64,000 nt of DNA from the NCBI RefSeq assembly GCF_028623165.1, contig NZ_CP117770.1, positions 186,001 through 250,000 of the forward strand, read 5' to 3'. The translations under genes were made by a program, and so were the position numbers. The stretch comes from Nostoc sp. UHCC 0926 (GTDB lineage Bacteria; Cyanobacteriota; Cyanobacteriia; Cyanobacteriales; Nostocaceae). The notes below the pieces were generated by a model. It saw only the letters and a list, made by a program, of their open reading frames with translations. It was not told the origin of the DNA and searched no databases. Below, piece by piece: positions 1 to 64,000 of this stretch; position 1 is the stretch's first letter; each line of letters begins with the position of its first letter.

Positions 1-974
1 GCAAACGTAGCCAGTAACTCCGATGTTTCCGTTAAATGCTTGTCACGCAGTTCTTTTAATCGAAGTTTGGCATTGTTTTGAATCTTGAGAATGCGTCTAA
101 GAAACATTTCGACGAGATGGTCGCGGGTTTTAATCTGCGCCTCGTACAATAGACATAGCAGCAAAGTTCGCCGTTTGGGCAAATTGATATCTTGAAACTC
201 GGATATGTCTAAAGCTCTGCCTTGGGCTGCAAAGTACCTAATTTTGGTTCTGGCGATACTCGCCAACAATCGTTTAGCATCACCAAAAGTCATCAACGCA
301 TCAAACTTAGTTTGTAATTGTCGAACACCACTTAAAGTCGCACTTTTAGGTGGAGATTTCAGTAAATTGAGTGTAGCAGTTGATTCCAAAGCATCAGCAG
401 ACAGCAATTGGTCTAAATAAATCTGTTCGACTTGAGAAAGACCCGTAGATATTCGGGAAAATAAACGGTTATTAACCGAAGCGCGAATATGACCGACCAA
501 ACGGTCAAGGGTGCTAAATGCAGGTAACTCGTACCTTTCCTTAACTAATTCTTCAATCGCTACGTTAATTAAATCAGCAGGATGGTCCTTAACTTCTGCG
601 GATATTGCAATAGCGATCGCAATTAATCTTTGGGCTGGTTTATCGTATTGCTTAACCCCCAGATATTCCCGAATCGCATTTTGGTAATTGTAGCGCTGAC
701 GTTCGGAGGGAATTGCTTTTACCCAATCTTGTAACTTTAAATACGACCGTAAATATTTAATTACCGCAATAGGTACTAGTTCCGGGTGGGGGAAATAACC
801 AAGCCGTTGGAAGGATTTTAACATTACCATGAAACAAAGAAACCCTTCATGACTCTTAGTTTTGGACTTTCCCAGCTTAATTTCTGTCTCTGTTGGTGTA
901 TAAAGTTCTGCGAGTTCTTTAGCGTCGGGAAATTGCTTAAATTTAGGATATGCTGTACGGCCAATTAAGGTCAT
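1..974 (-). CDS. Tn3-family transposase, N-terminal part (cut by left edge)
   Basis: The frame is open from an ATG at 972-974 to the window edge, about 324 codons with no stop. The protein starts MTLIGRTAYPKFKQFP and has an LGYFPHPELVP..VIKYLRSYLKL-like stretch around residues 55-80. This matches the DUF4158 domain that heads Tn3-family DDE transposases of about 1000 residues. The catalytic DDE part would lie outside the window, so it cannot be checked. I could not recognise a 38-bp Tn3 terminal inverted repeat in the 200 bp upstream of the start, so the element boundary is unknown. It marks this end of the window as mobile DNA. Confidence 0.8.
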   Translation of the reverse strand, partial: MTLIGRTAYPKFKQFPDAKELAELYTPTETEIKLGKSKTKSHEGFLCFMVMLKSFQRLGYFPHPELVPIAVIKYLRSYLKLQDWVKAIPSERQRYNYQNAIREYLGVKQYDKPAQRLIAIAIAISAEVKDHPADLINVAIEELVKERYELPAFSTLDRLVGHIRASVNNRLFSRISTGLSQVEQIYLDQLLSADALESTATLNLLKSPPKSATLSGVRQLQTKFDALMTFGDAKRLLASIARTKIRYFAAQGRALDISEFQDINLPKRRTLLLCLLYEAQIKTRDHLVEMFLRRILKIQNNAKLRLKELRDKHLTETSELLATF

Positions 975-1209
975 CTAGGTAGTATTTACAACACAAAAAT
1001 CCAGTATGACTCAGAAATGATTTATCCCTCACTATCTAACCCAAAAGTATTTTATATCTTTGTGGGACGCAACTACGCGCTAGTTGCGCTCACTGTGGTC
1101 AGTCAGTAGTGTAATTAAGGTATAAATTTTCTCTAGTGTACGGGAAGCCTTATAAAACGATAGGTCAAAATTGCTATAACATAGATACAGTAGGCGTTTC
1201 CAGACTATC

Positions 1210-1506
1210 TTGCAGGTTCTTACACGTATCTCGGCTCAATGCCATCTTCAAAGAGATAGCCTGATTAAAAGTATTGCTTATACACATCAGATTGTTAGCT
1301 TATATCAAGTGACTGGTGTCGGAGCTACGTGGCTAGCTCATAATGGAGGAGGCGACGGATATTACACACATGGAGAATTAACTATTTGTGTACTTTCAGC
1401 CAACAGTGTTGCACAAACAAAACCCTATACTCAATCGCCCAATCCAGAGCCAGTTGAGATCAAAAATCGAGTCTGGTTGTTACTAAGACATTTGCTAAGG
1501 AGTTAA
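1210..1506 (+). CDS. Possible small protein or gene remnant, 98 aa
   Basis: The ORF uses a TTG start and has no clear Shine-Dalgarno sequence. Its middle (GVGATWLAHNGGGDGYYTHG) reads like real protein, and its codon use is AT-ending as in neighbouring genes, but I do not recognise a family. The next 280 bases contain short open stretches in other frames (for example around 1568-1672), suggesting a decayed gene next to the transposon. Real expression is doubtful. Confidence 0.3.
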   Translation: MQVLTRISAQCHLQRDSLIKSIAYTHQIVSLYQVTGVGATWLAHNGGGDGYYTHGELTICVLSANSVAQTKPYTQSPNPEPVEIKNRVWLLLRHLLRS

Positions 1507-1788
1507 GCAAAAATAAATTGAACTTTTCATGCATTGGGGATGTCTGTCAGGACAACACGATTAATCATTGGCAGTCGTTGGTCAAATTGAATTTATCAGA
1601 GCGGGGATACTTCATAATTATTTACTTTTTCAAAGTTCTGAAATCCTTGAAAATACGTCACAAGAGAACTAAAAGCTGTTAACAGGTTATCTCCCACAGA
1701 GATGCAATGGCATAGAGCGTCCGCATGAAGTGCGATCGCAGTTTCGCGTTATGCTTCAACTTACTGGCAATAGCTAGGAGGTAGACTT

Positions 1789-1926
1789 ATGCTATCAGGC
1801 AAAGTTTCAGAAGGAACCGTTACCGCCGCTGGTGGAATGGCTGCAAGTGTGCAATGCATTCAGCTTGCCAAAGACGCTAACGATAGGCTCGACAAGATTT
1901 TACTCGAAATAAAGGATGAATATTAA
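1789..1926 (+). CDS. Small hypothetical protein, 45 aa
   Basis: A short ORF of 45 residues begins at the ATG at 1789 and is preceded by a strong Shine-Dalgarno sequence, TAGGAGGT at 1775-1782, at good spacing. The N-terminal half is small and hydrophobic (TVTAAGGMAASVQ). The C-terminal half is charged and helical (LAKDANDRLDKILLEIKDEY). The ribosome binding site is the main evidence; no family is recognised. Confidence 0.5.
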   Translation: MLSGKVSEGTVTAAGGMAASVQCIQLAKDANDRLDKILLEIKDEY

Positions 1927-2504
1927 GTGCTGTATGTTCGCCCCTTTCAGTTCTCTAGAAATTGCCTTGATGAAAAATGCGATCGCCTACTTTTCCCCAG
2001 AACAATCAAAAGCGTAGGCGCAGCCCGCACAACTCTTGGAAACGCTCTTGCTAGCAAGATCCCCTACGGGGTACGACAAGCTACTTCGACTGCGGCTCCA
2101 TCGAGCGAAGCCGAGATGCTCAGTACAAGTCAGTGACCACCTTCTCTACGAGACGCTCCGCGTAGCTTGCTTCCACGTTCGCGGAGCGTCTCGTAGAGAA
2201 GTGGTACGGCATCGCTCCCTTCGTTTCCTCTAAGAACGCCGCCAGGAGTGCGATCGCACACTTTCCAATGCAAGCGATCGCTTCTTCTGTTCCAAAGCTG
2301 GGGATAAATCAATGCTTCCTCGTCATCTTAGAAAATGAGTGTGATTTGTGTAAATTAATACTATAAAATTTCTTAGAGGAAAGTTGAGTTATTGACTTTT
2401 CCTCGCTCGAATCTCAAGAATGGGAGCGATCGCCAACGGGGGGCGTAGCAAACATAGCATTGCAACACAACGTTTGCGCCAGTTGTTAGCCAAAGGTCAG
2501 TTTT
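1927..2504. repeat. Gene-free stretch filled with Nostocales-type repeats
   Basis: No convincing gene is seen in these 578 bases. They hold HIP1 sites, a GTAGGCGCAGCCCGC-type palindromic repeat near 2010, a perfect long hairpin at 2141-2201, and two copies of the TTCTTAGAGGA/TCCTCTAAGAA motif (2227-2236 and 2370-2380). ORFs called here are shadows of repeat sequence. Confidence 0.7.
2141..2201. repeat. Perfect 22-bp inverted repeat with 17-nt loop
   Basis: Left arm 2141-2162 and right arm 2180-2201 are exact reverse complements (core CTCTACGAGACGCTCCGCG). The loop is TAGCTTGCTTCCACGTT. Degenerate relatives of arms and loop occur at about 17331-17375, 20085-20145, 44350-44395 and 51757-51812, so this is one member of a dispersed family. 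Confidence 0.85.
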
Positions 2505-3221
2505 ATGTTTGAACAACAACCTCAAAATTTACAGCTTCATGTCCAACAGTTGGCTACTGAAGCTTTAGAACAAGAACAGCCATCAGCATGGTTTGAAGTT
2601 TTATATGCTGAAGCTAAAGGTGATACAGCAAAAATTCCTTGGGCAAAATTAACTCCTCACCCTTATCTACAAGATTGGTTGACGAATCATCAACCGTTCG
2701 CTTCTGGACAAAAGGCGCTAGTCATTGGTTGCGGCTTGGGAGATGATGCCGAAGCTTTAGCTCATCTGGGGTTTGAAGTAACTGCTTTTGATATTTCACC
2801 GACAGCGATCGCTTGGTGTCAAGAGCGATTTCCTGATTCAACTGTCAATTATATAGTTGCAGATTTGTTAGCAATTCCCCCACAATGGCATCAAGCTTTT
2901 GACTTTGTTTTTGAATGTCGTAATATTCAAGCTTTGCCGTTGAATGTGCGTTCTTTGATTATTTCTTCAGTTACCTCTGTTATCGCTCCAAATGGAACAC
3001 TGTTGCTGATTACTCGTGTTCGAGACACAGAAGTTGAACCTTCTGGCCCACCTTGGGCATTATCAAACTCGGAATTAGCACAGTTTGAAAATTTAGGGTT
3101 ATGCCAAGTAGAGCAACTTGTGTTTTCAGAGTCTGAGCCTCTTGACGTTAAGCAAGTGCGGATTGAATATCAAAGGCATAATTCTTTGACAGGTGTATTG
3201 CCTTTCAGTTCTGGGGGATAA
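2505..3221 (+). CDS. Class I SAM-dependent methyltransferase
   Basis: A 238-residue protein with a seven-strand methyltransferase core. Motif I is VIGCGLGD at residues 73-80. The acidic ribose-binding end of strand 2 is AFDIS (Asp96), and the motif II/III region is IVADLLAIPP near 117-125. It resembles the thiopurine/tellurite-type small methyltransferases common in cyanobacteria. The acceptor substrate cannot be inferred. It stands alone, about 30 bp before the broken GIY-YIG gene on the same strand. Confidence 0.85.
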   Translation: MFEQQPQNLQLHVQQLATEALEQEQPSAWFEVLYAEAKGDTAKIPWAKLTPHPYLQDWLTNHQPFASGQKALVIGCGLGDDAEALAHLGFEVTAFDISPTAIAWCQERFPDSTVNYIVADLLAIPPQWHQAFDFVFECRNIQALPLNVRSLIISSVTSVIAPNGTLLLITRVRDTEVEPSGPPWALSNSELAQFENLGLCQVEQLVFSESEPLDVKQVRIEYQRHNSLTGVLPFSSGG

Positions 3222-3253
3222 TCAGCTAGTCGGTCACGCCTTTTGTAATCACC

Positions 3254-3848
3254 TTGGAACCAAATCAGTTAAACCTATTCCCAGATGTGACCCCCACACC
3301 AGCACGTAGAGCAGAGGTGTTGGTGATGAGTCAAGAGGCGCTGCTGAAGTGGAAGTCTCAGATTTTGGATTATCAGCAACGGGTGAGGGAAACCAAGCCA
3401 GTGCAGCAGGCGACGTTATTCGACATTGCACCCAACCACTGCGACCCAGACCGGATTGATCCGTTGCAGTTGTCAGTGCGTAGGCGTAGCCCGCCTTCGG
3501 CATCGCTCTCTTTTTGGAGGATGCCAGCAGACAGCCCCGGCGATGCGTGCCTGTACTTTGTTGTTGACTCTGCGGCTGGCTTAATTTTGTATGTGGGGGA
3601 AACTTGCCGCTCTAACAAGCGCTGGAAAGGGATTCACGCCTGCAAGGATTACATAGCCAGCTACCAGGATTTGCATTATCGCTATGAGATGAAGACAGCA
3701 GTCAACATCGCTTTTTGGTGGGATACGCCTGTTGACCGACGCGCACGGCAGGAGTTGGGAGTTGGAGTTGAGTTTAATTTTGAAGTGGCGATCGCCATTT
3801 AATAAAGAGAACTGGGAGCGGTGGGGGCAACCGTTTGGGAAAGATTAG
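3254..3848 (+). pseudogene. GIY-YIG-like nuclease, frameshifted near its C-terminus
   Basis: The first frame (TTG start 3254) gives an LNLFPD-type N-terminus, then ACLYFVVDSAAGLILYVGET and RSNKRWKG, a GIY-YIG-like core, and stops at 3802. From about 3775 a different frame reads LILKWRSPFNKENWERWGQPFGKD and stops at 3848, which is the expected family C-terminus. The shift falls in a GGAGTT tandem at 3756-3772. The region 3478-3506 is a palindromic repeat translated in frame as RRRSPPSAS. The gene is either newly inactivated or contains a sequencing error. An ATG at 3327 is an alternative start, but it would discard the LNLFPD motif. Confidence 0.7.
3478..3506. repeat. GCGTAGGCGTAGCCCGCC..GGCATCGC palindromic repeat inside a gene
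   Basis: The repeat has the same composition as the intergenic GCGATGCC..CATCGC family. It lies in frame within the GIY-YIG gene and encodes arginine, serine, proline and alanine. Confidence 0.7.
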
Positions 3849-3862
3849 AGCGATCGCACTAA

Positions 3863-4366
3863 TCATTGAGCGTCTGTTGTCTTCTTAGTAAGTAGTGCGT
3901 GAGGTGGAAATCCTTCTCGTAATAGCTGGTGTTCATTCATATAGTCATTATCTAGGATTCCATAGCATTTAGTCTTCTGGGCTATTTCCCTTACAAAATC
4001 ATCGGTGAAGACTACTCCAAAATAAGTACTACCTTTAAACCGCTCACCTATCCATGTTGGATCAATTAATTCTCCATCATTATTAACCAGCCAAGCATGG
4101 GATACAGCTATATCAACATCATCACTAATAGCAAATCCCTCACAGTAGTTTAGGTTTGGATACCTCAACAATCCTTTTAAGCAGTTTTCAAAGCAAGCTT
4201 TACGTTCACCTTTAAATGGTGATTTAACCTGAGTTACAAAAGGTTTACCATAATCCAAAACTAGCCTCTGTGTACTTTTGTATTGAAAGTCAGAACGTGT
4301 GTTAAGTTTATCAATCAAGTCTGCTTGTTCTTTTAATATTGCTATCAGACGGTCTAGATTGTTCAT
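3863..4366 (-). CDS. Hypothetical protein with Cys-His-Asp pattern, 167 aa
   Basis: The middle of the protein reads CFENCLKGL (Cys58, Cys62), YCEGFAI, SHAWL (His90) and LIDPTW (Asp102). This Cys, His, Asp spacing with an H-A-W and D-P-T-W signature recurs in phage and plasmid hypothetical proteins and suggests a transglutaminase/papain-like fold. That reading is inference from motif order only. It is the last gene of a long minus-strand run; a 40-bp AT-rich gap separates it from the preceding gene. Confidence 0.7.
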   Translation of the reverse strand: MNNLDRLIAILKEQADLIDKLNTRSDFQYKSTQRLVLDYGKPFVTQVKSPFKGERKACFENCLKGLLRYPNLNYCEGFAISDDVDIAVSHAWLVNNDGELIDPTWIGERFKGSTYFGVVFTDDFVREIAQKTKCYGILDNDYMNEHQLLREGFPPHALLTKKTTDAQ

Positions 4367-4406
4367 TATTACATTCTTTATTTAAAATTAATTTAATTAA
4401 AGTCAA

Positions 4407-4703
4407 CTAAATATTAAACCACCAATACTTATGTAATCCTCTCATTTTTGAATTTGCATTGCTATGTTCATCCGCCCATGTTAGTGTACTATCATCACCA
4501 CAAACATAACCAGAGCCACCAAATTTACTCTGACCTTCATCTATTATTTCCATCATCACTTTAATAATTGTTCTTTCACTTACATAAATTTCGTAATGCT
4601 CTAAAAGCAAGTTTTTAACATTTTTAGCGCAAACACCATCAAAAAACCTTGGCTTTTCATTAAGAATATTAATAATTAGATTTTTTAATTGTTCTGCTTT
4701 CAT
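4407..4703 (-). CDS. Hypothetical protein, 98 aa
   Basis: No family is recognised. The first 60 residues are predicted helical with a basic, HTH-like look (AKNVKNLLLEHYEIYVSERT). The C-terminus is rich in aromatic residues (LHKYWWFNI). The region is AT-rich compared with its flanks. It lies in the minus-strand run of small genes that starts at the XRE regulator near 8.27 kb, 40 bp upstream of the last gene. Confidence 0.6.
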   Translation of the reverse strand: MKAEQLKNLIINILNEKPRFFDGVCAKNVKNLLLEHYEIYVSERTIIKVMMEIIDEGQSKFGGSGYVCGDDSTLTWADEHSNANSKMRGLHKYWWFNI

Positions 4704-4762
4704 TGTTTTACATAGATATTTTCATATTTTTATTTTATATGTAAATCATTATATTCAAAAAT

Positions 4763-4978
4763 TTATTCTATAGGTTTTAGCCAACCAACACATTTTTCAT
4801 AATGAAATTCCTCATATTCACATTTAGCAACTTTAACAACCTCTTCTTGATGATGAGGAAAAGGAAAAGAATCGAAATATCCTTCTTTTATAGAACCATC
4901 TTCTAATAATAAGAGATAATTTCCATATTCTTCTGGTAGCCCTTCAATTATTTCAAATTTTAATATTTTATTTGACAT
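4763..4978 (-). CDS. Small hypothetical protein, possibly DUF551-like, 71 aa
   Basis: The pattern GLPEEYGNYLLLLEDGSIKEG followed late by VGWLKPIE resembles phage DUF551-type proteins, where a LPE..G.YL..L segment is followed by a conserved W near the end. The resemblance is weak. Gaps of 23 bp upstream and 59 bp downstream fit the same transcript as its neighbours. Confidence 0.6.
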   Translation of the reverse strand: MSNKILKFEIIEGLPEEYGNYLLLLEDGSIKEGYFDSFPFPHHQEEVVKVAKCEYEEFHYEKCVGWLKPIE

Positions 4979-5001
4979 TTTAATTTTCCTTAAACGAATC
5001 G

Positions 5002-5472
5002 CTAAAATCCTTTTTGTTCTAACTGTCTGAGTTTTTCTAACTTCCGATTTAGGAGTGAAGCATCAGTTTCTGATTCCCCATTGTCATCAGTTTCGCGTTC
5101 TTCGTCCAGCCATTCCAGCAGTTCGGCTTTTGGACGAAATGACATTATAAGACGCTTCTGGTTGTAATTTTCTTGAGCTTGGTAAAGTGCATCACGATTG
5201 GCTTCATTCCAACGCTGCTGATTAGACTTAGCTTTATACTTGGGTTCAGAAAACTCTGGCATCACTTCAATTTTGAGATAGCCTCCTTGACTTTTGAATT
5301 GCCAGCGACTATTGTAATGTTCAAAATGTTTTTTTGCGCCTCGTTCAGTCTTCCAGCACTTGCACCAATGTAAATCTTTATTAGTCCAAGCATATTCAGT
5401 ATCACAACTAAATGTATATAGCCAACCTAAAGGCTTATCTTCTTTGGTATAACAGCGATATCCGTAGTGCAT
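5002..5472 (-). CDS. Hypothetical protein sharing a C-terminal module with the GIY-YIG gene at 7.5-8.1 kb
   Basis: A 156-residue protein. The N-terminal 85 residues (GWLYTFSCDTEYAWTNK, then CKCWKTERGAKKHFEHY) are unrecognised. The C-terminal 70 residues (QQRWNEANRDALYQAQ, then KRLIMSFRPKAELLEWLDE, then LLNRKLEKLRQLE) match the tail of the GIY-YIG protein 2 kb upstream in the same run almost position by position. The shared tail is probably a DNA- or protein-binding module attached to two different heads. Confidence 0.7.
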   Translation of the reverse strand: MHYGYRCYTKEDKPLGWLYTFSCDTEYAWTNKDLHWCKCWKTERGAKKHFEHYNSRWQFKSQGGYLKIEVMPEFSEPKYKAKSNQQRWNEANRDALYQAQENYNQKRLIMSFRPKAELLEWLDEERETDDNGESETDASLLNRKLEKLRQLEQKGF

Positions 5473-5483
5473 ATAAGGTTAAA

Positions 5484-5738
5484 TCACAGACCTAAGCTTT
5501 TTTTCAGCAACTTTGATAAAAGTACTTCTCTTACAGCTAACTTAATTTCATCTGCTGTCTTACCAATTGGGTTATAGTCTGGTGGTAGTTCAAAAAACTC
5601 AGATGCCCAATAGCTGTTTTTGGTTTCTCGCTCGTATTTTTCTACTTCTTTGTAGGAACCAATGCAAATTTTATCTTCCGTAAAGTACAGTCTAACTTGA
5701 CCTTCTGCGCTTGGTTCAAACATAAAAATTAACCTCAA
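5484..5738 (-). CDS. Hypothetical protein, 84 aa
   Basis: No known family. The first half looks like beta strands (RLIFMFEPS, QVRLYFTEDK). The second half has a charged helix (KTADEIKLAVREVLLSKLLKK). It ends 11 bp before the next gene, so co-transcription is likely. Confidence 0.6.
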   Translation of the reverse strand: MRLIFMFEPSAEGQVRLYFTEDKICIGSYKEVEKYERETKNSYWASEFFELPPDYNPIGKTADEIKLAVREVLLSKLLKKSLGL

Positions 5739-5758
5739 TTAATGAAATACCTGAATCT

Positions 5759-6040
5759 TTAGCTAATAGGTTCTTCTTCACTAGACAAAGCCAATATTTC
5801 TTGCAACCCTGCAACTTGTCCTTTTTCATCAAATTTTGCATACCAAGGCTTTTTACCATGAGGATTTAGTTGAGGGGAAAGTTCACCCTTTTCTTGTTCA
5901 TAGTGTTCAATCAGTTCGCACAGATTCATTACCTCTGGTGTGGCATCTGGTATTTCATCACTCAATAATAGCCGTTTAGCTAGAATAGCTATTGCTCTTA
6001 GCATCTCGTTTTCTTGTTTTAAGCATTCTTCTTTATTCAC
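5759..6040 (-). CDS. Hypothetical protein, 93 aa
   Basis: The N-terminus is helical and heptad-like (MNKEECLKQENEMLRAIAIL). An acidic middle follows, then HGKKPWYAKFDEKGQVAGL. No domain is recognised. The 20-bp spacing to the next gene keeps it in the same run. Confidence 0.55.
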   Translation of the reverse strand: MNKEECLKQENEMLRAIAILAKRLLLSDEIPDATPEVMNLCELIEHYEQEKGELSPQLNPHGKKPWYAKFDEKGQVAGLQEILALSSEEEPIS

Positions 6041-6110
6041 AGTTAGCGTTTACTTATTACTTATTGATTAATTTAACTATTAGTATGAATTTTTAGGTCA
6101 AGTTAAAAAT

Positions 6111-6476
6111 TTAACTCAAATAGGGCTTAAACTTCTGAGGTAAATCATCATCTGATAGCCCAGTCCAGTGTTTCACCTTTCCCCAAGCTTCAGTAAAAAC
6201 TTCTTGGCATTGCTCACCATTAGTTTGTTTCCAAAAAATACATATATTTTTATTGCCAACTCTTTTGAAAGCTGTACTGGAAGGCATAGTTTGAGGTAAA
6301 GCGTAAGCTGAGATAGTTACTTTATCGCTAGATAATTTTTGTTTTTGGTCAATCGACCACTGAGGTTCTTCGCCTTTTTTCCATTGAGTTTCGCGTGGAA
6401 AGATACGCCAGTCCGTTACCTCAAGGAGAACGCGATATTGTTTACCGTGAAATGTATGTTTAAAGGTATGAGCCAT
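6111..6476 (-). CDS. Hypothetical protein, 121 aa
   Basis: The sequence alternates strands and aromatic residues (HTFHGKQYRVLLEVTDWRIFP, NICIFWKQTNGEQ). I do not recognise the family. It begins 6 bp after the stop of the upstream gene at 6483, a spacing typical of co-translated genes. Confidence 0.6.
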   Translation of the reverse strand: MAHTFKHTFHGKQYRVLLEVTDWRIFPRETQWKKGEEPQWSIDQKQKLSSDKVTISAYALPQTMPSSTAFKRVGNKNICIFWKQTNGEQCQEVFTEAWGKVKHWTGLSDDDLPQKFKPYLS

Positions 6477-6482
6477 AGTAAT

Positions 6483-6929
6483 TTAATCAATAGGTTCGTG
6501 TTCGCTGACATATTTTTTGATAATTTGCTCAATTTCTGACTCCATCACATCCATGTGACCATTAACATCAGCATACCAGCCGTGTTGATTAAGTGCAGCG
6601 ATCGCAGCTTTGGCAGTATCATTTACTGCTTGTTTCCTCCTAGCTTCTGGTGATGCTTGCGTTACCTGTCGTTCGGCTTCATAAAACCGCTTATTAGCTT
6701 CAATTTTTTCTAAGATTGGTTGTATTTTATCTAGAGTCCAAAGGTAACTAGGTTCTACAGCACCAATTTCTTTGCCATCGGATGTATACCGCTTTCCATT
6801 AGAGAGAGTTACTTGTCCGGTTGGAGAAATGCGTTCAATTACCTCTATTTCAGCTTTAGTACCTATACGCACACTGTCATAGTAAAAAATTCCTACTTTA
6901 TCCCCTGGTTTTAGTTCTAACGTGTTCAT
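6483..6929 (-). CDS. Hypothetical protein with N-terminal SH3-like barrel, 148 aa
   Basis: Residues 1-60 read LELKPGDKVGIFYY, TKAEIEVIERISPTGQVTL and NGKRYTSDGKEIG. This is the small beta-barrel pattern seen in phage/plasmid accessory proteins that modify or bind RNA or DNA. The rest is helical with a basic stretch (EARRKQAVNDTAKAAIAAL). No catalytic motif is visible. Confidence 0.65.
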   Translation of the reverse strand: MNTLELKPGDKVGIFYYDSVRIGTKAEIEVIERISPTGQVTLSNGKRYTSDGKEIGAVEPSYLWTLDKIQPILEKIEANKRFYEAERQVTQASPEARRKQAVNDTAKAAIAALNQHGWYADVNGHMDVMESEIEQIIKKYVSEHEPID

Positions 6930-6938
6930 GTTTTTCTA

Positions 6939-7238
6939 TTAAAAAATAAACTCAATTGATGGTGAAATATTTACCGCACGTTCACCACCACCCTTAAGAC
7001 CGAAAGCACCACGACCAGAAGGGAGGTAGTCACCAGTTTTATAAATCACATTTTTAGCCTCAGCCATTGCTGCAATTTCTTGATTTTGGTTTTTCATGAG
7101 AGTTTGTAGTCTCCGAGTATCTATACCTGGAACACGAGCTAAAAATGTTTTTGTTGATTGTGAAACTCGATTTAGTATACCCATCTCTACATAAATTTTG
7201 ATGGCAGTTTCTAGAGATGCTCTCTCTTCATTAGTCAT
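6939..7238 (-). CDS. Hypothetical protein, 99 aa
   Basis: The first 60 residues are helical (ERASLETAIKIYVEMGILNRV, IDTRRLQTLMKNQNQEIAAM). The tail is glycine-rich and possibly flexible (LPSGRGAFGLKGGGER). It is separated by 9 bp from the downstream gene. No family is recognised. Confidence 0.55.
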   Translation of the reverse strand: MTNEERASLETAIKIYVEMGILNRVSQSTKTFLARVPGIDTRRLQTLMKNQNQEIAAMAEAKNVIYKTGDYLPSGRGAFGLKGGGERAVNISPSIEFIF

Positions 7239-7287
7239 AGGATTATTACTGGAGTAAGATATTCACCTGCCTCGATACGTTGCAGCT

Positions 7288-7518
7288 TCATTGTTTTTCT
7301 ACCTGTTTGCAAACTTTAGCAATTTGTTGAAACCTAACAGATTGGGTTCCAACTATCGTGGTTGGCTTTACAATAACCCTAGTTCGTTTGACCTCAACAA
7401 CTTCTGCCCAAGTGTTAGATAAATATTTTGGAACTCCTTCATAACCATCCCATTGCAAAAGAACTATATCACCTACCTCGATATCCGAAATTTTCTCAGG
7501 TTTAAATTCTTTTGCCAT
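7288..7518 (-). CDS. Small SH3/KOW-like protein, 76 aa
   Basis: The pattern KISDIEVGDIVLLQWDGYEG, then WAEVVEVKRTRVIVKPTTI, is a compact beta-barrel of the KOW/SH3 type. Its start overlaps the 3' end of the GIY-YIG gene by 46 bp, suggesting translational coupling. Function is unknown. Confidence 0.6.
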   Translation of the reverse strand: MAKEFKPEKISDIEVGDIVLLQWDGYEGVPKYLSNTWAEVVEVKRTRVIVKPTTIVGTQSVRFQQIAKVCKQVEKQ

Positions 7519-8057
7519 TGACTTAATTTGCTTTCTAGTTCCATAAGCTTTTTGAGTTGACGATTTAGAAGCATTCCATTACTTTCTAAATTGCCATTCT
7601 TATCTTTCAATCGCCCTTGTTCTAGCCATTCAATGATTACAGGTGCAGGACGAAATGACCAAATAGGACGCTTTTTATTGTAAGCTGACTGCGCTTTTTT
7701 TATACTTTCTTGATTAGCATCATTCCATTTCTGCTGACTTGTTTTACCATCTTTTAAAATACGACGCTTATTCAAGAGAGGATTAAAATAACTAATCAAC
7801 TCTTGCTCAAGCACGTTCAATTGGCTTACATCTATAACTTGCAACCAGGAGATTCTGATATTACCTATTTCCTGAAACTGCTGGTATCGATGATGTACTA
7901 TCCATCGCTCTTGTAAGTTGATTGAGCAACCAATATAAAGAATGTCATCGCTTGCAGATAAAACAAAATAGATACCTGAGTAATCTGGTAATTGACGACA
8001 CTGTTCAAGCGGAAGAGAGGGCAAACTTAAAAGATTAATAGTTGATAAGTCAATCAT
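7473..8057 (-). CDS. GIY-YIG nuclease with extra C-terminal module, 194 aa
   Basis: Residues 1-90 carry a canonical GIY-YIG core: SGIYFV (28-32), ILYIG (39-43), an NLQERW arginine (Arg51) and the acidic LEQELISYFNP segment. From about residue 105 a tail (QQKWNDANQESIKKAQ, KRPIWSFRPAP, LLNRQLKKLMELE) matches the protein at 5002-5472. I chose the ATG at 8057 because it overlaps the XRE gene stop by 8 bp, giving coupled translation; an upstream ATG at 8078 is possible. It may be a mobile-element-type nuclease, but no target can be inferred. Confidence 0.8.
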   Translation of the reverse strand: MIDLSTINLLSLPSLPLEQCRQLPDYSGIYFVLSASDDILYIGCSINLQERWIVHHRYQQFQEIGNIRISWLQVIDVSQLNVLEQELISYFNPLLNKRRILKDGKTSQQKWNDANQESIKKAQSAYNKKRPIWSFRPAPVIIEWLEQGRLKDKNGNLESNGMLLNRQLKKLMELESKLSQWQKNLNLRKFRISR

Positions 8058-8274
8058 TAAAGTGTACCCCCAAATCACTACCTAAAGCTTTTTCAATTCC
8101 TTGCAATGTATCAAATGGCAATTCTTGAACTTTCTCGTTTTCAATTCGATTCCAGTGAGGAACGCTGATTCCAGCTTCAGCTGCTAGTTCCGCAAGAGAC
8201 TTGTTTGATGCTTGTCTATATTTTTTTATCCGCTTACCTAAATCTGTAAACTCTTTACTGAAAGTGACTCGCAT
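8050..8274 (-). CDS. XRE-family helix-turn-helix regulator, 74 aa
   Basis: The HTH core is LGKRIKKYRQASNKSLAELA, then AAEAGISVPHWNRIENEK, typical of Cro/CI-like repressors. The ATG at 8274 (MRVTFSKEF) is preferred over one at 8313. It is the first gene of the minus-strand run of small genes and overlaps the GIY-YIG gene by 8 bp. An operator-like dyad lies directly upstream at 8305-8323, so autoregulation of the whole run is likely. Confidence 0.85.
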   Translation of the reverse strand: MRVTFSKEFTDLGKRIKKYRQASNKSLAELAAEAGISVPHWNRIENEKVQELPFDTLQGIEKALGSDLGVHFND

Positions 8275-8304
8275 TAAGACATATTTCACCAAAATTACTT
8301 TTAA

Positions 8305-8332
8305 ATAACCCAATCTTGGTTATATTATAACC
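8305..8332 (-). promoter_or_regulatory. Promoter -10 and ATAACC/GGTTAT operator-like repeats
   Basis: ATAACC at 8305-8310 and GGTTAT at 8318-8323 form a dyad with a 7-nt spacer, and ATAACC recurs at 8327-8332. On the minus strand a TATAAT box covers 8324-8329. The overlap of the -10 with the dyad fits repression by the XRE protein encoded 50 bp downstream. Confidence 0.5.
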
Positions 8333-8422
8333 TTTTAAGAGTTACTTTATAAGTAATACTTGTAAAATTATATAAAAGTTGATAGAAAGGTCAGTTAGGG
8401 TTGCCGTCATTAATAGCTGAAT

Positions 8423-8454
8423 GCGATGCCTGCGGCGGGCGGGTACGCCATTGC
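8423..8454. repeat. GCGATGCC..ACGCCATTGC palindromic repeat, intergenic
   Basis: This is an intergenic member of the family also found inside genes elsewhere in the window. It sits in the gap between two minus-strand groups. The rest of 8314-8552 holds no gene. Confidence 0.75.
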
Positions 8455-8552
8455 ATCTCTTTAATTAAGAAGATTTGAAACAACCTCTATCAGTTTTGCT
8501 ATTTCTTTGGGGCTAGCATCCCCTGAAGGGATAATAGTTATCACCGCATTAA

Positions 8553-8873
8553 TTAAGTTACCCAAGCCAAGATTTGCTTGCACCCTGCCAGGTAAGCAGC
8601 GAACCATCGATGATGCCCATCATATACAACTAGTCTTTCATTCTCTTTACATACAGTGATTGGTGGAAACTTTACCCCTTCCTCAATTAACCGCCTAAAT
8701 CGCATCAGTTTGTCAGGGTCACACCACTTGACCGGATTTTGAAAAAAGGGGAATAGGTCTTCAATATTAAGCAATACTAGAACGCTTCCATCTTCAGAGC
8801 GTATCTCGCCAATTTTATATCCATCCATTTTAATAATCAAAAACTTTTTATAGTTGATTTTTTCAATCTCCAC
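8553..8873 (-). CDS. ParB/sulfiredoxin-fold protein, 106 aa
   Basis: The C-terminal half shows FRRLIEEGVKFPPITV, then LVVYDGHHRWFAAYLAG. This is the G-H-H-R signature of the ParB N-terminal/Srx nucleotide-binding fold (CTP or ATP binding). There is no HTH or dimerisation domain, so it is not a full partition protein. Its start overlaps the upstream gene by 11 bp, and it is the last gene of a three-gene group with an HNH nuclease. Confidence 0.75.
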   Translation of the reverse strand: MEIEKINYKKFLIIKMDGYKIGEIRSEDGSVLVLLNIEDLFPFFQNPVKWCDPDKLMRFRRLIEEGVKFPPITVCKENERLVVYDGHHRWFAAYLAGCKQILAWVT

Positions 8874-9714
8874 CCATTACTATAACTGGCTCAATCCAAA
8901 CTAGTTTTCTTTGCTGTCTGCCTTCTCCATAAGGTTGATTGCGTAAGAATCCGCGTCTCCAATGAACGCTTTTAGTACCATGTGTACTGCTACTGCCTTC
9001 ACTGCTTTGCGTCCCTTCACGTTTGAGCCGATATCCAAGTCCTAGCCAAAGTGGTTGATAAAAATCTTGCGCTTGCGCTTTGCCAAAACCTCTATTCACC
9101 CTGACTATTTCGCTGGTTGTATCTACAAGTTCAGGGCGGCATTCCATTATCAAAATTAATCGTAGGAAAATTGATTGTAGATATTGATTAAAATCTGTAA
9201 CTACTTGGGGATTGAAATCTTGAGTGTCAGTATATGTAAATTTTTTTAAATTATCACTAATTTTCAATCTGCGGCAGAAAACAGTATCCCTATCTATTGC
9301 AGCCCAATAAAGCAAGTCATCAGATGTATCACAGTGCCAAAAAATTGTATCAATACTACGTTTTTCTGGGGAAAGAACTACACCCTTGGGCAACATAAAA
9401 AATCCTGTTTTCATTGCCCACTGCAAATCGTCAACTTCAACATCTAAATTTGATTGCATCAATGCGCTTAATAAATCATTATTTACCCAGTAAGCCGGAC
9501 ATTTAGCTTGCCCTACTTTAAAAAGCGTGTAGAGGGTAATATACCTTGAATCCTTGGGGTTAGTTTTGAGCGACGAAATCAGAAATCGTTCATTAGTAGA
9601 AAAATATGTATCAGCAACATAGCCGCAAACCTTTTCATAGCTTTCGTAGCCATCCACAGGCAAGGTAGGACGAATAACAATTTCATTAAACCAACCTTTA
9701 GGTTTTTTGCTCAT
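8863..9714 (-). CDS. Hypothetical protein with AcrVA2-like C-terminal motif, 283 aa
   Basis: The C-terminus reads KSVHWRRGFLRNQPYGEG followed by RQQRKLVWIEPVIV. The order of a basic H-W-R segment, a glycine-rich turn, then R..WI.P..V is the one I know from AcrVA2, the type V-A anti-CRISPR, and its plasmid and phage relatives. The N-terminal two thirds are unrecognised, and length is similar (AcrVA2 is about 320 residues). The start overlaps the HNH gene stop by 4 bp (ATGA). The homology is inference and needs a profile search. Confidence 0.55.
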   Translation of the reverse strand: MSKKPKGWFNEIVIRPTLPVDGYESYEKVCGYVADTYFSTNERFLISSLKTNPKDSRYITLYTLFKVGQAKCPAYWVNNDLLSALMQSNLDVEVDDLQWAMKTGFFMLPKGVVLSPEKRSIDTIFWHCDTSDDLLYWAAIDRDTVFCRRLKISDNLKKFTYTDTQDFNPQVVTDFNQYLQSIFLRLILIMECRPELVDTTSEIVRVNRGFGKAQAQDFYQPLWLGLGYRLKREGTQSSEGSSSTHGTKSVHWRRGFLRNQPYGEGRQQRKLVWIEPVIVMGGD

Positions 9715-10661
9715 GCAGCACGCCTCGAAAACTCTTCACGATGCCATTGTAGAGAATCCCGTCTAGGATAATACTGCTGCTGACTGGGTAAGATAATGCG
9801 ATCGCCCCTAAATTCTCGCATTGGTCTAGCGTTGGGTGAATCTTCTCGCAGGTTGTCAGAGACGATGATAGTGTAATCGTTGTTGATGGTGAACCAAAAG
9901 CGGTCAAAAGCCCAGTGGTGATTTTTGCATAGTGACAGCCCGTTATCAATGCGGTCGTCGTAAAACTGGGAGAATGGTTTGATGTGTGAGCCATCAACGA
10001 TGTTTTGACTAAGTGAATCAAGTATCTGTAACCCGCAGAACGCGCAAGTGTGGTTGTAAGTTGAGACAACGATTTTACGGAACGCACCATCTCGCACAAT
10101 TACAGCTTGTTCATCTTCTAATTCTTCTGGTTGGTAGACCTTACCGCCGGAGCGTTGCAACTGGTCTTGTAGTTCAGCAAAGGCGTTGACTTGCAATAAT
10201 GACTCGATATCCTGTGTACGCTCGTTAAACCACGAATTAATGAGTGTGTGGGTTAGTATAGTGCGATCGCTCTCGTTTTGCAGCAGTGACCAGAGTTTAT
10301 CATCAAGGTAGGCGTACTCAACTGCCTGCCGAATAGCCCCAGGAGTGACAATTTTTGCTTTAGATGTAACTGTTAACTCAAATCCAAGATTGGGTTGGAA
10401 ATGCCAAAAGCCATCGCTTCTAAGGTAAAAAAACGGTTGCCCAATATCTGGTTTGCGTACTGGCTCTAGATGACTCCACAGTTTAAGAAATGTGGCGATG
10501 AGTTCAGCAGATAAAGGAACTTGATTTTGCCTAATCTCCCCCTGGCTGATCAGCTCGATAATTGATAGCAGCAAAATAGGTTTATTCGGTGCAACCCCAT
10601 TAGAACGGGATACCCTGAGATTGGCAAACTTATTGATGTAGTAGGCGAGATTTTTCGTCAT
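9711..10661 (-). CDS. HNH endonuclease with SBD/ScoMcrA-like N-terminus (type IV restriction-like)
   Basis: The N-terminal FANLRVSRSNGVAPNKPILL segment (residues 12-31) matches the start of sulfur-binding-domain (SBD) HNH enzymes that cut phosphorothioated DNA. The C-terminal HNH domain is intact: CAFCG (Cys206, Cys209), DGSHIKPFS (His226), Asn240 and LCKNHHWAFD (Cys245, His248/249). The length of 316 fits the family. No dnd genes are in the window, so the modified target is unknown. First gene of a coupled three-gene minus-strand group. Confidence 0.8.
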   Translation of the reverse strand: MTKNLAYYINKFANLRVSRSNGVAPNKPILLLSIIELISQGEIRQNQVPLSAELIATFLKLWSHLEPVRKPDIGQPFFYLRSDGFWHFQPNLGFELTVTSKAKIVTPGAIRQAVEYAYLDDKLWSLLQNESDRTILTHTLINSWFNERTQDIESLLQVNAFAELQDQLQRSGGKVYQPEELEDEQAVIVRDGAFRKIVVSTYNHTCAFCGLQILDSLSQNIVDGSHIKPFSQFYDDRIDNGLSLCKNHHWAFDRFWFTINNDYTIIVSDNLREDSPNARPMREFRGDRIILPSQQQYYPRRDSLQWHREEFSRRAA

Positions 10662-10713
10662 TATTCACATAACTGTATAGGTCGTTTGCCATCTGCCACA
10701 AATTCTTACTGAT

Positions 10714-11172
10714 TTACTCAACTAGAGCTAGAGCAATTTTATTGTTTAAAATAACCGCTTTCGCAGTATTTACTGGTGTATAAGGCATTACATCTTTGCA
10801 ATAAAACAGTGGGTGGCCGGGATGCAAGTTATATGTCACTCGCTGGTAGCCTAATCCTATGAGCGATGCCTGCGGCGGCAAGCTACGCACTGCCTCATCA
10901 GTCAGCTTATCCCACTCTAACGACTGCAAAATCCCCACAACATAGGCGTGGACATTTTTACGACCTTGAGCGATCGCACGTTCTCGTCCCTTGCGCTCAA
11001 CTTCAAACACGGCATTAGTTAGTTGACACACGCCAGCATGACTAAGCAGCGACCCGCTTTTTCCCCCTTTTTTGAGTGAAAAGACGTGGTAATGCAGGTT
11101 AAAGTAAACCGCTACACGCTGACCGTAATAGACGGTTGGGTGAATGATGCTAAATGGATAACGATGAGTCAT
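10714..11172 (-). CDS. Conserved phage/plasmid hypothetical protein, 152 aa
   Basis: The N-terminal part (QRVAVYFNLHYHVFSL, then AVFEVERKGRERAIAQG and RKNVHAYVVG) matches a small conserved family known from phages and mobile elements (YFNLHKxxFSV..RKNVHAFV). Function is unknown. Codons around 10863-10891 are a palindromic GCGATGCCTGCGGCGGC repeat translated in frame as SLPPQAS. It is divergent from the HNH gene at 11311, with a 138-bp shared upstream region. Confidence 0.7.
   Translation of the reverse strand: MTHRYPFSIIHPTVYYGQRVAVYFNLHYHVFSLKKGGKSGSLLSHAGVCQLTNAVFEVERKGRERAIAQGRKNVHAYVVGILQSLEWDKLTDEAVRSLPPQASLIGLGYQRVTYNLHPGHPLFYCKDVMPYTPVNTAKAVILNNKIALALVE
10863..10891. repeat. GCGATGCCTGCGGCGGC..CTACGC repeat inside a gene
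   Basis: A palindromic-family element lies in frame in the conserved hypothetical gene on the minus strand and encodes SLPPQAS. Confidence 0.7.
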
Positions 11173-11310
11173 GATGTGCGTGTGGCTAGAACCCGCATAT
11201 TCTACAGCAAGTATTAGCTGACTAATACTGATAACAGTAATGCAACCGATGTAGTTTTAGTAACTCATAAGCTAGGCTGTTGCCGAAAATAATGAGTATC
11301 TAAAAATACA

Positions 11311-12351
11311 ATGAGCGAGTCAAAGTTTCTGGCGATTGACCCGAAGCTAGAGGATTACTGGCGGGCAATTATATTGTTTGGTAAAAACGTTGCGTGTTAT
11401 AAATTTGCGCTGGCAAAGTCATTGTTGGAATTAGCACCACAGGGTAAAACTATCATCACCTTAGAAGATTTAGCAGAACCGTATTCGAGACATATTATCG
11501 AGCATTTAAAAATTGTGGATAAGCAAACTACCTCACTTTCTAGCCGCTTTTTAAATGCTTGCCGCCAGTTCAACAACGGAGACATAACTAAAACACGATT
11601 GATTGATACTACAGTGCAGCGTGGCTTTGAAAATGTGATTGATGCCTTTCATAACCTTAGCATCGGAGAGACTGCGGTACGGTTTTTTATCGATGAGCGC
11701 CGAGGGGTAAATAAAGGTATTGTCTTGACAGATGAGCTATTTAAACTGTTAGACAAGCTTCAGTCTGAAAACTTACCCCACGAAGTCGAAGCACGATGGC
11801 GGCTTGTAGAGACAGCTTGGGAACTAAACATTTCGCGCAATTTAATATCTATTGGTTACGACCCACACAACCAACTGCTGTTTACATTTAGCGATCGCAG
11901 GCGGCGGGTAGATGTTACTTCATGCCGGGATGCCCTCAACGGCTATCAAAAGGGTAAATGCTTTTACTCATTTGCAGATATTTCGATTGAGCCAATTTCT
12001 GCAAACCTAGCCGATGTAGACCACTTTTTTCCTCACTCTTTGAATGAATACATAGGAAATATCGATGGAGTATGGAATTTAGTATTGTCATCCACCGAAT
12101 GCAACCGGGGCGAAAGGGGAAAATTTGATAGACTCCCTGACACCAAATATTTAGAACGCCTGCACAATCGCAACGAATTTTTGATTACCAGCAACCATCC
12201 ACTACGCGAAACACTTATTCAACAAACGGGCAAGACGGAAGAAAAACGGCAAGATTTTTTGCAGTCCATGTACAACACAGCACAAACACTTTTAGGAACT
12301 GGACGTAATGATGGCTGGAAATCAAAGTTTGAATATCCAGTAACGTTTTAA
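11311..12351 (+). CDS. HNH endonuclease-domain protein, 346 aa
   Basis: The C-terminal third has the HNH layout: GKCFYSF (Cys217, the second Cys of the usual CxxC replaced by Ser), ADVDHFFPH (His238), GVWNLVL (Asn256) and STECNRGERGKFDRLP (Cys264, Asn265). The N-terminal 200 residues are an alpha-helical region without a recognised domain. The usual zinc pair is therefore incomplete. It is transcribed divergently from the minus-strand defence-like group and followed by a small gene on the same strand. Confidence 0.8.
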   Translation: MSESKFLAIDPKLEDYWRAIILFGKNVACYKFALAKSLLELAPQGKTIITLEDLAEPYSRHIIEHLKIVDKQTTSLSSRFLNACRQFNNGDITKTRLIDTTVQRGFENVIDAFHNLSIGETAVRFFIDERRGVNKGIVLTDELFKLLDKLQSENLPHEVEARWRLVETAWELNISRNLISIGYDPHNQLLFTFSDRRRRVDVTSCRDALNGYQKGKCFYSFADISIEPISANLADVDHFFPHSLNEYIGNIDGVWNLVLSSTECNRGERGKFDRLPDTKYLERLHNRNEFLITSNHPLRETLIQQTGKTEEKRQDFLQSMYNTAQTLLGTGRNDGWKSKFEYPVTF

Positions 12352-12384
12352 AATAACAGGTGCAACGTCCAGTTTCTAAAAAAT

Positions 12385-12624
12385 ATGCGCGAATTCCGGT
12401 GTACACGTAACGTATTATACTCACATGACTGCACTGGCCGCGATGACCTTAGAGAACGCCAGGGGCATTACATCTGGGCAATCAACGAAGAAGCTGCATG
12501 GCAAGAAATGGCGCGGCGGTATCCAGAAGAAACCGAGGCGGGGTTTACTGTCCAGAAGTGGGAAAGTTTTGACGTTAAGGTGGTGGAAGTGAGGCGGGAT
12601 GAAGATGGAAACATCATCGAGTAG
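12385..12624 (+). CDS. Hypothetical protein, 79 aa
   Basis: The segment GHYIWAINEEAAWQEMARRY, then FTVQKWESFDVKVVEV, suggests a small alpha/beta protein of phage or plasmid type. It starts 33 bp after the HNH gene. No function can be assigned. Confidence 0.6.
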   Translation: MREFRCTRNVLYSHDCTGRDDLRERQGHYIWAINEEAAWQEMARRYPEETEAGFTVQKWESFDVKVVEVRRDEDGNIIE

Positions 12625-12658
12625 CTAAAACTTTAGTTGCTGTTATACAAATGCCAAT

Positions 12659-12690
12659 GCGATGCCTGCGGCGGGCGGGTACGCCATCGC
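12659..12690. repeat. GCGATGCC..ACGCCATCGC palindromic repeat, intergenic
   Basis: This is a full copy of the 32-bp repeat, lying between two convergent genes. Confidence 0.8.
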
Positions 12691-13139
12691 TATTTAATTT
12701 TCTTAGCTAAATCTATCCAAGCCTCAATACCTTTTGTAGTAGGTGTCCCGCTTGTAGTAAACGTGCAGATACTACGGCTATGGTCGTCACCATAGCTAAT
12801 GTGAATCGGTCGCTCGATACCATAGTAGTACAGCCTATCAAATGGCAAGCGTGTATCTAAAATCCAGTCAACAACCTTATTGCTCAATACATTCGCAATC
12901 CGAAAATCGCAAGCGGCTCCCAAGCGATCGCAGTAGTATTTTCCATTGCGGTTAACTTCATGTGCCATGTGTTGGTCAAGATTTGGGGCAACCCGTCCAT
13001 TTTTTAAGCCTGTTACAGGATCTTTCTGCTCCAAGAAACGTTTCAAGTCTTTGGAGCAAAAACCATAAGTAAGTTGAAATTGCTCTCGACCAAAATGGTC
13101 AATAATAGGATCAATGATATGCTTGCAGAGATTTTGCAA
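12690..13139 (-). CDS. Hypothetical protein, M15 peptidase-like pattern, 149 aa
   Basis: The order DQHMAHEVNRNGKYYCDRLG, ACDFRI, then ERPIHISYG resembles the H..G.A.D..H arrangement of zinc D-Ala-D-Ala peptidases (M15A) as found in phage proteins. The first histidine is not at the usual spacing, so an intact metal site cannot be claimed. It stands alone, convergent with the HNH gene pair. Confidence 0.6.
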   Translation of the reverse strand: MQNLCKHIIDPIIDHFGREQFQLTYGFCSKDLKRFLEQKDPVTGLKNGRVAPNLDQHMAHEVNRNGKYYCDRLGAACDFRIANVLSNKVVDWILDTRLPFDRLYYYGIERPIHISYGDDHSRSICTFTTSGTPTTKGIEAWIDLAKKIK

Positions 13140-13395
13140 AGCGTCTGTACTTTCGGAGTTTGTAGGAAACGGATTAATCTACTTGGTGTACTTTTGATAA
13201 GTGTTAGTGCAATTGCAAAAATCGATAAGGCTTAAATACTGTCCCAACAGAAGATTTTGAGATTCCATAATCAACCGCCAATATTACGAAAACATCATTT
13301 ATTTGCTAAAAACATAATTTTTATAAAATAGCTTTAACTACACAACGAAATTAGAATAAAATTGAATTAACAATAACATATATATTTTTACTTTA

Positions 13396-14481
13396 ATGAT
13401 TAGCTCATTGCGGCTGCTAAATTTTAAAGCATTTGAGAATCAATTGGTTGAATTCAAATCGCTTACCCTACTCTCTGGTTACAATAGCACTGGTAAATCC
13501 TCTGTGTTGCAAGCACTATCACTGCTGCATCAATCTTCCCAGCAAAGTTTACTACAAAGCACTGGTTTATTGCTCAATGGTAATTTGGTAAATATTGGTA
13601 GGGCACGGGATACTTTGTATGAGAATGCAAAAGAAGACTATGTAGGATTTGAGCTTATTTTAAAAAACGAAACTAAAGGAATTTGGCATTTTAACTACAA
13701 CTCATTAGAGAGAGAAGCTGATGTTTTAGAGATTGGATTCAAATCTTTTGATGCCGATATTTATCAGTCAAGCATTTTTAATAGAGAATTTCATCACCTT
13801 CAATCAGAACGTGCAACAACTGTATCAGGAATCTTAAATTACCAAAGGCGAGAACTTAGACAAATTGGTGCGCTTGGCGAATATACAGCACATTTTATCT
13901 ATACTTACGGTAGTCAACCAATCCCCATCGCTCAACTCGCTCACCCGCAAGCAAAATCAAGAAATTTGATAGACCAAGTTGAGGCATGGATAGGAGAAAT
14001 AATTTCTGCTACACACATCCAAGTTGACGCATATTTAGATATGGATTTGGTTAACTTACAATTTAGTGACCATGTTGGATACGGGATTACCTACGTTCTA
14101 CCAATTATCGTGGCAATTCTAGCATCCAATCCAGGTGCGTTAATTCTTATTGAACATCCAGAAACCGGACTCCACGCCCAAGCACAAACAAAGCTGGGTA
14201 AGTTGTTAGCAGTGGCTGCTAACTGTGGCGTTCAAGTTGTGGTAGAAACTCATAGCGACCAGATTTTAAACGGCATTCGTCTTGCGGTACATGGCAGAAA
14301 AATTGAGTCAGAAGATGTGCAATTACATTACTTTCAACGTCAAGAAAACCAAGGTCAAGCTTTTATTAAAGTTGTGTCACCACGCATTAATAAAGACGGC
14401 AGAATTGACCGATGGCCTGATGGGTTCTTCGATGAGTGGGAAAACAGTTTAATCGTTTTATTAGAACCTGCGAAATCATGA
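13396..14481 (+). CDS. AAA15-type ATPase with DUF3696 domain, 361 aa
   Basis: An SMC/RecF-like ATPase. Walker A is GYNSTGKSS at residues 28-36. The signature/Walker B region is ALILIEHPETGLHAQAQTKL near 250. The switch histidine is in VVETHSDQILNGIR. The DUF3696 end is RINKDGRIDRWPDGFFDEW. Such ATPases (relatives of OLD and PrrC/RloC ATPases) are frequent in anti-phage operons, usually with a nuclease partner. Here the next gene, 99 bp on, encodes an HD hydrolase. The upstream 250 bp are very AT-rich. Confidence 0.85.
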   Translation: MISSLRLLNFKAFENQLVEFKSLTLLSGYNSTGKSSVLQALSLLHQSSQQSLLQSTGLLLNGNLVNIGRARDTLYENAKEDYVGFELILKNETKGIWHFNYNSLEREADVLEIGFKSFDADIYQSSIFNREFHHLQSERATTVSGILNYQRRELRQIGALGEYTAHFIYTYGSQPIPIAQLAHPQAKSRNLIDQVEAWIGEIISATHIQVDAYLDMDLVNLQFSDHVGYGITYVLPIIVAILASNPGALILIEHPETGLHAQAQTKLGKLLAVAANCGVQVVVETHSDQILNGIRLAVHGRKIESEDVQLHYFQRQENQGQAFIKVVSPRINKDGRIDRWPDGFFDEWENSLIVLLEPAKS

Positions 14482-14580
14482 CTCGCTTCTGTTGCAAGCT
14501 GCGTAGGCTAGCAAGCACCGCAGGCATCGCTTCCGGCAAGCGCTACACCCATTGCCCCATCCTATGACAAAAATCGACAA

Positions 14581-15144
14581 ATGGAAATATATCAAATCAG
14601 CTTACAAAACTGGTCACAAGAAAGTTACATCAGAGCCTATAAGTTTGCTGCACACGCACATCAAGGTCAAAAAGTGCCAGGGTCAAATATACCCTACATC
14701 ATGCACTTGAGTTTTGTAAGTATGGAAGTCATTGCAGCCCTAAATGTGGAAAAAGAACATGATGGCGACCTTGTTATTCAATGTGCTATTTTGCATGACA
14801 CAATTGAAGATACTGATACAACGTTTGAGGAAATAAAAACTGAATTTGGTGAATCAGTAGCTAATGGTGTACTGGCATTGACTAAAGATGAAAGTTTGGC
14901 AAAATATCTTCAAATGGCAGATAGTTTGCGAAGAATCAAGGAGCAACCCCCAGAAATATGGATGGTGAAATTAGCAGATAGAATCAGCAACCTACAAGCA
15001 CCTCCACATTATTGGAATCAAAACAAAATTATTCGATATCGAGAAGAAGGTATTCAGATTTATGAAGCTTTGCAGGGTGCAAGCCCGTTTCTAGCATCCC
15101 GCTTGGCGACTAAAGTTGAAGATTACAAGGCGTTTATTAAATAG
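14581..15144 (+). CDS. HD-domain hydrolase of the (p)ppGpp hydrolase type, 187 aa
   Basis: The conserved metal site is present: YIMHLSFV (His42), AILHDTIEDT (His72, Asp73) and KLADRISNL (Asp133). This is the arrangement of RelA/SpoT hydrolase domains and small alarmone hydrolases. No synthetase or TGS domain follows. The Glu-Asp pair after HD (IEDT) supports pyrophosphohydrolase activity on alarmone-like nucleotides. It may act with the AAA ATPase encoded just upstream or be independent. Confidence 0.8.
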   Translation: MEIYQISLQNWSQESYIRAYKFAAHAHQGQKVPGSNIPYIMHLSFVSMEVIAALNVEKEHDGDLVIQCAILHDTIEDTDTTFEEIKTEFGESVANGVLALTKDESLAKYLQMADSLRRIKEQPPEIWMVKLADRISNLQAPPHYWNQNKIIRYREEGIQIYEALQGASPFLASRLATKVEDYKAFIK

Positions 15145-15251
15145 TAGCGTTCGCCTTCAGTTGCCCTCAGAACCAATAAACTGGTTAACAAGTTATTGGG
15201 TGCGATCGCGCTTGGCGGGCGCTCTGCGCCATCGCTCATCCGGCACTTCTA

Positions 15252-15731
15252 TTACACTTCCAACTCACGTAGTAGTGCCTCATTTATCCTTTGTGCCTCT
15301 TCTCCACTAGTTTCTACCACATCAAAGGCTTCTTTGACTGCTGCTTGTACTCTAGGCGGCAGTGCTTCAAATTTCTCGTTGTTGAGTATGGAAATGCGGC
15401 AACCAATGTAGGGCATAAAATCAACGAATGGCTGCATTCCCGATTTAATCAAAAGTTTTGATAACAACGTAATGGGATGGTAGGGTTTATCGTTGTCTGA
15501 AGTGCTGTTAATTTCGGATGCAAAATAACCACACAGCCAACTGAGGCTATCAATGTCTTTTTTTAAAGCTGCAACCGTACCATCTAACACTTGCTGGTTG
15601 AGCTTAACAGGCAGATTGTCAAAAATTTGGTCTAATGATTCTGGGTGTCGCTTGTGGCAATAACGCACCGCAGATTCAACAAGTTTATCGATTTTGGTGG
15701 GTTGGGGTTGCCCAAATCCTTTACCAGACAT
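15252..15731 (-). CDS. Hypothetical protein, 159 aa
   Basis: All-helical in appearance, with no recognised domain. Notable segments are DKLVESAVRYCHKRHPESL and FEALPPRVQAAVKEAFDVVE, the latter resembling a four-helix bundle end. It is convergent with the HD hydrolase gene. The separating gap carries a HIP1-containing repeat. Confidence 0.6.
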   Translation of the reverse strand: MSGKGFGQPQPTKIDKLVESAVRYCHKRHPESLDQIFDNLPVKLNQQVLDGTVAALKKDIDSLSWLCGYFASEINSTSDNDKPYHPITLLSKLLIKSGMQPFVDFMPYIGCRISILNNEKFEALPPRVQAAVKEAFDVVETSGEEAQRINEALLRELEV

Positions 15732-15812
15732 GGTAGTTGATGTATTGAATACAGGGATTTTAGCAGGATTTGGGGTTGTGAGGTGGCGATCGCACCCTAT
15801 TTTCCTCTAAGA

Positions 15813-16021
15813 AAAAGTTGAAGTGACGGTGCTATATTCAAAGGTTCTGGCAATTTGGCATCACAAATCTTTGAATTGCCGTTTAAATGAGATATCAACA
15901 GAACAGCCACAAATCGCCTAAGTTGACCCAATGCTGTAGAAGAACAAGAGCAGTCAACCCACAGCGCTCGGTCATCGCTTCGCTACAACTGGCTAGTAAT
16001 GTACTAGAAAATACATAGTAA
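15813..16021. repeat. Left copy of a long direct repeat flanking the BON/lipoprotein genes
   Basis: This copy matches 17155-17404 closely over its whole length, from AAAAGTTGAAGTGACGG to AATACATAGTAA. It lacks the roughly 45-bp CTACAAGACGCTGCGCG-type insertion carried by the right copy after GCTCGGTCATCGC. It is probably a degenerate coding remnant rather than a transposon end. Confidence 0.85.
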
Positions 16022-16106
16022 ATGTGCGATCGCATAAATGGGCAGGTATGCGCGATCGCTCTCTTTTCCTCTAAGAATTTGGTGGGGGCGATCGCTCTGC
16101 TACCAA

Positions 16107-16178
16107 TTAAAGTACTTTGGCTGCCACTTTACCTAATGCTGTCTCTAAACGGTTGGTAAATTCTGAGGAGCGATCGCG
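16107..16178 (-). pseudogene. Remnant of a helicase gene 3' end (copy A)
   Basis: Read on the minus strand this gives SSEFTNRLETALGKVAAKVL and a stop, closely matching the last residues of the NERD helicase at 21047-22930 (SEFTSRLETVLKKVTVKAA). The rest of the gene is absent, replaced by repeats. Confidence 0.75.
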
Positions 16179-16261
16179 AATTGGTAGGGCGATGAGCAGG
16201 AGCCAAAGCAGGATGTATTGATTTGGTCAGTTTTAAAACAACAGCCAAGGCCCTGTTTAGA

Positions 16262-16696
16262 TCACTTAGGCGCACGGAAACCAGCAAGTTGTGCTGTATT
16301 CGCATCTTTAAAACAAATATCCGGCTTTACTTTTTCATAATCTAAGGTTTTGGGTACGTGATAAATGTTGCCTCTCTTATTCGTAATCTTGCCTTTTACC
16401 TGTGCATCACTTGGGCAAGTTGTTTGGTTTTGTGGTTTCACCCCGAGATTTTGTGCTGCTGCTAAAACTGCTGTTTTATTCCCCGCCGATGCTGGTTTCT
16501 TAGAGCTAGAAGTTGTATTTCCAGGGATAGGACTAGCTGCTGTACTAGAGGCAGGACTAGCTGGAGCAACAGCAGTTGGTGAAGAAGGCGTAGTACTAGT
16601 AGATTCTTCAGGTTTTTTACCACAGCTACCTAGCATCAGCACTGTAAATAACGTCACTACAATGCTCAGTTGACGAGGTTTAAGTTGATTGTTCAT
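16262..16696 (-). CDS. Lipoprotein with C-terminal KGKI..IYHVP domain, 144 aa
   Basis: The signal peptide ends in a lipobox LGSC (Cys25), followed by a long Ser/Thr/Pro/Ala linker (about residues 30-75). The C-terminal domain reads CPSDAQVKGKITNKRGNIYH, then VKPDICFKDANTAQLAGFR. This small module, with conserved KGNI, IYHVP and A..AGFR, is found at the end of secreted nucleases and cyanobacterial lipoproteins. It probably sits on the outside of the plasma membrane. It lies 34 bp downstream of the BON gene. Confidence 0.8.
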   Translation of the reverse strand: MNNQLKPRQLSIVVTLFTVLMLGSCGKKPEESTSTTPSSPTAVAPASPASSTAASPIPGNTTSSSKKPASAGNKTAVLAAAQNLGVKPQNQTTCPSDAQVKGKITNKRGNIYHVPKTLDYEKVKPDICFKDANTAQLAGFRAPK

Positions 16697-16730
16697 GCGG
16701 TTAATTCTCTAATATTTAATTCCCAATATT

Positions 16731-17081
16731 TTATGCGATACTGACTTCATCACTCTGCACATCAGTAGCACCACTTACCCCCCTGGCAGTCTCCACCAAT
16801 TGTGCCAATATCTCTTGTGTTGCTACTTCTCCCTTTAAAACTACGCTACTTCCCAACTGAGCAACATAGACAGAATCAATCTCATCAAATTGCGAGTCTT
16901 CGTCAAAAGCTAAGGCTACTCTTTTTGCTAAACCACTTTGGTCATATTCTCCATTTAGTCCGACTCGTTCCAGAGGAATAGTTTCCCCCGATTCGGAATT
17001 GTCAGCAATTAGAGTCGGATCTGGGTTAACTTGAGCATCTTCTGGTAATTCAAGTCCAAACAGTCTTTGTAACCAACCCAT
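16731..17081 (-). CDS. BON-domain protein, 116 aa
   Basis: The C-terminal half is a BON domain: DQSGLAKRVALAFDEDSQFD, then VYVAQLGSSVVLKGEV, then LAQLVETARGVSGATDVQSD. The V-x-L-x-G-x-V turn is intact. The N-terminal GWLQRLFGLELPEDAQVNPD is a cyanobacterial pattern of short BON proteins related to LysM/BON stress proteins. No signal peptide is seen. It probably forms an operon with the lipoprotein gene downstream; the pair is enclosed by long direct repeats. Confidence 0.85.
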   Translation of the reverse strand: MGWLQRLFGLELPEDAQVNPDPTLIADNSESGETIPLERVGLNGEYDQSGLAKRVALAFDEDSQFDEIDSVYVAQLGSSVVLKGEVATQEILAQLVETARGVSGATDVQSDEVSIA

Positions 17082-17154
17082 AACTGTAATTTCTCTTATC
17101 GTACAGATTTAAATACAGTTAATTATTGCACTGATCTGCGCTATGAACGCTTGT

Positions 17155-17404
17155 AAAAGTTGAGGTGACGGCGCTATGTTCAAAGGTTTTGGCAATTTGG
17201 CATCACAAATCTTTGAATTGCCGTTTAAATGAGATATCAACAGAACAGCCACAAATCGCCTAAGTTGACCCAACGCTGTAGAATAACTCAGCAGCCAACC
17301 CACAGCGCTCGGTCATCGCAACTCTACAAGACGCTGCGCGTAGCTTGCTTAAGAGCAGGGGTACGCTACAACTGGCTAGTAATGTACTAGAAAATACATA
17401 GTAA
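17155..17404. repeat. Right copy of a long direct repeat, with an inserted palindromic element
   Basis: Matches 15813-16021 except for an insertion around 17320-17370 that contains the CTACAAGACGCTGCGCGTAG-type palindromic repeat, showing the order of events: duplication, then insertion. It lies directly upstream of the BON gene. Confidence 0.85.
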
Positions 17405-17531
17405 TAAAGGGAATTCCCAATAAAAAAACGTCCCAAAATTTCTTGTGTGATGGGCATCCTGCCGCATCACAAGATGGGATAATCTATTTCCTGGTGTTCC
17501 CTTAATAGACAAAAGATAGTATTGAGCAACA

Positions 17532-18332
17532 ATGCAAAAACTCCTTTTTGATGGCAGAGATAGATTTAGAGCGCAGGCCCTATTCCTTGGTGAGGATATT
17601 AACTTACAGACGTTAGAGAATTACGTTTGCTTGGCGACTATGCCAGTAATGGTTAGAGTAGGTGAACACGGCTGTGCGGTACTGCTGGACTATGGTGCAG
17701 TTGTCCTGTTTAACCTTGAGCCTGTAGAAAAGGTAGCCTTTTTGACCAAACTATCCTCTCAAGTTAGTGACTCTTTTACCGACCCCGAAACAGAAGAGGT
17801 GGAAGTTCATCTCAATATTGCAGAGAGTGAACGAGCTAAGGAAGGAAAAATTTTGCTGCATGAATTTAGTGTAGAACGCTTGCAGATAGTGGCTGATATT
17901 CTCGCCAAGAGTGTTGTGCTATCTCACTATGAAACCAGCCTAGCAGCTGTATTTGATCAAATTGAACCGTTTGCAGCTAGTCTTCAACGTGAAAACAGGA
18001 GTAGACACCAGAGTCGGGAATTACTGCGTCAACTTGGGACTACTTTGTTAGTTCAACATAAGATTGTGGGTCGAGTAGAGATTATCGATAAGCCGGAGTT
18101 GCTGTGGGAGTCGCCACAGTTAGAAAACTTATATCTGCGTTTAGAGGATGAATACGAAATCCGTGAGCGTCACCATGCCCTGGAACGAAAACTAGAGTTA
18201 ATTTCCCAAACCGCACAAACCGTGCTGGAGTTCATGCAGCATAGCAGTAGCCAGCGAGTAGAGTGGTATGTGGTGATTTTGATTGTGGTGGAGATTCTGC
18301 TGTCACTGTACGACATCCTTTTTAAAGGCTAA
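17532..18332 (+). CDS. RMD1/DUF155 family protein, 266 aa
   Basis: The order of features is that of RMD1 (DUF155) proteins. There is an N-terminal beta-rich part (MVRVGEHGCAVLLDYGAVVL). A central acidic segment follows, then helices with ILAKSVVLSHYETSLAAVFD. The C-terminal coiled part (RLEDEYEIRERHHALERKLE) ends in one membrane helix (VEWYVVILIVVEILLSLYDI). In yeast the family contains mitochondrial inner-membrane proteins; the bacterial function is unknown. A GTGATG..CATCAC hairpin lies 60 bp upstream. Confidence 0.9.
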   Translation: MQKLLFDGRDRFRAQALFLGEDINLQTLENYVCLATMPVMVRVGEHGCAVLLDYGAVVLFNLEPVEKVAFLTKLSSQVSDSFTDPETEEVEVHLNIAESERAKEGKILLHEFSVERLQIVADILAKSVVLSHYETSLAAVFDQIEPFAASLQRENRSRHQSRELLRQLGTTLLVQHKIVGRVEIIDKPELLWESPQLENLYLRLEDEYEIRERHHALERKLELISQTAQTVLEFMQHSSSQRVEWYVVILIVVEILLSLYDILFKG

Positions 18333-18431
18333 CGCTTTGTGCCTCTACGTTAGCGGGACTTAAACAGATTTGAATTTTCTCTGATTTATTGCTTAAATTT
18401 AGCAAATACGTAAGGATTCAGTTCCTACCAA

Positions 18432-18500
18432 TTAAACTGCTTTGCTACTGACTGTACCCAAAGCTTTCTGCAAACGGCTGGTAAATTCTGAAGTGCGATG
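18432..18500 (-). pseudogene. Remnant of a helicase gene 3' end (copy B)
   Basis: The minus strand reads TSEFTSRLQKALGTVSSKAV and a stop, the same tail as the NERD helicase at 21047. Only about 22 codons remain. Confidence 0.7.
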
Positions 18501-18594
18501 TCTGCGACGGGCTGTTCGGTGTCGCTTAGTTTCCTCTCTACGAGACGCGCCTACGCGAACGCTTGATTGGGGGCTACGCCTACGCAACTACCAA

Positions 18595-18660
18595 TCAAAT
18601 TACTTTGGCCGCTACTTTACCTAATGCTGTTTCTAAACGAGTGGTAAATTCTGAAGGGCG
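18595..18660 (-). pseudogene. Remnant of a helicase gene 3' end (copy C)
   Basis: The minus strand reads PSEFTTRLETALGKVAAKVI and a stop. It is closer to copy A than to the intact gene. Confidence 0.7.
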
Positions 18661-18847
18661 ATGCCTACGGTGGTCAGCGAATTGGAAATGACGCTGAATG
18701 ACTCGCTCTCCGTGGCGCTATGGGTGACGCTTTGGCTGTTATCGTTGCTCTCAAAATTGGTAGAGTTGGTAAGACTACCCAACGGTTTTGGGGAGTATCG
18801 TCGGCAATGCCAATAAAAAGAAAACGCTACGCAAACAATTAGGATTT

Positions 18848-19969
18848 ATGAGATATTTACGTCATGTGATGCTGAGTATATGTAGTTGCATGGTATTACT
18901 GAGGACGACTACAATGCCCTGTTTTGCCGCTGAGAAAATTATTTTTCGCTATGGTCTATTTGAAGAATCCCTACCTGTTGCTGATTTACGTAAGTATGCA
19001 CAAAAGCAAGAAGTTTCTTCTGATTTGCAATTTTTTCTCAAATTTTTCAGTCGGGAAGAACAATTTGAGTTTCATCAGGCCCTACAAGTAAAAGCATCTC
19101 TTGATATTGTGGCTTTGGATAAGCTGTTAAATACAGAACTAGCTAAAGAAATTCTATCTGCGGTTTCCCAAGGTATCGCCCGTCGTGACCAAGCCGGGGT
19201 ACAAGCACTAGACGCGGCTGTGATCATTGGGGCGAATTCTCAAGAGGGTTTGGGGATCATCAGCTTTCTTGAAGCATATCCTAGTCAAAGACTAGTTATT
19301 AATGTTCCAGCAGTATTAAAAATAGCAAGTAAGTTAAATCTATCTCCGGTTGAAATACCACCTAAAGATAACTTAAGTTTTACACCTTTATGGCAACTAG
19401 AAGTTCAATATCAGCAATTTACTACTCAAGGAAAGCAATTCCAGGCTTGCTTGTTTGGGGATTCTGTAACTGCCGAAATAGGTAATACTCTGGGGAAAGG
19501 TACTTTTAATTTTGCCTTAAATGGGATCAGCGGTATTTCACTTGTTGAGCAACTAAAACTTCTCATTCCAACTAAAGTTAAATGCGAAAAAACTGTGATT
19601 GCTATTGGGGGTAATGATGCCTGGTATGGATTAAGTGATTCCTTATTTGCGAACAAACTCCAAGATTCAATTTCCTTAGTGCGAAGCCTTGGGAGTAATC
19701 AAATATTCTTAATTCCTGCTTTTTACTCAACAGTTGCCGCTAGTAAAGAGCCAAGTATTTCCGCAACAAATCTTCGGGTAGAGCAAATCAATACTGTGAT
19801 GAATCAAGTTGCAATTAAAAATCATATCCCATTGGAACTACAACAGGTTCAATCATTAAATGAGAATCAGGCTTTGAAAGATGATTTAAGTTCAGAAGAT
19901 GGCGCTCATTTAAATAATGAGGGAATAAATATTTATCGGCAGGCTTTATTAAAAATTCTAGGTAAATAA
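18848..19969 (+). CDS. Exported DUF1400-SGNH hydrolase fusion, 373 aa
   Basis: The ATG at 18848 is preferred because it begins a clean signal peptide (RYLRHVMLSICSCMVLL..CFAAEK); an upstream TTG at 18788 would bury it. Residues 30-160 match the DUF1400 region that heads cyanobacterial alpha/beta hydrolases. The second half, however, is an SGNH/GDSL hydrolase: FGDSV (catalytic Ser), NGISG (Gly block), AIGGND (Asn block) and DGAHLNNEG (Asp and His). The alpha/beta hydrolase part is absent. Probably a secreted or periplasmic esterase or acetyl-hydrolase; the substrate is unknown. Confidence 0.8.
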   Translation: MRYLRHVMLSICSCMVLLRTTTMPCFAAEKIIFRYGLFEESLPVADLRKYAQKQEVSSDLQFFLKFFSREEQFEFHQALQVKASLDIVALDKLLNTELAKEILSAVSQGIARRDQAGVQALDAAVIIGANSQEGLGIISFLEAYPSQRLVINVPAVLKIASKLNLSPVEIPPKDNLSFTPLWQLEVQYQQFTTQGKQFQACLFGDSVTAEIGNTLGKGTFNFALNGISGISLVEQLKLLIPTKVKCEKTVIAIGGNDAWYGLSDSLFANKLQDSISLVRSLGSNQIFLIPAFYSTVAASKEPSISATNLRVEQINTVMNQVAIKNHIPLELQQVQSLNENQALKDDLSSEDGAHLNNEGINIYRQALLKILGK

Positions 19970-20422
19970 CGATTCTGCCTTTTCGAGGGAATATACAAAA
20001 AACCCCACCTAGTAACGTATTTACTCTAATAATTGGTGGGGGGGCGATGTCTACGATGCGCTACGCCTACGCTTGGGTTTTCCTCTCTACGAGACGCTCT
20101 TGCTAGCTTGCTTCCACGTTCGCGCAGCGTCCCGTAGGGAAGTGGTACGGCGCTGCTCAGTGACCGCCGTAGACATCAATTAACATTTTAAATACTGCTG
20201 TGGTCAATCACTACCAGATAGCCTTAGAGAAAAACTTAGATTTAACATTTTTCTAGCTCACTCCTGACACAGTGACTTTAGTCATGGTCAGACTCATGAC
20301 TAAAGTCAGAGGTGGTTTTGCAAAGAGGTAAATATGATTGTGACATCAAGCATCGGTATTAAGAGATGTTGAAAAAATCTTAATTTCTCGCTTGCTTACT
20401 AAAATTATTTGAGGATATTTGC
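19970..20422. other. Intergenic region with repeats and a 14-bp dyad upstream of a secreted protein
   Basis: No gene. 20040-20165 is a mosaic of palindromic repeats (GCGATGTCTACGATGCGCTACG, TCTACGAGACGCTCTTGCTAGC). 20273-20308 is a perfect operator-like dyad. The remainder is AT-rich leader for the gene at 20423. Confidence 0.6.
20273..20308. promoter_or_regulatory. Perfect 14-bp inverted repeat, likely operator
   Basis: Arms TGACTTTAGTCATG (20273-20286) and CATGACTAAAGTCA (20295-20308) with an 8-nt spacer. Each arm itself contains a GACTTTAGTC dyad, the style of NarL-type response-regulator sites. It ends 114 bp before the ATG of the exported protein gene. A hairpin terminator is less likely because no T run follows. 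Confidence 0.5.
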
Positions 20423-20719
20423 ATGAAACGTTTTGCTTATGCTGCTCTGTGCGCTGCTGTAATTTTTTTGCCGACAGTGGCTTCGGCTCAAGAAGTCTAT
20501 CATCGGGAAGTACATCAGCAACATCGGATTACTCAAGGTGTTGAAAATGGCAGTATTAACAAACGTGAATATCGTTCATTGGAACGGAAAGAAGCATATT
20601 TAAATGCGGCTCGGAGACATGACTTGAGAAATGGACGTTTAACTAGTCGGGAACGGCAACAACTCAACCGCCGAGAAAACTCCATTTCCCGTTCTATTTA
20701 TCACGATAAGCATAACTAA
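20423..20719 (+). CDS. Small exported basic protein, 98 aa
   Basis: A clear Sec signal peptide (KRFAYAALCAAVIFLPTVASA) is followed by a highly charged, Arg-rich helical region (EVYHREVHQQHRITQGVENG, SLERKEAYLNAARRHDLRNG). The body holds two similar segments of the form I..G...G.I..REYR.LER and LR.GRLT.RERQ.LNRRE, an internal duplication. GAGGATATTTGC precedes the ATG. Similar exported proteins occur in cyanobacteria and proteobacteria; function is unknown. Confidence 0.8.
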   Translation: MKRFAYAALCAAVIFLPTVASAQEVYHREVHQQHRITQGVENGSINKREYRSLERKEAYLNAARRHDLRNGRLTSRERQQLNRRENSISRSIYHDKHN

Positions 20720-20850
20720 GGATTTCTTGAACAGAAAATAGTTAATAACATCCTCAATCTACTATTCTTTAGTCAATAGCCTAAAAACAAGACATAAAGA
20801 TTGATCTAAGCAATTTGACACTCTTGATTTGGGAGTTGATTTGGAATAAG

Positions 20851-20889
20851 ACTCGTCCGAAATATAATTTGGGACGAGTTTTATTTTTT
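20851..20889 (+). terminator. Rho-independent terminator-like hairpin
   Basis: Stem ACTCGTCC (20851-20858) with GGACGAGT (20872-20879), 13-nt AT-rich loop, followed by TTTATTTTTT. It lies 130 bp after the exported protein gene and is oriented to end plus-strand transcription. Confidence 0.7.
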
Positions 20890-21046
20890 CAGACTGAGGG
20901 ATGAAATAAGCAGTGATTACGAAAGTTACGCGCTCTTCACTGAACTTGTTGTTCGCATAGCGTCTGTCTGCGACACGCTGCGCGAACGTAGAGAAGTGCG
21001 GTAAACTACGCTCATCATCACCCATATATAAAGTTTCCTCTAAGAA

Positions 21047-22930
21047 TCATGCTGCTTTAACTGTGACCTTCTTTAATACTGTCTCCAAACGGCTGGTAAA
21101 TTCCGATGTGCGATCGCATGTCAGAATCAGTTGCTCCATTGCCCGTGTCATCGCCACGTAAAGCAGCCGTGCTTCTTCTTCTGGTGTGCTGTGTCCGTAC
21201 TGGTTAGGCATATAACCAATGCCAGGAATAAGCACCACTGGGAACTCTAGCCCTTTAGATGAGTGCATGGTTATGAGTTTGATGCTTAACTCGGCTGGGT
21301 TATAGTTGCGGCTGTCACTGCTGGCGTTTACCCACTCTATTGGTATTTGGGCTTGTTGGAAGTGGTTGTAGATGCGTAGTCCCATAAAGTTGGAGCGATA
21401 GATAATTGCTATTTCGTTCCAGGGGATATCTCGCTCGTGTAATTGTTGCACTCTATCGGCTAGGTAATCTACCTCGTGTTTAAAACTGGGTAAACGGATC
21501 AGGTCTGGTTTGGGGCCTTGCCGTCCAGCACTGGCAGGTTCTAGCAATACCACTTGGTCATCATTCCCGGTGGTAGGGGTCATCACATATGCAGCAAATT
21601 CATAGGCTACCCCTAACACCTGCTCTGTGTTGCGATAGTTGAGTTTAAAAATAGTTGTGCGTCCCTGTGCCTGAATGCCTACGCTCTTAAAGCTAAATTT
21701 TTTACTGCCTTGTTCACCGTAGAGGTTTTGGGCATCGTCATAGAGGATAAGCAGGGAATTGGTTTCGGGGTTGACCATCTGGGCAATTAATTTGAGCCAC
21801 TCTGGCTTAAAATCGTGACCCTCGTCCAGCATGACAGCGCCATACGTGCCAGCAGGTATCAACTTGGCATCGACGGCGGTAATTACTCTGTTAACCAGTT
21901 CTTCTATATAAGCTTCACCTTGATACTCTCTAGAGTCGGGTCTGGGGATGTCATACTTTTTGAGTAAATCCATGCACCAGCCATGAAAATGCCGCACCTT
22001 AATGCAACTAACTTTGTTTTTATCTTGGATAGTTTGGCGGAGTTTGGCAGCAAGAGAGACGTTGAAACATAGCACCAAAATGGGTTTGTTTCCAACTTTT
22101 GCAAGGTGTTGACAACGGTAGGCTAAAATCATCGTTTTTCCTGAACCCGCTACACCATGAATTACTCGATGTCCGTCTCCTAGACTCCGTGCCAACTGTT
22201 CTTGCTGCAAGTCCATAATTTTGAGAATGTCAGGGATTTGCAGCTGCGGCGATTCTTCTTCAGTGGCCGCGGTGTCTAACTCAAGCAAAGATAACTGCTT
22301 GGCACTAATGCGTAATTCTGGGAAGATATGCCAACGGATTCTATCTATTTGGCTGCTGGTTAAGGTCTTACCAAATTGATATGCTGATAAATCCCAAATT
22401 CGCTGCTGAAATTCCCCTGCATCTGTGCTTGGGAGCATTTCATCTTTGCAGATAACTAAGTGTGACTCAAACACTGCTGGTAGTTCACTACTGTTAAAAT
22501 CCTTGCGGGTGATGTTGGTGAACACGACCCCATGACCGTAAGGGATAATCAGCTTACCTTGATAATTACCTTCTTGCTGCACCAAGGCGCAGTCTTTTTC
22601 TAGCATTTTGTTGACTGCTAGGGCATAATCTCTGGCCTGTTGTAGTGGGTGTTTAACTTCCTTTATTCCATCCTCAGTAAGCAGTGTGACTGTGGAGGGG
22701 TTGATATTTTGAATAGTGTCTAACTTCCAGTCTTTTACTTCCAGGATGAACAAGCCCCGGCTGGGGTGCAGCACTATGAAGTCTGGGTGCAATTGCTTTT
22801 TACCTACTGGCACGTCATACCACAGCAGGTAATCATCCTCTAATTTCTCCTCCAAGCGCTGCGCTAACCTCCTCTCGCCGGGGGTCATCCGCATTGAGCA
22901 GCTATTAAATGAGGGAATTAATGTGGCCAT
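21047..22930 (-). CDS. NERD-domain SF1 (UvrD-like) helicase, 627 aa
   Basis: Residues 15-130 form a NERD nuclease-related domain with an HPDFIVL..LFILEVKDW core (Asp50, Glu64, Lys66). A UvrD/Rep-type helicase follows: Walker A GVAGSGKT (259-266), Walker B VMLDEGHDF, LNYRNTEQVL (motif IV), LITMHSSKGLEFPVV (motif V) and LLYVAMTRAMEQL (motif VI). DNA unwinding with a nuclease-like head fits phage defence or repair. TCCTCTAAGAA at 21037-21046 abuts its stop codon. Three truncated copies of its 3' end lie at 16.1, 18.4 and 18.6 kb. Confidence 0.88.
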   Translation of the reverse strand: MATLIPSFNSCSMRMTPGERRLAQRLEEKLEDDYLLWYDVPVGKKQLHPDFIVLHPSRGLFILEVKDWKLDTIQNINPSTVTLLTEDGIKEVKHPLQQARDYALAVNKMLEKDCALVQQEGNYQGKLIIPYGHGVVFTNITRKDFNSSELPAVFESHLVICKDEMLPSTDAGEFQQRIWDLSAYQFGKTLTSSQIDRIRWHIFPELRISAKQLSLLELDTAATEEESPQLQIPDILKIMDLQQEQLARSLGDGHRVIHGVAGSGKTMILAYRCQHLAKVGNKPILVLCFNVSLAAKLRQTIQDKNKVSCIKVRHFHGWCMDLLKKYDIPRPDSREYQGEAYIEELVNRVITAVDAKLIPAGTYGAVMLDEGHDFKPEWLKLIAQMVNPETNSLLILYDDAQNLYGEQGSKKFSFKSVGIQAQGRTTIFKLNYRNTEQVLGVAYEFAAYVMTPTTGNDDQVVLLEPASAGRQGPKPDLIRLPSFKHEVDYLADRVQQLHERDIPWNEIAIIYRSNFMGLRIYNHFQQAQIPIEWVNASSDSRNYNPAELSIKLITMHSSKGLEFPVVLIPGIGYMPNQYGHSTPEEEARLLYVAMTRAMEQLILTCDRTSEFTSRLETVLKKVTVKAA

Positions 22931-23069
22931 AAATGGTAGATGTTTATACGGGTTTTAAGCGATTGGGGTTTCCTCTAAGAATGGGGGCGATCGCCTGCGA
23001 CGGGCTACGCCTGCCTGGGGTTTCCTCGCTTGAATTGGGGCGATCGCTACAAATAGCAAGATGACTTTT

Positions 23070-24299
23070 TTAGTCCTCACTCTCCAACTGTTTAGGAGCA
23101 TTTAGAGCATTTTCCATAATGTCAACAATTGAATTCTTGGAATCGTACAGTATAACTAAGTGATCTCTTGCCCTAGTCATGGCTGTGTAAATTCCTGCTT
23201 TTTCTTGAAAATCCTTATCTAGATCATCTGGGTATTCATTAGCTTCATCTAATCCAGCAATGATAACTGCATCAAATTCAACGCCTTTTAAGGCATTCCA
23301 AGAGTCAACAATTATAAAAGGTCTATCTACCACATTCATATCTCTGTCTGTAGAACCTTTGGGGGCATGGTGTTCAATATTTAGCTTTGATAATTCTGTG
23401 CTGATTACATTCTTTAGTCTCCAATTCTGTGGATGCACTAAAACACCAATTGAAGATTCTTTATGGCTTGATAAGGCAAGTTTGACTTGCTGTGCAATTT
23501 GGACTGGCATCGCTTCATCAGAAATTTGCCATAAAGCTGGTTTAATATTTGAACTTCTGGAATTTTTCTTTTTGGGCTGAATAATGTCGCCTATTTTACC
23601 TCCAGCTTGTTCTTTTTTAGAAACTTTCATATTGACTTCTGATAAGGCTTCAAGTATAAATTCCCAAGCCAATTCTAGAATTTCCGGGGAGTTTCTATAA
23701 TTAACATCAAATATTTGAGAACGCCCCACAACATCAATTCCCAGTTTCCGCCATGTCCAATCTTGTTTTCTTCTGTGAGATTGTCCATATACTGATTGAG
23801 TATTATCGTAGACAAAAAATAAAGATTTTGTCTCATCATCTAAAATTTCTAGCAAAGCACGAAACCATTCATCATAGAAATCTTGTGCTTCATCTACTAA
23901 AATAGCTTGATATTTTAAGTTTGAATTTTTTGCAAAATCTATAATTTGCGCTCTTAATTCATCATTTTTATCAAATTTATAATCATAGTTTAAATTACGA
24001 TAAGCCCAACTGTGAAAGGTATTACAAGTTACTTGCCTGCTAATACCTTTCTCTCTTAGCTTTGATTTAAGCCATCCGCTCATAAAACGGTTATAGCTGA
24101 GGATTAAAATATTATCAAATTCATCAATTATTTTCTCAACTCTATTTCTTAAAACTAAAGATTTCCCAGAACCAGCAATACCCCGGACAAGAGCGTGTCC
24201 TTTGGTGTTCATGTTTCTGACTTTAGTTTGTTCTTTATCTAAATCTTCTCTCAGCAGTCTTTGATTAACAGTTTGTTGAAAATCAATCCATTGACCCAT
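23070..24299 (-). CDS. SF1 (UvrD-like) helicase without nuclease domain, 409 aa
   Basis: The start ATG 24299 has AAGGAGT 8-10 bp upstream and is preferred over 24410, which would overlap the viperin gene. Motifs: Walker A GIAGSGKS (40-47), LVDEAQDFYDEW (II), FDVNYRNSPEILELA (IV), DSWNALKGVEFDAVIIAGLD (V), GIYTAMTRARDHLVIL (VI). It is shorter than UvrD (about 720), with reduced 1B and 2B domains. It lies 85 bp downstream of the viperin gene on the same strand, so it may be co-expressed. Confidence 0.85.
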   Translation of the reverse strand: MGQWIDFQQTVNQRLLREDLDKEQTKVRNMNTKGHALVRGIAGSGKSLVLRNRVEKIIDEFDNILILSYNRFMSGWLKSKLREKGISRQVTCNTFHSWAYRNLNYDYKFDKNDELRAQIIDFAKNSNLKYQAILVDEAQDFYDEWFRALLEILDDETKSLFFVYDNTQSVYGQSHRRKQDWTWRKLGIDVVGRSQIFDVNYRNSPEILELAWEFILEALSEVNMKVSKKEQAGGKIGDIIQPKKKNSRSSNIKPALWQISDEAMPVQIAQQVKLALSSHKESSIGVLVHPQNWRLKNVISTELSKLNIEHHAPKGSTDRDMNVVDRPFIIVDSWNALKGVEFDAVIIAGLDEANEYPDDLDKDFQEKAGIYTAMTRARDHLVILYDSKNSIVDIMENALNAPKQLESED

Positions 24300-24384
24300 G
24301 ATTTTTACTCCTTGGCTTTTTTGGGTATCCCTAATATCAGTAATGAGGAAGTACGCTAACCTTAGTCTGGAATTGGCGGTACAA

Positions 24385-25218
24385 CTATTTCCAAGAGTAA
24401 ATACCTCCACGACCCAGAAAAGTTTCTACATTCCAACCGACTTGAGCCAGGGCAACATTTACACCCGCTTCCAAAATTGGTGAACTATACAAATAACGCC
24501 CTGTTGTAGTGTTGTTGTAAAACTGCCCTTGTGGATTGACCATTACATAGGAATCTTTCATCACGTTGTTTGTCTCTGCGACAAATCTTATTCCCTCATC
24601 TGAAAGGGTTTGATGTCGTTCGACAAATTCTTGAAACTGGTGTGGCGAGATTAGCAGATCCTCGACGCTCCCATCATTTTGACCTTCCACTGGCAGCACT
24701 TGAAAGACTTTCCACCTTTCTGGACGCACCCGCTTTACAAAGGTTGACATATCTTCTTGGAAGTTAAGGCTGGTGACTACTGTATTAAGTTTGACATGAA
24801 TACCGTATTGATGTAGTTTATCAAACAAAGAAATTGATCGTAGTACATGATCCCCATTCCCACGCCCTAACTGTTTTTGAATCATTTCTGAAGCAGAATC
24901 TACCGACAATGCGACCCAATCAATATCACTAGCGTGCTTTTCTAATAATTCAGTCATTCGCGCACCATTGGTCACAATACTTGTTACAAATCCCAAACGA
25001 CGCGACTCAGCTACAAGTTCACCAATGTAAGGGTGTAGTGTTGGTTCTCCCCCTGCAAAGTTAATTTTTTCTGTACCTGCCTCGCGCAATAAGAAAAGAA
25101 GACGTTTAGCATCACTGAAACTTAAATATCCTTGGACATCACGAAAGGTAGCAAAGCAAAATCGGCAATGATAATTGCATGGTTTCCACAAATGGAAATT
25201 TACAGATATTGGTCGCAT
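24385..25218 (-). CDS. Prokaryotic viperin (radical SAM ddh-nucleotide synthase), 277 aa
   Basis: The radical-SAM cluster motif is CNYHCRFC (Cys14, 18, 21) in the viperin-specific context SVNFHLWKPCNYHCRFCF. GGEP is at 56-59 in EKINFAGGEPTL. Further viperin blocks follow: RPERWKVFQVLPVEGQN, EFVERH, MKDSYVMVNPQGQF and the C-terminal FLGRGGIYSWK, equivalent to human FLKRGGKYIW. Viperins convert a nucleoside triphosphate (CTP, GTP or UTP in prokaryotes) to the 3'-deoxy-3',4'-didehydro chain terminator that blocks phage RNA polymerase. There is no N-terminal membrane helix, as expected in bacteria. A nucleotide kinase gene lies 33 bp upstream. Confidence 0.93.
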   Translation of the reverse strand: MRPISVNFHLWKPCNYHCRFCFATFRDVQGYLSFSDAKRLLFLLREAGTEKINFAGGEPTLHPYIGELVAESRRLGFVTSIVTNGARMTELLEKHASDIDWVALSVDSASEMIQKQLGRGNGDHVLRSISLFDKLHQYGIHVKLNTVVTSLNFQEDMSTFVKRVRPERWKVFQVLPVEGQNDGSVEDLLISPHQFQEFVERHQTLSDEGIRFVAETNNVMKDSYVMVNPQGQFYNNTTTGRYLYSSPILEAGVNVALAQVGWNVETFLGRGGIYSWK

Positions 25219-25251
25219 GATAATATTTTTTGGTAAGTTTAAAAGTTGAAG

Positions 25252-25887
25252 TTAGCTAGTTAATGCAAAATCTGTAGACTGAATGATGGGTATATTTTGA
25301 CCAATTATGTGCAGTTCATAGCACAAAGTAGAATAAGCTTGCTCAGGGTCAGAATTAGTCGTATCAATCTCTACAACTGGTATATCAACTAGGGAAAATA
25401 TACGCTTATATGATTCAATAAGATTGTATTCAATAGAAACTTTATCCCCATACCATTGCATAGGAACTTCCTGACTTCGCATGGCAATACGCTGGCAAAT
25501 TACAGGCTGAGAGTCCGTCACATAAACAATAACGTCAGGGAGCAAAAATTTTTGTTCTGATTGTAATATAGGTAAATGCAAAGACAAGTCTTGTTTCATC
25601 AACAGGCTGTGGTAAGCAAGAGTAGAAAACACATATCTGTCAGCCACAACCCCTGAATAGTTCAACTTTAATGCATACTCATGGCTACGCATAAGGTTGC
25701 ACAAAGTATAAAAATGAAATGTGGTGATTGGGGAATGAGTCGCAGCTATTTGCTCTCGTAAAGAAATTAACTCAGGTGGTATGCTGCTGTAATAAGAAAA
25801 ATTTTGGCGCTTGGCAAATAGCTCTGCCAAAGTAGTTTTCCCAGCCCCATCTAATCCTTCAAATACCAAAAAAGGAAACTGCTTCAT
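25252..25887 (-). CDS. Thymidylate kinase-like nucleotide kinase partnered with viperin, 211 aa
   Basis: P-loop kinase: LVFEGLDGAGKTTLAE (Walker A 11-18), VADRYVFSTLAY (DRY 83-85) and LLPDVIVYVTDSQPVICQRI (Walker B and LID-adjacent region). It resembles TMK/CMPK2-type nucleoside monophosphate kinases. Such kinases neighbour viperin both in bacteria and in vertebrates (CMPK2), where they raise the triphosphate pool used by viperin. It is the first gene of the pair. The base specificity cannot be read from sequence. Confidence 0.88.
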   Translation of the reverse strand: MKQFPFLVFEGLDGAGKTTLAELFAKRQNFSYYSSIPPELISLREQIAATHSPITTFHFYTLCNLMRSHEYALKLNYSGVVADRYVFSTLAYHSLLMKQDLSLHLPILQSEQKFLLPDVIVYVTDSQPVICQRIAMRSQEVPMQWYGDKVSIEYNLIESYKRIFSLVDIPVVEIDTTNSDPEQAYSTLCYELHIIGQNIPIIQSTDFALTS

Positions 25888-26057
25888 AGATGATATGACT
25901 TATGTACTGTACAAATTCATAATTGTGTGATGTGATTTAAGACTTCTATCCATAATCTATGCTATTAGTCTTTACCTTGTTGGAGGTGGTTTTTTTTAAT
26001 AATTGGTTGGGGCGTAGCCCATCGCTTGGGGTTTCCTCTAAGAATTGGGAAGCGTCG

Positions 26058-26479
26058 CTATCCTCTCAATTCATGTACACGTTGCCATTCCTGTTGTGTA
26101 ATTTTGTAATTTGTAGCGTTCGGCTGACGAATTACAATCAAGTTTTTCAACACGAGGTCTTCTTTTAAGTTTTCCCTCACCAGTGGCTTGTCTAACAATT
26201 TGCTAGTAAAGCGAATCTTGGTGCAAGGTTTAACACCAACGCGACTGGTATCAATCCAATAGCCAATATCAGGGGGGTTAGTGATAATCTTGGGGGACTC
26301 GATAATCTCTGCGATCGCATATATCCCCGCCTTATCCCCCAATTCCAAATCAGCACTCCATCACCAAGGGCCATGTCTTTGGCGTAGCGCGTTGCAAGCC
26401 AGGGCATCTGCTCAAAGTCGCGGATGCCGTCTATGATGCGGTAATACTTGGGGTTGCCTTGAAACAGCCAGTAGGTCAT
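26058..26479 (-). pseudogene. EVE-domain protein, broken by a one-base frameshift
   Basis: The first frame (from 26479) reads MTYWLFQGNPKYYRIIDGIR, ARYAKDMALGDGVLIW and then leaves the family. The second frame (to stop 26058) continues AGIYAIAEIIESPKI, GYWIDTSRV, IRFTSKLLDKP, WQRVHEL. Joining them at the TGGAATTG near 26347 with one extra base gives a normal EVE (YTH-like, modified-base-reading) protein of about 140 residues. Such domains are associated with restriction-type defence. It is either recently inactivated or an assembly error. Confidence 0.8.
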
Positions 26480-26623
26480 TGTTTGGTAGATTTCCTCTAA
26501 GAATTTTTTGGGCTGGGCGATCGCTTCTGCTGGTAAATATCCTAATTTCCTCTAAGAATCGGGAGAGCGATCGCACGCGCTTACCTACTACAGAAGGTAT
26601 TACACCACCTTTAAACAATGTTG

Positions 26624-26923
26624 CTAAACCTGAAATAACAGCCTTAACTCTCTGAAACAAAGCCCCCAAGTTTTAAACCAGCAAGGGATATAGCCAATTA
26701 GCAAGCCTAAAGTTGCAGTAAAGGCACAACCACTTAAAATGATGCTCCGTATATCATCAAGCGGCATTGATTGACCAAATATGTAGCAGGCGATCGCAGC
26801 TACTAAAGACCATTTTCTTAAAACCCACCCTGTTTTAAGTCCAGTTATGAAAGTGCAAAACATTAGCACATAAAGTAGGGGTGTAATAAATGATGTAACA
26901 AAGACTTGTTGAATTTCCTGCAT
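26624..26923 (-). CDS. Small membrane protein, about 99 aa
   Basis: The ATG at 26923 (MQEIQQVFVTSF) has GAGG seven bases upstream. Three hydrophobic segments are visible: FITPLLYVLMFCTFITGL, WSLVAAIACYIFG and ILSGCAFTATLGLLIGYIP. It starts 32 bp after the PLD-helicase stop, so it is the last gene of that operon and a second small membrane component. No family is recognised. Confidence 0.65.
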   Translation of the reverse strand: MQEIQQVFVTSFITPLLYVLMFCTFITGLKTGWVLRKWSLVAAIACYIFGQSMPLDDIRSIILSGCAFTATLGLLIGYIPCWFKTWGLCFRELRLLFQV

Positions 26924-26954
26924 ATCTCTTGCCTCAATTTGTAGTTTGTACAAT

Positions 26955-29900
26955 TTACTTAGTAGAATCTGGCTTAAACCACTGATAGCAAATTAACTTA
27001 ATGTCTTTTTGCTGGATAATTTCTACTGGTCTTATATCTTTTTCATCTTCCAGTTCCTCATATTGGTCAGTGTCTACAAAATATTCATCTAACTCAGTTA
27101 CGAGTAAGCTGATGTTTTTATGGGTCTTAAACGACTCCCAAATTGCTTTAACATCTCGTTCATAACTCCGAGAATTAACTGTAGTTATAACTTTTAACAC
27201 CCGTTCTTTGGCTTCTTCATCTGTTGATTCCACTTGAAATAAGTCAGGCTGGGTTAGGGCATGATGAATGTTTTGTAATAGCTTGGACATTTGCGGTTTG
27301 ATACCTTTGCCCGTCTGCTGTTTTTGAAAAGATGTAAACAGATTACCTATGGCTCTTTCTAAAACAGGGAAAATGCGGTTATCAAACTGAACTGGTGCAA
27401 GGTTGTCAGGTTTGGGAAAGTCTGACTGTTGGCATTTGAGCCAATTGAAAATAGTACGTTTATCACTTATCAGGTTGTTTTCATCTAGGGAGATAGCGCC
27501 ATCAATGCGTGGGTAAAAATGCCAAAAGTGTTTATCATTGGCACGGAAGGCTAGAAAGATGCCACCATTGGGAACATCACGGTGGGGAATGGGTTTATTC
27601 CAGGTGCTATGAATACCAAAGGGAATATCATCAATTATTTCCTTGCTGGCCTCTTGCAGAAACTCTAATAAAGGTAATCTCATTTCATCTAGAGATACCA
27701 AATCTGCTGATTGCTCTAATTCTTCTAAAATGGCTTGTTTTTCAGCATCAGTGTCAGCCATTTTTAGTCTGTACAGTTCTTCTAATGACCTATCAGAAAC
27801 AGTTTCACCCAGTACACTACTGTCTAACCCTACCTCCCGGTCAATGGTGGCAATGCGTTGTTGTAGTCTTTTGACTAATCCTAGTAAATCCTCAAGTCCC
27901 TGTTCTGGGAAACAGTTGTAGATAAATAGTTCATCATAATCAGTGCCTAAGCGGTCAATTCGTCCTGCCCTTTGAATCATGCGTACTGGGTTCCAGTGCA
28001 GATCATAATTAATTAACACCCCAGCATCTTGCAAGTTTTGACCTTCTGATAAAACATCGGTACAGATGAGAATATCAATAGGATTTTCTTTTAATAGGGT
28101 TAATTCTTCATCACTTTGGGCATTAGCTTTGGGGGCAAATTGCTTAACTTTCTCTTCCCGTTGCTTGCTAGATGTTGCACCAGTCAATAACTCAATCACA
28201 GGCGCTTGAGTGTTGACTTGCATTTCGGTTAACCAAGCTTTATCTGTAATTAATTGTTTATATAAATACTCAGCCGTATCTTTGAAGTAGCTAAATACTA
28301 AAATCTTTTTACCTTGCAGTTGAGTTTTGAGTAAGTCTTTGAATGCTGCTAATTTGCGGTCATAGTCTGTGTTAGCTGCGGCTGAGGATTCAATTTTTTC
28401 TAAAGTGATAATAATATTGTTTAAAATTAATAAGTCAGCTTCAATTTGCTGTTGAAGTTGATTTAGGTCATAGTCTTTAGAGTCAACTTCACTTAGGGAC
28501 TCAATAATTGTATTGACTGAGTTACCTTCTTCTTCATCTTCAGTAGCTAATACTAACTTGCGAAAGTTTTTACTATCTAATAGCTTTTTTTGTTGAGTAA
28601 GAATTTTATAAAAATTAGTTTGAAAGTCTCTTTGGTTACGAATACTATTTTTAAAAGCAAGTAGTGAACTTTCAAATCGTTTAAAATAAAGAGCTTTTTG
28701 GAGGGCAACTAGGGCATCATTGCGCTTGACTTCATTTTCTTCCCCTTTATCCTTGCGCTTTTTAAAAGCCTTAATGTTATAAGCAGGTAAGTTAAGCTTG
28801 TCAATTTGAGTGGCTATCCCCGTATACAGTCCAGCAAAGCTATCCTCAAAGTTATATGTAAACTGTTCTAACTGGCGTTTAGGAAAGTGAATGAGTTTAC
28901 CATTAATGCGAATTTCTTCACCTGCTTGTTGCCTTCTAATCACGTCCTGGCGGCTGCGTCTCACCATTGTTTGCATGAGGAGTTCTGTAATTTCTACGCC
29001 ACCTTTAGCTAAGGCTTTAAAATAAGTCTTGAGGTTAGAAATACCCCATTCTCGGTAATAGATTTCACTGCCACGAGTTAACAACAGGATTTGATGGTAA
29101 AGGTCAAATATGCTGTTGTTGATGGGGGTAGCAGTCAGTAACACTACCCGTTTATTGCGTTTACCACTGCTAACTAGCTTTAATAAATTGCGGTAGCGAT
29201 TGGTGGCACTGTTACGAAAATTATGGGATTCATCCACCACCACAATGTCATAACGAGCATAATTATGTAAGTTAAAGTTTTGGCGGCTGATTTCTTCATG
29301 GGAGATAACATCAGCTTTAATGCCAAATTCATCTAGTTTTTTATCCCAGACTAATCTTTTGAGTTGAGCCGGACAAACCACCAAGGCACGGGGGACAAAT
29401 CTCGGTTTTCTGAGTTTAATTAGGTAATAGTCCAGCAGCCGCAAGCCAATAAAAGTTTTCCCCAAACCTACGGCATCAGCGATAACACAGCCATTGTGTC
29501 TTTCTATGAGTCTAACTGCTCTCTCAAATCCCTCTTGCTGAAAGCTGGCCAGTTCTAATGAAGTGCGATCGCCCTCGCCAATGATGGTATCGTCTTTGAA
29601 TAGTTCGTACAGGGCTTTGAGGAATACTTGGTAGGGGGTGTAAGCTTTACTGCCAAACTTGGAGGCATTGAGCGCGTCAATTAACTTAGTTTTGTAATCA
29701 ACATCGACACTTTCGTGATTCCAAAACTCTGTAAACCAATTGTGGCGTAAATCTTGGGCAATGGCTTTTTGTTTGTTGACTACGTTTAGTTCTCGGTTGT
29801 GGTAAATACCAGATGGGGTGAAGTTACTAGAGCCGACAATACTATACTCATCAAATATGTAAGCTTTGGCGTGTAAAAATTCACTGTTAGTTGCCCCATA

Positions 29901-30248
29901 CAGTCTGACCAGGATGTGGTCTTGTTGCAAGTAAGCAATCATCCGGTCAATCTGCTGTTTATAGCTTGCCTTAAAGTCTTCCTCCTCTAGCTCTTGCTGA
30001 ATGTCGCGGCGAAAGTAGCGGATTAGGTCGATGCGATCGCTTTCTGCTGGTCTAATAGTTGGGTCACGCCCAATGAGTAACCGCAAGCTGGTGAGTTGGT
30101 TCATGGGAGCTTCTAGGCGTACCCATGCCTCGATGCGGAAAAAGCCAGTGGCGATGTCGAGGATAATTTGGTGTTCATCCTCGATTAGTTGTTTGAGGAT
30201 GGTTTGCAGTTTGTGGCGGGAGTTGTCGATGTAATCGGGTAAGGGCAT
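26955..30248 (-). CDS. PLD-domain SNF2-type helicase, 1097 aa
   Basis: The N-terminus is a phospholipase-D-like domain with one HKD-type motif (FLHAKAYIFDEYSIVGSSNF, His126, Lys128). The SNF2/SF2 core follows: Walker A DAVGLGKT (258-265), VVDESHNF (II), LLTATPINN (III), ILICTDVLSEGQNLQDAGVL (V) and RMIQRAGRIDRLG (VI). A long charged insertion (about residues 480-640) splits the helicase lobes. Single-HKD PLD helicases are typical of restriction and DISARM-like systems. The gene is 5 bp downstream of the HEPN gene. Confidence 0.9.
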   Translation of the reverse strand: MPLPDYIDNSRHKLQTILKQLIEDEHQIILDIATGFFRIEAWVRLEAPMNQLTSLRLLIGRDPTIRPAESDRIDLIRYFRRDIQQELEEEDFKASYKQQIDRMIAYLQQDHILVRLYGATNSEFLHAKAYIFDEYSIVGSSNFTPSGIYHNRELNVVNKQKAIAQDLRHNWFTEFWNHESVDVDYKTKLIDALNASKFGSKAYTPYQVFLKALYELFKDDTIIGEGDRTSLELASFQQEGFERAVRLIERHNGCVIADAVGLGKTFIGLRLLDYYLIKLRKPRFVPRALVVCPAQLKRLVWDKKLDEFGIKADVISHEEISRQNFNLHNYARYDIVVVDESHNFRNSATNRYRNLLKLVSSGKRNKRVVLLTATPINNSIFDLYHQILLLTRGSEIYYREWGISNLKTYFKALAKGGVEITELLMQTMVRRSRQDVIRRQQAGEEIRINGKLIHFPKRQLEQFTYNFEDSFAGLYTGIATQIDKLNLPAYNIKAFKKRKDKGEENEVKRNDALVALQKALYFKRFESSLLAFKNSIRNQRDFQTNFYKILTQQKKLLDSKNFRKLVLATEDEEEGNSVNTIIESLSEVDSKDYDLNQLQQQIEADLLILNNIIITLEKIESSAAANTDYDRKLAAFKDLLKTQLQGKKILVFSYFKDTAEYLYKQLITDKAWLTEMQVNTQAPVIELLTGATSSKQREEKVKQFAPKANAQSDEELTLLKENPIDILICTDVLSEGQNLQDAGVLINYDLHWNPVRMIQRAGRIDRLGTDYDELFIYNCFPEQGLEDLLGLVKRLQQRIATIDREVGLDSSVLGETVSDRSLEELYRLKMADTDAEKQAILEELEQSADLVSLDEMRLPLLEFLQEASKEIIDDIPFGIHSTWNKPIPHRDVPNGGIFLAFRANDKHFWHFYPRIDGAISLDENNLISDKRTIFNWLKCQQSDFPKPDNLAPVQFDNRIFPVLERAIGNLFTSFQKQQTGKGIKPQMSKLLQNIHHALTQPDLFQVESTDEEAKERVLKVITTVNSRSYERDVKAIWESFKTHKNISLLVTELDEYFVDTDQYEELEDEKDIRPVEIIQQKDIKLICYQWFKPDSTK

Positions 30249-30253
30249 TAGTT

Positions 30254-31573
30254 TTAATCTATAGAATAACCATACTCAAACAGCTTTAACAGACACTTTA
30301 GTAAATATATATTGCTAATCTGAAATACTTCTCGCCTAATTTTTTCAGATGGAAATTCCGATTTATTTGATTTAATTTGGGGATGAACAATGCTATTTCT
30401 AGCTTCAGTAATCGCTAAAACACTATCATTCCAATTAAGTTCTTTTGCTTTTTTCTGGATTTCTATATATTTTTCTATAGGTTCTAAACCGACATCAAGA
30501 CTTTTTAGTAAAAGTCTAATTTGTCCAGATGCCTTTAGTCCGTTAAATCCATCAGAAGTGACGTATTCATTAACTTTCAAGAATGTCCAAGCTATTTTTT
30601 CTAAAGCAGCCTGTAATAAAATGATGGAAGTATTATATCCATTAAAATGCTTTAGACTTTCTATATACCACTGAATCGCATTTTGAATAACTTCTTTCCA
30701 TGTCGGGTCTTGCCACTTTTTCATAAAACCAGCAAAAGGAGCAACAATTTCTGTGGTTGAGTCAAGATAACTCCACCTATTGCCATGCTGCCATGAATCA
30801 CCTTTAATAATAGGATTACGCCATTCTTCTAATAATTGATTACCTTCACTGTCAAAACCCGATACCAAAAGAGGTGCTATCCAAATACCTCTTACGAATG
30901 ACAAATAATAACTAAAGGCTTCAATTATTTGATAGGCTTCCTCCAAGGTAAATGTAGTCTTATCTAAGCGCTCTATCTTGCAGATATGAGTAACACCATA
31001 GCCACCTTCCGATTCCAGTAATTCTTGTAGTTCATAGCAATTATCCAAGGTTGATAGAACGATATGCCAGTTATCATAATCAAATATGAATTGACCATCA
31101 AACATTAACCAACCTTCTCGTTCTATTTCTACCAGATTACCTTCTTCATCTTCCTCATCATCAAAGTGATTAGAAATATTGAACCACCAAAAGTTAGGAA
31201 GGTGAAAAACTACGGAAGCTAAATTATTTGTAGTTCCTTTAAAGAAAGGCTCTATTAAATGTCCCGTAAGTTGGTTCTTTTTATTTCCCCAATATGTACT
31301 ACTAGAGATATATACTCTTAAACGATGTTGCGGAACTAGTTCAGTTAACTTTAGTTCAAGTTTATCTTGATTTTCGGTACCAATCCTATCTTCACCAAAA
31401 TAGGTAAATTTAAAGTTTATGTTAGGTGATGGATGCCAAGATATTTTGATAAATACTTTGCCTTCAATAATTTTATCATCATTAATCAGTTCAGCAAAAC
31501 CTTGATAAAGAAAAATGTGCTGATTGGGGATTTTTTGAGTGATTATTTTGGGTTGGGGTTGCCAATGAGCCAT
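30254..31573 (-). CDS. HEPN-domain protein, 439 aa
   Basis: The C-terminal part has the HEPN RNase signature R-x4-H in EARNSIVHP (Arg392, His397) within a helical bundle that starts near HFNGYNTSIILLQAALEKIA. The N-terminal 230 residues are beta-rich and unrecognised (LASVVFHLPNFWWFN, LMFDGQFIFDYDNWHIVLS), possibly a sensing domain as in ApeA-like proteins. HEPN proteins usually cut RNA during phage defence. It sits between a 100-residue membrane protein and the PLD helicase, with 5 bp to the latter. Confidence 0.82.
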   Translation of the reverse strand: MAHWQPQPKIITQKIPNQHIFLYQGFAELINDDKIIEGKVFIKISWHPSPNINFKFTYFGEDRIGTENQDKLELKLTELVPQHRLRVYISSSTYWGNKKNQLTGHLIEPFFKGTTNNLASVVFHLPNFWWFNISNHFDDEEDEEGNLVEIEREGWLMFDGQFIFDYDNWHIVLSTLDNCYELQELLESEGGYGVTHICKIERLDKTTFTLEEAYQIIEAFSYYLSFVRGIWIAPLLVSGFDSEGNQLLEEWRNPIIKGDSWQHGNRWSYLDSTTEIVAPFAGFMKKWQDPTWKEVIQNAIQWYIESLKHFNGYNTSIILLQAALEKIAWTFLKVNEYVTSDGFNGLKASGQIRLLLKSLDVGLEPIEKYIEIQKKAKELNWNDSVLAITEARNSIVHPQIKSNKSEFPSEKIRREVFQISNIYLLKCLLKLFEYGYSID

Positions 31574-31635
31574 GATATTTATTAATTTCAGAAATTGTTT
31601 ATTACGATAAATAGTCTTGAGGTTATTGAGAATTG

Positions 31636-31929
31636 TTATATTTCACGTTTACAGAAGTACTGAATAATCCATTTAGAAAATTTGCCTATTATAAATCCTA
31701 CAGTTAACATCAAAACGTAATTCGTCATTCCTGGTAAAAGCCCAGGCAATAATTTAGAAAGCGCACTAGCAAAAAAAATGAGAAAAAATGCAACTAGAAT
31801 ACTTCTTATAAACTCTTCCAAGTAAAAGGCAGACATAAATCCTATTACTGAAAAAATAATGAGCATGACAATGTTAAACAAACTAAAAAGATTCAAAAGA
31901 GGCTGTAACGCATTTGCAACTGAATTCAT
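31636..31929 (-). CDS. Small membrane protein in the methyltransferase operon, 97 aa
   Basis: Three hydrophobic stretches are visible: IVMLIIFSVIGFMSAFY, ILVAFFLIFFASAL and YVLMLTVGFIIGKF. A strong AGGGGAGG stands 9 bases before the ATG at 31929, so that start is preferred to 31938, which would overlap the methyltransferase stop by 4 bp. Tight spacing on both sides places it firmly inside the operon. No family is recognised; a membrane effector or anchor role is only a guess. Confidence 0.75.
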   Translation of the reverse strand: MNSVANALQPLLNLFSLFNIVMLIIFSVIGFMSAFYLEEFIRSILVAFFLIFFASALSKLLPGLLPGMTNYVLMLTVGFIIGKFSKWIIQYFCKREI

Positions 31930-31934
31930 AATTG

Positions 31935-34900
31935 TCATCCTCCCCTAATAATTTTCATTTCCTCAGTCGTCAGCCCATACAGATGAGCAACCCTATCATC
32001 TATCTCTGCTTCCCAATCTTTTACTCCTTGTCCTTTCGCATCAAGACATTTTTGTACTAAGGCTTCTATAGCTAGGCGGTCTAGTTCTGAAACAGTGGGG
32101 ATGGGGATTTGCGAAACATACGGAATTTGCATTGCATAAGCACCACCTTGCAATTTTGAAATAATATTACTTAGAAAAAACCAAACTATTTTGGAATTAA
32201 GTAAACCTAATAAAACTAAATCAATACTTGGAATCAAAAAAACTTTATTATTTAAATAGGAGCATGATGTATCTAAAGTAAATGTTTGATAACTGGCTAT
32301 CTCTTGATATATTATTTTAGGTTTCTCGAATTCCTGATAATAATTAATAGCATAAGGTATTTGAAACCACTCATCACCATCTCGAACTACATTTAACCTT
32401 TGTAATAGACTGTCTTTATATTTTGAAAGGTGTTTCTTTATAGCAGGATATGAATTTATTTCAGTGCCTTTACGAGTAAAGATTAAATATAAATCTTGGT
32501 AATCGATTGCCCATCTCTTTACATCACGACCTCGTAAGAATGGTTTTAAGAGATTGGTAGATGATGGATGTTCAGCAATTAACCTATCCCGTGTTTCCCT
32601 ATTAACTACAAAAGCCTCATTTAAACCTGTCTTAATACCGCAATAAAACCTTCCATTCACATACTCACCCAACGGTGTACCCGCACCCCTCAACTTGTCC
32701 ATTAACCGGAACACAGCCGGAGACTCCAACCGCCACCCATCAGCCCTCAATTCCTTCTGAGGCATATAAAAACTCTGGTTTTTATACACCAAATTAAACT
32801 CATCAACAGACTTACCAACTTCCCAATTCAGCACACGGGCTTGATGATTGTCTGGCTTACTCTTGCTAACCAAAATAATGCTAGGGTATGCGATCGCTTC
32901 AAATACTGGTGCATCTCCAAAATCAATCAACACCTGGACTTGTGACTTTTCCCCTAAAAATTGACGTAGTTTTTCACCATAGCCTGCACGGAAGTATTTG
33001 TTAGACGTGATGTAGCTGAGACAACCCCCAGACTTGAGCAGCTTAAACCCACGCTCATAAAAGTAAACAAAGAGGTCAGATACCCCGGTGTAACATTCAT
33101 ATTCTGCTTGCAGGGCTGGTTTGAGTTCTTTAATTTGCTCCTGTCTCACATAAGGCGGATTACCAATTACAATATCAAACCCACCCTGCTGCTGAAACAC
33201 CTCATTAAAGTGCAAATGCCACTGGAAGAAGTTAAGCGATCGCATCCCCTTTTCCACATCAGTAGCAAACTTAGTCAACTCAGCCAACTTATCAGCAATC
33301 TGTTGACGTTCCTTTTCCTGAGCCTTGCTGACTTTGCCCTTCATCTGATTAATTTCGCTTTCTAATTTCCTCTGCTTCCCTTCCCCAAAGGAACGACGGT
33401 CAGCGATCGCAACTCGAAACACATTCTTTTCAGCTTCTAAAATTTTTCCTCTAAGAATCTTGCGCTCCTGGGCATGAGCCTCAAAATACTCGTGTTGCAA
33501 GTCTATTAAAGGTTGAATAGCAGATTGTACAGGGGTGACATTCAGCATTGTCTGTTGGTCTTTGGTGGGGTCAGGAATTAACTGCTCACCATGAATAGTA
33601 GAAATTAGTGAATCCCCACACATCAACTTGTAATCTAGGTTGGGCAGTGGTTCCACATCTTCTAGAGAAGGAATATCGACCACCAAAGACAACCACATCC
33701 GCAGCTTGGCAATCTCAACCGCTTCCGGCTTAATGTCCACACCATAGAGATTATTAGCAATAATGTCCCGCTTCCATTGACTGATAGTGAGACTACCCCG
33801 CTCTACAGTCATACCTTCCCGATGAGCGATCGCTTGTTTGACTGACAAAATTACTTGCATCATCCCCATCGGGAATGCACCAGAACCCACAGCCGGGTCA
33901 CAAATCCTTACAGAGTTTAGTGCTTGCTTTAACTTCTTAGCCTGTTCCTTAGTCAACAGTTGGTTAATGTCACTGTCTGGTAGTTCTGTTTCAAACTCTA
34001 TCAGCTTCCTGACCGCTTCCAAGTCCATACCGCTCTGGTCGGCTAAATAGCGACTCAGAGATTCTACACACATGAACTGGACTATTCCGCGTGGAGTGTA
34101 GAAAGTGCCGCTTTGTCCCCGTTCCTCAGATGCCAGCATATTCTCGAACACTTTACCTAGCATCTCCGGGTCAACTGCTGCATCTTCATCACCCTGAACG
34201 TTTTCTGAAACGGTGAAGTTATAGCTGTTAAAGAACTTTAAAATACCTTTATCGCCACTGGGGTCAAAAACAGAGTTAGGTAATTCGATTTGAGGGGGTG
34301 TTTCTACGCCAGCCGCATCAATTACACCTGAACCATAATCCCGGTCAAACAATCCGCCATTGAGATAAGGAATCTTACCCCAAGGGGAATCCATATTTGG
34401 GCGCTGTTTGTTGAGCATTTCAAAAAACAACGGCTCTAGCACCTGATTATAGAAATCTGTGTCTTCTAGGTCTGAGCGTAGTTTGTTGTATTGATTTTTC
34501 AGAAAATTGCGATCGCTCCCCAAAAACTCCTTTTTCTGTAAAAAGTAGAGGAACATGATTCGCCCCAAAAGGCGTTGAGAGAACTGATGCAGCCGATTGG
34601 GGTCAGTGAAGTAGGAATGGGGATTGTTAGCTTTAATAACCCGTTGCAGTTCCTCAAATATTTCTCGATAACCCCGATAGAACTCTTTAGTCAGCTTCTC
34701 TACATCAAAAGCTTCACACTGCACTTTATACAGTTCTTGTGGAGATAGATTTCGAGCAGCGATCGCATCTAGGCGGTCACGGTCGTAGTTGGTGGGATTA
34801 GCCCTGTCAATCAGTAACTTGCGGATGCTGACTTTTAAATTCAGGTCAGCATCAAAGGTTTTACGGGGATTGACCAACATCAATTGGTCATAGTTTTTTG

Positions 34901-35222
34901 TACCCAGCAGGAGAAAATTAGAGGGTCGTCTACAAAGACTTTGAGCCAGCGATCGCATTCTGTTGCTGGCGACACTGTTCGAGAGCCATTCGTTTTCTTG
35001 AAGCTGAAACAGCAAAACTTGCAGCGACTCATTACCATGCTGATGATCGGCAATCATATATGCGTTCCAAATGGCTTCTGCACTACGAGCAGGTAGTTCC
35101 AAATCATCAATAGCTAATTGTTGAGCAGAAGCGTTGTAGCCAATTTTTTGAAATAAAGATGCTACGTTCTCTGGATTATCTATGTGCCTGACATCATCTA
35201 GTTGTAGTAATCGCCCATTCAT
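31935..35222 (-). CDS. Eco57I-like N6-adenine methyltransferase (type IIG/PglX-like), 1095 aa
   Basis: The methyltransferase core is intact: GTFYTPRGIV (372-381), SAM motif I CDPAVGSGAF (441-450), NNLYGVDIKPEAVEIAKLR, and catalytic NPPY in FDIVIGNPPYVRQ near residue 690. A target-recognition region follows (YCGIKTGLNEAFVV, LLKPFLRGRDVKRW, IPYVSQIPIP). The N-terminal 300 residues (NFLLLGTKNYDQLMLVNP) are common in this family, but I see no clear PD-(D/E)XK nuclease triad. A TCCTCTAAGAA repeat at 33448-33457 lies within the coding sequence. First structural gene of the operon. Confidence 0.9.
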   Translation of the reverse strand: MNGRLLQLDDVRHIDNPENVASLFQKIGYNASAQQLAIDDLELPARSAEAIWNAYMIADHQHGNESLQVLLFQLQENEWLSNSVASNRMRSLAQSLCRRPSNFLLLGTKNYDQLMLVNPRKTFDADLNLKVSIRKLLIDRANPTNYDRDRLDAIAARNLSPQELYKVQCEAFDVEKLTKEFYRGYREIFEELQRVIKANNPHSYFTDPNRLHQFSQRLLGRIMFLYFLQKKEFLGSDRNFLKNQYNKLRSDLEDTDFYNQVLEPLFFEMLNKQRPNMDSPWGKIPYLNGGLFDRDYGSGVIDAAGVETPPQIELPNSVFDPSGDKGILKFFNSYNFTVSENVQGDEDAAVDPEMLGKVFENMLASEERGQSGTFYTPRGIVQFMCVESLSRYLADQSGMDLEAVRKLIEFETELPDSDINQLLTKEQAKKLKQALNSVRICDPAVGSGAFPMGMMQVILSVKQAIAHREGMTVERGSLTISQWKRDIIANNLYGVDIKPEAVEIAKLRMWLSLVVDIPSLEDVEPLPNLDYKLMCGDSLISTIHGEQLIPDPTKDQQTMLNVTPVQSAIQPLIDLQHEYFEAHAQERKILRGKILEAEKNVFRVAIADRRSFGEGKQRKLESEINQMKGKVSKAQEKERQQIADKLAELTKFATDVEKGMRSLNFFQWHLHFNEVFQQQGGFDIVIGNPPYVRQEQIKELKPALQAEYECYTGVSDLFVYFYERGFKLLKSGGCLSYITSNKYFRAGYGEKLRQFLGEKSQVQVLIDFGDAPVFEAIAYPSIILVSKSKPDNHQARVLNWEVGKSVDEFNLVYKNQSFYMPQKELRADGWRLESPAVFRLMDKLRGAGTPLGEYVNGRFYCGIKTGLNEAFVVNRETRDRLIAEHPSSTNLLKPFLRGRDVKRWAIDYQDLYLIFTRKGTEINSYPAIKKHLSKYKDSLLQRLNVVRDGDEWFQIPYAINYYQEFEKPKIIYQEIASYQTFTLDTSCSYLNNKVFLIPSIDLVLLGLLNSKIVWFFLSNIISKLQGGAYAMQIPYVSQIPIPTVSELDRLAIEALVQKCLDAKGQGVKDWEAEIDDRVAHLYGLTTEEMKIIRGG

Positions 35223-35354
35223 TCCTGTATTTCCCTTGCCTAAAAGTTACTTCTCCCAAACCCTTGCTGTGTATCAACCGTAATTAATCCTGAATTGGCA
35301 GCTTAAATCTGCGATGGGCAAAACCCACCGCTCACACCAAAACTGAGCAAACAA

Positions 35355-35603
35355 TTAATTCGGCAAATACTTAGCCAACAAATCCTGACCCTCGCCGCCC
35401 ATCTTCTCCAACATCCCCTCAATCCGCCCCATCGCCAGCGGCGACGGCGTTGAGCGTCCATTTTCCCAACGGTTAATCGTTGTATATGTAACGCCTAGAG
35501 TGGCTGCAAACTGTTCTTGCGTAAGCCCGAAGGCAAGCCGCAAATCACGAATGATTCGCCCCACCTCTGGCTGTTTGATGGCCAAGGGTTTTTTGATAGT
35601 CAT
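35355..35603 (-). CDS. XRE-family regulator, 82 aa
   Basis: A typical HTH: IIRDLRLAFGLTQEQFAATL, GVTYTTINRWENGRSTP. This short form with GxTYTTINRWENG is common in cyanobacteria next to restriction-modification genes. It lies 132 bp upstream of the methyltransferase on the same strand, so it may act as the controller of the operon. Confidence 0.85.
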   Translation of the reverse strand: MTIKKPLAIKQPEVGRIIRDLRLAFGLTQEQFAATLGVTYTTINRWENGRSTPSPLAMGRIEGMLEKMGGEGQDLLAKYLPN

Positions 35604-35862
35604 TTAATGAAAGAAACTTTACCTTCTAGCTTAAGTAGCTGATGCTATATTGCTTGTTACATATTAGTCAGGCTAAAGCTGTATGTACCCCGTACATACA
35701 CTGAAATGTATTTTTATAGTAAAATTTATTGCTTTAATTAAGGGAATTTTTTAAGTGATGTTGAACTTGAATTCTTAGAGGAAAAATTGCTAGGGGAGTG
35801 CGATCGCCCCTGCTGCGATATTTCCTCGCTTGAACGGAGAAGCGATCGCCCCATCGCACCCC

Positions 35863-36360
35863 CTACATCTGCTTCATCTTCACACCAGGGACTTCCATCA
35901 TCACCGTAGTAATCGGCACAAGCCGCCCCACAGTGGTGTAATAGCTATTCCCCACTGGCGTTGTAGTCAAGCGCTCCCGAAACCGCCGCATGGTAATCAA
36001 GAACCACTCCCGCGTTTTTGGCATCGGTAGCCTGTACAGTTGGCGAGTGTTGACAAAATAGTAAAACAGCCAATCCGCCTCAGTGTACATAAAGCAGCCG
36101 GGGGTTCCCTTCTCTAAATTGCTGTGAGTTTCAAAGAAGAGGTTACGAGTTTTATTCCACCTATCGCCCTTAATCTCAATCAAAATTTCGCTACTGTGCG
36201 TTGTCCAGATGAGGTCAACATCGCGGCGCTGGTAATCTGGGTCATCCTCAACATTAACAACACTAATAGTTTCTGACTTTGACCATAACCACGCCGCAAT
36301 GTCAGTAGCCGCCTGATTAGCTACCTGCACCGCGTCATCCATGCTGTAGGCGTAGGTCAT
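35863..36360 (-). CDS. PD-(D/E)XK-like nuclease-fold protein, 165 aa
   Basis: The ATG at 36360 is preferred, because the longer frame from 36528 would overlap the divergent photolyase gene. The core DVDLIWTTHSSEILIEIKGD supplies the Asp and Glu-x-Lys of a PD-(D/E)XK fold. It is followed by NLFFETHSNLEKGTPGCF and YTEADWLFYYFV, a pattern known from phage and plasmid hypothetical proteins. No attached DNA-binding domain is visible. It is divergent from photolyase with 67 bp between starts. Confidence 0.75.
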   Translation of the reverse strand: MTYAYSMDDAVQVANQAATDIAAWLWSKSETISVVNVEDDPDYQRRDVDLIWTTHSSEILIEIKGDRWNKTRNLFFETHSNLEKGTPGCFMYTEADWLFYYFVNTRQLYRLPMPKTREWFLITMRRFRERLTTTPVGNSYYTTVGRLVPITTVMMEVPGVKMKQM

Positions 36361-36427
36361 GGTTCCAGTTCCACCATTAAAATTTGTTAGTACTATTGTA
36401 TTATTAATTGATATAGAAAATTGAGTT

Positions 36428-37975
36428 ATGCACCTTCTGTGGTTTCGTCGAGATTTACGTTTGACTGACAATGAAATTGTTGCTTTAGCGTCTGCTAATA
36501 ATGCCACAGTTTTAGCATTCTTTATCATCGACCCTTGGTTTTATCAATGGGTTGATGTAGGTAAAGCACGGGTGCGATTTTTGTTTGAGTCTTTAGAGAA
36601 TCTAGATAGCAATTTACAAAAATTAGGCAGCAAACTAATATTATTTGAAGGTAATTCTGTAGAAATTATACAAGAATTAACTCAACAATTAATACAGCAG
36701 GGACATAGACCAAAACTCTACTTCAATCGTGATGTACAAGTTGAGTATGGTGTTAGCCGAGATAAGACCGTAGTTAATTTTTATCAAGCATTAAATCTCG
36801 ATTATCATCTGGGACTAAATAACTTTTTACAATCACAAGATAAACGTGAGCAGTGGTTCAACGAATATTACACATATCAAAGACACTCTGTTTACCCAAC
36901 TCCCACTAATATCAACACTCCATCACTTTCTCTAAACGTACCCCAAATTACATTTGATGAACTCAAACAGAAATATCGTGCTTTTTGGCAAACAGAACAG
37001 GTATATTTTATTGGTGGAGAAACACAGGCACAAGCTACATTAAATTCATTTCTTAAAAGTAGATTCAACGGCTATCATTGGAAACTTTCACGCCCAATGC
37101 TCTCACAGCTTGGGGCAACATCTCATCTATCACCACATCTGACTTTTGGGACTATTTCAACTCGCACTGTTTACCAAAGTACTAAAGCACGAGCAGAAGA
37201 ATTAAAAACTCAACCCAAGGCAGAATTCTCCCTCAAAGCTTTTCGTGACCGTCTACGCTGGCATGATAGTTTTACACAGCGCCTTTATTTTTACCCAGAA
37301 ATAGCTTACAAAAATCGTTACCCAGAATTTGATGAATGGTATACACCCCTAGAGTTACCACCAGAAAAACAAGAACTATTTCACGCTTGGCAGGAGGGAA
37401 TGACAGGCTTTCCCCTGGTAGATGCCAGTATGCGACAACTAAAAACTATGGGTTGGATGAATTTTCGCATGAGGGCGATGTGTGCCACATTTTTAACTAT
37501 CAATTGCGGTATTTCCTGGCATCATGGCGCTAGACATTATATGAACTATTTAGTAGATGGAGATTTAGCAATTGATAATTGGCAATGGCAAATGCAATCA
37601 GGTGTTACTAATCCCTTAAGTGATACTTTTCGCATATACAACCCAAATAAGAATATTCAGGAAAAAGACCCAGACCTCAAATTTATTTACTATTGGGTAA
37701 GTGAACTAAAAGGGTACAGTCTACCAGAAATTATTCAAGGTAAATATATTGGCACTAGTTCTTATCCACAAACTATTTTAGATTGGGCTAAAACCCGCAA
37801 AGTTAACGGTAAAATCATTTCTGACCTTCGGAAAAAAGTAAGAGAAAGGTTAACTCTCCAAGGTGGAACAGAATATGAAAGTGCAGTTGCAGCTAAAGAA
37901 ACAGTAAATAAATACTGGCAGCACAAAGATAGACAGTACAAAGAATTCAAGGAATTAGAGGCAGAACTAGAGTAA
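36428..37975 (+). CDS. Cryptochrome/photolyase family protein, 515 aa
   Basis: The N-terminal antenna domain starts HLLWFRRDLRLTDNEI. The FAD domain has LTFGTISTRTVY, FRDRLRWHDSFTQRL, GMTGFPLVDASMRQLKTMGW, NFRMRAMCATFL, and YLVDGDLAIDNWQWQMQSG with SDTFRIYNP. These are the conserved flavin and substrate-binding blocks. It is a DNA photolyase or close cryptochrome relative that repairs UV lesions with blue light. The W-to-N context W-H-H-G-A-R-H-Y-M-N differs somewhat from class I CPD enzymes, so subclass is uncertain. Confidence 0.9.
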   Translation: MHLLWFRRDLRLTDNEIVALASANNATVLAFFIIDPWFYQWVDVGKARVRFLFESLENLDSNLQKLGSKLILFEGNSVEIIQELTQQLIQQGHRPKLYFNRDVQVEYGVSRDKTVVNFYQALNLDYHLGLNNFLQSQDKREQWFNEYYTYQRHSVYPTPTNINTPSLSLNVPQITFDELKQKYRAFWQTEQVYFIGGETQAQATLNSFLKSRFNGYHWKLSRPMLSQLGATSHLSPHLTFGTISTRTVYQSTKARAEELKTQPKAEFSLKAFRDRLRWHDSFTQRLYFYPEIAYKNRYPEFDEWYTPLELPPEKQELFHAWQEGMTGFPLVDASMRQLKTMGWMNFRMRAMCATFLTINCGISWHHGARHYMNYLVDGDLAIDNWQWQMQSGVTNPLSDTFRIYNPNKNIQEKDPDLKFIYYWVSELKGYSLPEIIQGKYIGTSSYPQTILDWAKTRKVNGKIISDLRKKVRERLTLQGGTEYESAVAAKETVNKYWQHKDRQYKEFKELEAELE

Positions 37976-38426
37976 ACCAATAGCGCTTACCTCTAGTTAG
38001 GTGGGCGCTGATATTATTTGCGGCAACGTTTACAAGTTGCCTTTGGTGCGATGCCTACGGTGGGCTATGACGCTCCTGCGTCGCTAACGCTACGCTATCG
38101 GTGTCGCCCTTCTGAAAATCAAGCGAGGAAAAGTTGGGAAACTGCGATCGCCTTCACTTTGAGCGAGTATTTCAGCTAAAAATATACAAGCGAGGAAAAG
38201 TTAAAAAGTCAGTGATCCAAACGGGGTAGATATGCTCCCGACGCATAGCGACTTTTCGTCAAACATCGCCTGGTGATAGGTGGGTCGCTTCACCCTACAC
38301 TTTTTTAATGCATAACCAAGCAATATAAATTATACATATATCTCGTAAGCGTTCAGATTTATTCTTCAGACATTGCTAGATAAAACTAATGGTATTCAAA
38401 CACTTTTATAATTGCACTCAAGAATG
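37976..38426. repeat. Gene-free stretch with palindromic repeats
   Basis: No gene is visible. 38047-38107 is a GCGATGCCTACGGTGGGC..GGTGTCGC palindromic element. Two AAGCGAGGAAAAGTT motifs (about 38122 and 38188) are variants of the TTCTTAGAGGAAAAGTT repeat. Confidence 0.6.
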
Positions 38427-38999
38427 CTAAACATTTTGAAGTTCCAAAGAATGATATATGCTGCGAAGATGCTTTAAAGCTCTTTCTTTGCGTTTACGCA
38501 ATGTTGCTTCATTCTGAACTTCCTTACCTTGTAAAATAAAATGCAATTGAATTTCCTTCCATGATAAATCTTTGATCATCTTCAAGCTCAAAATTTCTTT
38601 TTCTTCTGGTTCTAACTTTTCAAAGGCTAGGTTTACCCTTTTGAATAATTCCTCTTCAATTTCTTCAAATACGACAAGGCTGCAATTAACATGAAATTCA
38701 ATCATGCTTTCCTCAAGTTGTAAAAATCTGTTACGTTCTCGGCTCTGTTCCCTAATGATGTTATAAGCTGTAGCTCGAATCCAAGCAAGAGGTTTCTCAA
38801 TCTGTTCGCCTTTTGCCATAAATTTGATTCCACGCATATATGCCTCATTCAGTACCCAAGTAGGACTATAAGAATTAGTCAGATTGAATTGGGCAAGGCT
38901 GCGCTTAATGAAAGCTAACATCGAGTGGGCAGAAGAACTCCCAGAATCAAGCAAGACCTGAAATTCTGTGTCAAATGCCTTACGACCACAAGATAGCAT
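38427..38999 (-). CDS. Sigma-70 family (ECF-like) RNA polymerase sigma factor, 190 aa
   Basis: Region 2 covers VLNEAYMRGIKFMAKGEQIE, then KPLAWIRATAYNIIREQSRE. Region 4 covers FEKLEPEEKEILSLKMIKDL, then SWKEIQLHF and LRKRKERALKHLRSIY, an HTH. There is no region 1.1 or 3, as in group 4 or small group 3 sigma factors of heterocystous cyanobacteria. No anti-sigma gene is adjacent. The 340-bp upstream region contains three related 26-bp boxes shared with the divergent gene at 39339. Confidence 0.8.
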   Translation of the reverse strand: MLSCGRKAFDTEFQVLLDSGSSSAHSMLAFIKRSLAQFNLTNSYSPTWVLNEAYMRGIKFMAKGEQIEKPLAWIRATAYNIIREQSRERNRFLQLEESMIEFHVNCSLVVFEEIEEELFKRVNLAFEKLEPEEKEILSLKMIKDLSWKEIQLHFILQGKEVQNEATLRKRKERALKHLRSIYHSLELQNV

Positions 39000-39076
39000 C
39001 CGATTGCCTCCAGTTAACTAAGTAGGAAGTATTACGGCTTCTTATTCGATTGAAAAATGGATTAACTTTACTTGTT

Positions 39077-39203
39077 AGTGACAAAAATGATGTTTTTGTG
39101 ACTTGTTAATAAAATTTTTCTAAATTTTTACTATTAGCGGTCACAAAAGTCAAATATTTTCACTATTCATTATGTAAGGTCACAAAACTCAAACATTCTC
39201 ACT
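39077..39203. promoter_or_regulatory. Three related 26-bp boxes in a divergent promoter region
   Basis: Boxes at 39139-39164 and 39178-39203 are direct repeats 39 bp apart (GGTCACAAAA.TCAAA.ATT.TCACT). The box at 39077-39102 is the same sequence in reverse orientation. They lie between the sigma factor gene and the gene at 39339. They could be binding sites for a regulator or alternative promoters. The spacing of about four helical turns favours protein binding on one face. Confidence 0.55.
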
Positions 39204-39338
39204 GTATAATAGGAGGTTAACCAAGCCAAATATGTTCACAAACTGGAAATTAAAAGGATACTGCGTATCTCTAACGAATCCTACAACTAGATGGATATGT
39301 AAGTCCGAACAGAATTTGGTGATAAGGAGCTAGTACCA

Positions 39339-39665
39339 ATGGTCAATTTTTCTTTCTCAAAGGAAATTAAAAATCCAGAGTTATCATTAACTCATGAGCA
39401 GAAGAACATAATCCGAGAGTATTGTTCTTTAGCAAGTCTGAGCATTTTATCAGAATCAGAAGCACAGCGGATAGCAGATATCCTAGAAATCGCTCAAATA
39501 GACCAAATACTTGATTTTTGGATGACAGAAGCCGACTATGTTATTGGTCATAATTTAAAACTAATTAATGAAAATGAACAGAAGAATTTCCAAGCTAGAT
39601 TAAGAGAGTATCTAGTAACTGATTGTGGGGACTCAAAGCAAATTACTTTTCGGCATACCAAGTAA
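39339..39665 (+). CDS. Hypothetical protein, 108 aa
   Basis: AAGGAGCT precedes the ATG at good spacing. The protein is all-helical and acidic (SLTHEQKNIIREYCSLASLS, AQRIADILEIAQIDQILDFW). The pattern of cyanobacterial small proteins found near group 4 sigma factors fits, but no function is known. It is transcribed away from the sigma gene. Confidence 0.7.
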   Translation: MVNFSFSKEIKNPELSLTHEQKNIIREYCSLASLSILSESEAQRIADILEIAQIDQILDFWMTEADYVIGHNLKLINENEQKNFQARLREYLVTDCGDSKQITFRHTK

Positions 39666-39674
39666 ATTTGTCTG

Positions 39675-39714
39675 ATAAACTAAGAACATAGTCATCACTA
39701 TGTTCTTAGTTTAT
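39675..39714. terminator. Perfect 17-bp hairpin, bidirectional terminator-like
   Basis: Stem ATAAACTAAGAACATAG (39675-39691) pairs exactly with 39698-39714 around a TCATCA loop. It sits 10 bp after the stop of the 108-residue gene and 49 bp after a convergent small gene. The T tract is weak. Confidence 0.7.
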
Positions 39715-39762
39715 AATCAGAACATAATTGAATAGCTACATTCTGCTGATTCAAAACTGAGA

Positions 39763-39912
39763 CTACAAAATAACTACTACGCAGAGTATAGCTACTAATG
39801 TTAAACAGTAAGAAGCAAACATTAAATAGGCAACAACTGCTGCCATCCCCTCAGTTTTTTGCTCTTTAATACTGCCGAGCTTGGATGCAAATGAATTAAA
39901 TAATCGAAGCAT
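39763..39912 (-). CDS. Small single-pass membrane protein, 49 aa
   Basis: The ATG at 39912 has CTGGAGCG upstream. The N-terminal half is amphipathic and basic (LRLFNSFASKLGSIKEQKTE). The C-terminal half is one hydrophobic helix (GMAAVVAYLMFASYCLTLVA, then ILCVVVIL) ending at the stop. The clean start, membrane helix and convergent terminator support a real gene. Function is unknown. Confidence 0.65.
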   Translation of the reverse strand: MLRLFNSFASKLGSIKEQKTEGMAAVVAYLMFASYCLTLVAILCVVVIL

Positions 39913-40144
39913 ATTTGTCGCTCCAGAATTATGTTTACCTTCAATAATTAGTGATAGCTACTATTAATATGTGACTGGTTTTAATACTGCTAATCATTGC
40001 TCTCAATCTTTGTATAAAAAATCACGGTATGATAGCACAAATCGCCCACTGTAGGCGATCGCCCTTACATCCCATAAAGTTGCACGCAAGAAGCGATCGC
40101 CTCAACAAATGGGAACCCTGGTAATAGTTGCGTTTCCCCACCTC

Positions 40145-40522
40145 ATGAAATTCTTGAACTTCCTCAAACCCAAACCAGCCCAGCCAACCATTGAAAGCTA
40201 CGGGCAACTAAACTCTCATGTTGAGCCAGAGCAGATGCAATCGCTGATGGAATGGCTGTTTGCTAGCTTAATGGCAGCTGGGTATGAAGGAAAATCGCAC
40301 ATTATTTGGTACGATAGCGATGCCTGTGGCGGGCGGTTACGCCATCGCCCAGACCCCAGTTTAGAGCAGAAAGTTAAAAAAGTTGTGCGCTCTGGTGAGC
40401 CAATCTTTTTGTATCGTTGCGGTGGTAGGGTGTCGTTGCCGCCTACTGGGTATTACTGGCGGATGATGGACGAACATCCATCGATGCGGATTTATCAGTT
40501 AGAGGTTAAGGATGGAGAGTGA
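40145..40522 (+). CDS. Hypothetical protein, 125 aa, with an in-frame palindromic repeat
   Basis: The ATG at 40145 (MKFLNFLKPKPAQP) is preferred over one at 40109, which lies in repeat sequence. The C-terminal region GEPIFLYRCGGRVSLPPTG, then YYWRMMDEHPSMRIYQ, is protein-like but unrecognised. Codons 40317-40348 are a GCGATGCC..ACGCCATCGC repeat translated as SDACGGRLRHR. This may be a recent insertion into a surface loop. Confidence 0.65.
   Translation: MKFLNFLKPKPAQPTIESYGQLNSHVEPEQMQSLMEWLFASLMAAGYEGKSHIIWYDSDACGGRLRHRPDPSLEQKVKKVVRSGEPIFLYRCGGRVSLPPTGYYWRMMDEHPSMRIYQLEVKDGE
40317..40348. repeat. GCGATGCC..ACGCCATCGC palindromic repeat inside a gene
   Basis: A full 32-bp element lies in frame. 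It encodes DACGGRLRH, nearly the same peptide as the element inside recD2 (DACGGRSHR). Confidence 0.85.
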
Positions 40523-40730
40523 TAAGGTTTTCAGTTCTAGCCCAAATGGGAGCGATCGCCCTTGCGTCTGACAAATTCAAGCGGACGCGAGTAGCGCGTC
40601 TCGTAGAGAGGAAAAGTTGTACCTCAAGAGCGATGCCTATGATCGGCTGCGCCTATCCACCCTTGCTTATTCGCAAGAATTTCAGGGTAAGCTAGTTGTA
40701 GCTTAATTTTTTGACGTTGATTGAGAAACT

Positions 40731-41765
40731 ATGTTGGCTGGTGCAGCTTTAAGAAAAACAGGTGAGGGTTGGGAATTTGCGTCTGAAGTAGCACTAGAAG
40801 ATTTTGTTTGGGGTAATCTACAGCAGTTATTGGGATTTACCCCCTTAAAACGCCAATACCCTGTTAAGGGCGAAGTCTGCGATATCTTGGCACTTAACGA
40901 AACGAGACAATTAGTAATTTTAGAACTGAAAAATGCTGAAGATAGATATGTTGTCCAGCAATTAACTCGCTACTACGACAACTTACTAGACGAAAAGCCT
41001 TTTTTAGCACAAATCGATTACAGCCAGCCAATTCACCTCATAGCCGCTGCACCATCATTTCACAGACATAATCTCATAGATCGCAAACACACAAAGTTGA
41101 TAATCGATTTTTTGCAAGTTACTGTTGCACAAATTAATCAAAACTTTCACTTAAATTTGAAAGATATTGATACTAATCAAACTTGGTCAATTCCTATTCC
41201 CTATCAAGAGCTAAATTTTAGTATTACATCTCAAAATATCCCAGAAACCCCCCAATTGCTTTTAGATTGGCTTGGTGCTTGTACTGGAGAAGAACAGCAA
41301 GCGATTATCAGACTCAGAGAGAAAATTCTGAGTTTTGATGGGCGAATCAAGGAAGAAGTTGAAGGGAGAAATACTATTAGATATGGTAGAGGTAAGACTA
41401 AACCAGTAGCTGAACTGTGCTATCAAAGAAAGATTAATAAACCAGTCATATTTCTATGGCTTCCAACTCCAAGTTCATTATTATTTACACAAAGAAGACA
41501 AGTGATTGGCAGAATGAGGCTGTGGATAGATGGCTCTGTTGTCACCTATGCTGGTCATATACCAGAGGGTATGGGAAGGATGAGACTAGAATCTGAATGG
41601 AATGATATGCCACGAGAACAGCGACCTCGTAATTTATATCACAGTCTTTCTTATAAATCGTTCTCTCCAGTATCAAGTTCCATCTATAAAGATTTGATTT
41701 CTACCCCTAATTCCCTAGAATCACTAGCAGATTTAGCGCTGACAAAGTGGTTGGCAAGGATTTAA
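40731..41765 (+). CDS. NucS/DUF91-like PD-(D/E)XK nuclease, 344 aa
   Basis: The N-terminal domain has the nuclease core GEVCDILALNETRQLVILEL, then KNAEDRYVVQQLTRYYDNLL: Asp in CDIL and Glu-x-Lys in LELKN. A Q-L-x-R-Y-Y helix follows, as in DUF91/EndoMS (NucS)-type enzymes. The C-terminal 150 residues are a second, unrecognised domain. The length is above NucS (about 230). It probably acts on branched or mismatched DNA; this is inference. It is followed 175 bp later by recD2, so a functional link is possible but not shown. Confidence 0.75.
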   Translation: MLAGAALRKTGEGWEFASEVALEDFVWGNLQQLLGFTPLKRQYPVKGEVCDILALNETRQLVILELKNAEDRYVVQQLTRYYDNLLDEKPFLAQIDYSQPIHLIAAAPSFHRHNLIDRKHTKLIIDFLQVTVAQINQNFHLNLKDIDTNQTWSIPIPYQELNFSITSQNIPETPQLLLDWLGACTGEEQQAIIRLREKILSFDGRIKEEVEGRNTIRYGRGKTKPVAELCYQRKINKPVIFLWLPTPSSLLFTQRRQVIGRMRLWIDGSVVTYAGHIPEGMGRMRLESEWNDMPREQRPRNLYHSLSYKSFSPVSSSIYKDLISTPNSLESLADLALTKWLARI

Positions 41766-41940
41766 AGTCATTGGCTTAATATTTGGCTTTAAGAGATACT
41801 GCTTTGAGCGATGCAAAAGGCGGTAAACTACGCTATTTTCCATAATTTCCTGTATAGTACATAAATACTATTAAAGTTAGCTCTATTACTTCTAAAACAG
41901 TGAGTATCGAGTATAATGGCTGCGCCGTTTCCTAAAAGTG

Positions 41941-44205
41941 ATGTCCACCACACCCCTACCAAGCCAGCAGCAAGTTAACGCTACTCCCAAACATGAATCA
42001 ATTACCGGAGTAGTAGAACGCCTGACCTATTACAGTCAAGAGTCGGGTTATACTGTGGCACGTTTGCAACGTCCTGGCGCGAAGGAACTAACTACGATTA
42101 CTGGTAGCTTTGCAGATATCCAGCCAGGACAAACGCTGCAATTAACTGGTTTTTGGCGCGAACATCCCCAGTATGGTTTGCAGTTTCAAGTTGTTAACTA
42201 CAACCAAACCAAACCTGCAACTCTCACAGGAATTGAGAAGTATTTAGGTAGCGGTCTAATTAAAGGTGTGGGGCCTGTGACTGCCAAACGCATTGTTACT
42301 CATTTTGGGATAGAGACTCTAGATATTATTGAAACCCAAATCGAGCGCTTAAGCGAAGTCAACGGCATCGCCAAAAAGCGCATTGCCATGATTCAAAGAG
42401 CTTGGAATGAGCAAAAAGCCATCAAAGAAGTGATGGTATTTCTGCAAGGTCACGGCGTTAGCACAACTTACGCAGTCAAAATTTACAAGCAGTATGGTGA
42501 TAAATCCATAGATACAGTTACCCATAATCCCTACCAGCTAGCAACTGATATCTATGGCATTGGTTTTTTAACTGCTGATAAAATCGCCCGTAATTTGGGG
42601 GTTCCTCCCGATTCAGAATTTAGATATTGTGCTGGACTTGTTCATGTTTTAAGTGAAGCAGCAGAAGATGGACATTGCTATTTGCCACAGCCAGAACTAA
42701 CACAGCAAGTGGTAGAAAAATTAAAAACTCCTGACCATCAACCAACAGAAGATGCGATCGCTCAAACTATTAAAGATATGGCTTTGAAAGATGAGCTAAT
42801 TAGAGAACGTGATGCCGATAAAACGCTTAATTGCTACAAACCTACTTACTTCTACACTGAACAAAACTTAGCCCAATTGGTACGCGATGCCTGCGGCGGG
42901 CGTAGCCATCGCCTTTCCTACCCCATCAGTTCTGATATTCCTCGCGTCCGCGCTTGGTTGGAGCGTTTTAGCAGTAGCCGCAAAGTTTCACTATCACCCG
43001 AACAGCAACAAGCAGTAGAGACGGCTGCTTACTCTCGATTCACAGTAATTACAGGTGGCCCTGGTGTGGGAAAAACATTCTGCACTAGCACCATAGTCAG
43101 TTTGTGGAAGGCAATGGGTAAATCAATTGCCCTGGCTGCACCAACTGGACGGGCTGCCCAAAGGTTAGGTGAGATGACAGGGTTGGAGGCAAAAACGATA
43201 CATCGCCTTTTGGAATTTGACCCCAGAACTCGCAGTTTTAAATGCGATCGCACCAACCCGTTGCCCCATAGTGCAATTATTGTAGACGAAGCCAGTATGC
43301 TCGACTTGTTTCTAGCATATTCGCTGGTTGATGCAGTTTCCGAAAATGCTCAACTCCTGTTAGTGGGAGATATTGACCAATTGCCATCGGTAGGTGCGGG
43401 TAACGTGCTGGCTGATTTAATTAATTCGCGTCAAGTGCCTGTGGTGCGCCTCACCCAAGTATTTCGCCAAGCTGCTACTAGCAAAATTATCACTGCATCG
43501 CATCTAATTAACCGGGGGCAATATCCCAACATTGAATCAATTTCTGACACACCTCAATCTGATTGTCTTTGGCATGGTGGAGGATTACAACCAGAACATG
43601 GTGTGCAAGCAATTAGCGAGTTGATTACTGATTTTATTCCCAAACTTGGTTTTAATCCTGCTACTGATGTACAAGTGCTTGCACCAATGACAAGGGGATT
43701 AGTTGGTACACGCAATCTCAATAATGTACTGCAACAGTTAATTAATCCACCTAGTTCAGAAAAAATTGAAGTAACCAGGGGTGGGACTATTTTTAGAGTT
43801 GGTGACAGGGTAATTCAATTAACCAACGATTACCAACGCGAAGTTTTTAACGGCGATGTGGGATTTATCACTACAATTGATACTGAGGAACAGGAAGTAA
43901 TCGTTCAGTATCAAGAGCGCGATGTTACTTATGATTATGCTGACATGAATGAAATTGCTTTAGCCTGGAGCGTTAGTATACATAAGTCGCAGGGTTCTGA
44001 ATACCCAGTAGTGATTTTGCCTTTGTACACGCAACATTACATGATGCTGACTCGGAATTTACTTTATACAGGGTTGACCCGTGCCAAGAAGCTGGCGATT
44101 ATTATAGGCAGCAAGAAGGCAATCAGTATGTGCGTTCGTTCTACAAAGTCCCAGGAGCGATATACCCGATTACGGCAGAGGTTGGTTCAAGTAGCGTTAC
44201 AATGA
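41941..44205 (+). CDS. recD2: RecD2-type SF1B DNA helicase, 754 aa
   Basis: The N-terminal RecD2 extension has GVVERLTYYSQESGYTVARL and GSGLIKGVGPVTAKRIVTHF (helix-hairpin-helix). The SF1B motors follow: Walker A TGGPGVGKT near residue 372, DEASMLDLF (II), VGDIDQLPSVGAGNVL (III), RLTQVFRQ (IV) and LAWSVSIHKSQGSEYPVVIL (V), LLYTGLTRAKKLAII (VI). It is a 5'-3' helicase that unwinds from free ends, without RecB/C. A GTG at 41938 is an alternative start. Codons 42884-42912 are an in-frame palindromic repeat before the motor domain. Confidence 0.93.
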   Translation: MSTTPLPSQQQVNATPKHESITGVVERLTYYSQESGYTVARLQRPGAKELTTITGSFADIQPGQTLQLTGFWREHPQYGLQFQVVNYNQTKPATLTGIEKYLGSGLIKGVGPVTAKRIVTHFGIETLDIIETQIERLSEVNGIAKKRIAMIQRAWNEQKAIKEVMVFLQGHGVSTTYAVKIYKQYGDKSIDTVTHNPYQLATDIYGIGFLTADKIARNLGVPPDSEFRYCAGLVHVLSEAAEDGHCYLPQPELTQQVVEKLKTPDHQPTEDAIAQTIKDMALKDELIRERDADKTLNCYKPTYFYTEQNLAQLVRDACGGRSHRLSYPISSDIPRVRAWLERFSSSRKVSLSPEQQQAVETAAYSRFTVITGGPGVGKTFCTSTIVSLWKAMGKSIALAAPTGRAAQRLGEMTGLEAKTIHRLLEFDPRTRSFKCDRTNPLPHSAIIVDEASMLDLFLAYSLVDAVSENAQLLLVGDIDQLPSVGAGNVLADLINSRQVPVVRLTQVFRQAATSKIITASHLINRGQYPNIESISDTPQSDCLWHGGGLQPEHGVQAISELITDFIPKLGFNPATDVQVLAPMTRGLVGTRNLNNVLQQLINPPSSEKIEVTRGGTIFRVGDRVIQLTNDYQREVFNGDVGFITTIDTEEQEVIVQYQERDVTYDYADMNEIALAWSVSIHKSQGSEYPVVILPLYTQHYMMLTRNLLYTGLTRAKKLAIIIGSKKAISMCVRSTKSQERYTRLRQRLVQVALQ
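42884..42912. repeat. Palindromic repeat inside recD2
   Basis: GCGATGCCTGCGGCGGGCGTAGCCATCGC lies in frame and encodes RDACGGRSHR around residue 315-325, in the linker before the first motor domain. Confidence 0.85.
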
Positions 44206-44245
44206 TTGCGCTCTCACCTTGACAAACTGCAACTCTACCTGAACG

Positions 44246-44425
44246 AGAAAGAGCGATGGCGTACCCGCCATGAGGCGGTGGCGATCGCTCCCCAGAAAAT
44301 TCTTAGAGGAAAAATTAAACAAGGTAGAGGTACGTAGCTTGCCGCCAACTCTTGGAGATGCTCCGCGTAGCTTGCTTCCACGAAGTGGTACGGCATCGGA
44401 ACTAGGAAGCGAGGAGAAGTGGCGG
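44246..44425. repeat. Repeat mosaic between convergent genes
   Basis: Contains a GCGATGGCGTACCCGCC..GCGATCGC element, TTCTTAGAGGAAAA at 44300-44313 and a degenerate CTTGGAGATGCTCCGCGTAGC..CACGAAGTGG hairpin (about 44353-44390). No gene. Confidence 0.7.
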
Positions 44426-44428
44426 ATG

Positions 44429-44929
44429 TCAGTTATCATTTCGTAGGTTAATTGGGCGGATGTCGCGGATCTTGAGGGTTCTTTTGCCGGAGGTATCGTC
44501 GTCATCAATCGTGACCAGGTATTTCACGACCGTATGGTTTGCATTTCCACCAGTCACGGTGACAACAAATGCTGAGTAACTGTTAATGTTTGTGCCACAA
44601 CCACTTCGGTCATGGAAGGTTTGATTCCATTCACCAATATGGACACCCTCGCCTCGTGGCTCATCACCACTTTGTTTAATTTCATTGAGGAGAGCTGCTT
44701 TCAGTTGAGAAAGCTTTGATTTTTTATCAGCAAGCATAAGTAAAAGATACTTATCACGATTAAACTGGTCAAGGTTGCCGCCGTTGCTGCATTTATCTTC
44801 GTAGTTGGCATCAGCTGAATTCGGGCTGGTCATCACCAGTGCTGGGATCTTGGGAGACTGAGCGGCGTGCCCAGAAGTTGTCGCTAGTGCCAGAACACAT
44901 ACACATAAAGTAAAAAAACCAAAGCGCAT
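44429..44929 (-). CDS. Exported hypothetical protein, 166 aa
   Basis: A signal peptide (MRFGFFTLCVCVLALATTSG, cleavage near AHAAQ) is followed by a mature domain with two cysteines (CSNGG, SGCGTN) and a C-terminal beta-rich segment (SAFVVTVTGGNANHTVVKYL, then ISPINL-type ending). No family is recognised. It is convergent with recD2. The gap holds a repeat mosaic. Confidence 0.7.
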   Translation of the reverse strand: MRFGFFTLCVCVLALATTSGHAAQSPKIPALVMTSPNSADANYEDKCSNGGNLDQFNRDKYLLLMLADKKSKLSQLKAALLNEIKQSGDEPRGEGVHIGEWNQTFHDRSGCGTNINSYSAFVVTVTGGNANHTVVKYLVTIDDDDTSGKRTLKIRDIRPINLRNDN

Positions 44930-45193
44930 TCAATTCTCCGAGCGTGCATTAGTGTGTCCAATCAAGATTAACTGCAACGGCCACTAAAGGACAGGGTTTA
45001 CCCTGTCGGCGTATACAGCAAAGGGGTGAAATGAGCAGTGATACCGAAAGTTACGCGCTTTTTACTTGATGAGCCGCTTTCAACCCAAGCGATGGCGTAA
45101 CCGCCCACCGTAGGCGATCGCCCTCATAATTCTTAGAGGAAAAGTTGCACACTTGAGGAGCGATCGCTTGCTTCAAAGCAGTACACTGGTACT

Positions 45194-45538
45194 ATGAAAA
45201 TTCCAGAGTGCAATCGCTGTCTCCTTTACGCCCACAATCCCCACCTCGTCTGTCTTGTCCATCCAGATGGCGTAGACGGTGATAGCTGCCTAGATTTTCG
45301 ACTTGACCCCAATGCCGAACCAGTAGAACTGTGGGAACCAGAAGGCGCAACCTACTATAACGGCGAGTTGATTGTGCAACCACAGCAGCGGCGGACGCAA
45401 CAGCAACAGCTAGAACTGCTAGATACCCATCCTATGTTTACTGGCAAGTGTCCCCAGTGTGGATATGAGTTTGACCGCGACTGGACGGCGCGGGTGCATT
45501 GGGATTGCGAGTGTGGTTGGATGGATGATACCGTGTGA
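45194..45538 (+). CDS. Double zinc-ribbon-like protein, 114 aa
   Basis: Two cysteine pairs at the N-terminus (CNRC at 6-9, then LVCLVHPDG, DSCLDF) and two near the C-terminus (GKCPQCGYEF, WDCECGWMDD) suggest two zinc sites joined by a polar linker (QPQQRRTQQQQ). Small proteins of this sort occur in cyanobacterial genomes; function is unknown. A truncated second copy of its 3' end lies at 46436-46524. Confidence 0.75.
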   Translation: MKIPECNRCLLYAHNPHLVCLVHPDGVDGDSCLDFRLDPNAEPVELWEPEGATYYNGELIVQPQQRRTQQQQLELLDTHPMFTGKCPQCGYEFDRDWTARVHWDCECGWMDDTV

Positions 45539-45600
45539 GCGATGCCTACGGCGGAACGAAAAGCGACCATCGCAATCATGATGTACAATTCTCTGCTACT

Positions 45601-46374
45601 TTAACTCAAATTACTGCTGCCACCGACTTGGGCTGCTCCCTCTGGTGCTGGTGGGTGGTAAGTCATAGACTGTAACCCCAAACGACCAGGGCCAATAAAA
45701 CGGTTGAGAGTGAATGAGATACCGCCAAGCATTACTCCAATTACTCCGAAGATGCCGCCACTAGATTGCAGCGCCGTTACTGTCTCCATCTTCACTGATG
45801 AGTCTTTCCATAACCATGCTCCTGGCTCTACATCCAGTACTTCCCCAGGAGCAAGGTACTTTTCAAAGACATTACCGTAACCGTGGATTAAAAGCAGCCC
45901 TCCCTGTTGCTGACCAATGAAGCGATCAATGAATAAGCCGCCACTGCGGCTGAAAAAAAGGTTCGCCAGTCCTCGCTGAAAAAAGAAATTGTACTCAATA
46001 TTACTCGTAGCTAATAAAAACTGATGTTCGCGCACATCCACTGTCTGTCCACGCTCTAATTGCAGCACCACAATCTGTCCTGGAGCCTCACGAGAGAAAG
46101 CAATATTCCCTGGCCCATGTGCTTCACTGATAAAAATTTGCAGTCCGGCAAAGAAACGCTTGGCTGCCCCTTTTAAACCTTTGATACCGAGGCGAACATT
46201 CGGATGTTTCCACAGTAAAATATGATGCTCAAAGTAAATCGATTGCTGTTGTCCCAGATGGACATCTACTACAGGTACTACTTCTCCCTCAATTCTCAAG
46301 GTCAAGTCACCAGAATGAAAGATTTCTTGAGGATTTTTTAATTCAGGTATCGGTTCACTACTGAAGTCTGTCAT
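45601..46374 (-). CDS. AIM24 family protein, 257 aa
   Basis: A beta-rich repeat protein of the AIM24/TIGR00266 family: PGNIAFSREAPGQIVVLQLE, VDVREHQFLLATSNIEY, GLLLIHGYGNVFEKYLAPGE, LDVEPGAWLWKDSSVK and FTLNRFIGPGRLGLQSMTYH. Such proteins form beta-helix-like trimers. The mitochondrial member maintains membrane architecture; the bacterial role is unknown. No signal peptide is seen. Confidence 0.9.
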   Translation of the reverse strand: MTDFSSEPIPELKNPQEIFHSGDLTLRIEGEVVPVVDVHLGQQQSIYFEHHILLWKHPNVRLGIKGLKGAAKRFFAGLQIFISEAHGPGNIAFSREAPGQIVVLQLERGQTVDVREHQFLLATSNIEYNFFFQRGLANLFFSRSGGLFIDRFIGQQQGGLLLIHGYGNVFEKYLAPGEVLDVEPGAWLWKDSSVKMETVTALQSSGGIFGVIGVMLGGISFTLNRFIGPGRLGLQSMTYHPPAPEGAAQVGGSSNLS

Positions 46375-46849
46375 AGTCTTTACTTTTCGATGGTTGTTTT
46401 ATAAATCATTTTCTCCCAAACTCCAATTGTTTTACGCGGATATGAGTTTGACCTCGACTACACAGCACGGGTGCATTGGGATTGTCAAAATTCCGAGTGT
46501 GGCTAGATGGATGATACTGTGTAGAGCAATTTCTTTAAATATGCCTCCTCAAAATACTGCCCTGAAAGCAGATAAATGGATGATACAGTTTCCAAGCGAT
46601 CGCTCTATTATGCCTTAGCAGCTAATATCCGTAGATATTTACCAGGGATTAATATAAATTTGATAGTCTTCAATTTGATTTGACAATATTTTTAAGAATT
46701 ATCTAGACAATAGTATGTGAGGCGATGCCGAACGCGCAAGCTTTCCCTGTGGAATATGTAATTATTTATACTTGCATACTCACAAGTTGAGAAATAGTAA
46801 AAGTAGCTTAGAAGCAGTGCGTAGTTTACCGCCGTAGGCATCGCTAGTC
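46375..46849. other. Intergenic stretch with a truncated duplicate of the zinc-ribbon gene
   Basis: No intact gene. 46436-46524 is a partial gene copy. The rest is AT-rich, with a repeat-type GCGATGCC element near 46723 and another (GTAGTTTACCGCCGTAGGC) near 46820. Confidence 0.6.
46436..46524 (+). pseudogene. 3' fragment of the zinc-ribbon protein gene
   Basis: The sequence follows 45463-45538 closely (GGATATGAGTTTGACC..GGTGCATTGGGATTG..GGATGGATGAT.CTGTGTAG), with a 10-bp insertion TCAAAATTCC before GAGTGTGG. Only the last third of the gene is present. It lies 1 kb from the intact copy, on the same strand. Confidence 0.75.
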
Positions 46850-47275
46850 TTACAAAGAGAAATGATACAAAACATTTCCCTCTTCATTTACTTCAAAATC
46901 AGCATTAAGTTCCAAGGCTTTCTCATCTAAATATTGTTTAGCTAACTGGGTTGATATTTCCGCATTTTTCGCCAGTTGCAATACCGTTATTCTGCCAGCA
47001 TTTTGCTCAATTAATTCTAATAACACTAACTGAATCCGCTTTTGTTCTGATTCCAGAAGTAATGCTTTTTCCTTTCGATTCTGCTGCACTAAAGACCAAC
47101 TCAACCAGCCTCCTAGAATGGTTGACGGAATAGTAAAAATAGTTAAAGCAGCTACATCATTTTGCTTTTCTTGAGCGGGAGTTTTGGGATTGAGAATTTC
47201 TCGAATCATCACAGCAGAAAATGGAATGCCAAATAATAAAAAACATATTGCTAAAATTTTTTTAACTAGTTTCAT
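46850..47275 (-). CDS. Membrane protein with C-terminal HTH-like domain, 141 aa
   Basis: The ATG at 47275 (MKLVKKILAICFLLFGIPFS) is preferred because it gives an N-terminal membrane helix. A second helix is IFTIPSTILGGWLSWSLV. The C-terminal 60 residues (QLVLLELIEQNAGRITVLQL, AKNAEISTQLAKQYLDEKAL) form a winged-helix-like fold, a pattern seen in cyanobacterial membrane regulators. AAGGAAAAAAG lies upstream. No partner gene. Confidence 0.75.
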   Translation of the reverse strand: MKLVKKILAICFLLFGIPFSAVMIREILNPKTPAQEKQNDVAALTIFTIPSTILGGWLSWSLVQQNRKEKALLLESEQKRIQLVLLELIEQNAGRITVLQLAKNAEISTQLAKQYLDEKALELNADFEVNEEGNVLYHFSL

Positions 47276-47391
47276 ATAACTTTTTTCCTTACTAGAGTTG
47301 GCTGGAGACTGGAGGAAATTCAAAAATAATGGCTCTATTATACAAGGTATAATAAAATACCTGCCACCCCAATATTTTGCACAGTGTATGA

Positions 47392-47466
47392 GGCGATGCC
47401 TCCGGCAGGCTGCGCCTACGCTTGTAAATAGCGATGCCTACGGCGGGCTGTTCGGTGTCGCTCCTT
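47392..47466. repeat. Two adjacent palindromic repeats
   Basis: GGCGATGCCTCCGGCAGGCTGCGCC and GCGATGCCTACGGCGGGCTGTTCGGTGTCGC follow one another between the membrane protein and the recombinase module. Confidence 0.7.
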
Positions 47467-47514
47467 ATCGCTTTCACTGTACAATCAGTTCATTGCTATC
47501 AAAATTGATATCAA

Positions 47515-48024
47515 ATGCCTGATCACAAGACCCCACCAAGCGAAATGATTCGCGTGCCCAGTGCTTTAATTCCAGTAGTACGCCAATTATCCCAGCTGCA
47601 CAGAGAGGGACATACAATTGCCTTGCTGCAAGGCTTAGAGGAATTGATATCCAAGTTTGATAGCAAGATTGATATCGATACCCCAAGCAGCAAATCGGTT
47701 TTGCAGTTGGAGAAGAAGCTGGAAAGCAAGCTAGAGGCTATCTCTGAGCAGTTGGAAAAATTGTCACGGGCAATGGCTTCTGGTAGATACAACAACACCA
47801 GACCTCGAAGACAAGCGCACCCGTACCGACAAACCCAAGTTGAACTGCAAGCATTACCGGATGAAAACCTAGCACCGCGACTAGGTTTAACTCCTTCAAG
47901 CCTCGCAATTGAAAAAGAAAACAAGAGCAATAAAGAATTTATCAGTTGGACTCGTAACCGCGACCCAAGGGGCATAGGTTGGGAATGGAATGCAAAAGAT
48001 GGACTTTACCATCCGGTGAAATAA
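47515..48024 (+). CDS. Hypothetical protein upstream of recombinase, 169 aa
   Basis: The N-terminal SEMIRVPSALIPVVRQLSQL resembles the IRVPxxLxPxVRxL motif of ribbon-helix-helix plasmid proteins. A coiled-coil follows (VLQLEKKLESKLEAISEQLE, KLSRAM). The C-terminal SWTRNRDPRGIGWEWNAKDG, then LYHPVK, is conserved in cyanobacterial mobile elements as far as I recall. It is probably a DNA-binding accessory factor of the recombinase encoded 80 bp downstream. Confidence 0.65.
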   Translation: MPDHKTPPSEMIRVPSALIPVVRQLSQLHREGHTIALLQGLEELISKFDSKIDIDTPSSKSVLQLEKKLESKLEAISEQLEKLSRAMASGRYNNTRPRRQAHPYRQTQVELQALPDENLAPRLGLTPSSLAIEKENKSNKEFISWTRNRDPRGIGWEWNAKDGLYHPVK

Positions 48025-48081
48025 TTTCAACTGTCCCCCCAATGGGCTTTAATGTAAGAGCATTCAACATAAGAATGAGCA

Positions 48082-48924
48082 ATGTTGAATACACAACCGC
48101 TCACCAACACCGAACTCATCGACCTTTGGCTGCACGGTAAGAGCAAAAACACCGTTGACGGCTACCGCCGCTATGCCGAGCGGTTTTTTTCTCATGTCAA
48201 TAAGCACCTCTCTGATTGCACCCTCATGGATTTTCAATTGTGGGTGATGACACTAAGTAGTTCTGACAATTCCAAGCGGGTAGCTGTGGGGGCAATTAAA
48301 AGCCTGTTCTCCTTTGCTAAACAGTTGGGGGTGGTATCGGCTAACTTGGGAGTGTTAGTTAAGTCACCCAAGGCTCATAACCGATTGGCAGAAAGAATTC
48401 TCACTCAAGAGGAAGTACAATTACTGATAAATTCCACCACGAATGAACGCGATCGCACTCTGATTCGTTTACTTTATTTTGCAGGGCTGCGCGTGTCGGA
48501 ACTGTGTGGCTTAAAGTGGCGTGACCTCAAGGCGCGGGGTGATGGGGGGCAGATAACAGTATTTGGTAAGGGTGATAAAACGAGAACTGTGCTGGTAGGT
48601 GCTGGTATTTGGCGGGACATTAATGAGTTAAAGGGTTACGCCAAACACGATGACCCAGTGTTTGTATCTGGTAAAGGCGGTCATCTGTGTCGGTCGATGG
48701 TATTTCATATTGTAAAGAATGCTGCAAACCGTGCTGGCATTGAAGGAAATGTTTCTCCCCACTGGCTCAGGCATAGTCACGCTTCCCATAGTCTTGATCG
48801 GGGAGCGCCCATTCACCTGCTGCAAAAAACACTGGGGCATAGTTCTGTCGCTATCACGGAAATGTATCTTCATGCCCGACCAACTGATAGCAGTGGGTTA
48901 TATTTGCCAGATGATGATGAGTGA
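48082..48924 (+). CDS. Tyrosine recombinase (XerC/D-like integrase), 280 aa
   Basis: All catalytic residues are present: Arg137 in FAGLRVSELCGLKW, Lys163 in VFGKGDKTR, His227 and Arg230 in PHWLRHSHASH, His253 in LGHSS and Tyr262 in TEMYLHARP. The N-terminal SAM-like core-binding domain has KSKNTVDGYRRYAERFF. The length of 280 suits a Xer-type enzyme or a plasmid/phage integrase rather than a large conjugative-element integrase. No att repeat was recognised next to it. Confidence 0.9.
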   Translation: MLNTQPLTNTELIDLWLHGKSKNTVDGYRRYAERFFSHVNKHLSDCTLMDFQLWVMTLSSSDNSKRVAVGAIKSLFSFAKQLGVVSANLGVLVKSPKAHNRLAERILTQEEVQLLINSTTNERDRTLIRLLYFAGLRVSELCGLKWRDLKARGDGGQITVFGKGDKTRTVLVGAGIWRDINELKGYAKHDDPVFVSGKGGHLCRSMVFHIVKNAANRAGIEGNVSPHWLRHSHASHSLDRGAPIHLLQKTLGHSSVAITEMYLHARPTDSSGLYLPDDDE

Positions 48925-49204
48925 TAGGAGGGCGATGGAACAGCGGTGGTCACTGAGCCGGTCGTTGTGCGGTAAACTACGCTACCTCATCTATCAGGAA
49001 GGAGCAATTTTCTTAGAGGATGAACGCGAACAGCCTCTCGCCAAGTAAATTGTATAAATTATTACTAGTAATTTTCTGAGAGGAAAAGTCAACTTTCCTG
49101 GCTTGAATCTCAATGAGGCGATCACCTACGGTGGGCGGTTACGCCATCGCAGATAAGCATTGAATTCATATTACAATTGGTCAAGCCGCAGTTTAGTGAT
49201 ACTG

Positions 49205-49501
49205 ATGATGTTCACCTATTCTCTGTACCCAGATAATTGGTCAGACCTTGCGATTGCAGTTAAACAAGAGGCTAAATGGTGCTGTCAAAAGTGTGGCTTA
49301 CAGTGTATTCCCCCTGGTGAAAAAATATCAGATTTGACACGCTCAAAACGCAGAGTGTACACCCTACAGGTTCATCATTGGGACAGAAATCCAGCAAATA
49401 ACCACAGAGGCAACCTTATAGCTCTTTGCAGTGGATGTCACCTTCATTACCATCAAGGTGGTAAATCAAATGTTTCACCAGGGCAGTTATCTTTGTGGTA
49501 A
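49205..49501 (+). CDS. Small HNH endonuclease, 98 aa
   Basis: Compact HNH motif: KWCCQKCGLQC (two zinc cysteines), LQVHHWDRNPANN (His-His and Asn), NLIALCSGCHLHYHQGG. The ATG at 49205 (or 49208) is preferred to an earlier start at 49160. This phage-type stand-alone HNH has no extra domain. It is followed after 6 bp by a small acidic gene. Confidence 0.8.
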   Translation: MMFTYSLYPDNWSDLAIAVKQEAKWCCQKCGLQCIPPGEKISDLTRSKRRVYTLQVHHWDRNPANNHRGNLIALCSGCHLHYHQGGKSNVSPGQLSLW

Positions 49502-49507
49502 GTAAGT

Positions 49508-49738
49508 ATGGATGATGATACTCAAGAACTAATCGCTATCAAAGAAGAACTAAAGCAAATTGCTGATAAGTTAGGAAAGATTTTTCCACAAACCCATCCC
49601 CAATTTGACAGCGTGTTTGAAGACCTGGGTGCAGCTGGATATTATATTCGTGAAGCTGGTTATCGTCTGGAATCAGTTCTTCTTACTGTGCAAGGTGATA
49701 GCGGCGTTCGAGCTTCTGAAGAAACTGAAATTGATTGA
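49508..49738 (+). CDS. Hypothetical protein, 76 aa
   Basis: Acidic and helical (QELIAIKEELKQIADKLGKI, then FDSVFEDLGAAGYYIREAGY). It starts 6 bp after the HNH gene, so co-translation is likely. No family is recognised. Confidence 0.6.
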   Translation: MDDDTQELIAIKEELKQIADKLGKIFPQTHPQFDSVFEDLGAAGYYIREAGYRLESVLLTVQGDSGVRASEETEID

Positions 49739-49889
49739 CATTCTCCCACCGCTAACCCTGACGGGTGTCGTAACGGTGTTACTTTTTACTGGGGATTATA
49801 CAATCAGCGATGGCGTACCCGCCCGCCGGAGGCGATCGCTTACATGACAGACGCTCCTTTGACCATCACGCTTCAACAGAGAGGTTGGG

Positions 49890-50111
49890 TCAATCATCTT
49901 TGAAAATTTCTTCTAGTGTTAGCGGTTTGCCAGCGAGGAAAGAAGCTAAATCCCTAAGCTTAAAGAGAGTCTCAAACTGCCCACGCTCAAGCTGCCCTTT
50001 TTTGGCAGATGACAAGGTTCTTTTGTCCAACCCAGTCATTTCTTTAGCTTTTTGAATAGATAAGTTTTTGTCTTCTGTCCAATAACGAGAAAGGTCAACG
50101 TACTTAGACAT
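49890..50111 (-). CDS. Small HTH regulator, 73 aa
   Basis: The core KAKEMTGLDKRTLSSAKKGQ, then LERGQFETLFKLRDLASFLA, is a Cro-like HTH with a C-terminal capping helix. It faces an upstream region with ordered GCGTCAA and TTAACACGYCAACG repeats, so it is likely autoregulated and may control the divergent plus-strand genes. Confidence 0.75.
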   Translation of the reverse strand: MSKYVDLSRYWTEDKNLSIQKAKEMTGLDKRTLSSAKKGQLERGQFETLFKLRDLASFLAGKPLTLEEIFKDD

Positions 50112-50144
50112 GTTTGAACCACATAATTTCTGTTTTCAACTTAA

Positions 50145-50262
50145 TTGACGCTCCCAAATCCGCTTTTGGTGCGTCAATACATTAACACGCCAACGCTCTT
50201 GATAGTTTTGCTATTCAAACTACCTTGATGTTTTGATGTGTTAACACGTCAACGTATATAAT
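50145..50262. promoter_or_regulatory. Operator repeats and promoter between divergent genes
   Basis: TTGACGC (50145-50151) and GCGTCAA (50171-50177) form an inverted pair. TTAACACGCCAACG (50182-50195) and TTAACACGTCAACG (50241-50254) form a direct pair 59 bp apart. TATAAT at 50257-50262 is a good -10 for plus-strand transcription directly after the last copy. Likely binding sites of the HTH protein encoded at 49890-50111. Confidence 0.6.
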
Positions 50263-50344
50263 AAAGGATATAACAAAGGGCGATCGCAGCTTCTTGGCGG
50301 GAGAGCGATCGCCCTTTGTAGACCTGTAGTAAAAGGTTTATTCA

Positions 50345-50652
50345 ATGATGACACATATAGAAGCTGGGGATGCTCAAGCCCAGGCTCAGTTTGAGTTGGA
50401 GCAGTACATCAACGAGCAAGTAGGGATGTAGCACCAGAGTTTGAGATTGACTCTGTGGATGATTGTGACTTTGGTGTTTTATATCGGGTGTGGCAGGGTA
50501 TGAGGCTACTGGGCACATTTTACCGCGCTGTTGATGGCAAGTGGGTAGCTCAACCATGCAATTTTGAACAGCGTCCCCGGTGCGATACCCCAGAGCAAGC
50601 ACAACTAATGATCATTGCCCTGAGTGGGTTGCTTGTGGCTAAGTCCCGATAA
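50345..50652 (+). pseudogene. Possible gene broken by a one-base frameshift
   Basis: From the ATG at 50345 a first frame gives MMTHIEAGDAQAQAQFELEQ, then YINEQVGM and a stop at 50430. From about 50416 another frame continues RDVAPEFEIDSVDDCDFGVL, YRVWQGMRLLGTFYRAVDGK, WVAQPCNFEQRPRCDTPEQA and stops at 50652. Joined they would form an 100-residue protein with an FGVLYRVW..LLGTFY..DGKWVAQ block common in cyanobacterial plasmids. The frameshift near CAAGTAGG may be real or an error; alternatively the second part starts at GTG 50455. Confidence 0.5.
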
Positions 50653-50674
50653 CGTTTCTTTTTCCTATGACCAT

Positions 50675-50698
50675 GAGGCGCACATTGTTGTGCGTCTC
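50675..50698 (+). other. Stem-loop in the leader of the gene at 50727
   Basis: GAGGCGCACA (50675-50684) pairs with TGTGCGTCTC (50689-50698), one G-T pair, loop TTGT. There is no T tract, so it is probably an RNA structure or operator rather than a terminator. It lies 28 bp before the start. Confidence 0.45.
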
Positions 50699-50726
50699 TC
50701 AATCCTATGCACGGAGATTTTTTATC

Positions 50727-51449
50727 ATGACTGAAAATAATATCGAGATTTTGGTATCTAACATCAAAGATGACCAAAGTTACTGCACCCGCGATGTCGA
50801 TGGAGTAAGTGGGATGACGGTAACAGCTTTATCTCAATTTTGCGGGACAGAACAGCAAACCATAACTCAATTTTTAAACCGTCTGAGGGATTCTGACCCC
50901 ATCACGAATGAACTCGCCGAATGCTTAAAACCCTTTGCTGGTAATGACTGGAGACTCATCACGAATGACCATTCTGGTAAGGTGTTCATTATTGATGAGG
51001 TTTGCCATGCAGTGCTGGAATATTACGCACTAGAAGCTCGTAAGTATAAAGGCAAACAAATAGCAATCAACAATTACCGGATGGTTGCTAAGGCGGGGCT
51101 AAGGGTCTTTATCTGGTCACAAACTGGGTATTCTCCAAGAAGCGCAATATCTCAAGTGGTGATAACCAAAGAGGAATTATCTGCCACTGTCACTGCCGCC
51201 ATTGAGCAAGCGCTTAATCCTATCAACCAACATCTCGAACAAATTGAGCAGCGTCTTAGCGCCCTACCAAAAGCATTACCTAAACGTCCCTGGACTCTTC
51301 CCTCGAATACACCGCCAGAACAAGTACCAGAAGGCTACCAGCAACTAGAAGACGGTTCCTGGTTATCGCCAGAAGCTTATCAATCTATCTTGAGGCAAAG
51401 TAGACGCTCATTGCCTTGGGATATTCGGCTGCTGGGTGATTTTGAGTAA
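50727..51449 (+). CDS. Hypothetical protein with antirepressor-like layout, 240 aa
   Basis: The ATG at 50727 has ACGGAG upstream and is preferred over 50667, which lies across the leader hairpin. The N-terminal part GMTVTALSQFCGTEQQTITQ, then FLNRLRD, looks like a DNA-binding start. VFIIDEVCHAVLEYYALEAR, then YRMVAKAGLRVFIWSQTGY, follows a layout of cyanobacterial phage-like proteins. The C-terminus is a coiled segment plus a LPSNTPPEQVPEGYQQLEDG tail. Function is unknown. Confidence 0.7.
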   Translation: MTENNIEILVSNIKDDQSYCTRDVDGVSGMTVTALSQFCGTEQQTITQFLNRLRDSDPITNELAECLKPFAGNDWRLITNDHSGKVFIIDEVCHAVLEYYALEARKYKGKQIAINNYRMVAKAGLRVFIWSQTGYSPRSAISQVVITKEELSATVTAAIEQALNPINQHLEQIEQRLSALPKALPKRPWTLPSNTPPEQVPEGYQQLEDGSWLSPEAYQSILRQSRRSLPWDIRLLGDFE

Positions 51450-52024
51450 CTCAGGGATGCGTTGGCGATGCCTAACGGCAAGGCATCGCTTTAATTCTTG
51501 GTATAGGAGAGCGATCGCTCTTAAACCAAAAGCCCAGTCGGGATGACTGGGCTTTTGATGGGGTTATATTCCCCAAGGGCTATTTATAGAAGTTATTTAT
51601 AAGTCGCTGTTCTAATAAGGACTACACCGCCTAGATGGGGAATTCCAGAAAATTTGAGTACCATTGTGCTTTTATCCCTCGCTTTTTGGATGCGATCGCT
51701 CACCCACTTTCCTCTAAGAATCGGTTCTTGTCTGGGGTGTAGACAAGATACCCAGCGATGCCGTACCACTTCGTGGAAGCAAGCTACGCGGAGCGTCTCG
51801 TAGAGAAGGCGGCAAGCTACGCACCACTGGGTATCTTGATGATTACGTCATCCTACTTCTGTGGCTGATTTGGGGGAAGCTGACAAGTCCCCTTTTGGAA
51901 CTGGTACTCAATTCCCAGCCCTCTTAAATAAAAGCTCACTTTCCTTGCAACCCGATAGCAGGGCAGTAAAGATAGGAGCGATCACTCTTTTTTGTGCAAT
52001 ATTCTTAGAGGATGAGGGGGTATT
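51450..52024. repeat. Gene-free stretch: terminator and repeat mosaic
   Basis: No gene is seen. It holds the terminator at 51528-51556, a HIP1 cluster, TCCTCTAAGAA at 51711-51720, a long palindromic mosaic at 51757-51835 (GATGCCGTACCACTTCGTGG..CTCGTAGAGAAGG), and TTCTTAGAGG at 52002-52011. Confidence 0.75.
51528..51556 (+). terminator. Rho-independent terminator
   Basis: Perfect 12-bp stem AAAAGCCCAGTC (51528-51539) and GACTGGGCTTTT (51545-51556), 5-nt loop. It lies 79 bp after the antirepressor-like gene and, being AAAA..TTTT framed, can act in both directions. Confidence 0.85.
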
Positions 52025-52258
52025 ATGGAACAGCTAGAGCTACGGCAAGAAAGCGGTGGAAGCCGCCTTTATTTGATGGATAAACCTATCCATGCAGGTG
52101 ATTGTCTGGAAGTTTTGATATCAGAAAAATGGTTTCCTGCTCGTTGTGAGTGCTACACAGAGCAGGGAGGGCTTAACTGGTATCTAATTGTCTTCAAGCC
52201 AGAAGGCGAAGATGTTATAGAAAATTGTAATAGTGTGCTGTGTCGTTTTTCTGCTTAG
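52025..52258 (+). CDS. Small protein, DUF5348-like, 77 aa
   Basis: The segment LMDKPIHAGDCLEVLISEKW, then FPARCECYTEQGGLNWYLIV, follows the DUF5348 layout (H.GD.LEV....W.P.R.E.....WYLV). It starts 14 bp after the first array boundary. Function of the family is unknown. Confidence 0.65.
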   Translation: MEQLELRQESGGSRLYLMDKPIHAGDCLEVLISEKWFPARCECYTEQGGLNWYLIVFKPEGEDVIENCNSVLCRFSA

Positions 52259-52275
52259 GATGAGAAGCGATCGCC

Positions 52276-52551
52276 ATGAGCTTGGGTACACAATACATCA
52301 TTCTAGGAACTCTGTTTGAATATCTCCAAAATCATGCTTATTTGGAGCATCGAGACTTTGGAATTAATTCTAAAGAATTACAAAGCTGGTATCTAACTGC
52401 TAACGTAATGGAGTGGCTAACTGTTAGTTTTCATGCTCCTTGGTACACAGTTTGCGAATCAGATCATTTTTCTCTTGAGACACAAGATAATGGTTGGTGC
52501 ATCTTAAGTTTGTGTGGTACGAGCGATTATATTGTTAAGGAAGAAGAATAA
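52276..52551 (+). CDS. Hypothetical protein, 91 aa
   Basis: Helical N-terminus (YIILGTLFEYLQNHAYLEHR) and an aromatic C-terminal part (LTVSFHAPWYTVCESDHFSL). It starts 17 bp after the preceding gene, with an GAAGCGATCGCC HIP1 site between them. It ends 8 bp before the next array boundary. No family is recognised. Confidence 0.6.
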   Translation: MSLGTQYIILGTLFEYLQNHAYLEHRDFGINSKELQSWYLTANVMEWLTVSFHAPWYTVCESDHFSLETQDNGWCILSLCGTSDYIVKEEE

Positions 52552-52607
52552 TGTATTTTTCTTAGAGGATGAGGGGAGCGTAGGCGTAGCCCGCCGTAGG
52601 CATCGCT

Positions 52608-52901
52608 CTACCTTGCTCTGACTAAACGTAACCGTTTCATTATGTAAAATGGCTGCACCAATACAACCATCCAATCATCACCAGGAACCTCCTCAAGCTG
52701 TTTATAAAACCTGATTTCGTCTGCTTCTGTCCAAGCCTCCACTATTTCTAAGTTGTTGTGATAGAAAGCGTGTGGGACTTGTCCCAAATTTAACTCATCT
52801 TTAGTTATATAAACCCAAGCGTGAATTTGCTCTCTATAAGGTTGTAATCTTTTGCGGTCTGCTGGATCGGCGAGTTTTTCAAAATGTAGTATTGTAGTCA
52901 T
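52608..52901 (-). CDS. Hypothetical protein, 97 aa
   Basis: Starts TTILHFEKLADPADRKRLQP and ends WMVVLVQPFYIMKRLRLVRA. The centre is acidic. The ATG at 52901 directly abuts the TTCTTAGAGG boundary at 52905. Family unknown. Confidence 0.6.
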   Translation of the reverse strand: MTTILHFEKLADPADRKRLQPYREQIHAWVYITKDELNLGQVPHAFYHNNLEIVEAWTEADEIRFYKQLEEVPGDDWMVVLVQPFYIMKRLRLVRAR

Positions 52902-52930
52902 ATTTTCTTAGAGGAAAGTGGGAGCGATCG

Positions 52931-53263
52931 CTATCTTTGTGGCTGAATCTCAGTAAATCCTAAAGGTGATATCATCCAAAATTTATCATTGTATTCAAAC
53001 GCATCCCCTACACTAGTTGAACGTTGTTCACCTGTTACTATTAGCTCTACTTCAGGATTTTTCTACCAGTCTCTTTCCTTAGTTTGAGTTAAACTGTATG
53101 CTGCATCTAAAATTTCATCTTCCTCAATATTTTTTAGATGAAGCTTTGCGATTAAAGATAATTCATCAAAGCGAATAGTAGGTGTTTGCCCTTCATTTAA
53201 GCTAAATGTGTATTTGTCTTCTGAGAATAGTTTTGTATTTAGGTAAACAGAGATGGTAGGCAT
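52931..53263 (-). pseudogene. Hypothetical gene interrupted by an in-frame TAG
   Basis: Residues 1-66 (PTISVYLNTKLFSEDKYTFS..TQTKERDW) end at TAG 53063-53065. The same frame then continues KNPEVELIVTGEQRS, GDAFEYNDKFWMISPLGF, TEIQPQR to a TAG at 52931-52933. A TGG-to-TAG change or readthrough would restore a 110-residue protein. The continuation looks as coding as the first part. Confidence 0.6.
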
Positions 53264-53410
53264 AATGCTAAAAAAATTGCTATTTGAATGATTTTACCAA
53301 ATTTGATAAAAGCTACAGAACTATTTTCTTAGAGGATGAGAGGCGATGCCTACGGCGGCAAGCTACGCTACTTTCTACTAATACTTTCATAAATTCGGTC
53401 TTTTTGACCG

Positions 53411-53560
53411 TCAGATGAAACAAGAATTAAGTTTTATCTTGATACCAACTGATTCCAAGTCCCTTCCTGCCTTCATTGCGTAAGCTCGATAGGGATAGAA
53501 ATCGTGAAGTTTCCATCTAAAAATTTGCCAAATATAAAGTCGTACAATGTAAGATTCCAT
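53411..53560 (-). CDS. Small basic protein, 49 aa
   Basis: ATG at 53560, two bases from the TTCTTAGAGG boundary at 53562. The sequence is aromatic and basic (ESYIVRLYIWQIFRWKLHDF). It is short, but lies in a boundary-to-boundary unit like its neighbours. No family is recognised. Confidence 0.4.
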   Translation of the reverse strand: MESYIVRLYIWQIFRWKLHDFYPYRAYAMKAGRDLESVGIKIKLNSCFI

Positions 53561-53608
53561 ATTCTTAGAGGATGAGCGAAGGGGCGATCGCTACCAAATT
53601 ATAAAAAT

Positions 53609-53752
53609 TTAATTCTGCTCAGATTGATTTAATTCATCTTCATAAATAATAAATTTTCTGATTCTCATTTCCTCGAAACATTCTTCATGAAGTAAGCAGA
53701 GCGTATCATCTGATAATATTTTTAAGAGAATTATAGTTAATTTTCTAATCAT
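53609..53752 (-). CDS. Small hypothetical protein, 47 aa
   Basis: MIRKLTIILLKILSDDTLC, then LLHEECFEEMRIRKFIIYED. A start helix and acidic C-terminus. It lies 4 bp downstream of the ORF that ends at 53757, in the same array unit. Evidence is only its open frame and tight spacing. Confidence 0.4.
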   Translation of the reverse strand: MIRKLTIILLKILSDDTLCLLHEECFEEMRIRKFIIYEDELNQSEQN

Positions 53753-53756
53753 AAGT

Positions 53757-53927
53757 TTAATCAATTATTCTGAAACCTTGTACAAGAGTATGAGTTAACC
53801 AACAAGCTTTATAGTGCCGTGTTGTGATGCCTGCGGCGGGCGGAGCCATCGCAGCTTCAGTATGAGTTATACAAAGATACCAACGTGTTTTTTGATTTGA
53901 ACTATTCCAAATTTTGAGTAGATACAT
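53757..53927 (-). CDS. Small hypothetical protein, 56 aa, with an in-frame palindromic repeat
   Basis: ATG at 53927, two bases from the boundary at 53930. The protein reads MYLLKIWNSSNQKTRWYLCI, then a repeat-encoded MAPPAAGITT segment (53824-53852), then HYKACWLTHTLVQGFRI. The repeat insertion keeps the frame open, which supports translation. Confidence 0.5.
   Translation of the reverse strand: MYLLKIWNSSNQKTRWYLCITHTEAAMAPPAAGITTRHYKACWLTHTLVQGFRIID
53824..53852. repeat. GTGATGCC..AGCCATCGC palindromic repeat inside a small ORF
   Basis: It lies in frame on the minus strand and encodes AMAPPAAGIT. It belongs to the same family as the elements in recD2 and the 40.1-kb gene. Confidence 0.7.
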
Positions 53928-53969
53928 TTTTCTTAGAGGATGGGAGTTGGTAGAGCGATCGCACTACAA

Positions 53970-54155
53970 CTAATCATTAACTAAGAATGTATTATCATTT
54001 TTTGAAAATAATACTTCATGTCCAAATTCAACTACAAAAACCTTTGTCAGTTCATACTTTTCATTTCTATCAGTAAACAGGCAGTTAACTGTTTTAACCT
54101 CTTGATTACCTGAATTGCAGTATTTAAATGTTGCTGTTATCGTTCGTGCTTTCAT
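53970..54155 (-). CDS. Hypothetical protein, 61 aa
   Basis: Beta-rich (KARTITATFKYCNSGNQEVK, then LTKVFVVEFGHEVLFSKNDN). The ATG at 54155 is four bases from the TTCTTAAAGG boundary at 54159. No family is recognised. Confidence 0.55.
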   Translation of the reverse strand: MKARTITATFKYCNSGNQEVKTVNCLFTDRNEKYELTKVFVVEFGHEVLFSKNDNTFLVND

Positions 54156-54172
54156 TTTTTCTTAAAGGATAG

Positions 54173-54517
54173 TTAAAAACATATCTTGGCTTCATTATCT
54201 TCATCGCCTGGATACCATGCCTTAAAATCATACCCGTCGATAGTTTGCTGATAATCATATTCCATATCTAAAGCTTGGGCAGCTTCAATAAATTGTTCTA
54301 GTGTGCCGTCATGCCAGATAACATATTCACTTCCTATTGCCTCAGTAATTGCCTTAGCTGCATAGCCCTGCTGAATAGATATTAGTTGGCTTTGATGTTG
54401 CCAAGTTTGGCAGATGCGGCAGCTGTAGCCCCAGTCATATTTTAAATCTTTGTAATGATGGGTTTTCATTTCACAATTGCGGCAGTATAAGAATTTTGAT
54501 AAATCGATGATGTTCAT
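54173..54517 (-). CDS. Zinc-ribbon hypothetical protein, 114 aa
   Basis: Cys12, Cys15, Cys33 and Cys36 (YCRNCEMKTHH, YSCRICQTWQ) form a zinc-ribbon-like knuckle at the N-terminus. The remainder is alpha/beta (AKAITEAIGSEYVIWHDGTL). It is the last gene before the plasmid-backbone-like block, 14 bp from the preceding boundary element. Confidence 0.65.
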   Translation of the reverse strand: MNIIDLSKFLYCRNCEMKTHHYKDLKYDWGYSCRICQTWQHQSQLISIQQGYAAKAITEAIGSEYVIWHDGTLEQFIEAAQALDMEYDYQQTIDGYDFKAWYPGDEDNEAKICF

Positions 54518-54569
54518 TTGTTTTGATTATTAATTATTGTAAGTCTGTACTTATAATTCCCACATTTAA

Positions 54570-54944
54570 CTAATCTTTAACTTGATAAACTTTCATCCAA
54601 AAGTAGATTAACCAAATCTGCCACACCCACAAATCAAACCACTCACGGGATTTTTTGAGTTTGACGCTAGACGATTTAAACCTTTTATGCAACTTCCCCT
54701 CAACCTTCTTCATGTCTTGCACATAAACAGTTTCGAGAATGGCAATATCACAGGGTGGTTGAGAACCTTCAAAGCTAGCTATTTGTTTTACCCTTGCTTC
54801 AGGATTACGGCTAAGTCCTATCTTGCAACGCTTCAGTAATAATCCTGGAATTATGCCGTGATAGCCTTGTGCGATTAGCAAATATACATAGCCTGGTTCA
54901 TGGTCATTATGTGGCTGATAAAAATTGCTGTATTGTGAAAACAT
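54570..54944 (-). CDS. T5orf172/MUG113-type GIY-YIG family protein, 124 aa
   Basis: GYVYLLIAQGYHGIIPGLLL is followed by KRCKIGLSRNPEARVKQIAS, then VQDMKKVEGKLHKRFKSSSV and REWFDLWVWQIW. This is the T5orf172/MUG113 variant of GIY-YIG: Y-V-Y, the K-I-G block, Arg, and the catalytic Glu in KVEGKLH. It follows the large ATPase gene with a one-base overlap at 54944. Confidence 0.8.
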   Translation of the reverse strand: MFSQYSNFYQPHNDHEPGYVYLLIAQGYHGIIPGLLLKRCKIGLSRNPEARVKQIASFEGSQPPCDIAILETVYVQDMKKVEGKLHKRFKSSSVKLKKSREWFDLWVWQIWLIYFWMKVYQVKD

Positions 54945-56875
54945 TAAAATCCTAATCCCCTAAATTCTCTATACGCTTTACTCCAACCACTACGGCTTTT
55001 CTGTACCTGCCATAGCTGCTCAACTATCTTTGTTTGACTCATTTCTTTAGACTGCATTTCGCTCACTGTGGCGATAAGCTGAACCTTAGTAAGCTGCAAT
55101 GGGGTATAACGTTTTTCATCTAATACAGGTGCGATCGCCTCTGGTAATACCTGCTCTGTGGGCTGTAATTCAACCAGTTCAGACTGTTCTTCTGATTCTT
55201 CCAATTCAGAATGAATAACCCCCAAATTGCCATCTTTAGAATTAGGAGACTGAGCCAAGTTTTGCTCTAAATTGCCCAAGATGCGATCAAGATTTTGACG
55301 TAACATCTCATCAGAGCTTACGTCATTAGAAAGTGGGGAGTAGGGAGTGCATAGTGGGGGAATATCTAAATCAACACTTTGGCTTGACTCAGTGACCACT
55401 ACTTGCTCTGTCTGAGTTTCAGTTAAATCTTCTGTTTCAATCTCACGCTTCCACCCAGACAGATCAGGTGCGATCGCCGGAAACTTCCCAAACTCACATT
55501 CAACCCAACAGGCGCGTTTACCAAGCGATCGCATAAACTCAACGACCTTACCCCAAGTCGCCCATTCTTCAGAATCCTTGCTGAACTTACGCCCCATAGC
55601 CTCAGCTTCCTCCACCGCAAAGGAGCCAAGATACACAGTGCAGAAGCATTCTAGAATATCGCTTTCCCCTTCAAGCCCCCAGGTAACAACCTGTCTACCT
55701 TGGGCCATAGCAAAGATTCTAATTAGCGATTCACGGGAAAGTGTTAACTGTTCACCCATGATTTCCTTAGCACTGGGATTAGTAATGAGCTTGGTTTCAG
55801 GGTCTTTAATAGCCTTTACATTTCGTGCGATCGCTTTCCACTCGTCCACGATCGCAGAAAGCCGACCACGGTAAATCCCTTTTTCCATTAACCGGGTACG
55901 TTCAACCCGCTCATCCTGTAAGTCTTCTAATTTTTCACGGATAACTGAATAGTTTTCTGGTACGCCGTAAACCTCTAACCCTGCCCATTGGTGAGGTTTA
56001 CGCTTTACAGTAACAACTATACGCTCATCCGCCGGCACCACATCGACCAGCCAATCACAAAGAGTAGTTTTACCCCCGTTGGTTGGCGCAATGATGCGGA
56101 TGTGGGGCAAATCGTCGGCGCGGTTATTAAACCATTCCCAGTCCCAAAACTCAACACCGAGCGCTGGGGGTTCGGGAAGTTTCACACCAAAAAATAACTC
56201 TGGTTCAGGTTCGGGTTCTGGTTCTGGATTTACAACGTCCTCTATAATTGATGGTTTAACTTCTTGGATTTCTGGTAAAACTGACGGCTGCGGCTTTGGC
56301 AGATATTGCTCGACCATGTGCGGGTTACGGTCGAAAAACATCTCCGCCTGGGCTTCCATTAACTCCTGTTTATTAGTCTCAATCCTTATTTGAGCAAGGT
56401 TTTCAAGATTTTCTAATTCCTGGTTTGCCTCCAGTTCGAGCCGCTTAATCTCAAGCTGCCTATCTAGTTGAAGCTGTGGCTCAATTTCTTCCTGTTCCTC
56501 TTCAGCCTTTGCGATCGCAAATAACCCGCCGCCAAATAGCAACACTGCTAAGACACTTCCAGCAGTGCGCTGTAAGCCATAACCAGGAAGGTATTTAGCG
56601 TCTGTGTTAACGGGTAAATCATCAAAACTATTAACTTCTACCTTGGTGCATGGTTTAGTCCTAGAGTCACAGTAACTTGCCCGTGGTGAATAGCTTCCTA
56701 CCAGTCCCACACCAGCAGATAGACCACCAGCGATCGCACATATAGAGCTGACAGTAATCAGGTTACGTCGTGCAGCATGGCTCAGTTTTCTGCCTTGACT
56801 ACTGACAGAAGACCAATCAACATCATTAAAGAGCCAATCCCATAAATTAGGCATTGCCACAGTGGGATTATCCAA
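54944..56875 (-). CDS. Membrane-anchored FtsK/VirD4-like ATPase, 643 aa
   Basis: Two N-terminal membrane helices (about residues 39-61 and 103-121) are followed by a charged coiled-coil (residues 125-190), a Pro-Glu repeat (PEPEPEPEPE near 217) and a P-loop ATPase: Walker A APTNGGKT (263-270) and LSAIVDEWKAI (II). The C-terminal LWQVQKSRSGWSKAYREFRG block is a motif I associate with cyanobacterial plasmid proteins. It fits a DNA-pumping ATPase for plasmid transfer or maintenance; no relaxase is nearby. Confidence 0.75.
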   Translation of the reverse strand: MDNPTVAMPNLWDWLFNDVDWSSVSSQGRKLSHAARRNLITVSSICAIAGGLSAGVGLVGSYSPRASYCDSRTKPCTKVEVNSFDDLPVNTDAKYLPGYGLQRTAGSVLAVLLFGGGLFAIAKAEEEQEEIEPQLQLDRQLEIKRLELEANQELENLENLAQIRIETNKQELMEAQAEMFFDRNPHMVEQYLPKPQPSVLPEIQEVKPSIIEDVVNPEPEPEPEPELFFGVKLPEPPALGVEFWDWEWFNNRADDLPHIRIIAPTNGGKTTLCDWLVDVVPADERIVVTVKRKPHQWAGLEVYGVPENYSVIREKLEDLQDERVERTRLMEKGIYRGRLSAIVDEWKAIARNVKAIKDPETKLITNPSAKEIMGEQLTLSRESLIRIFAMAQGRQVVTWGLEGESDILECFCTVYLGSFAVEEAEAMGRKFSKDSEEWATWGKVVEFMRSLGKRACWVECEFGKFPAIAPDLSGWKREIETEDLTETQTEQVVVTESSQSVDLDIPPLCTPYSPLSNDVSSDEMLRQNLDRILGNLEQNLAQSPNSKDGNLGVIHSELEESEEQSELVELQPTEQVLPEAIAPVLDEKRYTPLQLTKVQLIATVSEMQSKEMSQTKIVEQLWQVQKSRSGWSKAYREFRGLGF

Positions 56876-57177
56876 AATCCTAGAAATATAGGCTGAAAAA
56901 GGAATTGAATCAGTGCGTCCCAGAAGGCGATCGCACTGATTGAAACCGCTAAAATTATCAATTTTTGAGCATCGACCTCTGCTTTTAAAAGTGATAATCC
57001 AATTATTGAAATCATCCCCCCCGCATATATAGCCCCGCCGTAAGGGAATAATCTAGAGATATTAGCTACAGCTAAACCAATCCCAAAAAAAAGCCCGTAG
57101 ACATTTACGCTAGATAATATCTGTATTAAGCGCAGTCTACGGGACGGGGCAAGCTGGTTACTTGCCTCTGGTTCCAT
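56782..57177 (-). CDS. Membrane protein, 131 aa
   Basis: Four hydrophobic segments: VNVYGLFFGIGLAVANISRL, GGAIYAGGMISIIGLSLLKA, LIILAVSISAIAFWDALIQF and LIYGIGSLMMLIGLLSVV. Its 3' end overlaps the ATPase gene start by 94 bp and its 5' end overlaps the next gene by 20 bp, so the three are translationally coupled. Probably a membrane partner of the ATPase. Confidence 0.7.
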   Translation of the reverse strand: MEPEASNQLAPSRRLRLIQILSSVNVYGLFFGIGLAVANISRLFPYGGAIYAGGMISIIGLSLLKAEVDAQKLIILAVSISAIAFWDALIQFLFQPIFLGFWIIPLWQCLIYGIGSLMMLIGLLSVVKAEN

Positions 57178-57886
57178 ACTGGATCAGTTCTTTTACTCGT
57201 TGTTTGCGATCGCTTACAAGTTGTCTCTGTTGCGCCTGTTCTGCTGCAAGTAGGGGGCGTTGTTCAGCAATAGCAATGGAGTTGCTAACGGCAGTCGCTC
57301 TCATCTTTAAAGCCATATCTAGATTGAAATCTGAAAGTCTAATATAGTTCTCAGTTTCATTTTCAATCTTTGTTTTTTCATTATCAGACTTCCGCCCAAG
57401 TTGTTCAGTATGGGCTTTATATCCCATCCATTCAAGAAGTACATCTAGCTTGGCCTTATCAATCTCCTTAATACCTTTACAACCTGCTTTGATGGAACGA
57501 GCAATAAAGGTGTTATAGTCCGTGACAGCTTTGATGTAATCATTAATGTGCTGTTCGATTATTGGGATATATTCTGCAAACTGTTTCGCTTGCAAAATCA
57601 TGTCTGTTTGCGCCCCCAATTCTTCAGGAGACATCCCAGCAAGATTTGATAAGTTAATCCCAAAATATGAAGAGAATAAACCTTCAGCTTCTGGGGCATT
57701 TTCAAATACTTTCACCAGTCCCGGTAAGTTGGGAGCAATGCCTTGATCGTTTGATTTAACTGATACAGCATTAACATCGATTGCATCTGGATCAGCACTT
57801 TTCATTGGCTTATTTACCAATGAAATCACCGATTTAATTCTATCTAAAGGCTTCCTGCCCGTGTTTGACTTCTTCGCTTCTGCCAC
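57158..57886 (-). CDS. Hypothetical helical protein, 242 aa
   Basis: Mostly helical. It opens with a basic segment (EAKKSNTGRKPLDRIKSVIS), then ANLAGMSPEELGAQTDMIL-like helix, and ends in QQRQLVSDRKQRVKELIQYG. No known domain. Coupled both to the membrane gene and, by a one-base overlap, to the small gene upstream. Confidence 0.65.
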   Translation of the reverse strand: MAEAKKSNTGRKPLDRIKSVISLVNKPMKSADPDAIDVNAVSVKSNDQGIAPNLPGLVKVFENAPEAEGLFSSYFGINLSNLAGMSPEELGAQTDMILQAKQFAEYIPIIEQHINDYIKAVTDYNTFIARSIKAGCKGIKEIDKAKLDVLLEWMGYKAHTEQLGRKSDNEKTKIENETENYIRLSDFNLDMALKMRATAVSNSIAIAEQRPLLAAEQAQQRQLVSDRKQRVKELIQYGTRGK

Positions 57887-58182
57887 TAATTACCACCTTG
57901 CTTACTGTGCCATAAACTATCAGAAATGTTGGGACGAAAATCAGCAGAAACACACCTACTTTTTTCATTCTGTTTGCCTGCTGTAACTAGCATTGTGAGA
58001 AAAGTTAAAACTGCTAGAGTTGCGATCGCCCATACTGTACAAGTTCTTTGAAGTCGGGCGATTCCTCTAAGAATTAAGAGGGTGTGGATTCGCTGCTGGA
58101 AGGCAACAGCGCTATAGGCTGATGCCAAGTGAGTATCTTGTCCTCCCAGTCTTCTAAAGGGCTTGTACTGCCTGTCTCCCAT
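57886..58182 (-). CDS. Small membrane protein, start uncertain
   Basis: The C-terminal part is convincing: a helix AIATLAVLTFLTMLV followed by a polar tail ending in WHSKQGGN. The first 35 codons overlap the neighbouring gene in another frame and look like its shadow. A non-ATG start close to 58070, after TTAGAGGAATCG, is possible. The gene overlaps its downstream neighbour by one base. Confidence 0.45.
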   Translation of the reverse strand: MGDRQYKPFRRLGGQDTHLASAYSAVAFQQRIHTLLILRGIARLQRTCTVWAIATLAVLTFLTMLVTAGKQNEKSRCVSADFRPNISDSLWHSKQGGN

Positions 58183-58412
58183 GCTTCAAGAATTGCAGCA
58201 GTTTTTGGCCCATAATTTCCTTGTTGGATAGTAGTCATAAATGTCATCAAAAACTCAGCTTGATAATTGTCTGCTGCAAGCAATGCACCCTTTTGAGCGT
58301 TTTCTTGTAAACGAGCTTGTATATTCTGAGTTCCTGTTTCTGCTGATTGCTGAGAACCAGTTTTAGGCTGATTATCATCACCGCCTACCTTACCCGTTCT
58401 TCTCACGGTCAT
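58074..58412 (-). CDS. Hypothetical protein, 112 aa
   Basis: The N-terminus is low-complexity and Gln-rich (DDNQPKTGSQQSAETGTQNI). A helical middle follows (NYQAEFLMTFMTTIQQGNYG). TCCTCTAAGAA at 58064-58073 abuts its stop codon. It overlaps the upstream gene by 23 bp. No family is recognised. Confidence 0.6.
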   Translation of the reverse strand: MTVRRTGKVGGDDNQPKTGSQQSAETGTQNIQARLQENAQKGALLAADNYQAEFLMTFMTTIQQGNYGPKTAAILEAWETGSTSPLEDWEDKILTWHQPIALLPSSSESTPS

Positions 58413-58701
58413 ACCAGAATTCCTCCATGTGTTGCTTGATATTTTGCTTTGCTACGCTTAATCGCATCATCTTTACTAATTGGGCATACTGCCACATACA
58501 TTCAGCCGATTCTCTGTCATATCCACCGCCATAAAATTGCCACTCAAACTTTGATACTTTCGCCTCAATTAAATCATTGCGATAGCGGTCAAGCGTTGAA
58601 CCACCAACACCACATAAAGAGGCTAATTGTAATCTGGGAAAGAATGCGATCGCTGGGACGATTTCATCTAATGAACTTGTGCGTAATTTTTGGGCATTCA
58701 C
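58390..58701 (-). CDS. Hypothetical DNA-binding-like protein, 103 aa
   Basis: The segment FFPRLQLASLCGVGGSTLDR, then YRNDLIEAK, resembles an HTH. SAECMWQYAQLVKMMRLSVA is a second helix pair. It is the promoter-proximal gene of the ATPase-containing run and may act as a regulator or partition-type factor. The overlap of 23 bp with the next gene implies coupling. Confidence 0.6.
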   Translation of the reverse strand: MNAQKLRTSSLDEIVPAIAFFPRLQLASLCGVGGSTLDRYRNDLIEAKVSKFEWQFYGGGYDRESAECMWQYAQLVKMMRLSVAKQNIKQHMEEFWYDREKNG

Positions 58702-58735
58702 TCAAATTTTCTTCAAAATTTAATCACTCTATTGA

Positions 58736-58763
58736 TATTAAAAACCCCTCTATGTAGAGGGGC
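58736..58763 (-). terminator. Rho-independent terminator, minus strand
   Basis: CCCCTCTA (58745-58752) pairs with TAGAGGGG (58755-58762) around TG. On the minus strand the hairpin is followed by TTTTTAATA. It lies 24 bp after the stop of the HTH gene at 58787 and separates it from the ATPase run. Confidence 0.85.
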
Positions 58764-58786
58764 AATAACTAAAGTAAATTAGTGAA

Positions 58787-59005
58787 TTAAAAAATCAAAG
58801 GCGGTGGTATCTCAATACCTGCTTGTCTCAAAACATCTAGCAACTGAATTACCCTGACGGCTAACTCTCTGGGCTGTGACTTGTTGGTATTCCAGTGTGA
58901 AACTACTTTGGGGGATGTCCCAAGTGCGATCGCAGCCTCAACTTGACTTGGGTAGGATGCGATCGCATTAAGCACGTATTCCCTTTTTTCCTGCTCTGGA
59001 CTCAT
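58787..59005 (-). CDS. Small HTH regulator, 72 aa
   Basis: The ATG at 59005 has GGAGG ten bases upstream. A TTG start at 59023 would overlap that site. The core VLNAIASYPSQVEAAIALGT, then SPKVVSHWNTNKSQPRELAV, is a YdaS/Cro-like HTH. It faces the plus-strand trio at 59178 across a 172-bp region with HIP1 sites, a likely divergent control region. Confidence 0.75.
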   Translation of the reverse strand: MSPEQEKREYVLNAIASYPSQVEAAIALGTSPKVVSHWNTNKSQPRELAVRVIQLLDVLRQAGIEIPPPLIF

Positions 59006-59177
59006 AATATTAATTGCCTCCAAGACTATTTGGATGGAACTGCCTACGGGTGGGAAGCGATCGCGTCTTTGCCGGGGCGATCGCTTTAACTTTTTATATC
59101 ACAACTATAAACCTTTGGGGTAAACTTAGAGCAATACGGGATAAATTTAGAGGTAATTCCAAGGACAAATAGGCCAC

Positions 59178-59696
59178 ATGGCTCATAGATTCAACGTTTC
59201 CACGTATTATGTGACACCAGAACATCTAGAAAAAATGAGGGAGTTTTCTGAAGCATCAGGACACTCACTCCAGGATTTAGTAAACCAATTCACCAGGGGG
59301 CATACCACTAATCACCGTCCATACTATGAGCATTTGGCTTGGTTAGATGTTACTAAACGTGGGATGGATGTAGACGAGTGGGTAAACATAGTTATTAATG
59401 AAGGTTTCAAAGCGTTACCTCCATATAAGGAACAACCGACATCTGATGAAATTGGCCAAAACCCATTAGGACATATTATTTTACCAAGTGATGTAATTGC
59501 CCAGGATGGTAATTATATGTACCTCACCAAACAAAATCTAATTTTGGTGAAAACAGCAAATTATTTTGATGGTTCAAGCATAGCTAGATTCATTTCTCGA
59601 ATAATATTTGACCATCTCAACTCTAGATGGGAGAAAAACTATGCTCGTCAAATGCAAGCAGAAAAATCTAACGATTGGTTAAAAATAAGGAGTTAG
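59178..59696 (+). CDS. Hypothetical protein, 172 aa
   Basis: The N-terminus STYYVTPEHLEKMREFSEAS, then GHSLQDLVNQFTR, resembles a ribbon-helix-helix or small DNA-binding region. DEWVNIVINEGFKALPPYKE recalls phage virion proteins. No family is firmly recognised. First of three closely spaced plus-strand genes opposite a regulator. Confidence 0.65.
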   Translation: MAHRFNVSTYYVTPEHLEKMREFSEASGHSLQDLVNQFTRGHTTNHRPYYEHLAWLDVTKRGMDVDEWVNIVINEGFKALPPYKEQPTSDEIGQNPLGHIILPSDVIAQDGNYMYLTKQNLILVKTANYFDGSSIARFISRIIFDHLNSRWEKNYARQMQAEKSNDWLKIRS

Positions 59697-59698
59697 AA

Positions 59699-60307
59699 AT
59701 GACTACAACGGCTACTACCCCCAACGTTGAACTAGCAATCAACACAATTTTTGAGGTATTGGGCGAACCAACTGATGAATGGCAACGTCAGGCATTAGAG
59801 CAATACAAAAAGGGTGATGCGATCGCAGTTAAAAAAATTAACGCCAGTCATTTGCGGGATTATTATTGTAAATGTTTGGGGTTTTTGGTCAGTGCAACAA
59901 GCACCAACCCCAATCTACGCAAGATTTTATCAGCTGCGGCCAATGCTGCTGCTGACCACGCGCAGGTGAAAACCTTAGATAGAATCAGTGATGGCAATGC
60001 GATCGCTTTTGATTCCAGTGACTCAGTAGGCAATGCAACCCAAAACATTTTAAAATTCCTCACACCCCAAACTGAATATCACCAACTGGCGCTAGCTTCG
60101 AGAACTAATTACGAGGCTCTAAAAGAACTTGAGAAGGAAAATCCAGAGGATAATTTAATCAAGGTTTTGTTGTATCTAACCAAGGCGAAACCAGACTCCC
60201 CCGCACTGTTCACGATCATCGCGGAGGCTGGGACAACGGCGGCGCTGTATGTTAGAAACCTGGAACATCAAAAAATCACGGATGCAATTAACACAGCACT
60301 TAATTAA
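59699..60307 (+). CDS. Hypothetical protein, 202 aa
   Basis: AAGGAGTTAGAA precedes the ATG at 59699, which is preferred to 59675. All-helical: NVELAINTIFEVLGEPTDEW, NLRKILSAAANAAADHAQVK, NLIKVLLYLTKAKPDSPALF. It begins 2 bp after the stop of the preceding gene. Possibly a replication- or partition-associated protein of the plasmid; this is context inference only. Confidence 0.65.
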   Translation: MTTTATTPNVELAINTIFEVLGEPTDEWQRQALEQYKKGDAIAVKKINASHLRDYYCKCLGFLVSATSTNPNLRKILSAAANAAADHAQVKTLDRISDGNAIAFDSSDSVGNATQNILKFLTPQTEYHQLALASRTNYEALKELEKENPEDNLIKVLLYLTKAKPDSPALFTIIAEAGTTAALYVRNLEHQKITDAINTALN

Positions 60308-60316
60308 GGGGAACAG

Positions 60317-60520
60317 ATGTATAGCACTGAAGTTTTAGACGAGATGACCAAGCTAGTTTTTATGGTTAAATACGAGCTTGGTTGCTCATTTGATGAGGCT
60401 TGTGCAACAACGAGAATCATCCTCCAAAAGGTGAAAAAGAAGGAGATTGTGGTAGACAGTTCATTGAAATCTTCATTACCCAACTTTCTGGAACAGGTAA
60501 GAAGTAGTAATTTTTCTTAG
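60317..60520 (+). CDS. Hypothetical protein, 67 aa
   Basis: Helical (LDEMTKLVFMVKYELGCSFD, then EACATTRIILQKVKKKEI). AAGGGGAACAG precedes the ATG 9 bp after the previous gene. Its TAG stop codon lies inside a TTCTTAGAGG repeat (60514-60523), so the repeat defines its 3' end. Confidence 0.6.
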   Translation: MYSTEVLDEMTKLVFMVKYELGCSFDEACATTRIILQKVKKKEIVVDSSLKSSLPNFLEQVRSSNFS

Positions 60521-61203
60521 AGGAAAAGGGCGATGCCTACGGCGGTAAACTACGCTCTTTGGGGGGGCGATCGCCAAATCGTTGGCATTGCCACTCCAAG
60601 AGTTGGCATTTACAAGCGAGGATAATCGAGATATTCAGTGCATTCAGCGTTGTTAACGCTACTGATGACATACTGTCCGGGAGCAACTGGCGATCGCGAT
60701 CGCTCCTCATCCTCGCTTGTATAGAAGCGATGCCTACGGCGGTAAACTACGCTGCTGCTCTCAACTAACAATTTTCTTAGAGGAAAAGAGCGATCCAGGG
60801 TGCGATCGCCTTTGTGTTTGGCTCCTCAAAGCGATGCCTTACTTTAAAGGGCTAAAACCTGAGTAGGTTCACTTTGACCGCAGCGCTTTGACTCTAGATT
60901 CTGCCAGTACAGTGATAAATTTGTTGCTTGAACTCGGTTAGCCACTGAGGGATTTTCTGAAGGCAATGGTTAAGTGGGCGTAGTTTACCGCCGTAGGCAT
61001 CGCATCTGTCTGTTCTCTTGTCTAACGAGATTGCACCTGCGATCTACTGTAGGCGGCAGCGCTTCTCTACGAGATGCAATAGGGGGCGATCGCAAACGGT
61101 ACATATTTCTTAATTTTGGCTACTATCATAAATCTATCGGTATTGCTAATATCCATCTGGAATCCTGTTTTGTACATTTGTAGCTTTGTTTGAGAATACA
61201 GTT
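60521..61203. repeat. Gene-free stretch with repeats and a 12-bp inverted repeat pair
   Basis: No gene is visible. TACAAGCGAGGA (60611-60622) and TCCTCGCTTGTA (60710-60721) are exact inverted repeats 87 bp apart, enclosing a HIP1 doublet. GCGATGCC..GGTAAACTACGC elements occur near 60532 and 60728, and an inverse copy near 60974. TTCTTAGAGG repeats occur at 60514 and 60774. Confidence 0.7.
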
Positions 61204-61527
61204 ATGACAAAACTAGTTAAATTTGATGTTGGTGATGGTCAGACAGTTTTGATTGAAGTTGAGGAAGTTAAATCTGAAGAGATCAAACCTGTTTCAAAAT
61301 CGCCGGGGGAACTGGCAGCTAAGGCACGCAAAACTTTGAGTGAAGCACTGGATGGTATTGAACCAATGGTGCGAACCTTGAAGCAGCGGCTCAATGCCCT
61401 AACCGCTCCGGAGGATGAAGTCGAGGTGAAATTCGGTGTTAAGCTGAGTGCTGAAATTGATGCTGTTGTAACAAAACTAGGGAGTGAAGCAACCTACGAA
61501 ATTACGTTGAAATGGAAAAATAAATGA
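61204..61527 (+). CDS. Trypco1 (CU044_2847) family protein, 107 aa
   Basis: The ATG at 61204 (MTKLVKFDVGDGQTVLIEVE) is preferred over 61186. KARKTLSEALDGIEPMVRTL, then EVEVKFGVKLSAEIDAVVTK and YEITLKWKNK, is the layout of the trypsin-co-occurring domain 1. The stop overlaps the start of the protease gene by 4 bp (ATGA), so the two are co-translated. It probably binds or regulates the adjacent protease. Confidence 0.85.
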   Translation: MTKLVKFDVGDGQTVLIEVEEVKSEEIKPVSKSPGELAAKARKTLSEALDGIEPMVRTLKQRLNALTAPEDEVEVKFGVKLSAEIDAVVTKLGSEATYEITLKWKNK

Positions 61528-63317
61528 CCTTCACCGTTGAAGATTACGAAAAGGCGATTGCCCGAATATTTCTTCTTAAACAAGATAAAAAAGAGCATGT
61601 GATAGGGACGGGATTTTTGATTGCGCCCGGTTACGTTTTGACCTGTGCACATGTGGTGTTGCAAGCGAACAATGTGGATGCGGATAACTTCACCAATGAC
61701 AAGTATAAAAAGCAGCCTGAAACAGAAATTTATTTAGATTTCCCTGTCCTTGCCAGTGGTCAAAAAATCAATGCGAAAGTAGTCGTATGGTTGCCCTATA
61801 ATCTAGAAAATGGTGATGTTGCGGTACTTAAACTACTCACTCCTCACCCACAGGAAGCGAAGCCAATGCCTCTGGTTGAGGTTTCACGGGCTGAGGTAGA
61901 GAATGATAAACACTCAGTTTACGGTTTCGGCAAGAGTCCGGCTGGTGGACGATCTGATGCCTACCGGCCTAAAGCTAATGTTGCTGGAGGTCGATTCCAA
62001 CTGTGCAAATACGGCGATCCAAATGATGAGACAATACAGCCAGGCTTTAGTGGCGCTCCTGTTTGGAACGATTCACGTCAATGTGTTATCGGCATGGTGG
62101 CAACGGCAACTGTAGCCAATGACAAGGAAGAAAAACAGAATACAGCTTATGCCATTCCGATTAGACAGCTACAAACTATCCTCAAGCAAGTTAACGCTTT
62201 CTGCTTACACGATATCCTGGCACAAAGCCTCAATCGGTGTGGCAGCAATGAGAAGCAAGATCAGTTCAGGAAGGCGATTAATAAGGCTTTACTAGACTGT
62301 AATCCTCAAGGAAGCGATCGCACCTGGCAACAGCAGCTAGTGGATTTGAGTATTGATCGTCCTCCTCCCACTGGTTGGGAAACCGAAGGCAGGCTTGTCT
62401 ACTTTGTAATGATGTTAGCTTTGATAAACGGCAGGCCAACATCCGCCTTAGAAGAATTAAAAGCTTGGGTAGAGCGATGCGGACATAAATATTCAGATTT
62501 ATTTGTTCGCTTTAATGACGAAATGAAACAGAAGAATGTCTTAGCCAGTAATGAATGTGAATGTCTAATGGTGGCTGTTGAACAAGTAGAGACATCGACG
62601 GATGAGTTGCGTGTATCCCTATGGGCTGTTCCTAATCGCGAAACCTATAACGCAGACAACCCACCAATGCCGCTAGTCCCGGAAAAAGTAGTTTCGCGTC
62701 AAGAACTACCTGTATTTGTGCGTGATCTAATTCGGGAAAAGCTTAATCCAGAGCCTACTCCGACTATTCATTTGTTTGTGCCACGGAAGTTGTTTGGTGA
62801 GAATTTTGAGATGCTTTCAGCAAGCCCCATGCTGGGAGCTGTTCTGGGTAGCGAATACCCCTTTGTTGTCCGAACTAACCCTTGGACTCACCCAATTGGC
62901 AAGCACTATAAACACGAGTGGCATAAGAAATGGAAACAGCTTGAAGAAGCTTTAGAAAAAAAGAGCGGTTCTGAGGTCAAGATTATAGACTGTTCACAGC
63001 CCCCCAAAAATTTAATTTCCAAGATAAAAGGCATCTATGCTGCAAGACTTAAAGAATGTAATTCTGTGGACAATTTGTTTGATTTGATTGCAGAAACTAC
63101 GGCGTTGCCAGTGGCACTATGGTCTCGCGATCCTCAATTTCAAAAGCACTTGGCTGATGTGTTGAAATGTACCGTTAAAGATTTACCTGAGCGCATTCGT
63201 CAGGAACGTGAAAAGGCATACAACTCTGATAAAAAATCTTTGCTGGGTCATCACCTAAGCCTGGTATGGGAAGATCCAAAAATCGTACCTCCCGATATGC
63301 AGTTTTATCCAGAGTAG
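61524..63317 (+). CDS. Trypsin-VMAP protein of a vWA-MoxR ternary system, 597 aa
   Basis: An N-terminal trypsin-like domain is complete: His43 in LTCAHVV, Asp98 in NGDVAVLKL, Ser176 in GFSGAPVW. A helical middle domain follows (NEKQDQFRKAINKALLDCNP, AALINGRPTSALEELKAW-like). The C-terminal VMAP region contains TPTIHLFVPRKLFGE and IAETTALPVALWSRDPQF. Such proteins were described as the effector/scaffold of vWA-MoxR-VMAP conflict systems. It lies 9 bp upstream of the MoxR gene. Cytoplasmic; no signal peptide. Confidence 0.85.
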   Translation: MTFTVEDYEKAIARIFLLKQDKKEHVIGTGFLIAPGYVLTCAHVVLQANNVDADNFTNDKYKKQPETEIYLDFPVLASGQKINAKVVVWLPYNLENGDVAVLKLLTPHPQEAKPMPLVEVSRAEVENDKHSVYGFGKSPAGGRSDAYRPKANVAGGRFQLCKYGDPNDETIQPGFSGAPVWNDSRQCVIGMVATATVANDKEEKQNTAYAIPIRQLQTILKQVNAFCLHDILAQSLNRCGSNEKQDQFRKAINKALLDCNPQGSDRTWQQQLVDLSIDRPPPTGWETEGRLVYFVMMLALINGRPTSALEELKAWVERCGHKYSDLFVRFNDEMKQKNVLASNECECLMVAVEQVETSTDELRVSLWAVPNRETYNADNPPMPLVPEKVVSRQELPVFVRDLIREKLNPEPTPTIHLFVPRKLFGENFEMLSASPMLGAVLGSEYPFVVRTNPWTHPIGKHYKHEWHKKWKQLEEALEKKSGSEVKIIDCSQPPKNLISKIKGIYAARLKECNSVDNLFDLIAETTALPVALWSRDPQFQKHLADVLKCTVKDLPERIRQEREKAYNSDKKSLLGHHLSLVWEDPKIVPPDMQFYPE

Positions 63318-63326
63318 GTTGACACC

Positions 63327-64000
63327 ATGAGCGACGAAAATTTAGAGGCTCAAGCCAGTACCGAAAAACTATTCAATCCGATTTTCAAAGGCACTGGAGA
63401 AGAGCGATTTCAACCCGAAGCCCCACTACTATTACCGCCTGCCCCCACCTGGCGACGGGCTGAACGCCGCAAGGAAGGCCGGGGCAAAACATTTCAAATA
63501 GGCCCCGAAGAAATTGAGATGGTAAATGCGGCGCTGTATCTGCGGCGACCTCTTCTGGTAACAGGGAAACCCGGCACAGGAAAAACCTCCCTGGCCTATG
63601 CTGTTGCCCACGAACTGGGAATGGGTGAAGTTCTATACTGGCCAATTACGACCCGGACAACTCTTCAAAATGGATTGTATCTTTATGATGCAATCTCTCG
63701 TCTGCAAGATGCCAACAGTTCACGTCCCCGTGCTGGAAACTCAGGAGAAGGTGACGATCGGTTTGAGAACATTGGTAATTATATCAGGTTGGGGCCATTA
63801 GGAACGGCATTGGTTCCTGCCAAAAAACCGCGCATTTTGATTGTTGATGAAATTGACAAGAGCGATATCGATCTGCCTAACGATTTGCTTTACGTCTTTG
63901 AGGAAGGAGCATTTGAGATTCCGGAGCTGGTGCGGATTGAAAATATAAAGGCTGAGGTAGAAGTGCGGACAGCTTATAAAGACAAGGAGGAGTTTACATT
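63327..64000 (+). CDS. MoxR-type AAA+ ATPase (cut by right edge)
   Basis: The frame is open from the ATG at 63327 to the window end (224 codons). Walker A is GKPGTGKT (80-87). Walker B is ILIVDEIDKSDIDLPNDLL (170-188). The N-terminal LLLPPAPTWRRAERRKEGRG linker is usual for the MoxR of ternary systems. It presumably couples ATP hydrolysis to activation of the VMAP protease. The vWA gene would be expected just outside the window. Confidence 0.88.
   Translation, partial: MSDENLEAQASTEKLFNPIFKGTGEERFQPEAPLLLPPAPTWRRAERRKEGRGKTFQIGPEEIEMVNAALYLRRPLLVTGKPGTGKTSLAYAVAHELGMGEVLYWPITTRTTLQNGLYLYDAISRLQDANSSRPRAGNSGEGDDRFENIGNYIRLGPLGTALVPAKKPRILIVDEIDKSDIDLPNDLLYVFEEGAFEIPELVRIENIKAEVEVRTAYKDKEEFT

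Follow-up and report, generated by a model that had tools for sequence, protein, structure and literature searches.

The 64,000-nucleotide stretch of Nostoc sp. UHCC 0926 analysed here (the window) carries on its minus strand a set of methyltransferase (MTase), small membrane, HEPN and PLD-SNF2 helicase genes, which raises the question of whether they form one fixed composite defence system or a stable core around genes that come and go. Our analysis confirmed the gene order given by the sequence-only reading. The operon starts with an XRE regulator of 82 aa (35355..35603; HTH_3, E=5.1e-14), followed by an N6-adenine MTase of 1095 aa, Eco57I/type IIG-like (31935..35222; Eco57I and TaqI_C). The region from the MTase stop to the helicase start (30249..31934), defined as the cargo slot by locus survey and junction comparison, contains two genes. 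Cargo gene 1 (31636..31938) encodes a small hydrophobic protein of 100 (or 97) aa with two hydrophobic segments above threshold, and it has no homologue in the other 44 loci of the survey. Cargo gene 2 (30254..31573) encodes an ApeA-like protein with a beta-rich N-terminal half and a C-terminal HEPN domain. Then come the PLD-SNF2 helicase of 1097 aa (26955..30248; PLDc_2, SNF2 and Helicase_C domains) and, from the ORF list, a weak hydrophobic ORF of 109 aa with a TTG start (26624..26953). No homologue of this last ORF was found in the remaining survey loci, and its membership of the operon is doubtful.

The MTase has the TaqI/Eco57I-type N6-MTase architecture found in type IIG R-M enzymes, and its solved relatives are BseCI and other adenine MTases. 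The NPPY motif was present in all 17 MTases tested and motif I in 16 of them. Alignments and an HMM showed that its N-terminal domain (about residues 1–185, 34668..35222; AF2 model pLDDT 90.6) is common to the sigma-70 fusions described below. Residues 900–1040 (32103..32525) are the hypervariable target-recognition part, with a median pairwise identity of 36% versus 71% at residues 431–800. The tail (residues 1051–1090, 31953..32072) is conserved, with a median identity of 72%, and is the stretch that remains as a scar in relatives. In the helicase, Pfam placed PLDc_2 at residues 96–176, SNF2 at 316–438 and Helicase_C at 632–768, that is, an HKD nuclease N-terminal to SNF2. GLGKT and QRxGRxDR were each found in 42 of the 43 helicases tested, and DE[SA]H in 40. 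The PLD motif HAKAYIFD...GSSN lies at 29811..29873; its HxK was found in 42/43, the exception (L156) having no such domain, and the strict HxKx4D form in 32/43. In a classifier run with PADLOC, whose models were used here without cut-offs, the helicase received the candidate label HKD+Snf2 and the MTase the label type IIG REase-MTase.

We then compared 45 loci with related helicases (51–94% identity, the window included), many of them drawn from a plasmid collection and hence from a source biased to mobile DNA. An MTase lies upstream of the helicase in 22 of the 45. Cargo was found between the two in 20 of these 22 MTase-type loci, including L085, where MTase and cargo have been joined by a deletion; L155 has no cargo ORF and L152 only tandem repeats in the slot, and both count against the explanation preferred below. 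A homologue of the XRE gene lies 23–231 bp ahead of the MTase match in 13 of the 22 loci, a short gap that favours this explanation; it was undetected in the other nine, which counts against it. Besides HEPN and membrane proteins, the slot contains members of known defence or toxin families: PDC-S39, BstA-like KilA-N, a CBASS cyclase with SLATT (cyclase plus 2TM effector), an OLD-type ATPase (OLD/AriA/GajA-like), RES and DUF559. SMODS and SLATT_4 domains were found among the cargos. Others (multi-TM, DnaJ-TM and LRR proteins, and those of L097 and L099) have no known toxic function, which again speaks against our preferred explanation.

Close relatives differ in the slot. L084 has a helicase 94% and an MTase 86% identical to those of the window, yet an unlike cargo gene. 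L045 and L087 (MTase 95%, helicase 97% identical) have unlike cargo with only the first TM gene in common, and L124 and L126 (MTase 88%, helicase 96%) also differ in cargo. When the junctions of ten loci were compared, likeness ran to the MTase 3′ end and resumed at the helicase start. At the sequence level, MTase and PLD-SNF2 helicase keep their catalytic motifs while the intervening genes are replaced, and the constant feature is the slot, not its content. MTase-tail remnants adjoin cargo or sigma genes in L023, L046, L143, L144, L145 and L146; in L023 and L046 the MTases' own tails are unlike the remnant tails. Such duplicated or deleted MTase 3′ ends next to cargo are replacement scars.

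The cargo of the window contains the HEPN motif RNSIVH (residues 392–397, 30383..30400), which follows the R-x4-6-H pattern, and the R, N and H of RNxxxH were invariant in 16 of 16 aligned rows. The helical fold of HEPN domains was also recognised, with a moderate fold match that Foldseek missed, and both points weigh against the explanation preferred below. As in ApeA, a C-terminal HEPN domain with RNxxxH is combined with an N-terminal half, about 290 aa long, that is rich in beta structure. However, the window protein has no match to the Pfam model HEPN_Apea, which was matched by 4 of 16 family members (best E=0.0057). We infer that the cargo is a putative HEPN RNase effector.

The explanation that we prefer, with a probability of roughly 60%, is that the locus encodes a restriction-like core of two proteins and has an exchangeable position for an effector built into it, occupied here by a HEPN RNase as a second line. 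The MTase would mark host DNA at sites determined by its variable C-terminal part, and unmarked incoming DNA would be attacked by the SNF2 motor and its PLD nuclease. The cargo would stay silent while the core works and would be released once a phage blocks or overwhelms it, as happens with PrrC and its R-M partner. The ApeA-like HEPN RNase of the window, together with the small membrane protein, would then cut RNA and halt the infected cell. A swap of cargo would renew the back-up weapon and leave the core undisturbed. In favour of this explanation are the cargo in 20 of 22 slots, the unlike cargo of near-identical cores, the defence and toxin families among the cargos, the MTase-tail remnants and the HEPN evidence. 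It is also well established that R-M operons can harbour back-up effectors (PMC3710099; PMC12839542, in the accessible parts of both). In PrrC and the type I R-M system PrrI, and in other R-M-linked HEPN genes, a HEPN RNase gene likewise lies within a restriction operon and is proposed as a second line, but PrrC carries a fused ABC ATPase and is encoded alongside hsdMSR, whereas the window has an ApeA-like HEPN in an exchangeable MTase-PLD-SNF2 slot (Anantharaman 2013, PMC3710099, accessible text). If the slot is functional, this cyanobacterial operon family would amount to a natural library in which different second-line effectors are combined with a single core, and new abortive-infection genes could be read from it; several of the cargos here belong to no known family.

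The main rival, which we consider possible though clearly less probable, is that the gap is merely a tolerated insertion site in a defence operon, where stand-alone defence genes or junk arrive by recombination and use the shared promoter, with cargo and core functionally unconnected. Neither MTase nor helicase was found in any of 17 genome stretches around HEPN homologues (L027–L043), which counts against our preferred explanation, and of the HEPN homologues on five plasmid records one is accompanied by the core. Some HEPN relatives adjoin apparent housekeeping genes (five loci, judged by eye), the cargos include toxin-antitoxin-like pairs and proteins with no known function, and many relatives come from the plasmid collection with its bias to mobile DNA, several with integrases or transposases nearby. 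However, the neighbouring XRE-MTase gap has no room for a gene in any of the 13 loci that have both, every cargo frame in ten close loci is on the operon strand and 0–96 bp from the core genes, and those cargos that can be recognised belong time and again to abortive or toxic types. The hotspots of antiviral genes in P2/P4 phages also combine a fixed position with exchangeable defence genes, but there, in the accessible part of PMC9122126, a phage or satellite provides the frame, and here the interior of a restriction operon does.

It is unlikely that the locus is a stripped member of the BREX-related, DISARM or ARMADA systems which has lost an ATPase or YprA-like part. The DrmD, BrxH and DpdE models do match the helicase, and the PglX and DrmMI models the MTase, but the NCBIfam matches are far under the curated cut-offs (DrmD of DISARM class 1, 154.7 bits against 610; BREX-1 PglX, 102.8 bits against 500). 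This bears out the earlier view that the set matches no named system, none being above its curated cut-off. The genome has three matches to the DUF499 ATPase (on C3 and C4) and four to MZB/DUF1998 (PF09369; on C3, C6 and C7), none of them on C5, the contig of the window, and PglZ (PF08665) has no match anywhere in it. No Pfam match named DUF3780 was found among ten window proteins scanned. DISARM class 1 (DrmD, DrmMI) and ARMADA share a SNF2-type helicase adjoining an N6-MTase, but differ from the window in that its contig lacks an MZB/DUF1998 match and its helicase bears its own PLD domain (PMC12458937, accessible text). The Type-2 BR systems, in the accessible text of Rakesh and Krishnan 2026 (PMC12839542), have an N6-MTase, an HKD (PLD) nuclease at the N-terminus of the SNF2 helicase, and HEPN, OLD-TOPRIM and GmrSD back-up nucleases embedded in the core loci. 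However, the window locus has no DUF499 ATPase, and that text does not mention a single slot of replaced content, scars, or sigma-70 fusions replacing the MTase.

A fixed composite with the HEPN and both membrane proteins as integral parts is highly improbable and largely refuted by the survey: Planktothrix L023 keeps the order MTase, HEPN, PLD-SNF2, but the small ORF there is what remains of an MTase tail and not a membrane protein. Of the 22 MTase-type loci, two have the HEPN of the window and one has its first membrane gene; its second membrane gene is present in one of the 45 loci. From the composite envisaged by the sequence-only reading, the restriction-like pair with an RNase-type effector stands and the constancy of the HEPN and membrane genes falls; because L084 carries a different gene and these genes are rare in the survey, the result is the one which that reading had itself named as evidence against it.

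The part of the finding with the greatest novelty is the sigma-70 form. In 17 of the 45 loci, the MTase-type N-terminal domain is fused to sigma-70 directly ahead of the helicase; two of these copies are broken, and one of the 17 loci also has an MTase. In some relatives, a sigma-70 factor with the same N-terminal domain replaces the MTase. The domain, recurring before the same helicase, is most likely a helicase docking piece. More tentatively, it may be a plug that fits the PLD-SNF2 motor universally: with an MTase attached, this motor would be a methylation-guided restriction enzyme, and with sigma-70 attached, a methylation-independent immune machine aimed by, or sensing, RNA polymerase and promoters, with lineages switching modes and leaving MTase scars. 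The sigma factor might, for example, act as bait by which phage takeover of host sigma or RNA polymerase is detected. This form raises the questions of how a nuclease-motor normally paired with a methylase survives where the locus has none, and whether the sigma factor aims or arms it. Partner changes between MTase and sigma numbered six on a quick helicase tree, five of them forced by supported branches. The PADLOC MzaA model matched the sigma-70 part of the L142 fusion (E=7.1e-49), which gives a precedent for a defence protein with a sigma-like region. The mza system is not known to include an N-terminal domain of the MTase type or a PLD-SNF2 partner. Some of the sigma-70 fusions are longer by about 1900 residues, which may include an NTPase.

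Our analysis found all the genes that the sequence-only reading had named in place on the minus strand (window 26624..35603). The XRE regulator, the Eco57I/type IIG-like N6-MTase, and the PLD-SNF2 helicase were backed by Pfam, NCBIfam, and PADLOC scans, which also assigned the C-terminal specificity part of the MTase to the TaqI type. The small protein downstream of the MTase is strongly hydrophobic. The HEPN identity proposed for the next gene was also right, and its basis is a motif alignment, weak HEPN_Apea matches, and an AF2 model compared by VIA. The window protein by itself had no Pfam family match; HEPN_Apea was weakly matched by 4 of the 16 aligned HEPN rows (Pfam), and R392, N393, and H397 are invariant in all 16, window included. 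In the AF2 model of the window protein (mean pLDDT 78.7), the two best VIA matches of the C-terminal half were HEPN structures. Foldseek gave no match at E≤0.001, and the fold match is therefore considered moderate. The window protein agrees with the ApeA type of PMC3710099 in having a beta-rich N-terminal half plus HEPN.

The window MTase lacks E-x-K at LFQLQ in its N-terminal domain, for which structure comparison gave no clear match; the domain is therefore not called a nuclease.

Related helicases were searched at the family level (192 genomes, E≤1e-60), the phylum level (386 genomes, E≤1e-130), and the order level (388 genomes, E≤1e-130), in sets that overlap, and also on plasmids and in genome_contigs, the last giving 16 loci (3 new, 11 repeats, and L136 and L137, both dropped as weak). 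After removal of repeats, all helicase searches combined gave 47 oriented loci. The final set was 45 including the window, with L049 (42% identity) excluded and the opposite ends of a single plasmid, L097 and L101, counted as one locus. Helicases of the other loci in this set are 51–94% identical to the window's. Distant loci (L102–L121 and L050–L053, helicases about 37% and less) were mapped outside the counts.

By HMM searches and matches, 21 of the 45 loci have the MTase and no sigma fusion (a MTase-type N-terminal domain joined to sigma-70, standing before the helicase), one (L023) has both, 11 lack a complete MTase and carry a sigma fusion (broken in L146 and L157), and five have giant sigma fusions, each about 2400 aa long. 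The 21 include a truncated MTase (L085), two interrupted ones (L044 and L139), one in pieces (L149), and L099, where the MTase end alone precedes the contig edge. The remaining seven are unclassed: four at contig edges (L090, L123, L151, and L153), two helicase fragments (L098, and L100 with a sigma fragment upstream), and L094, whose helicase has no partner within the fetched stretch.

The catalytic motifs of the core are largely kept. Of 43 helicases, 42 have PLD HxK and the exception, L156, is without the domain; the D after HxK is replaced by N in nine and by P in one. GLGKT and QRxGRxDR are each present in 42/43 and DE[SA]H in 40/43, while NPPY occurs in 17/17 MTases and motif I in 16/17. 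An XRE match lies 23–231 bp upstream of the MTase in 13 of the 22 MTase loci, and none was detected there in the remaining nine; at L145, a remnant locus, broken XRE and broken MTase pieces adjoin.

The slot between the MTase stop and the helicase start holds cargo in 20 of the 22 MTase loci. Its content is a small hydrophobic protein and the ApeA-like HEPN in the window; PDC-S39, DUF7380-DUF4209, with motif RNLMAH in L084 (helicase 94%, MTase 86%); a TM/coiled protein and a 420-aa RNLFVH protein (on the motif alone) in L044 and L045; small TM proteins and a KilA-N protein whose C-terminal half is BstA-like in L087; a CBASS cyclase and SLATT_4 effector in L046; an OLD-type ATPase matching AriA, Old, GajA, and ATPase-Toprim in L140; a RES domain in L158; DUF559 in L149; small TA-like ORFs, assigned by eye, in L138; mutually related multi-TM proteins in L086 and L126; DnaJ and a TM segment in L124; LRR in L139; small proteins of TM or zinc-ribbon-like type, judged from hydropathy and by eye, in L047 and L089; two mutually unlike 257-aa proteins without family in L097 and L099; and, in L023, the sigma fusion and a HEPN protein that shares 52% identity with that of the window. 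The more distant L049 and L053 have GmrSD_N/HEC-05 and AbiEii, respectively. At L085 a deletion fused the truncated MTase region with the rest of a cargo gene. No ORF of 45 aa was found in the L155 slot, and that of L152 (6751–8077) is occupied by a tandem array of about eight copies of a 170-base unit, with frames of 66 aa. In a second helicase clade with MTase (L102–L117, about 37% identity), the content between both genes is more constant; a 79-aa ORF, recognised by length alone, is in 11 of its 16 loci, and a 189-aa protein of L102 is Uma2.

Exchange of this cargo is seen at the junctions of ten close loci set side by side, where similarity ends at the MTase 3′ end and restarts at the helicase ATG, with frames on the operon strand 0–96 bp from the core genes. 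L045 and L087 (MTase 95%, helicase 97% identity) have the first TM gene in common and the remaining cargo different, and L124 and L126 (88% and 96%) have unlike cargo. Among 16 MTases (120 pairs), median pairwise identity is 36% in the target-recognition part (residues 900–1040) and 72% in the tail (1051–1090). L023 and L046 carry a second tail copy between their own MTase and cargo, 74–87% identical in DNA to tails or remnants elsewhere, while their own tails are unlike those of others (medians 42% and 32%). This indicates that a new MTase arrived upstream of the old tail. At L143, L144, L145, and L146, MTase tail or internal-deletion remnants precede the sigma gene, which indicates that the MTase was lost there.

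In the sigma fusions, sigma-70 is joined to the roughly 185-aa domain found at the N-terminus of the MTase. Pfam found regions 1.2, 2, 3, and 4 in eight of nine scanned fusions, and regions 1.2 and 2 in the ninth, the broken L157. Core-binding and promoter-contacting helices appear kept, by eye, in 12 aligned fusions, and the nearest solved structure to the L142 fusion is a SigA (E=1.4e-74). The L156 fusion has pentapeptide repeats beyond its sigma part. In the giants (L048, L091, L095, L096, and L141; 62–95% identity to L048), about 1900 aa follow the N-terminal domain and sigma-70; in L048 this extension gave a weak AAA_22 match and no other known family. A Planktothrix agardhii record annotates one fusion (519 aa) as a sigma-70 family factor. 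On a quick helicase tree (43 rows, 37 labelled, SH-aLRT support only, L049 and L023 entered as MTase, long branches flagged for L049, L158, L157, L156, L155, and L154), six MTase/sigma partner switches were counted, five of them forced by well-supported branches. The helicases of L147 (sigma) and L149 (MTase) are 93.9% identical. A Nodularia plasmid (L172, 9740–13002) has an HTH regulator, a 303-aa ORF with the MTase-type N-terminal domain, and a sigma-70 gene, with no annotated helicase and with transposases around.

These comparisons establish the anatomy and conservation of the operon, the exchange, and the scars. None of the named systems fits over the curated cut-off. Type-2 BR is the nearest; it requires a DUF499 ATPase that is absent from the window locus. 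Back-up effectors within restriction operons are already known; for an exchangeable slot with scars or sigma-70 substitution, no prior account was found in a limited literature search. The MTase and PLD-SNF2 helicase probably carry out restriction, with the N-terminal domain probably serving in docking. PrrC and the back-up effectors known from BREX/BR systems offer the parallel for the cargo, which is probably a second line restrained by the core until the core fails. The main rival is that the slot is an insertion site, with cargo and core not functionally coupled. HEPN relatives stand without the core in 17/17 genome stretches fetched around them, which fits an insertion site as well.

The operon's strand also carries, downstream, a prokaryotic viperin (pVip, E=2.1e-97) and its nucleotide kinase VakA (window 24385–25887, minus), followed by a UvrD-type helicase (23070–24410) and, by eye, a NERD-UvrD-like protein (21047–22930); these genes constitute a defence island. 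Two overlapping minus-strand frames at 26058–26479 appear by eye to be one frameshift-broken EVE-domain protein, and Nostoc sp. C052 also has an EVE-domain gene downstream of the helicase. On an E. coli plasmid (L026, 8527–17469), a distant HEPN relative adjoins hsdM, hsdS, and two DUF262 genes.
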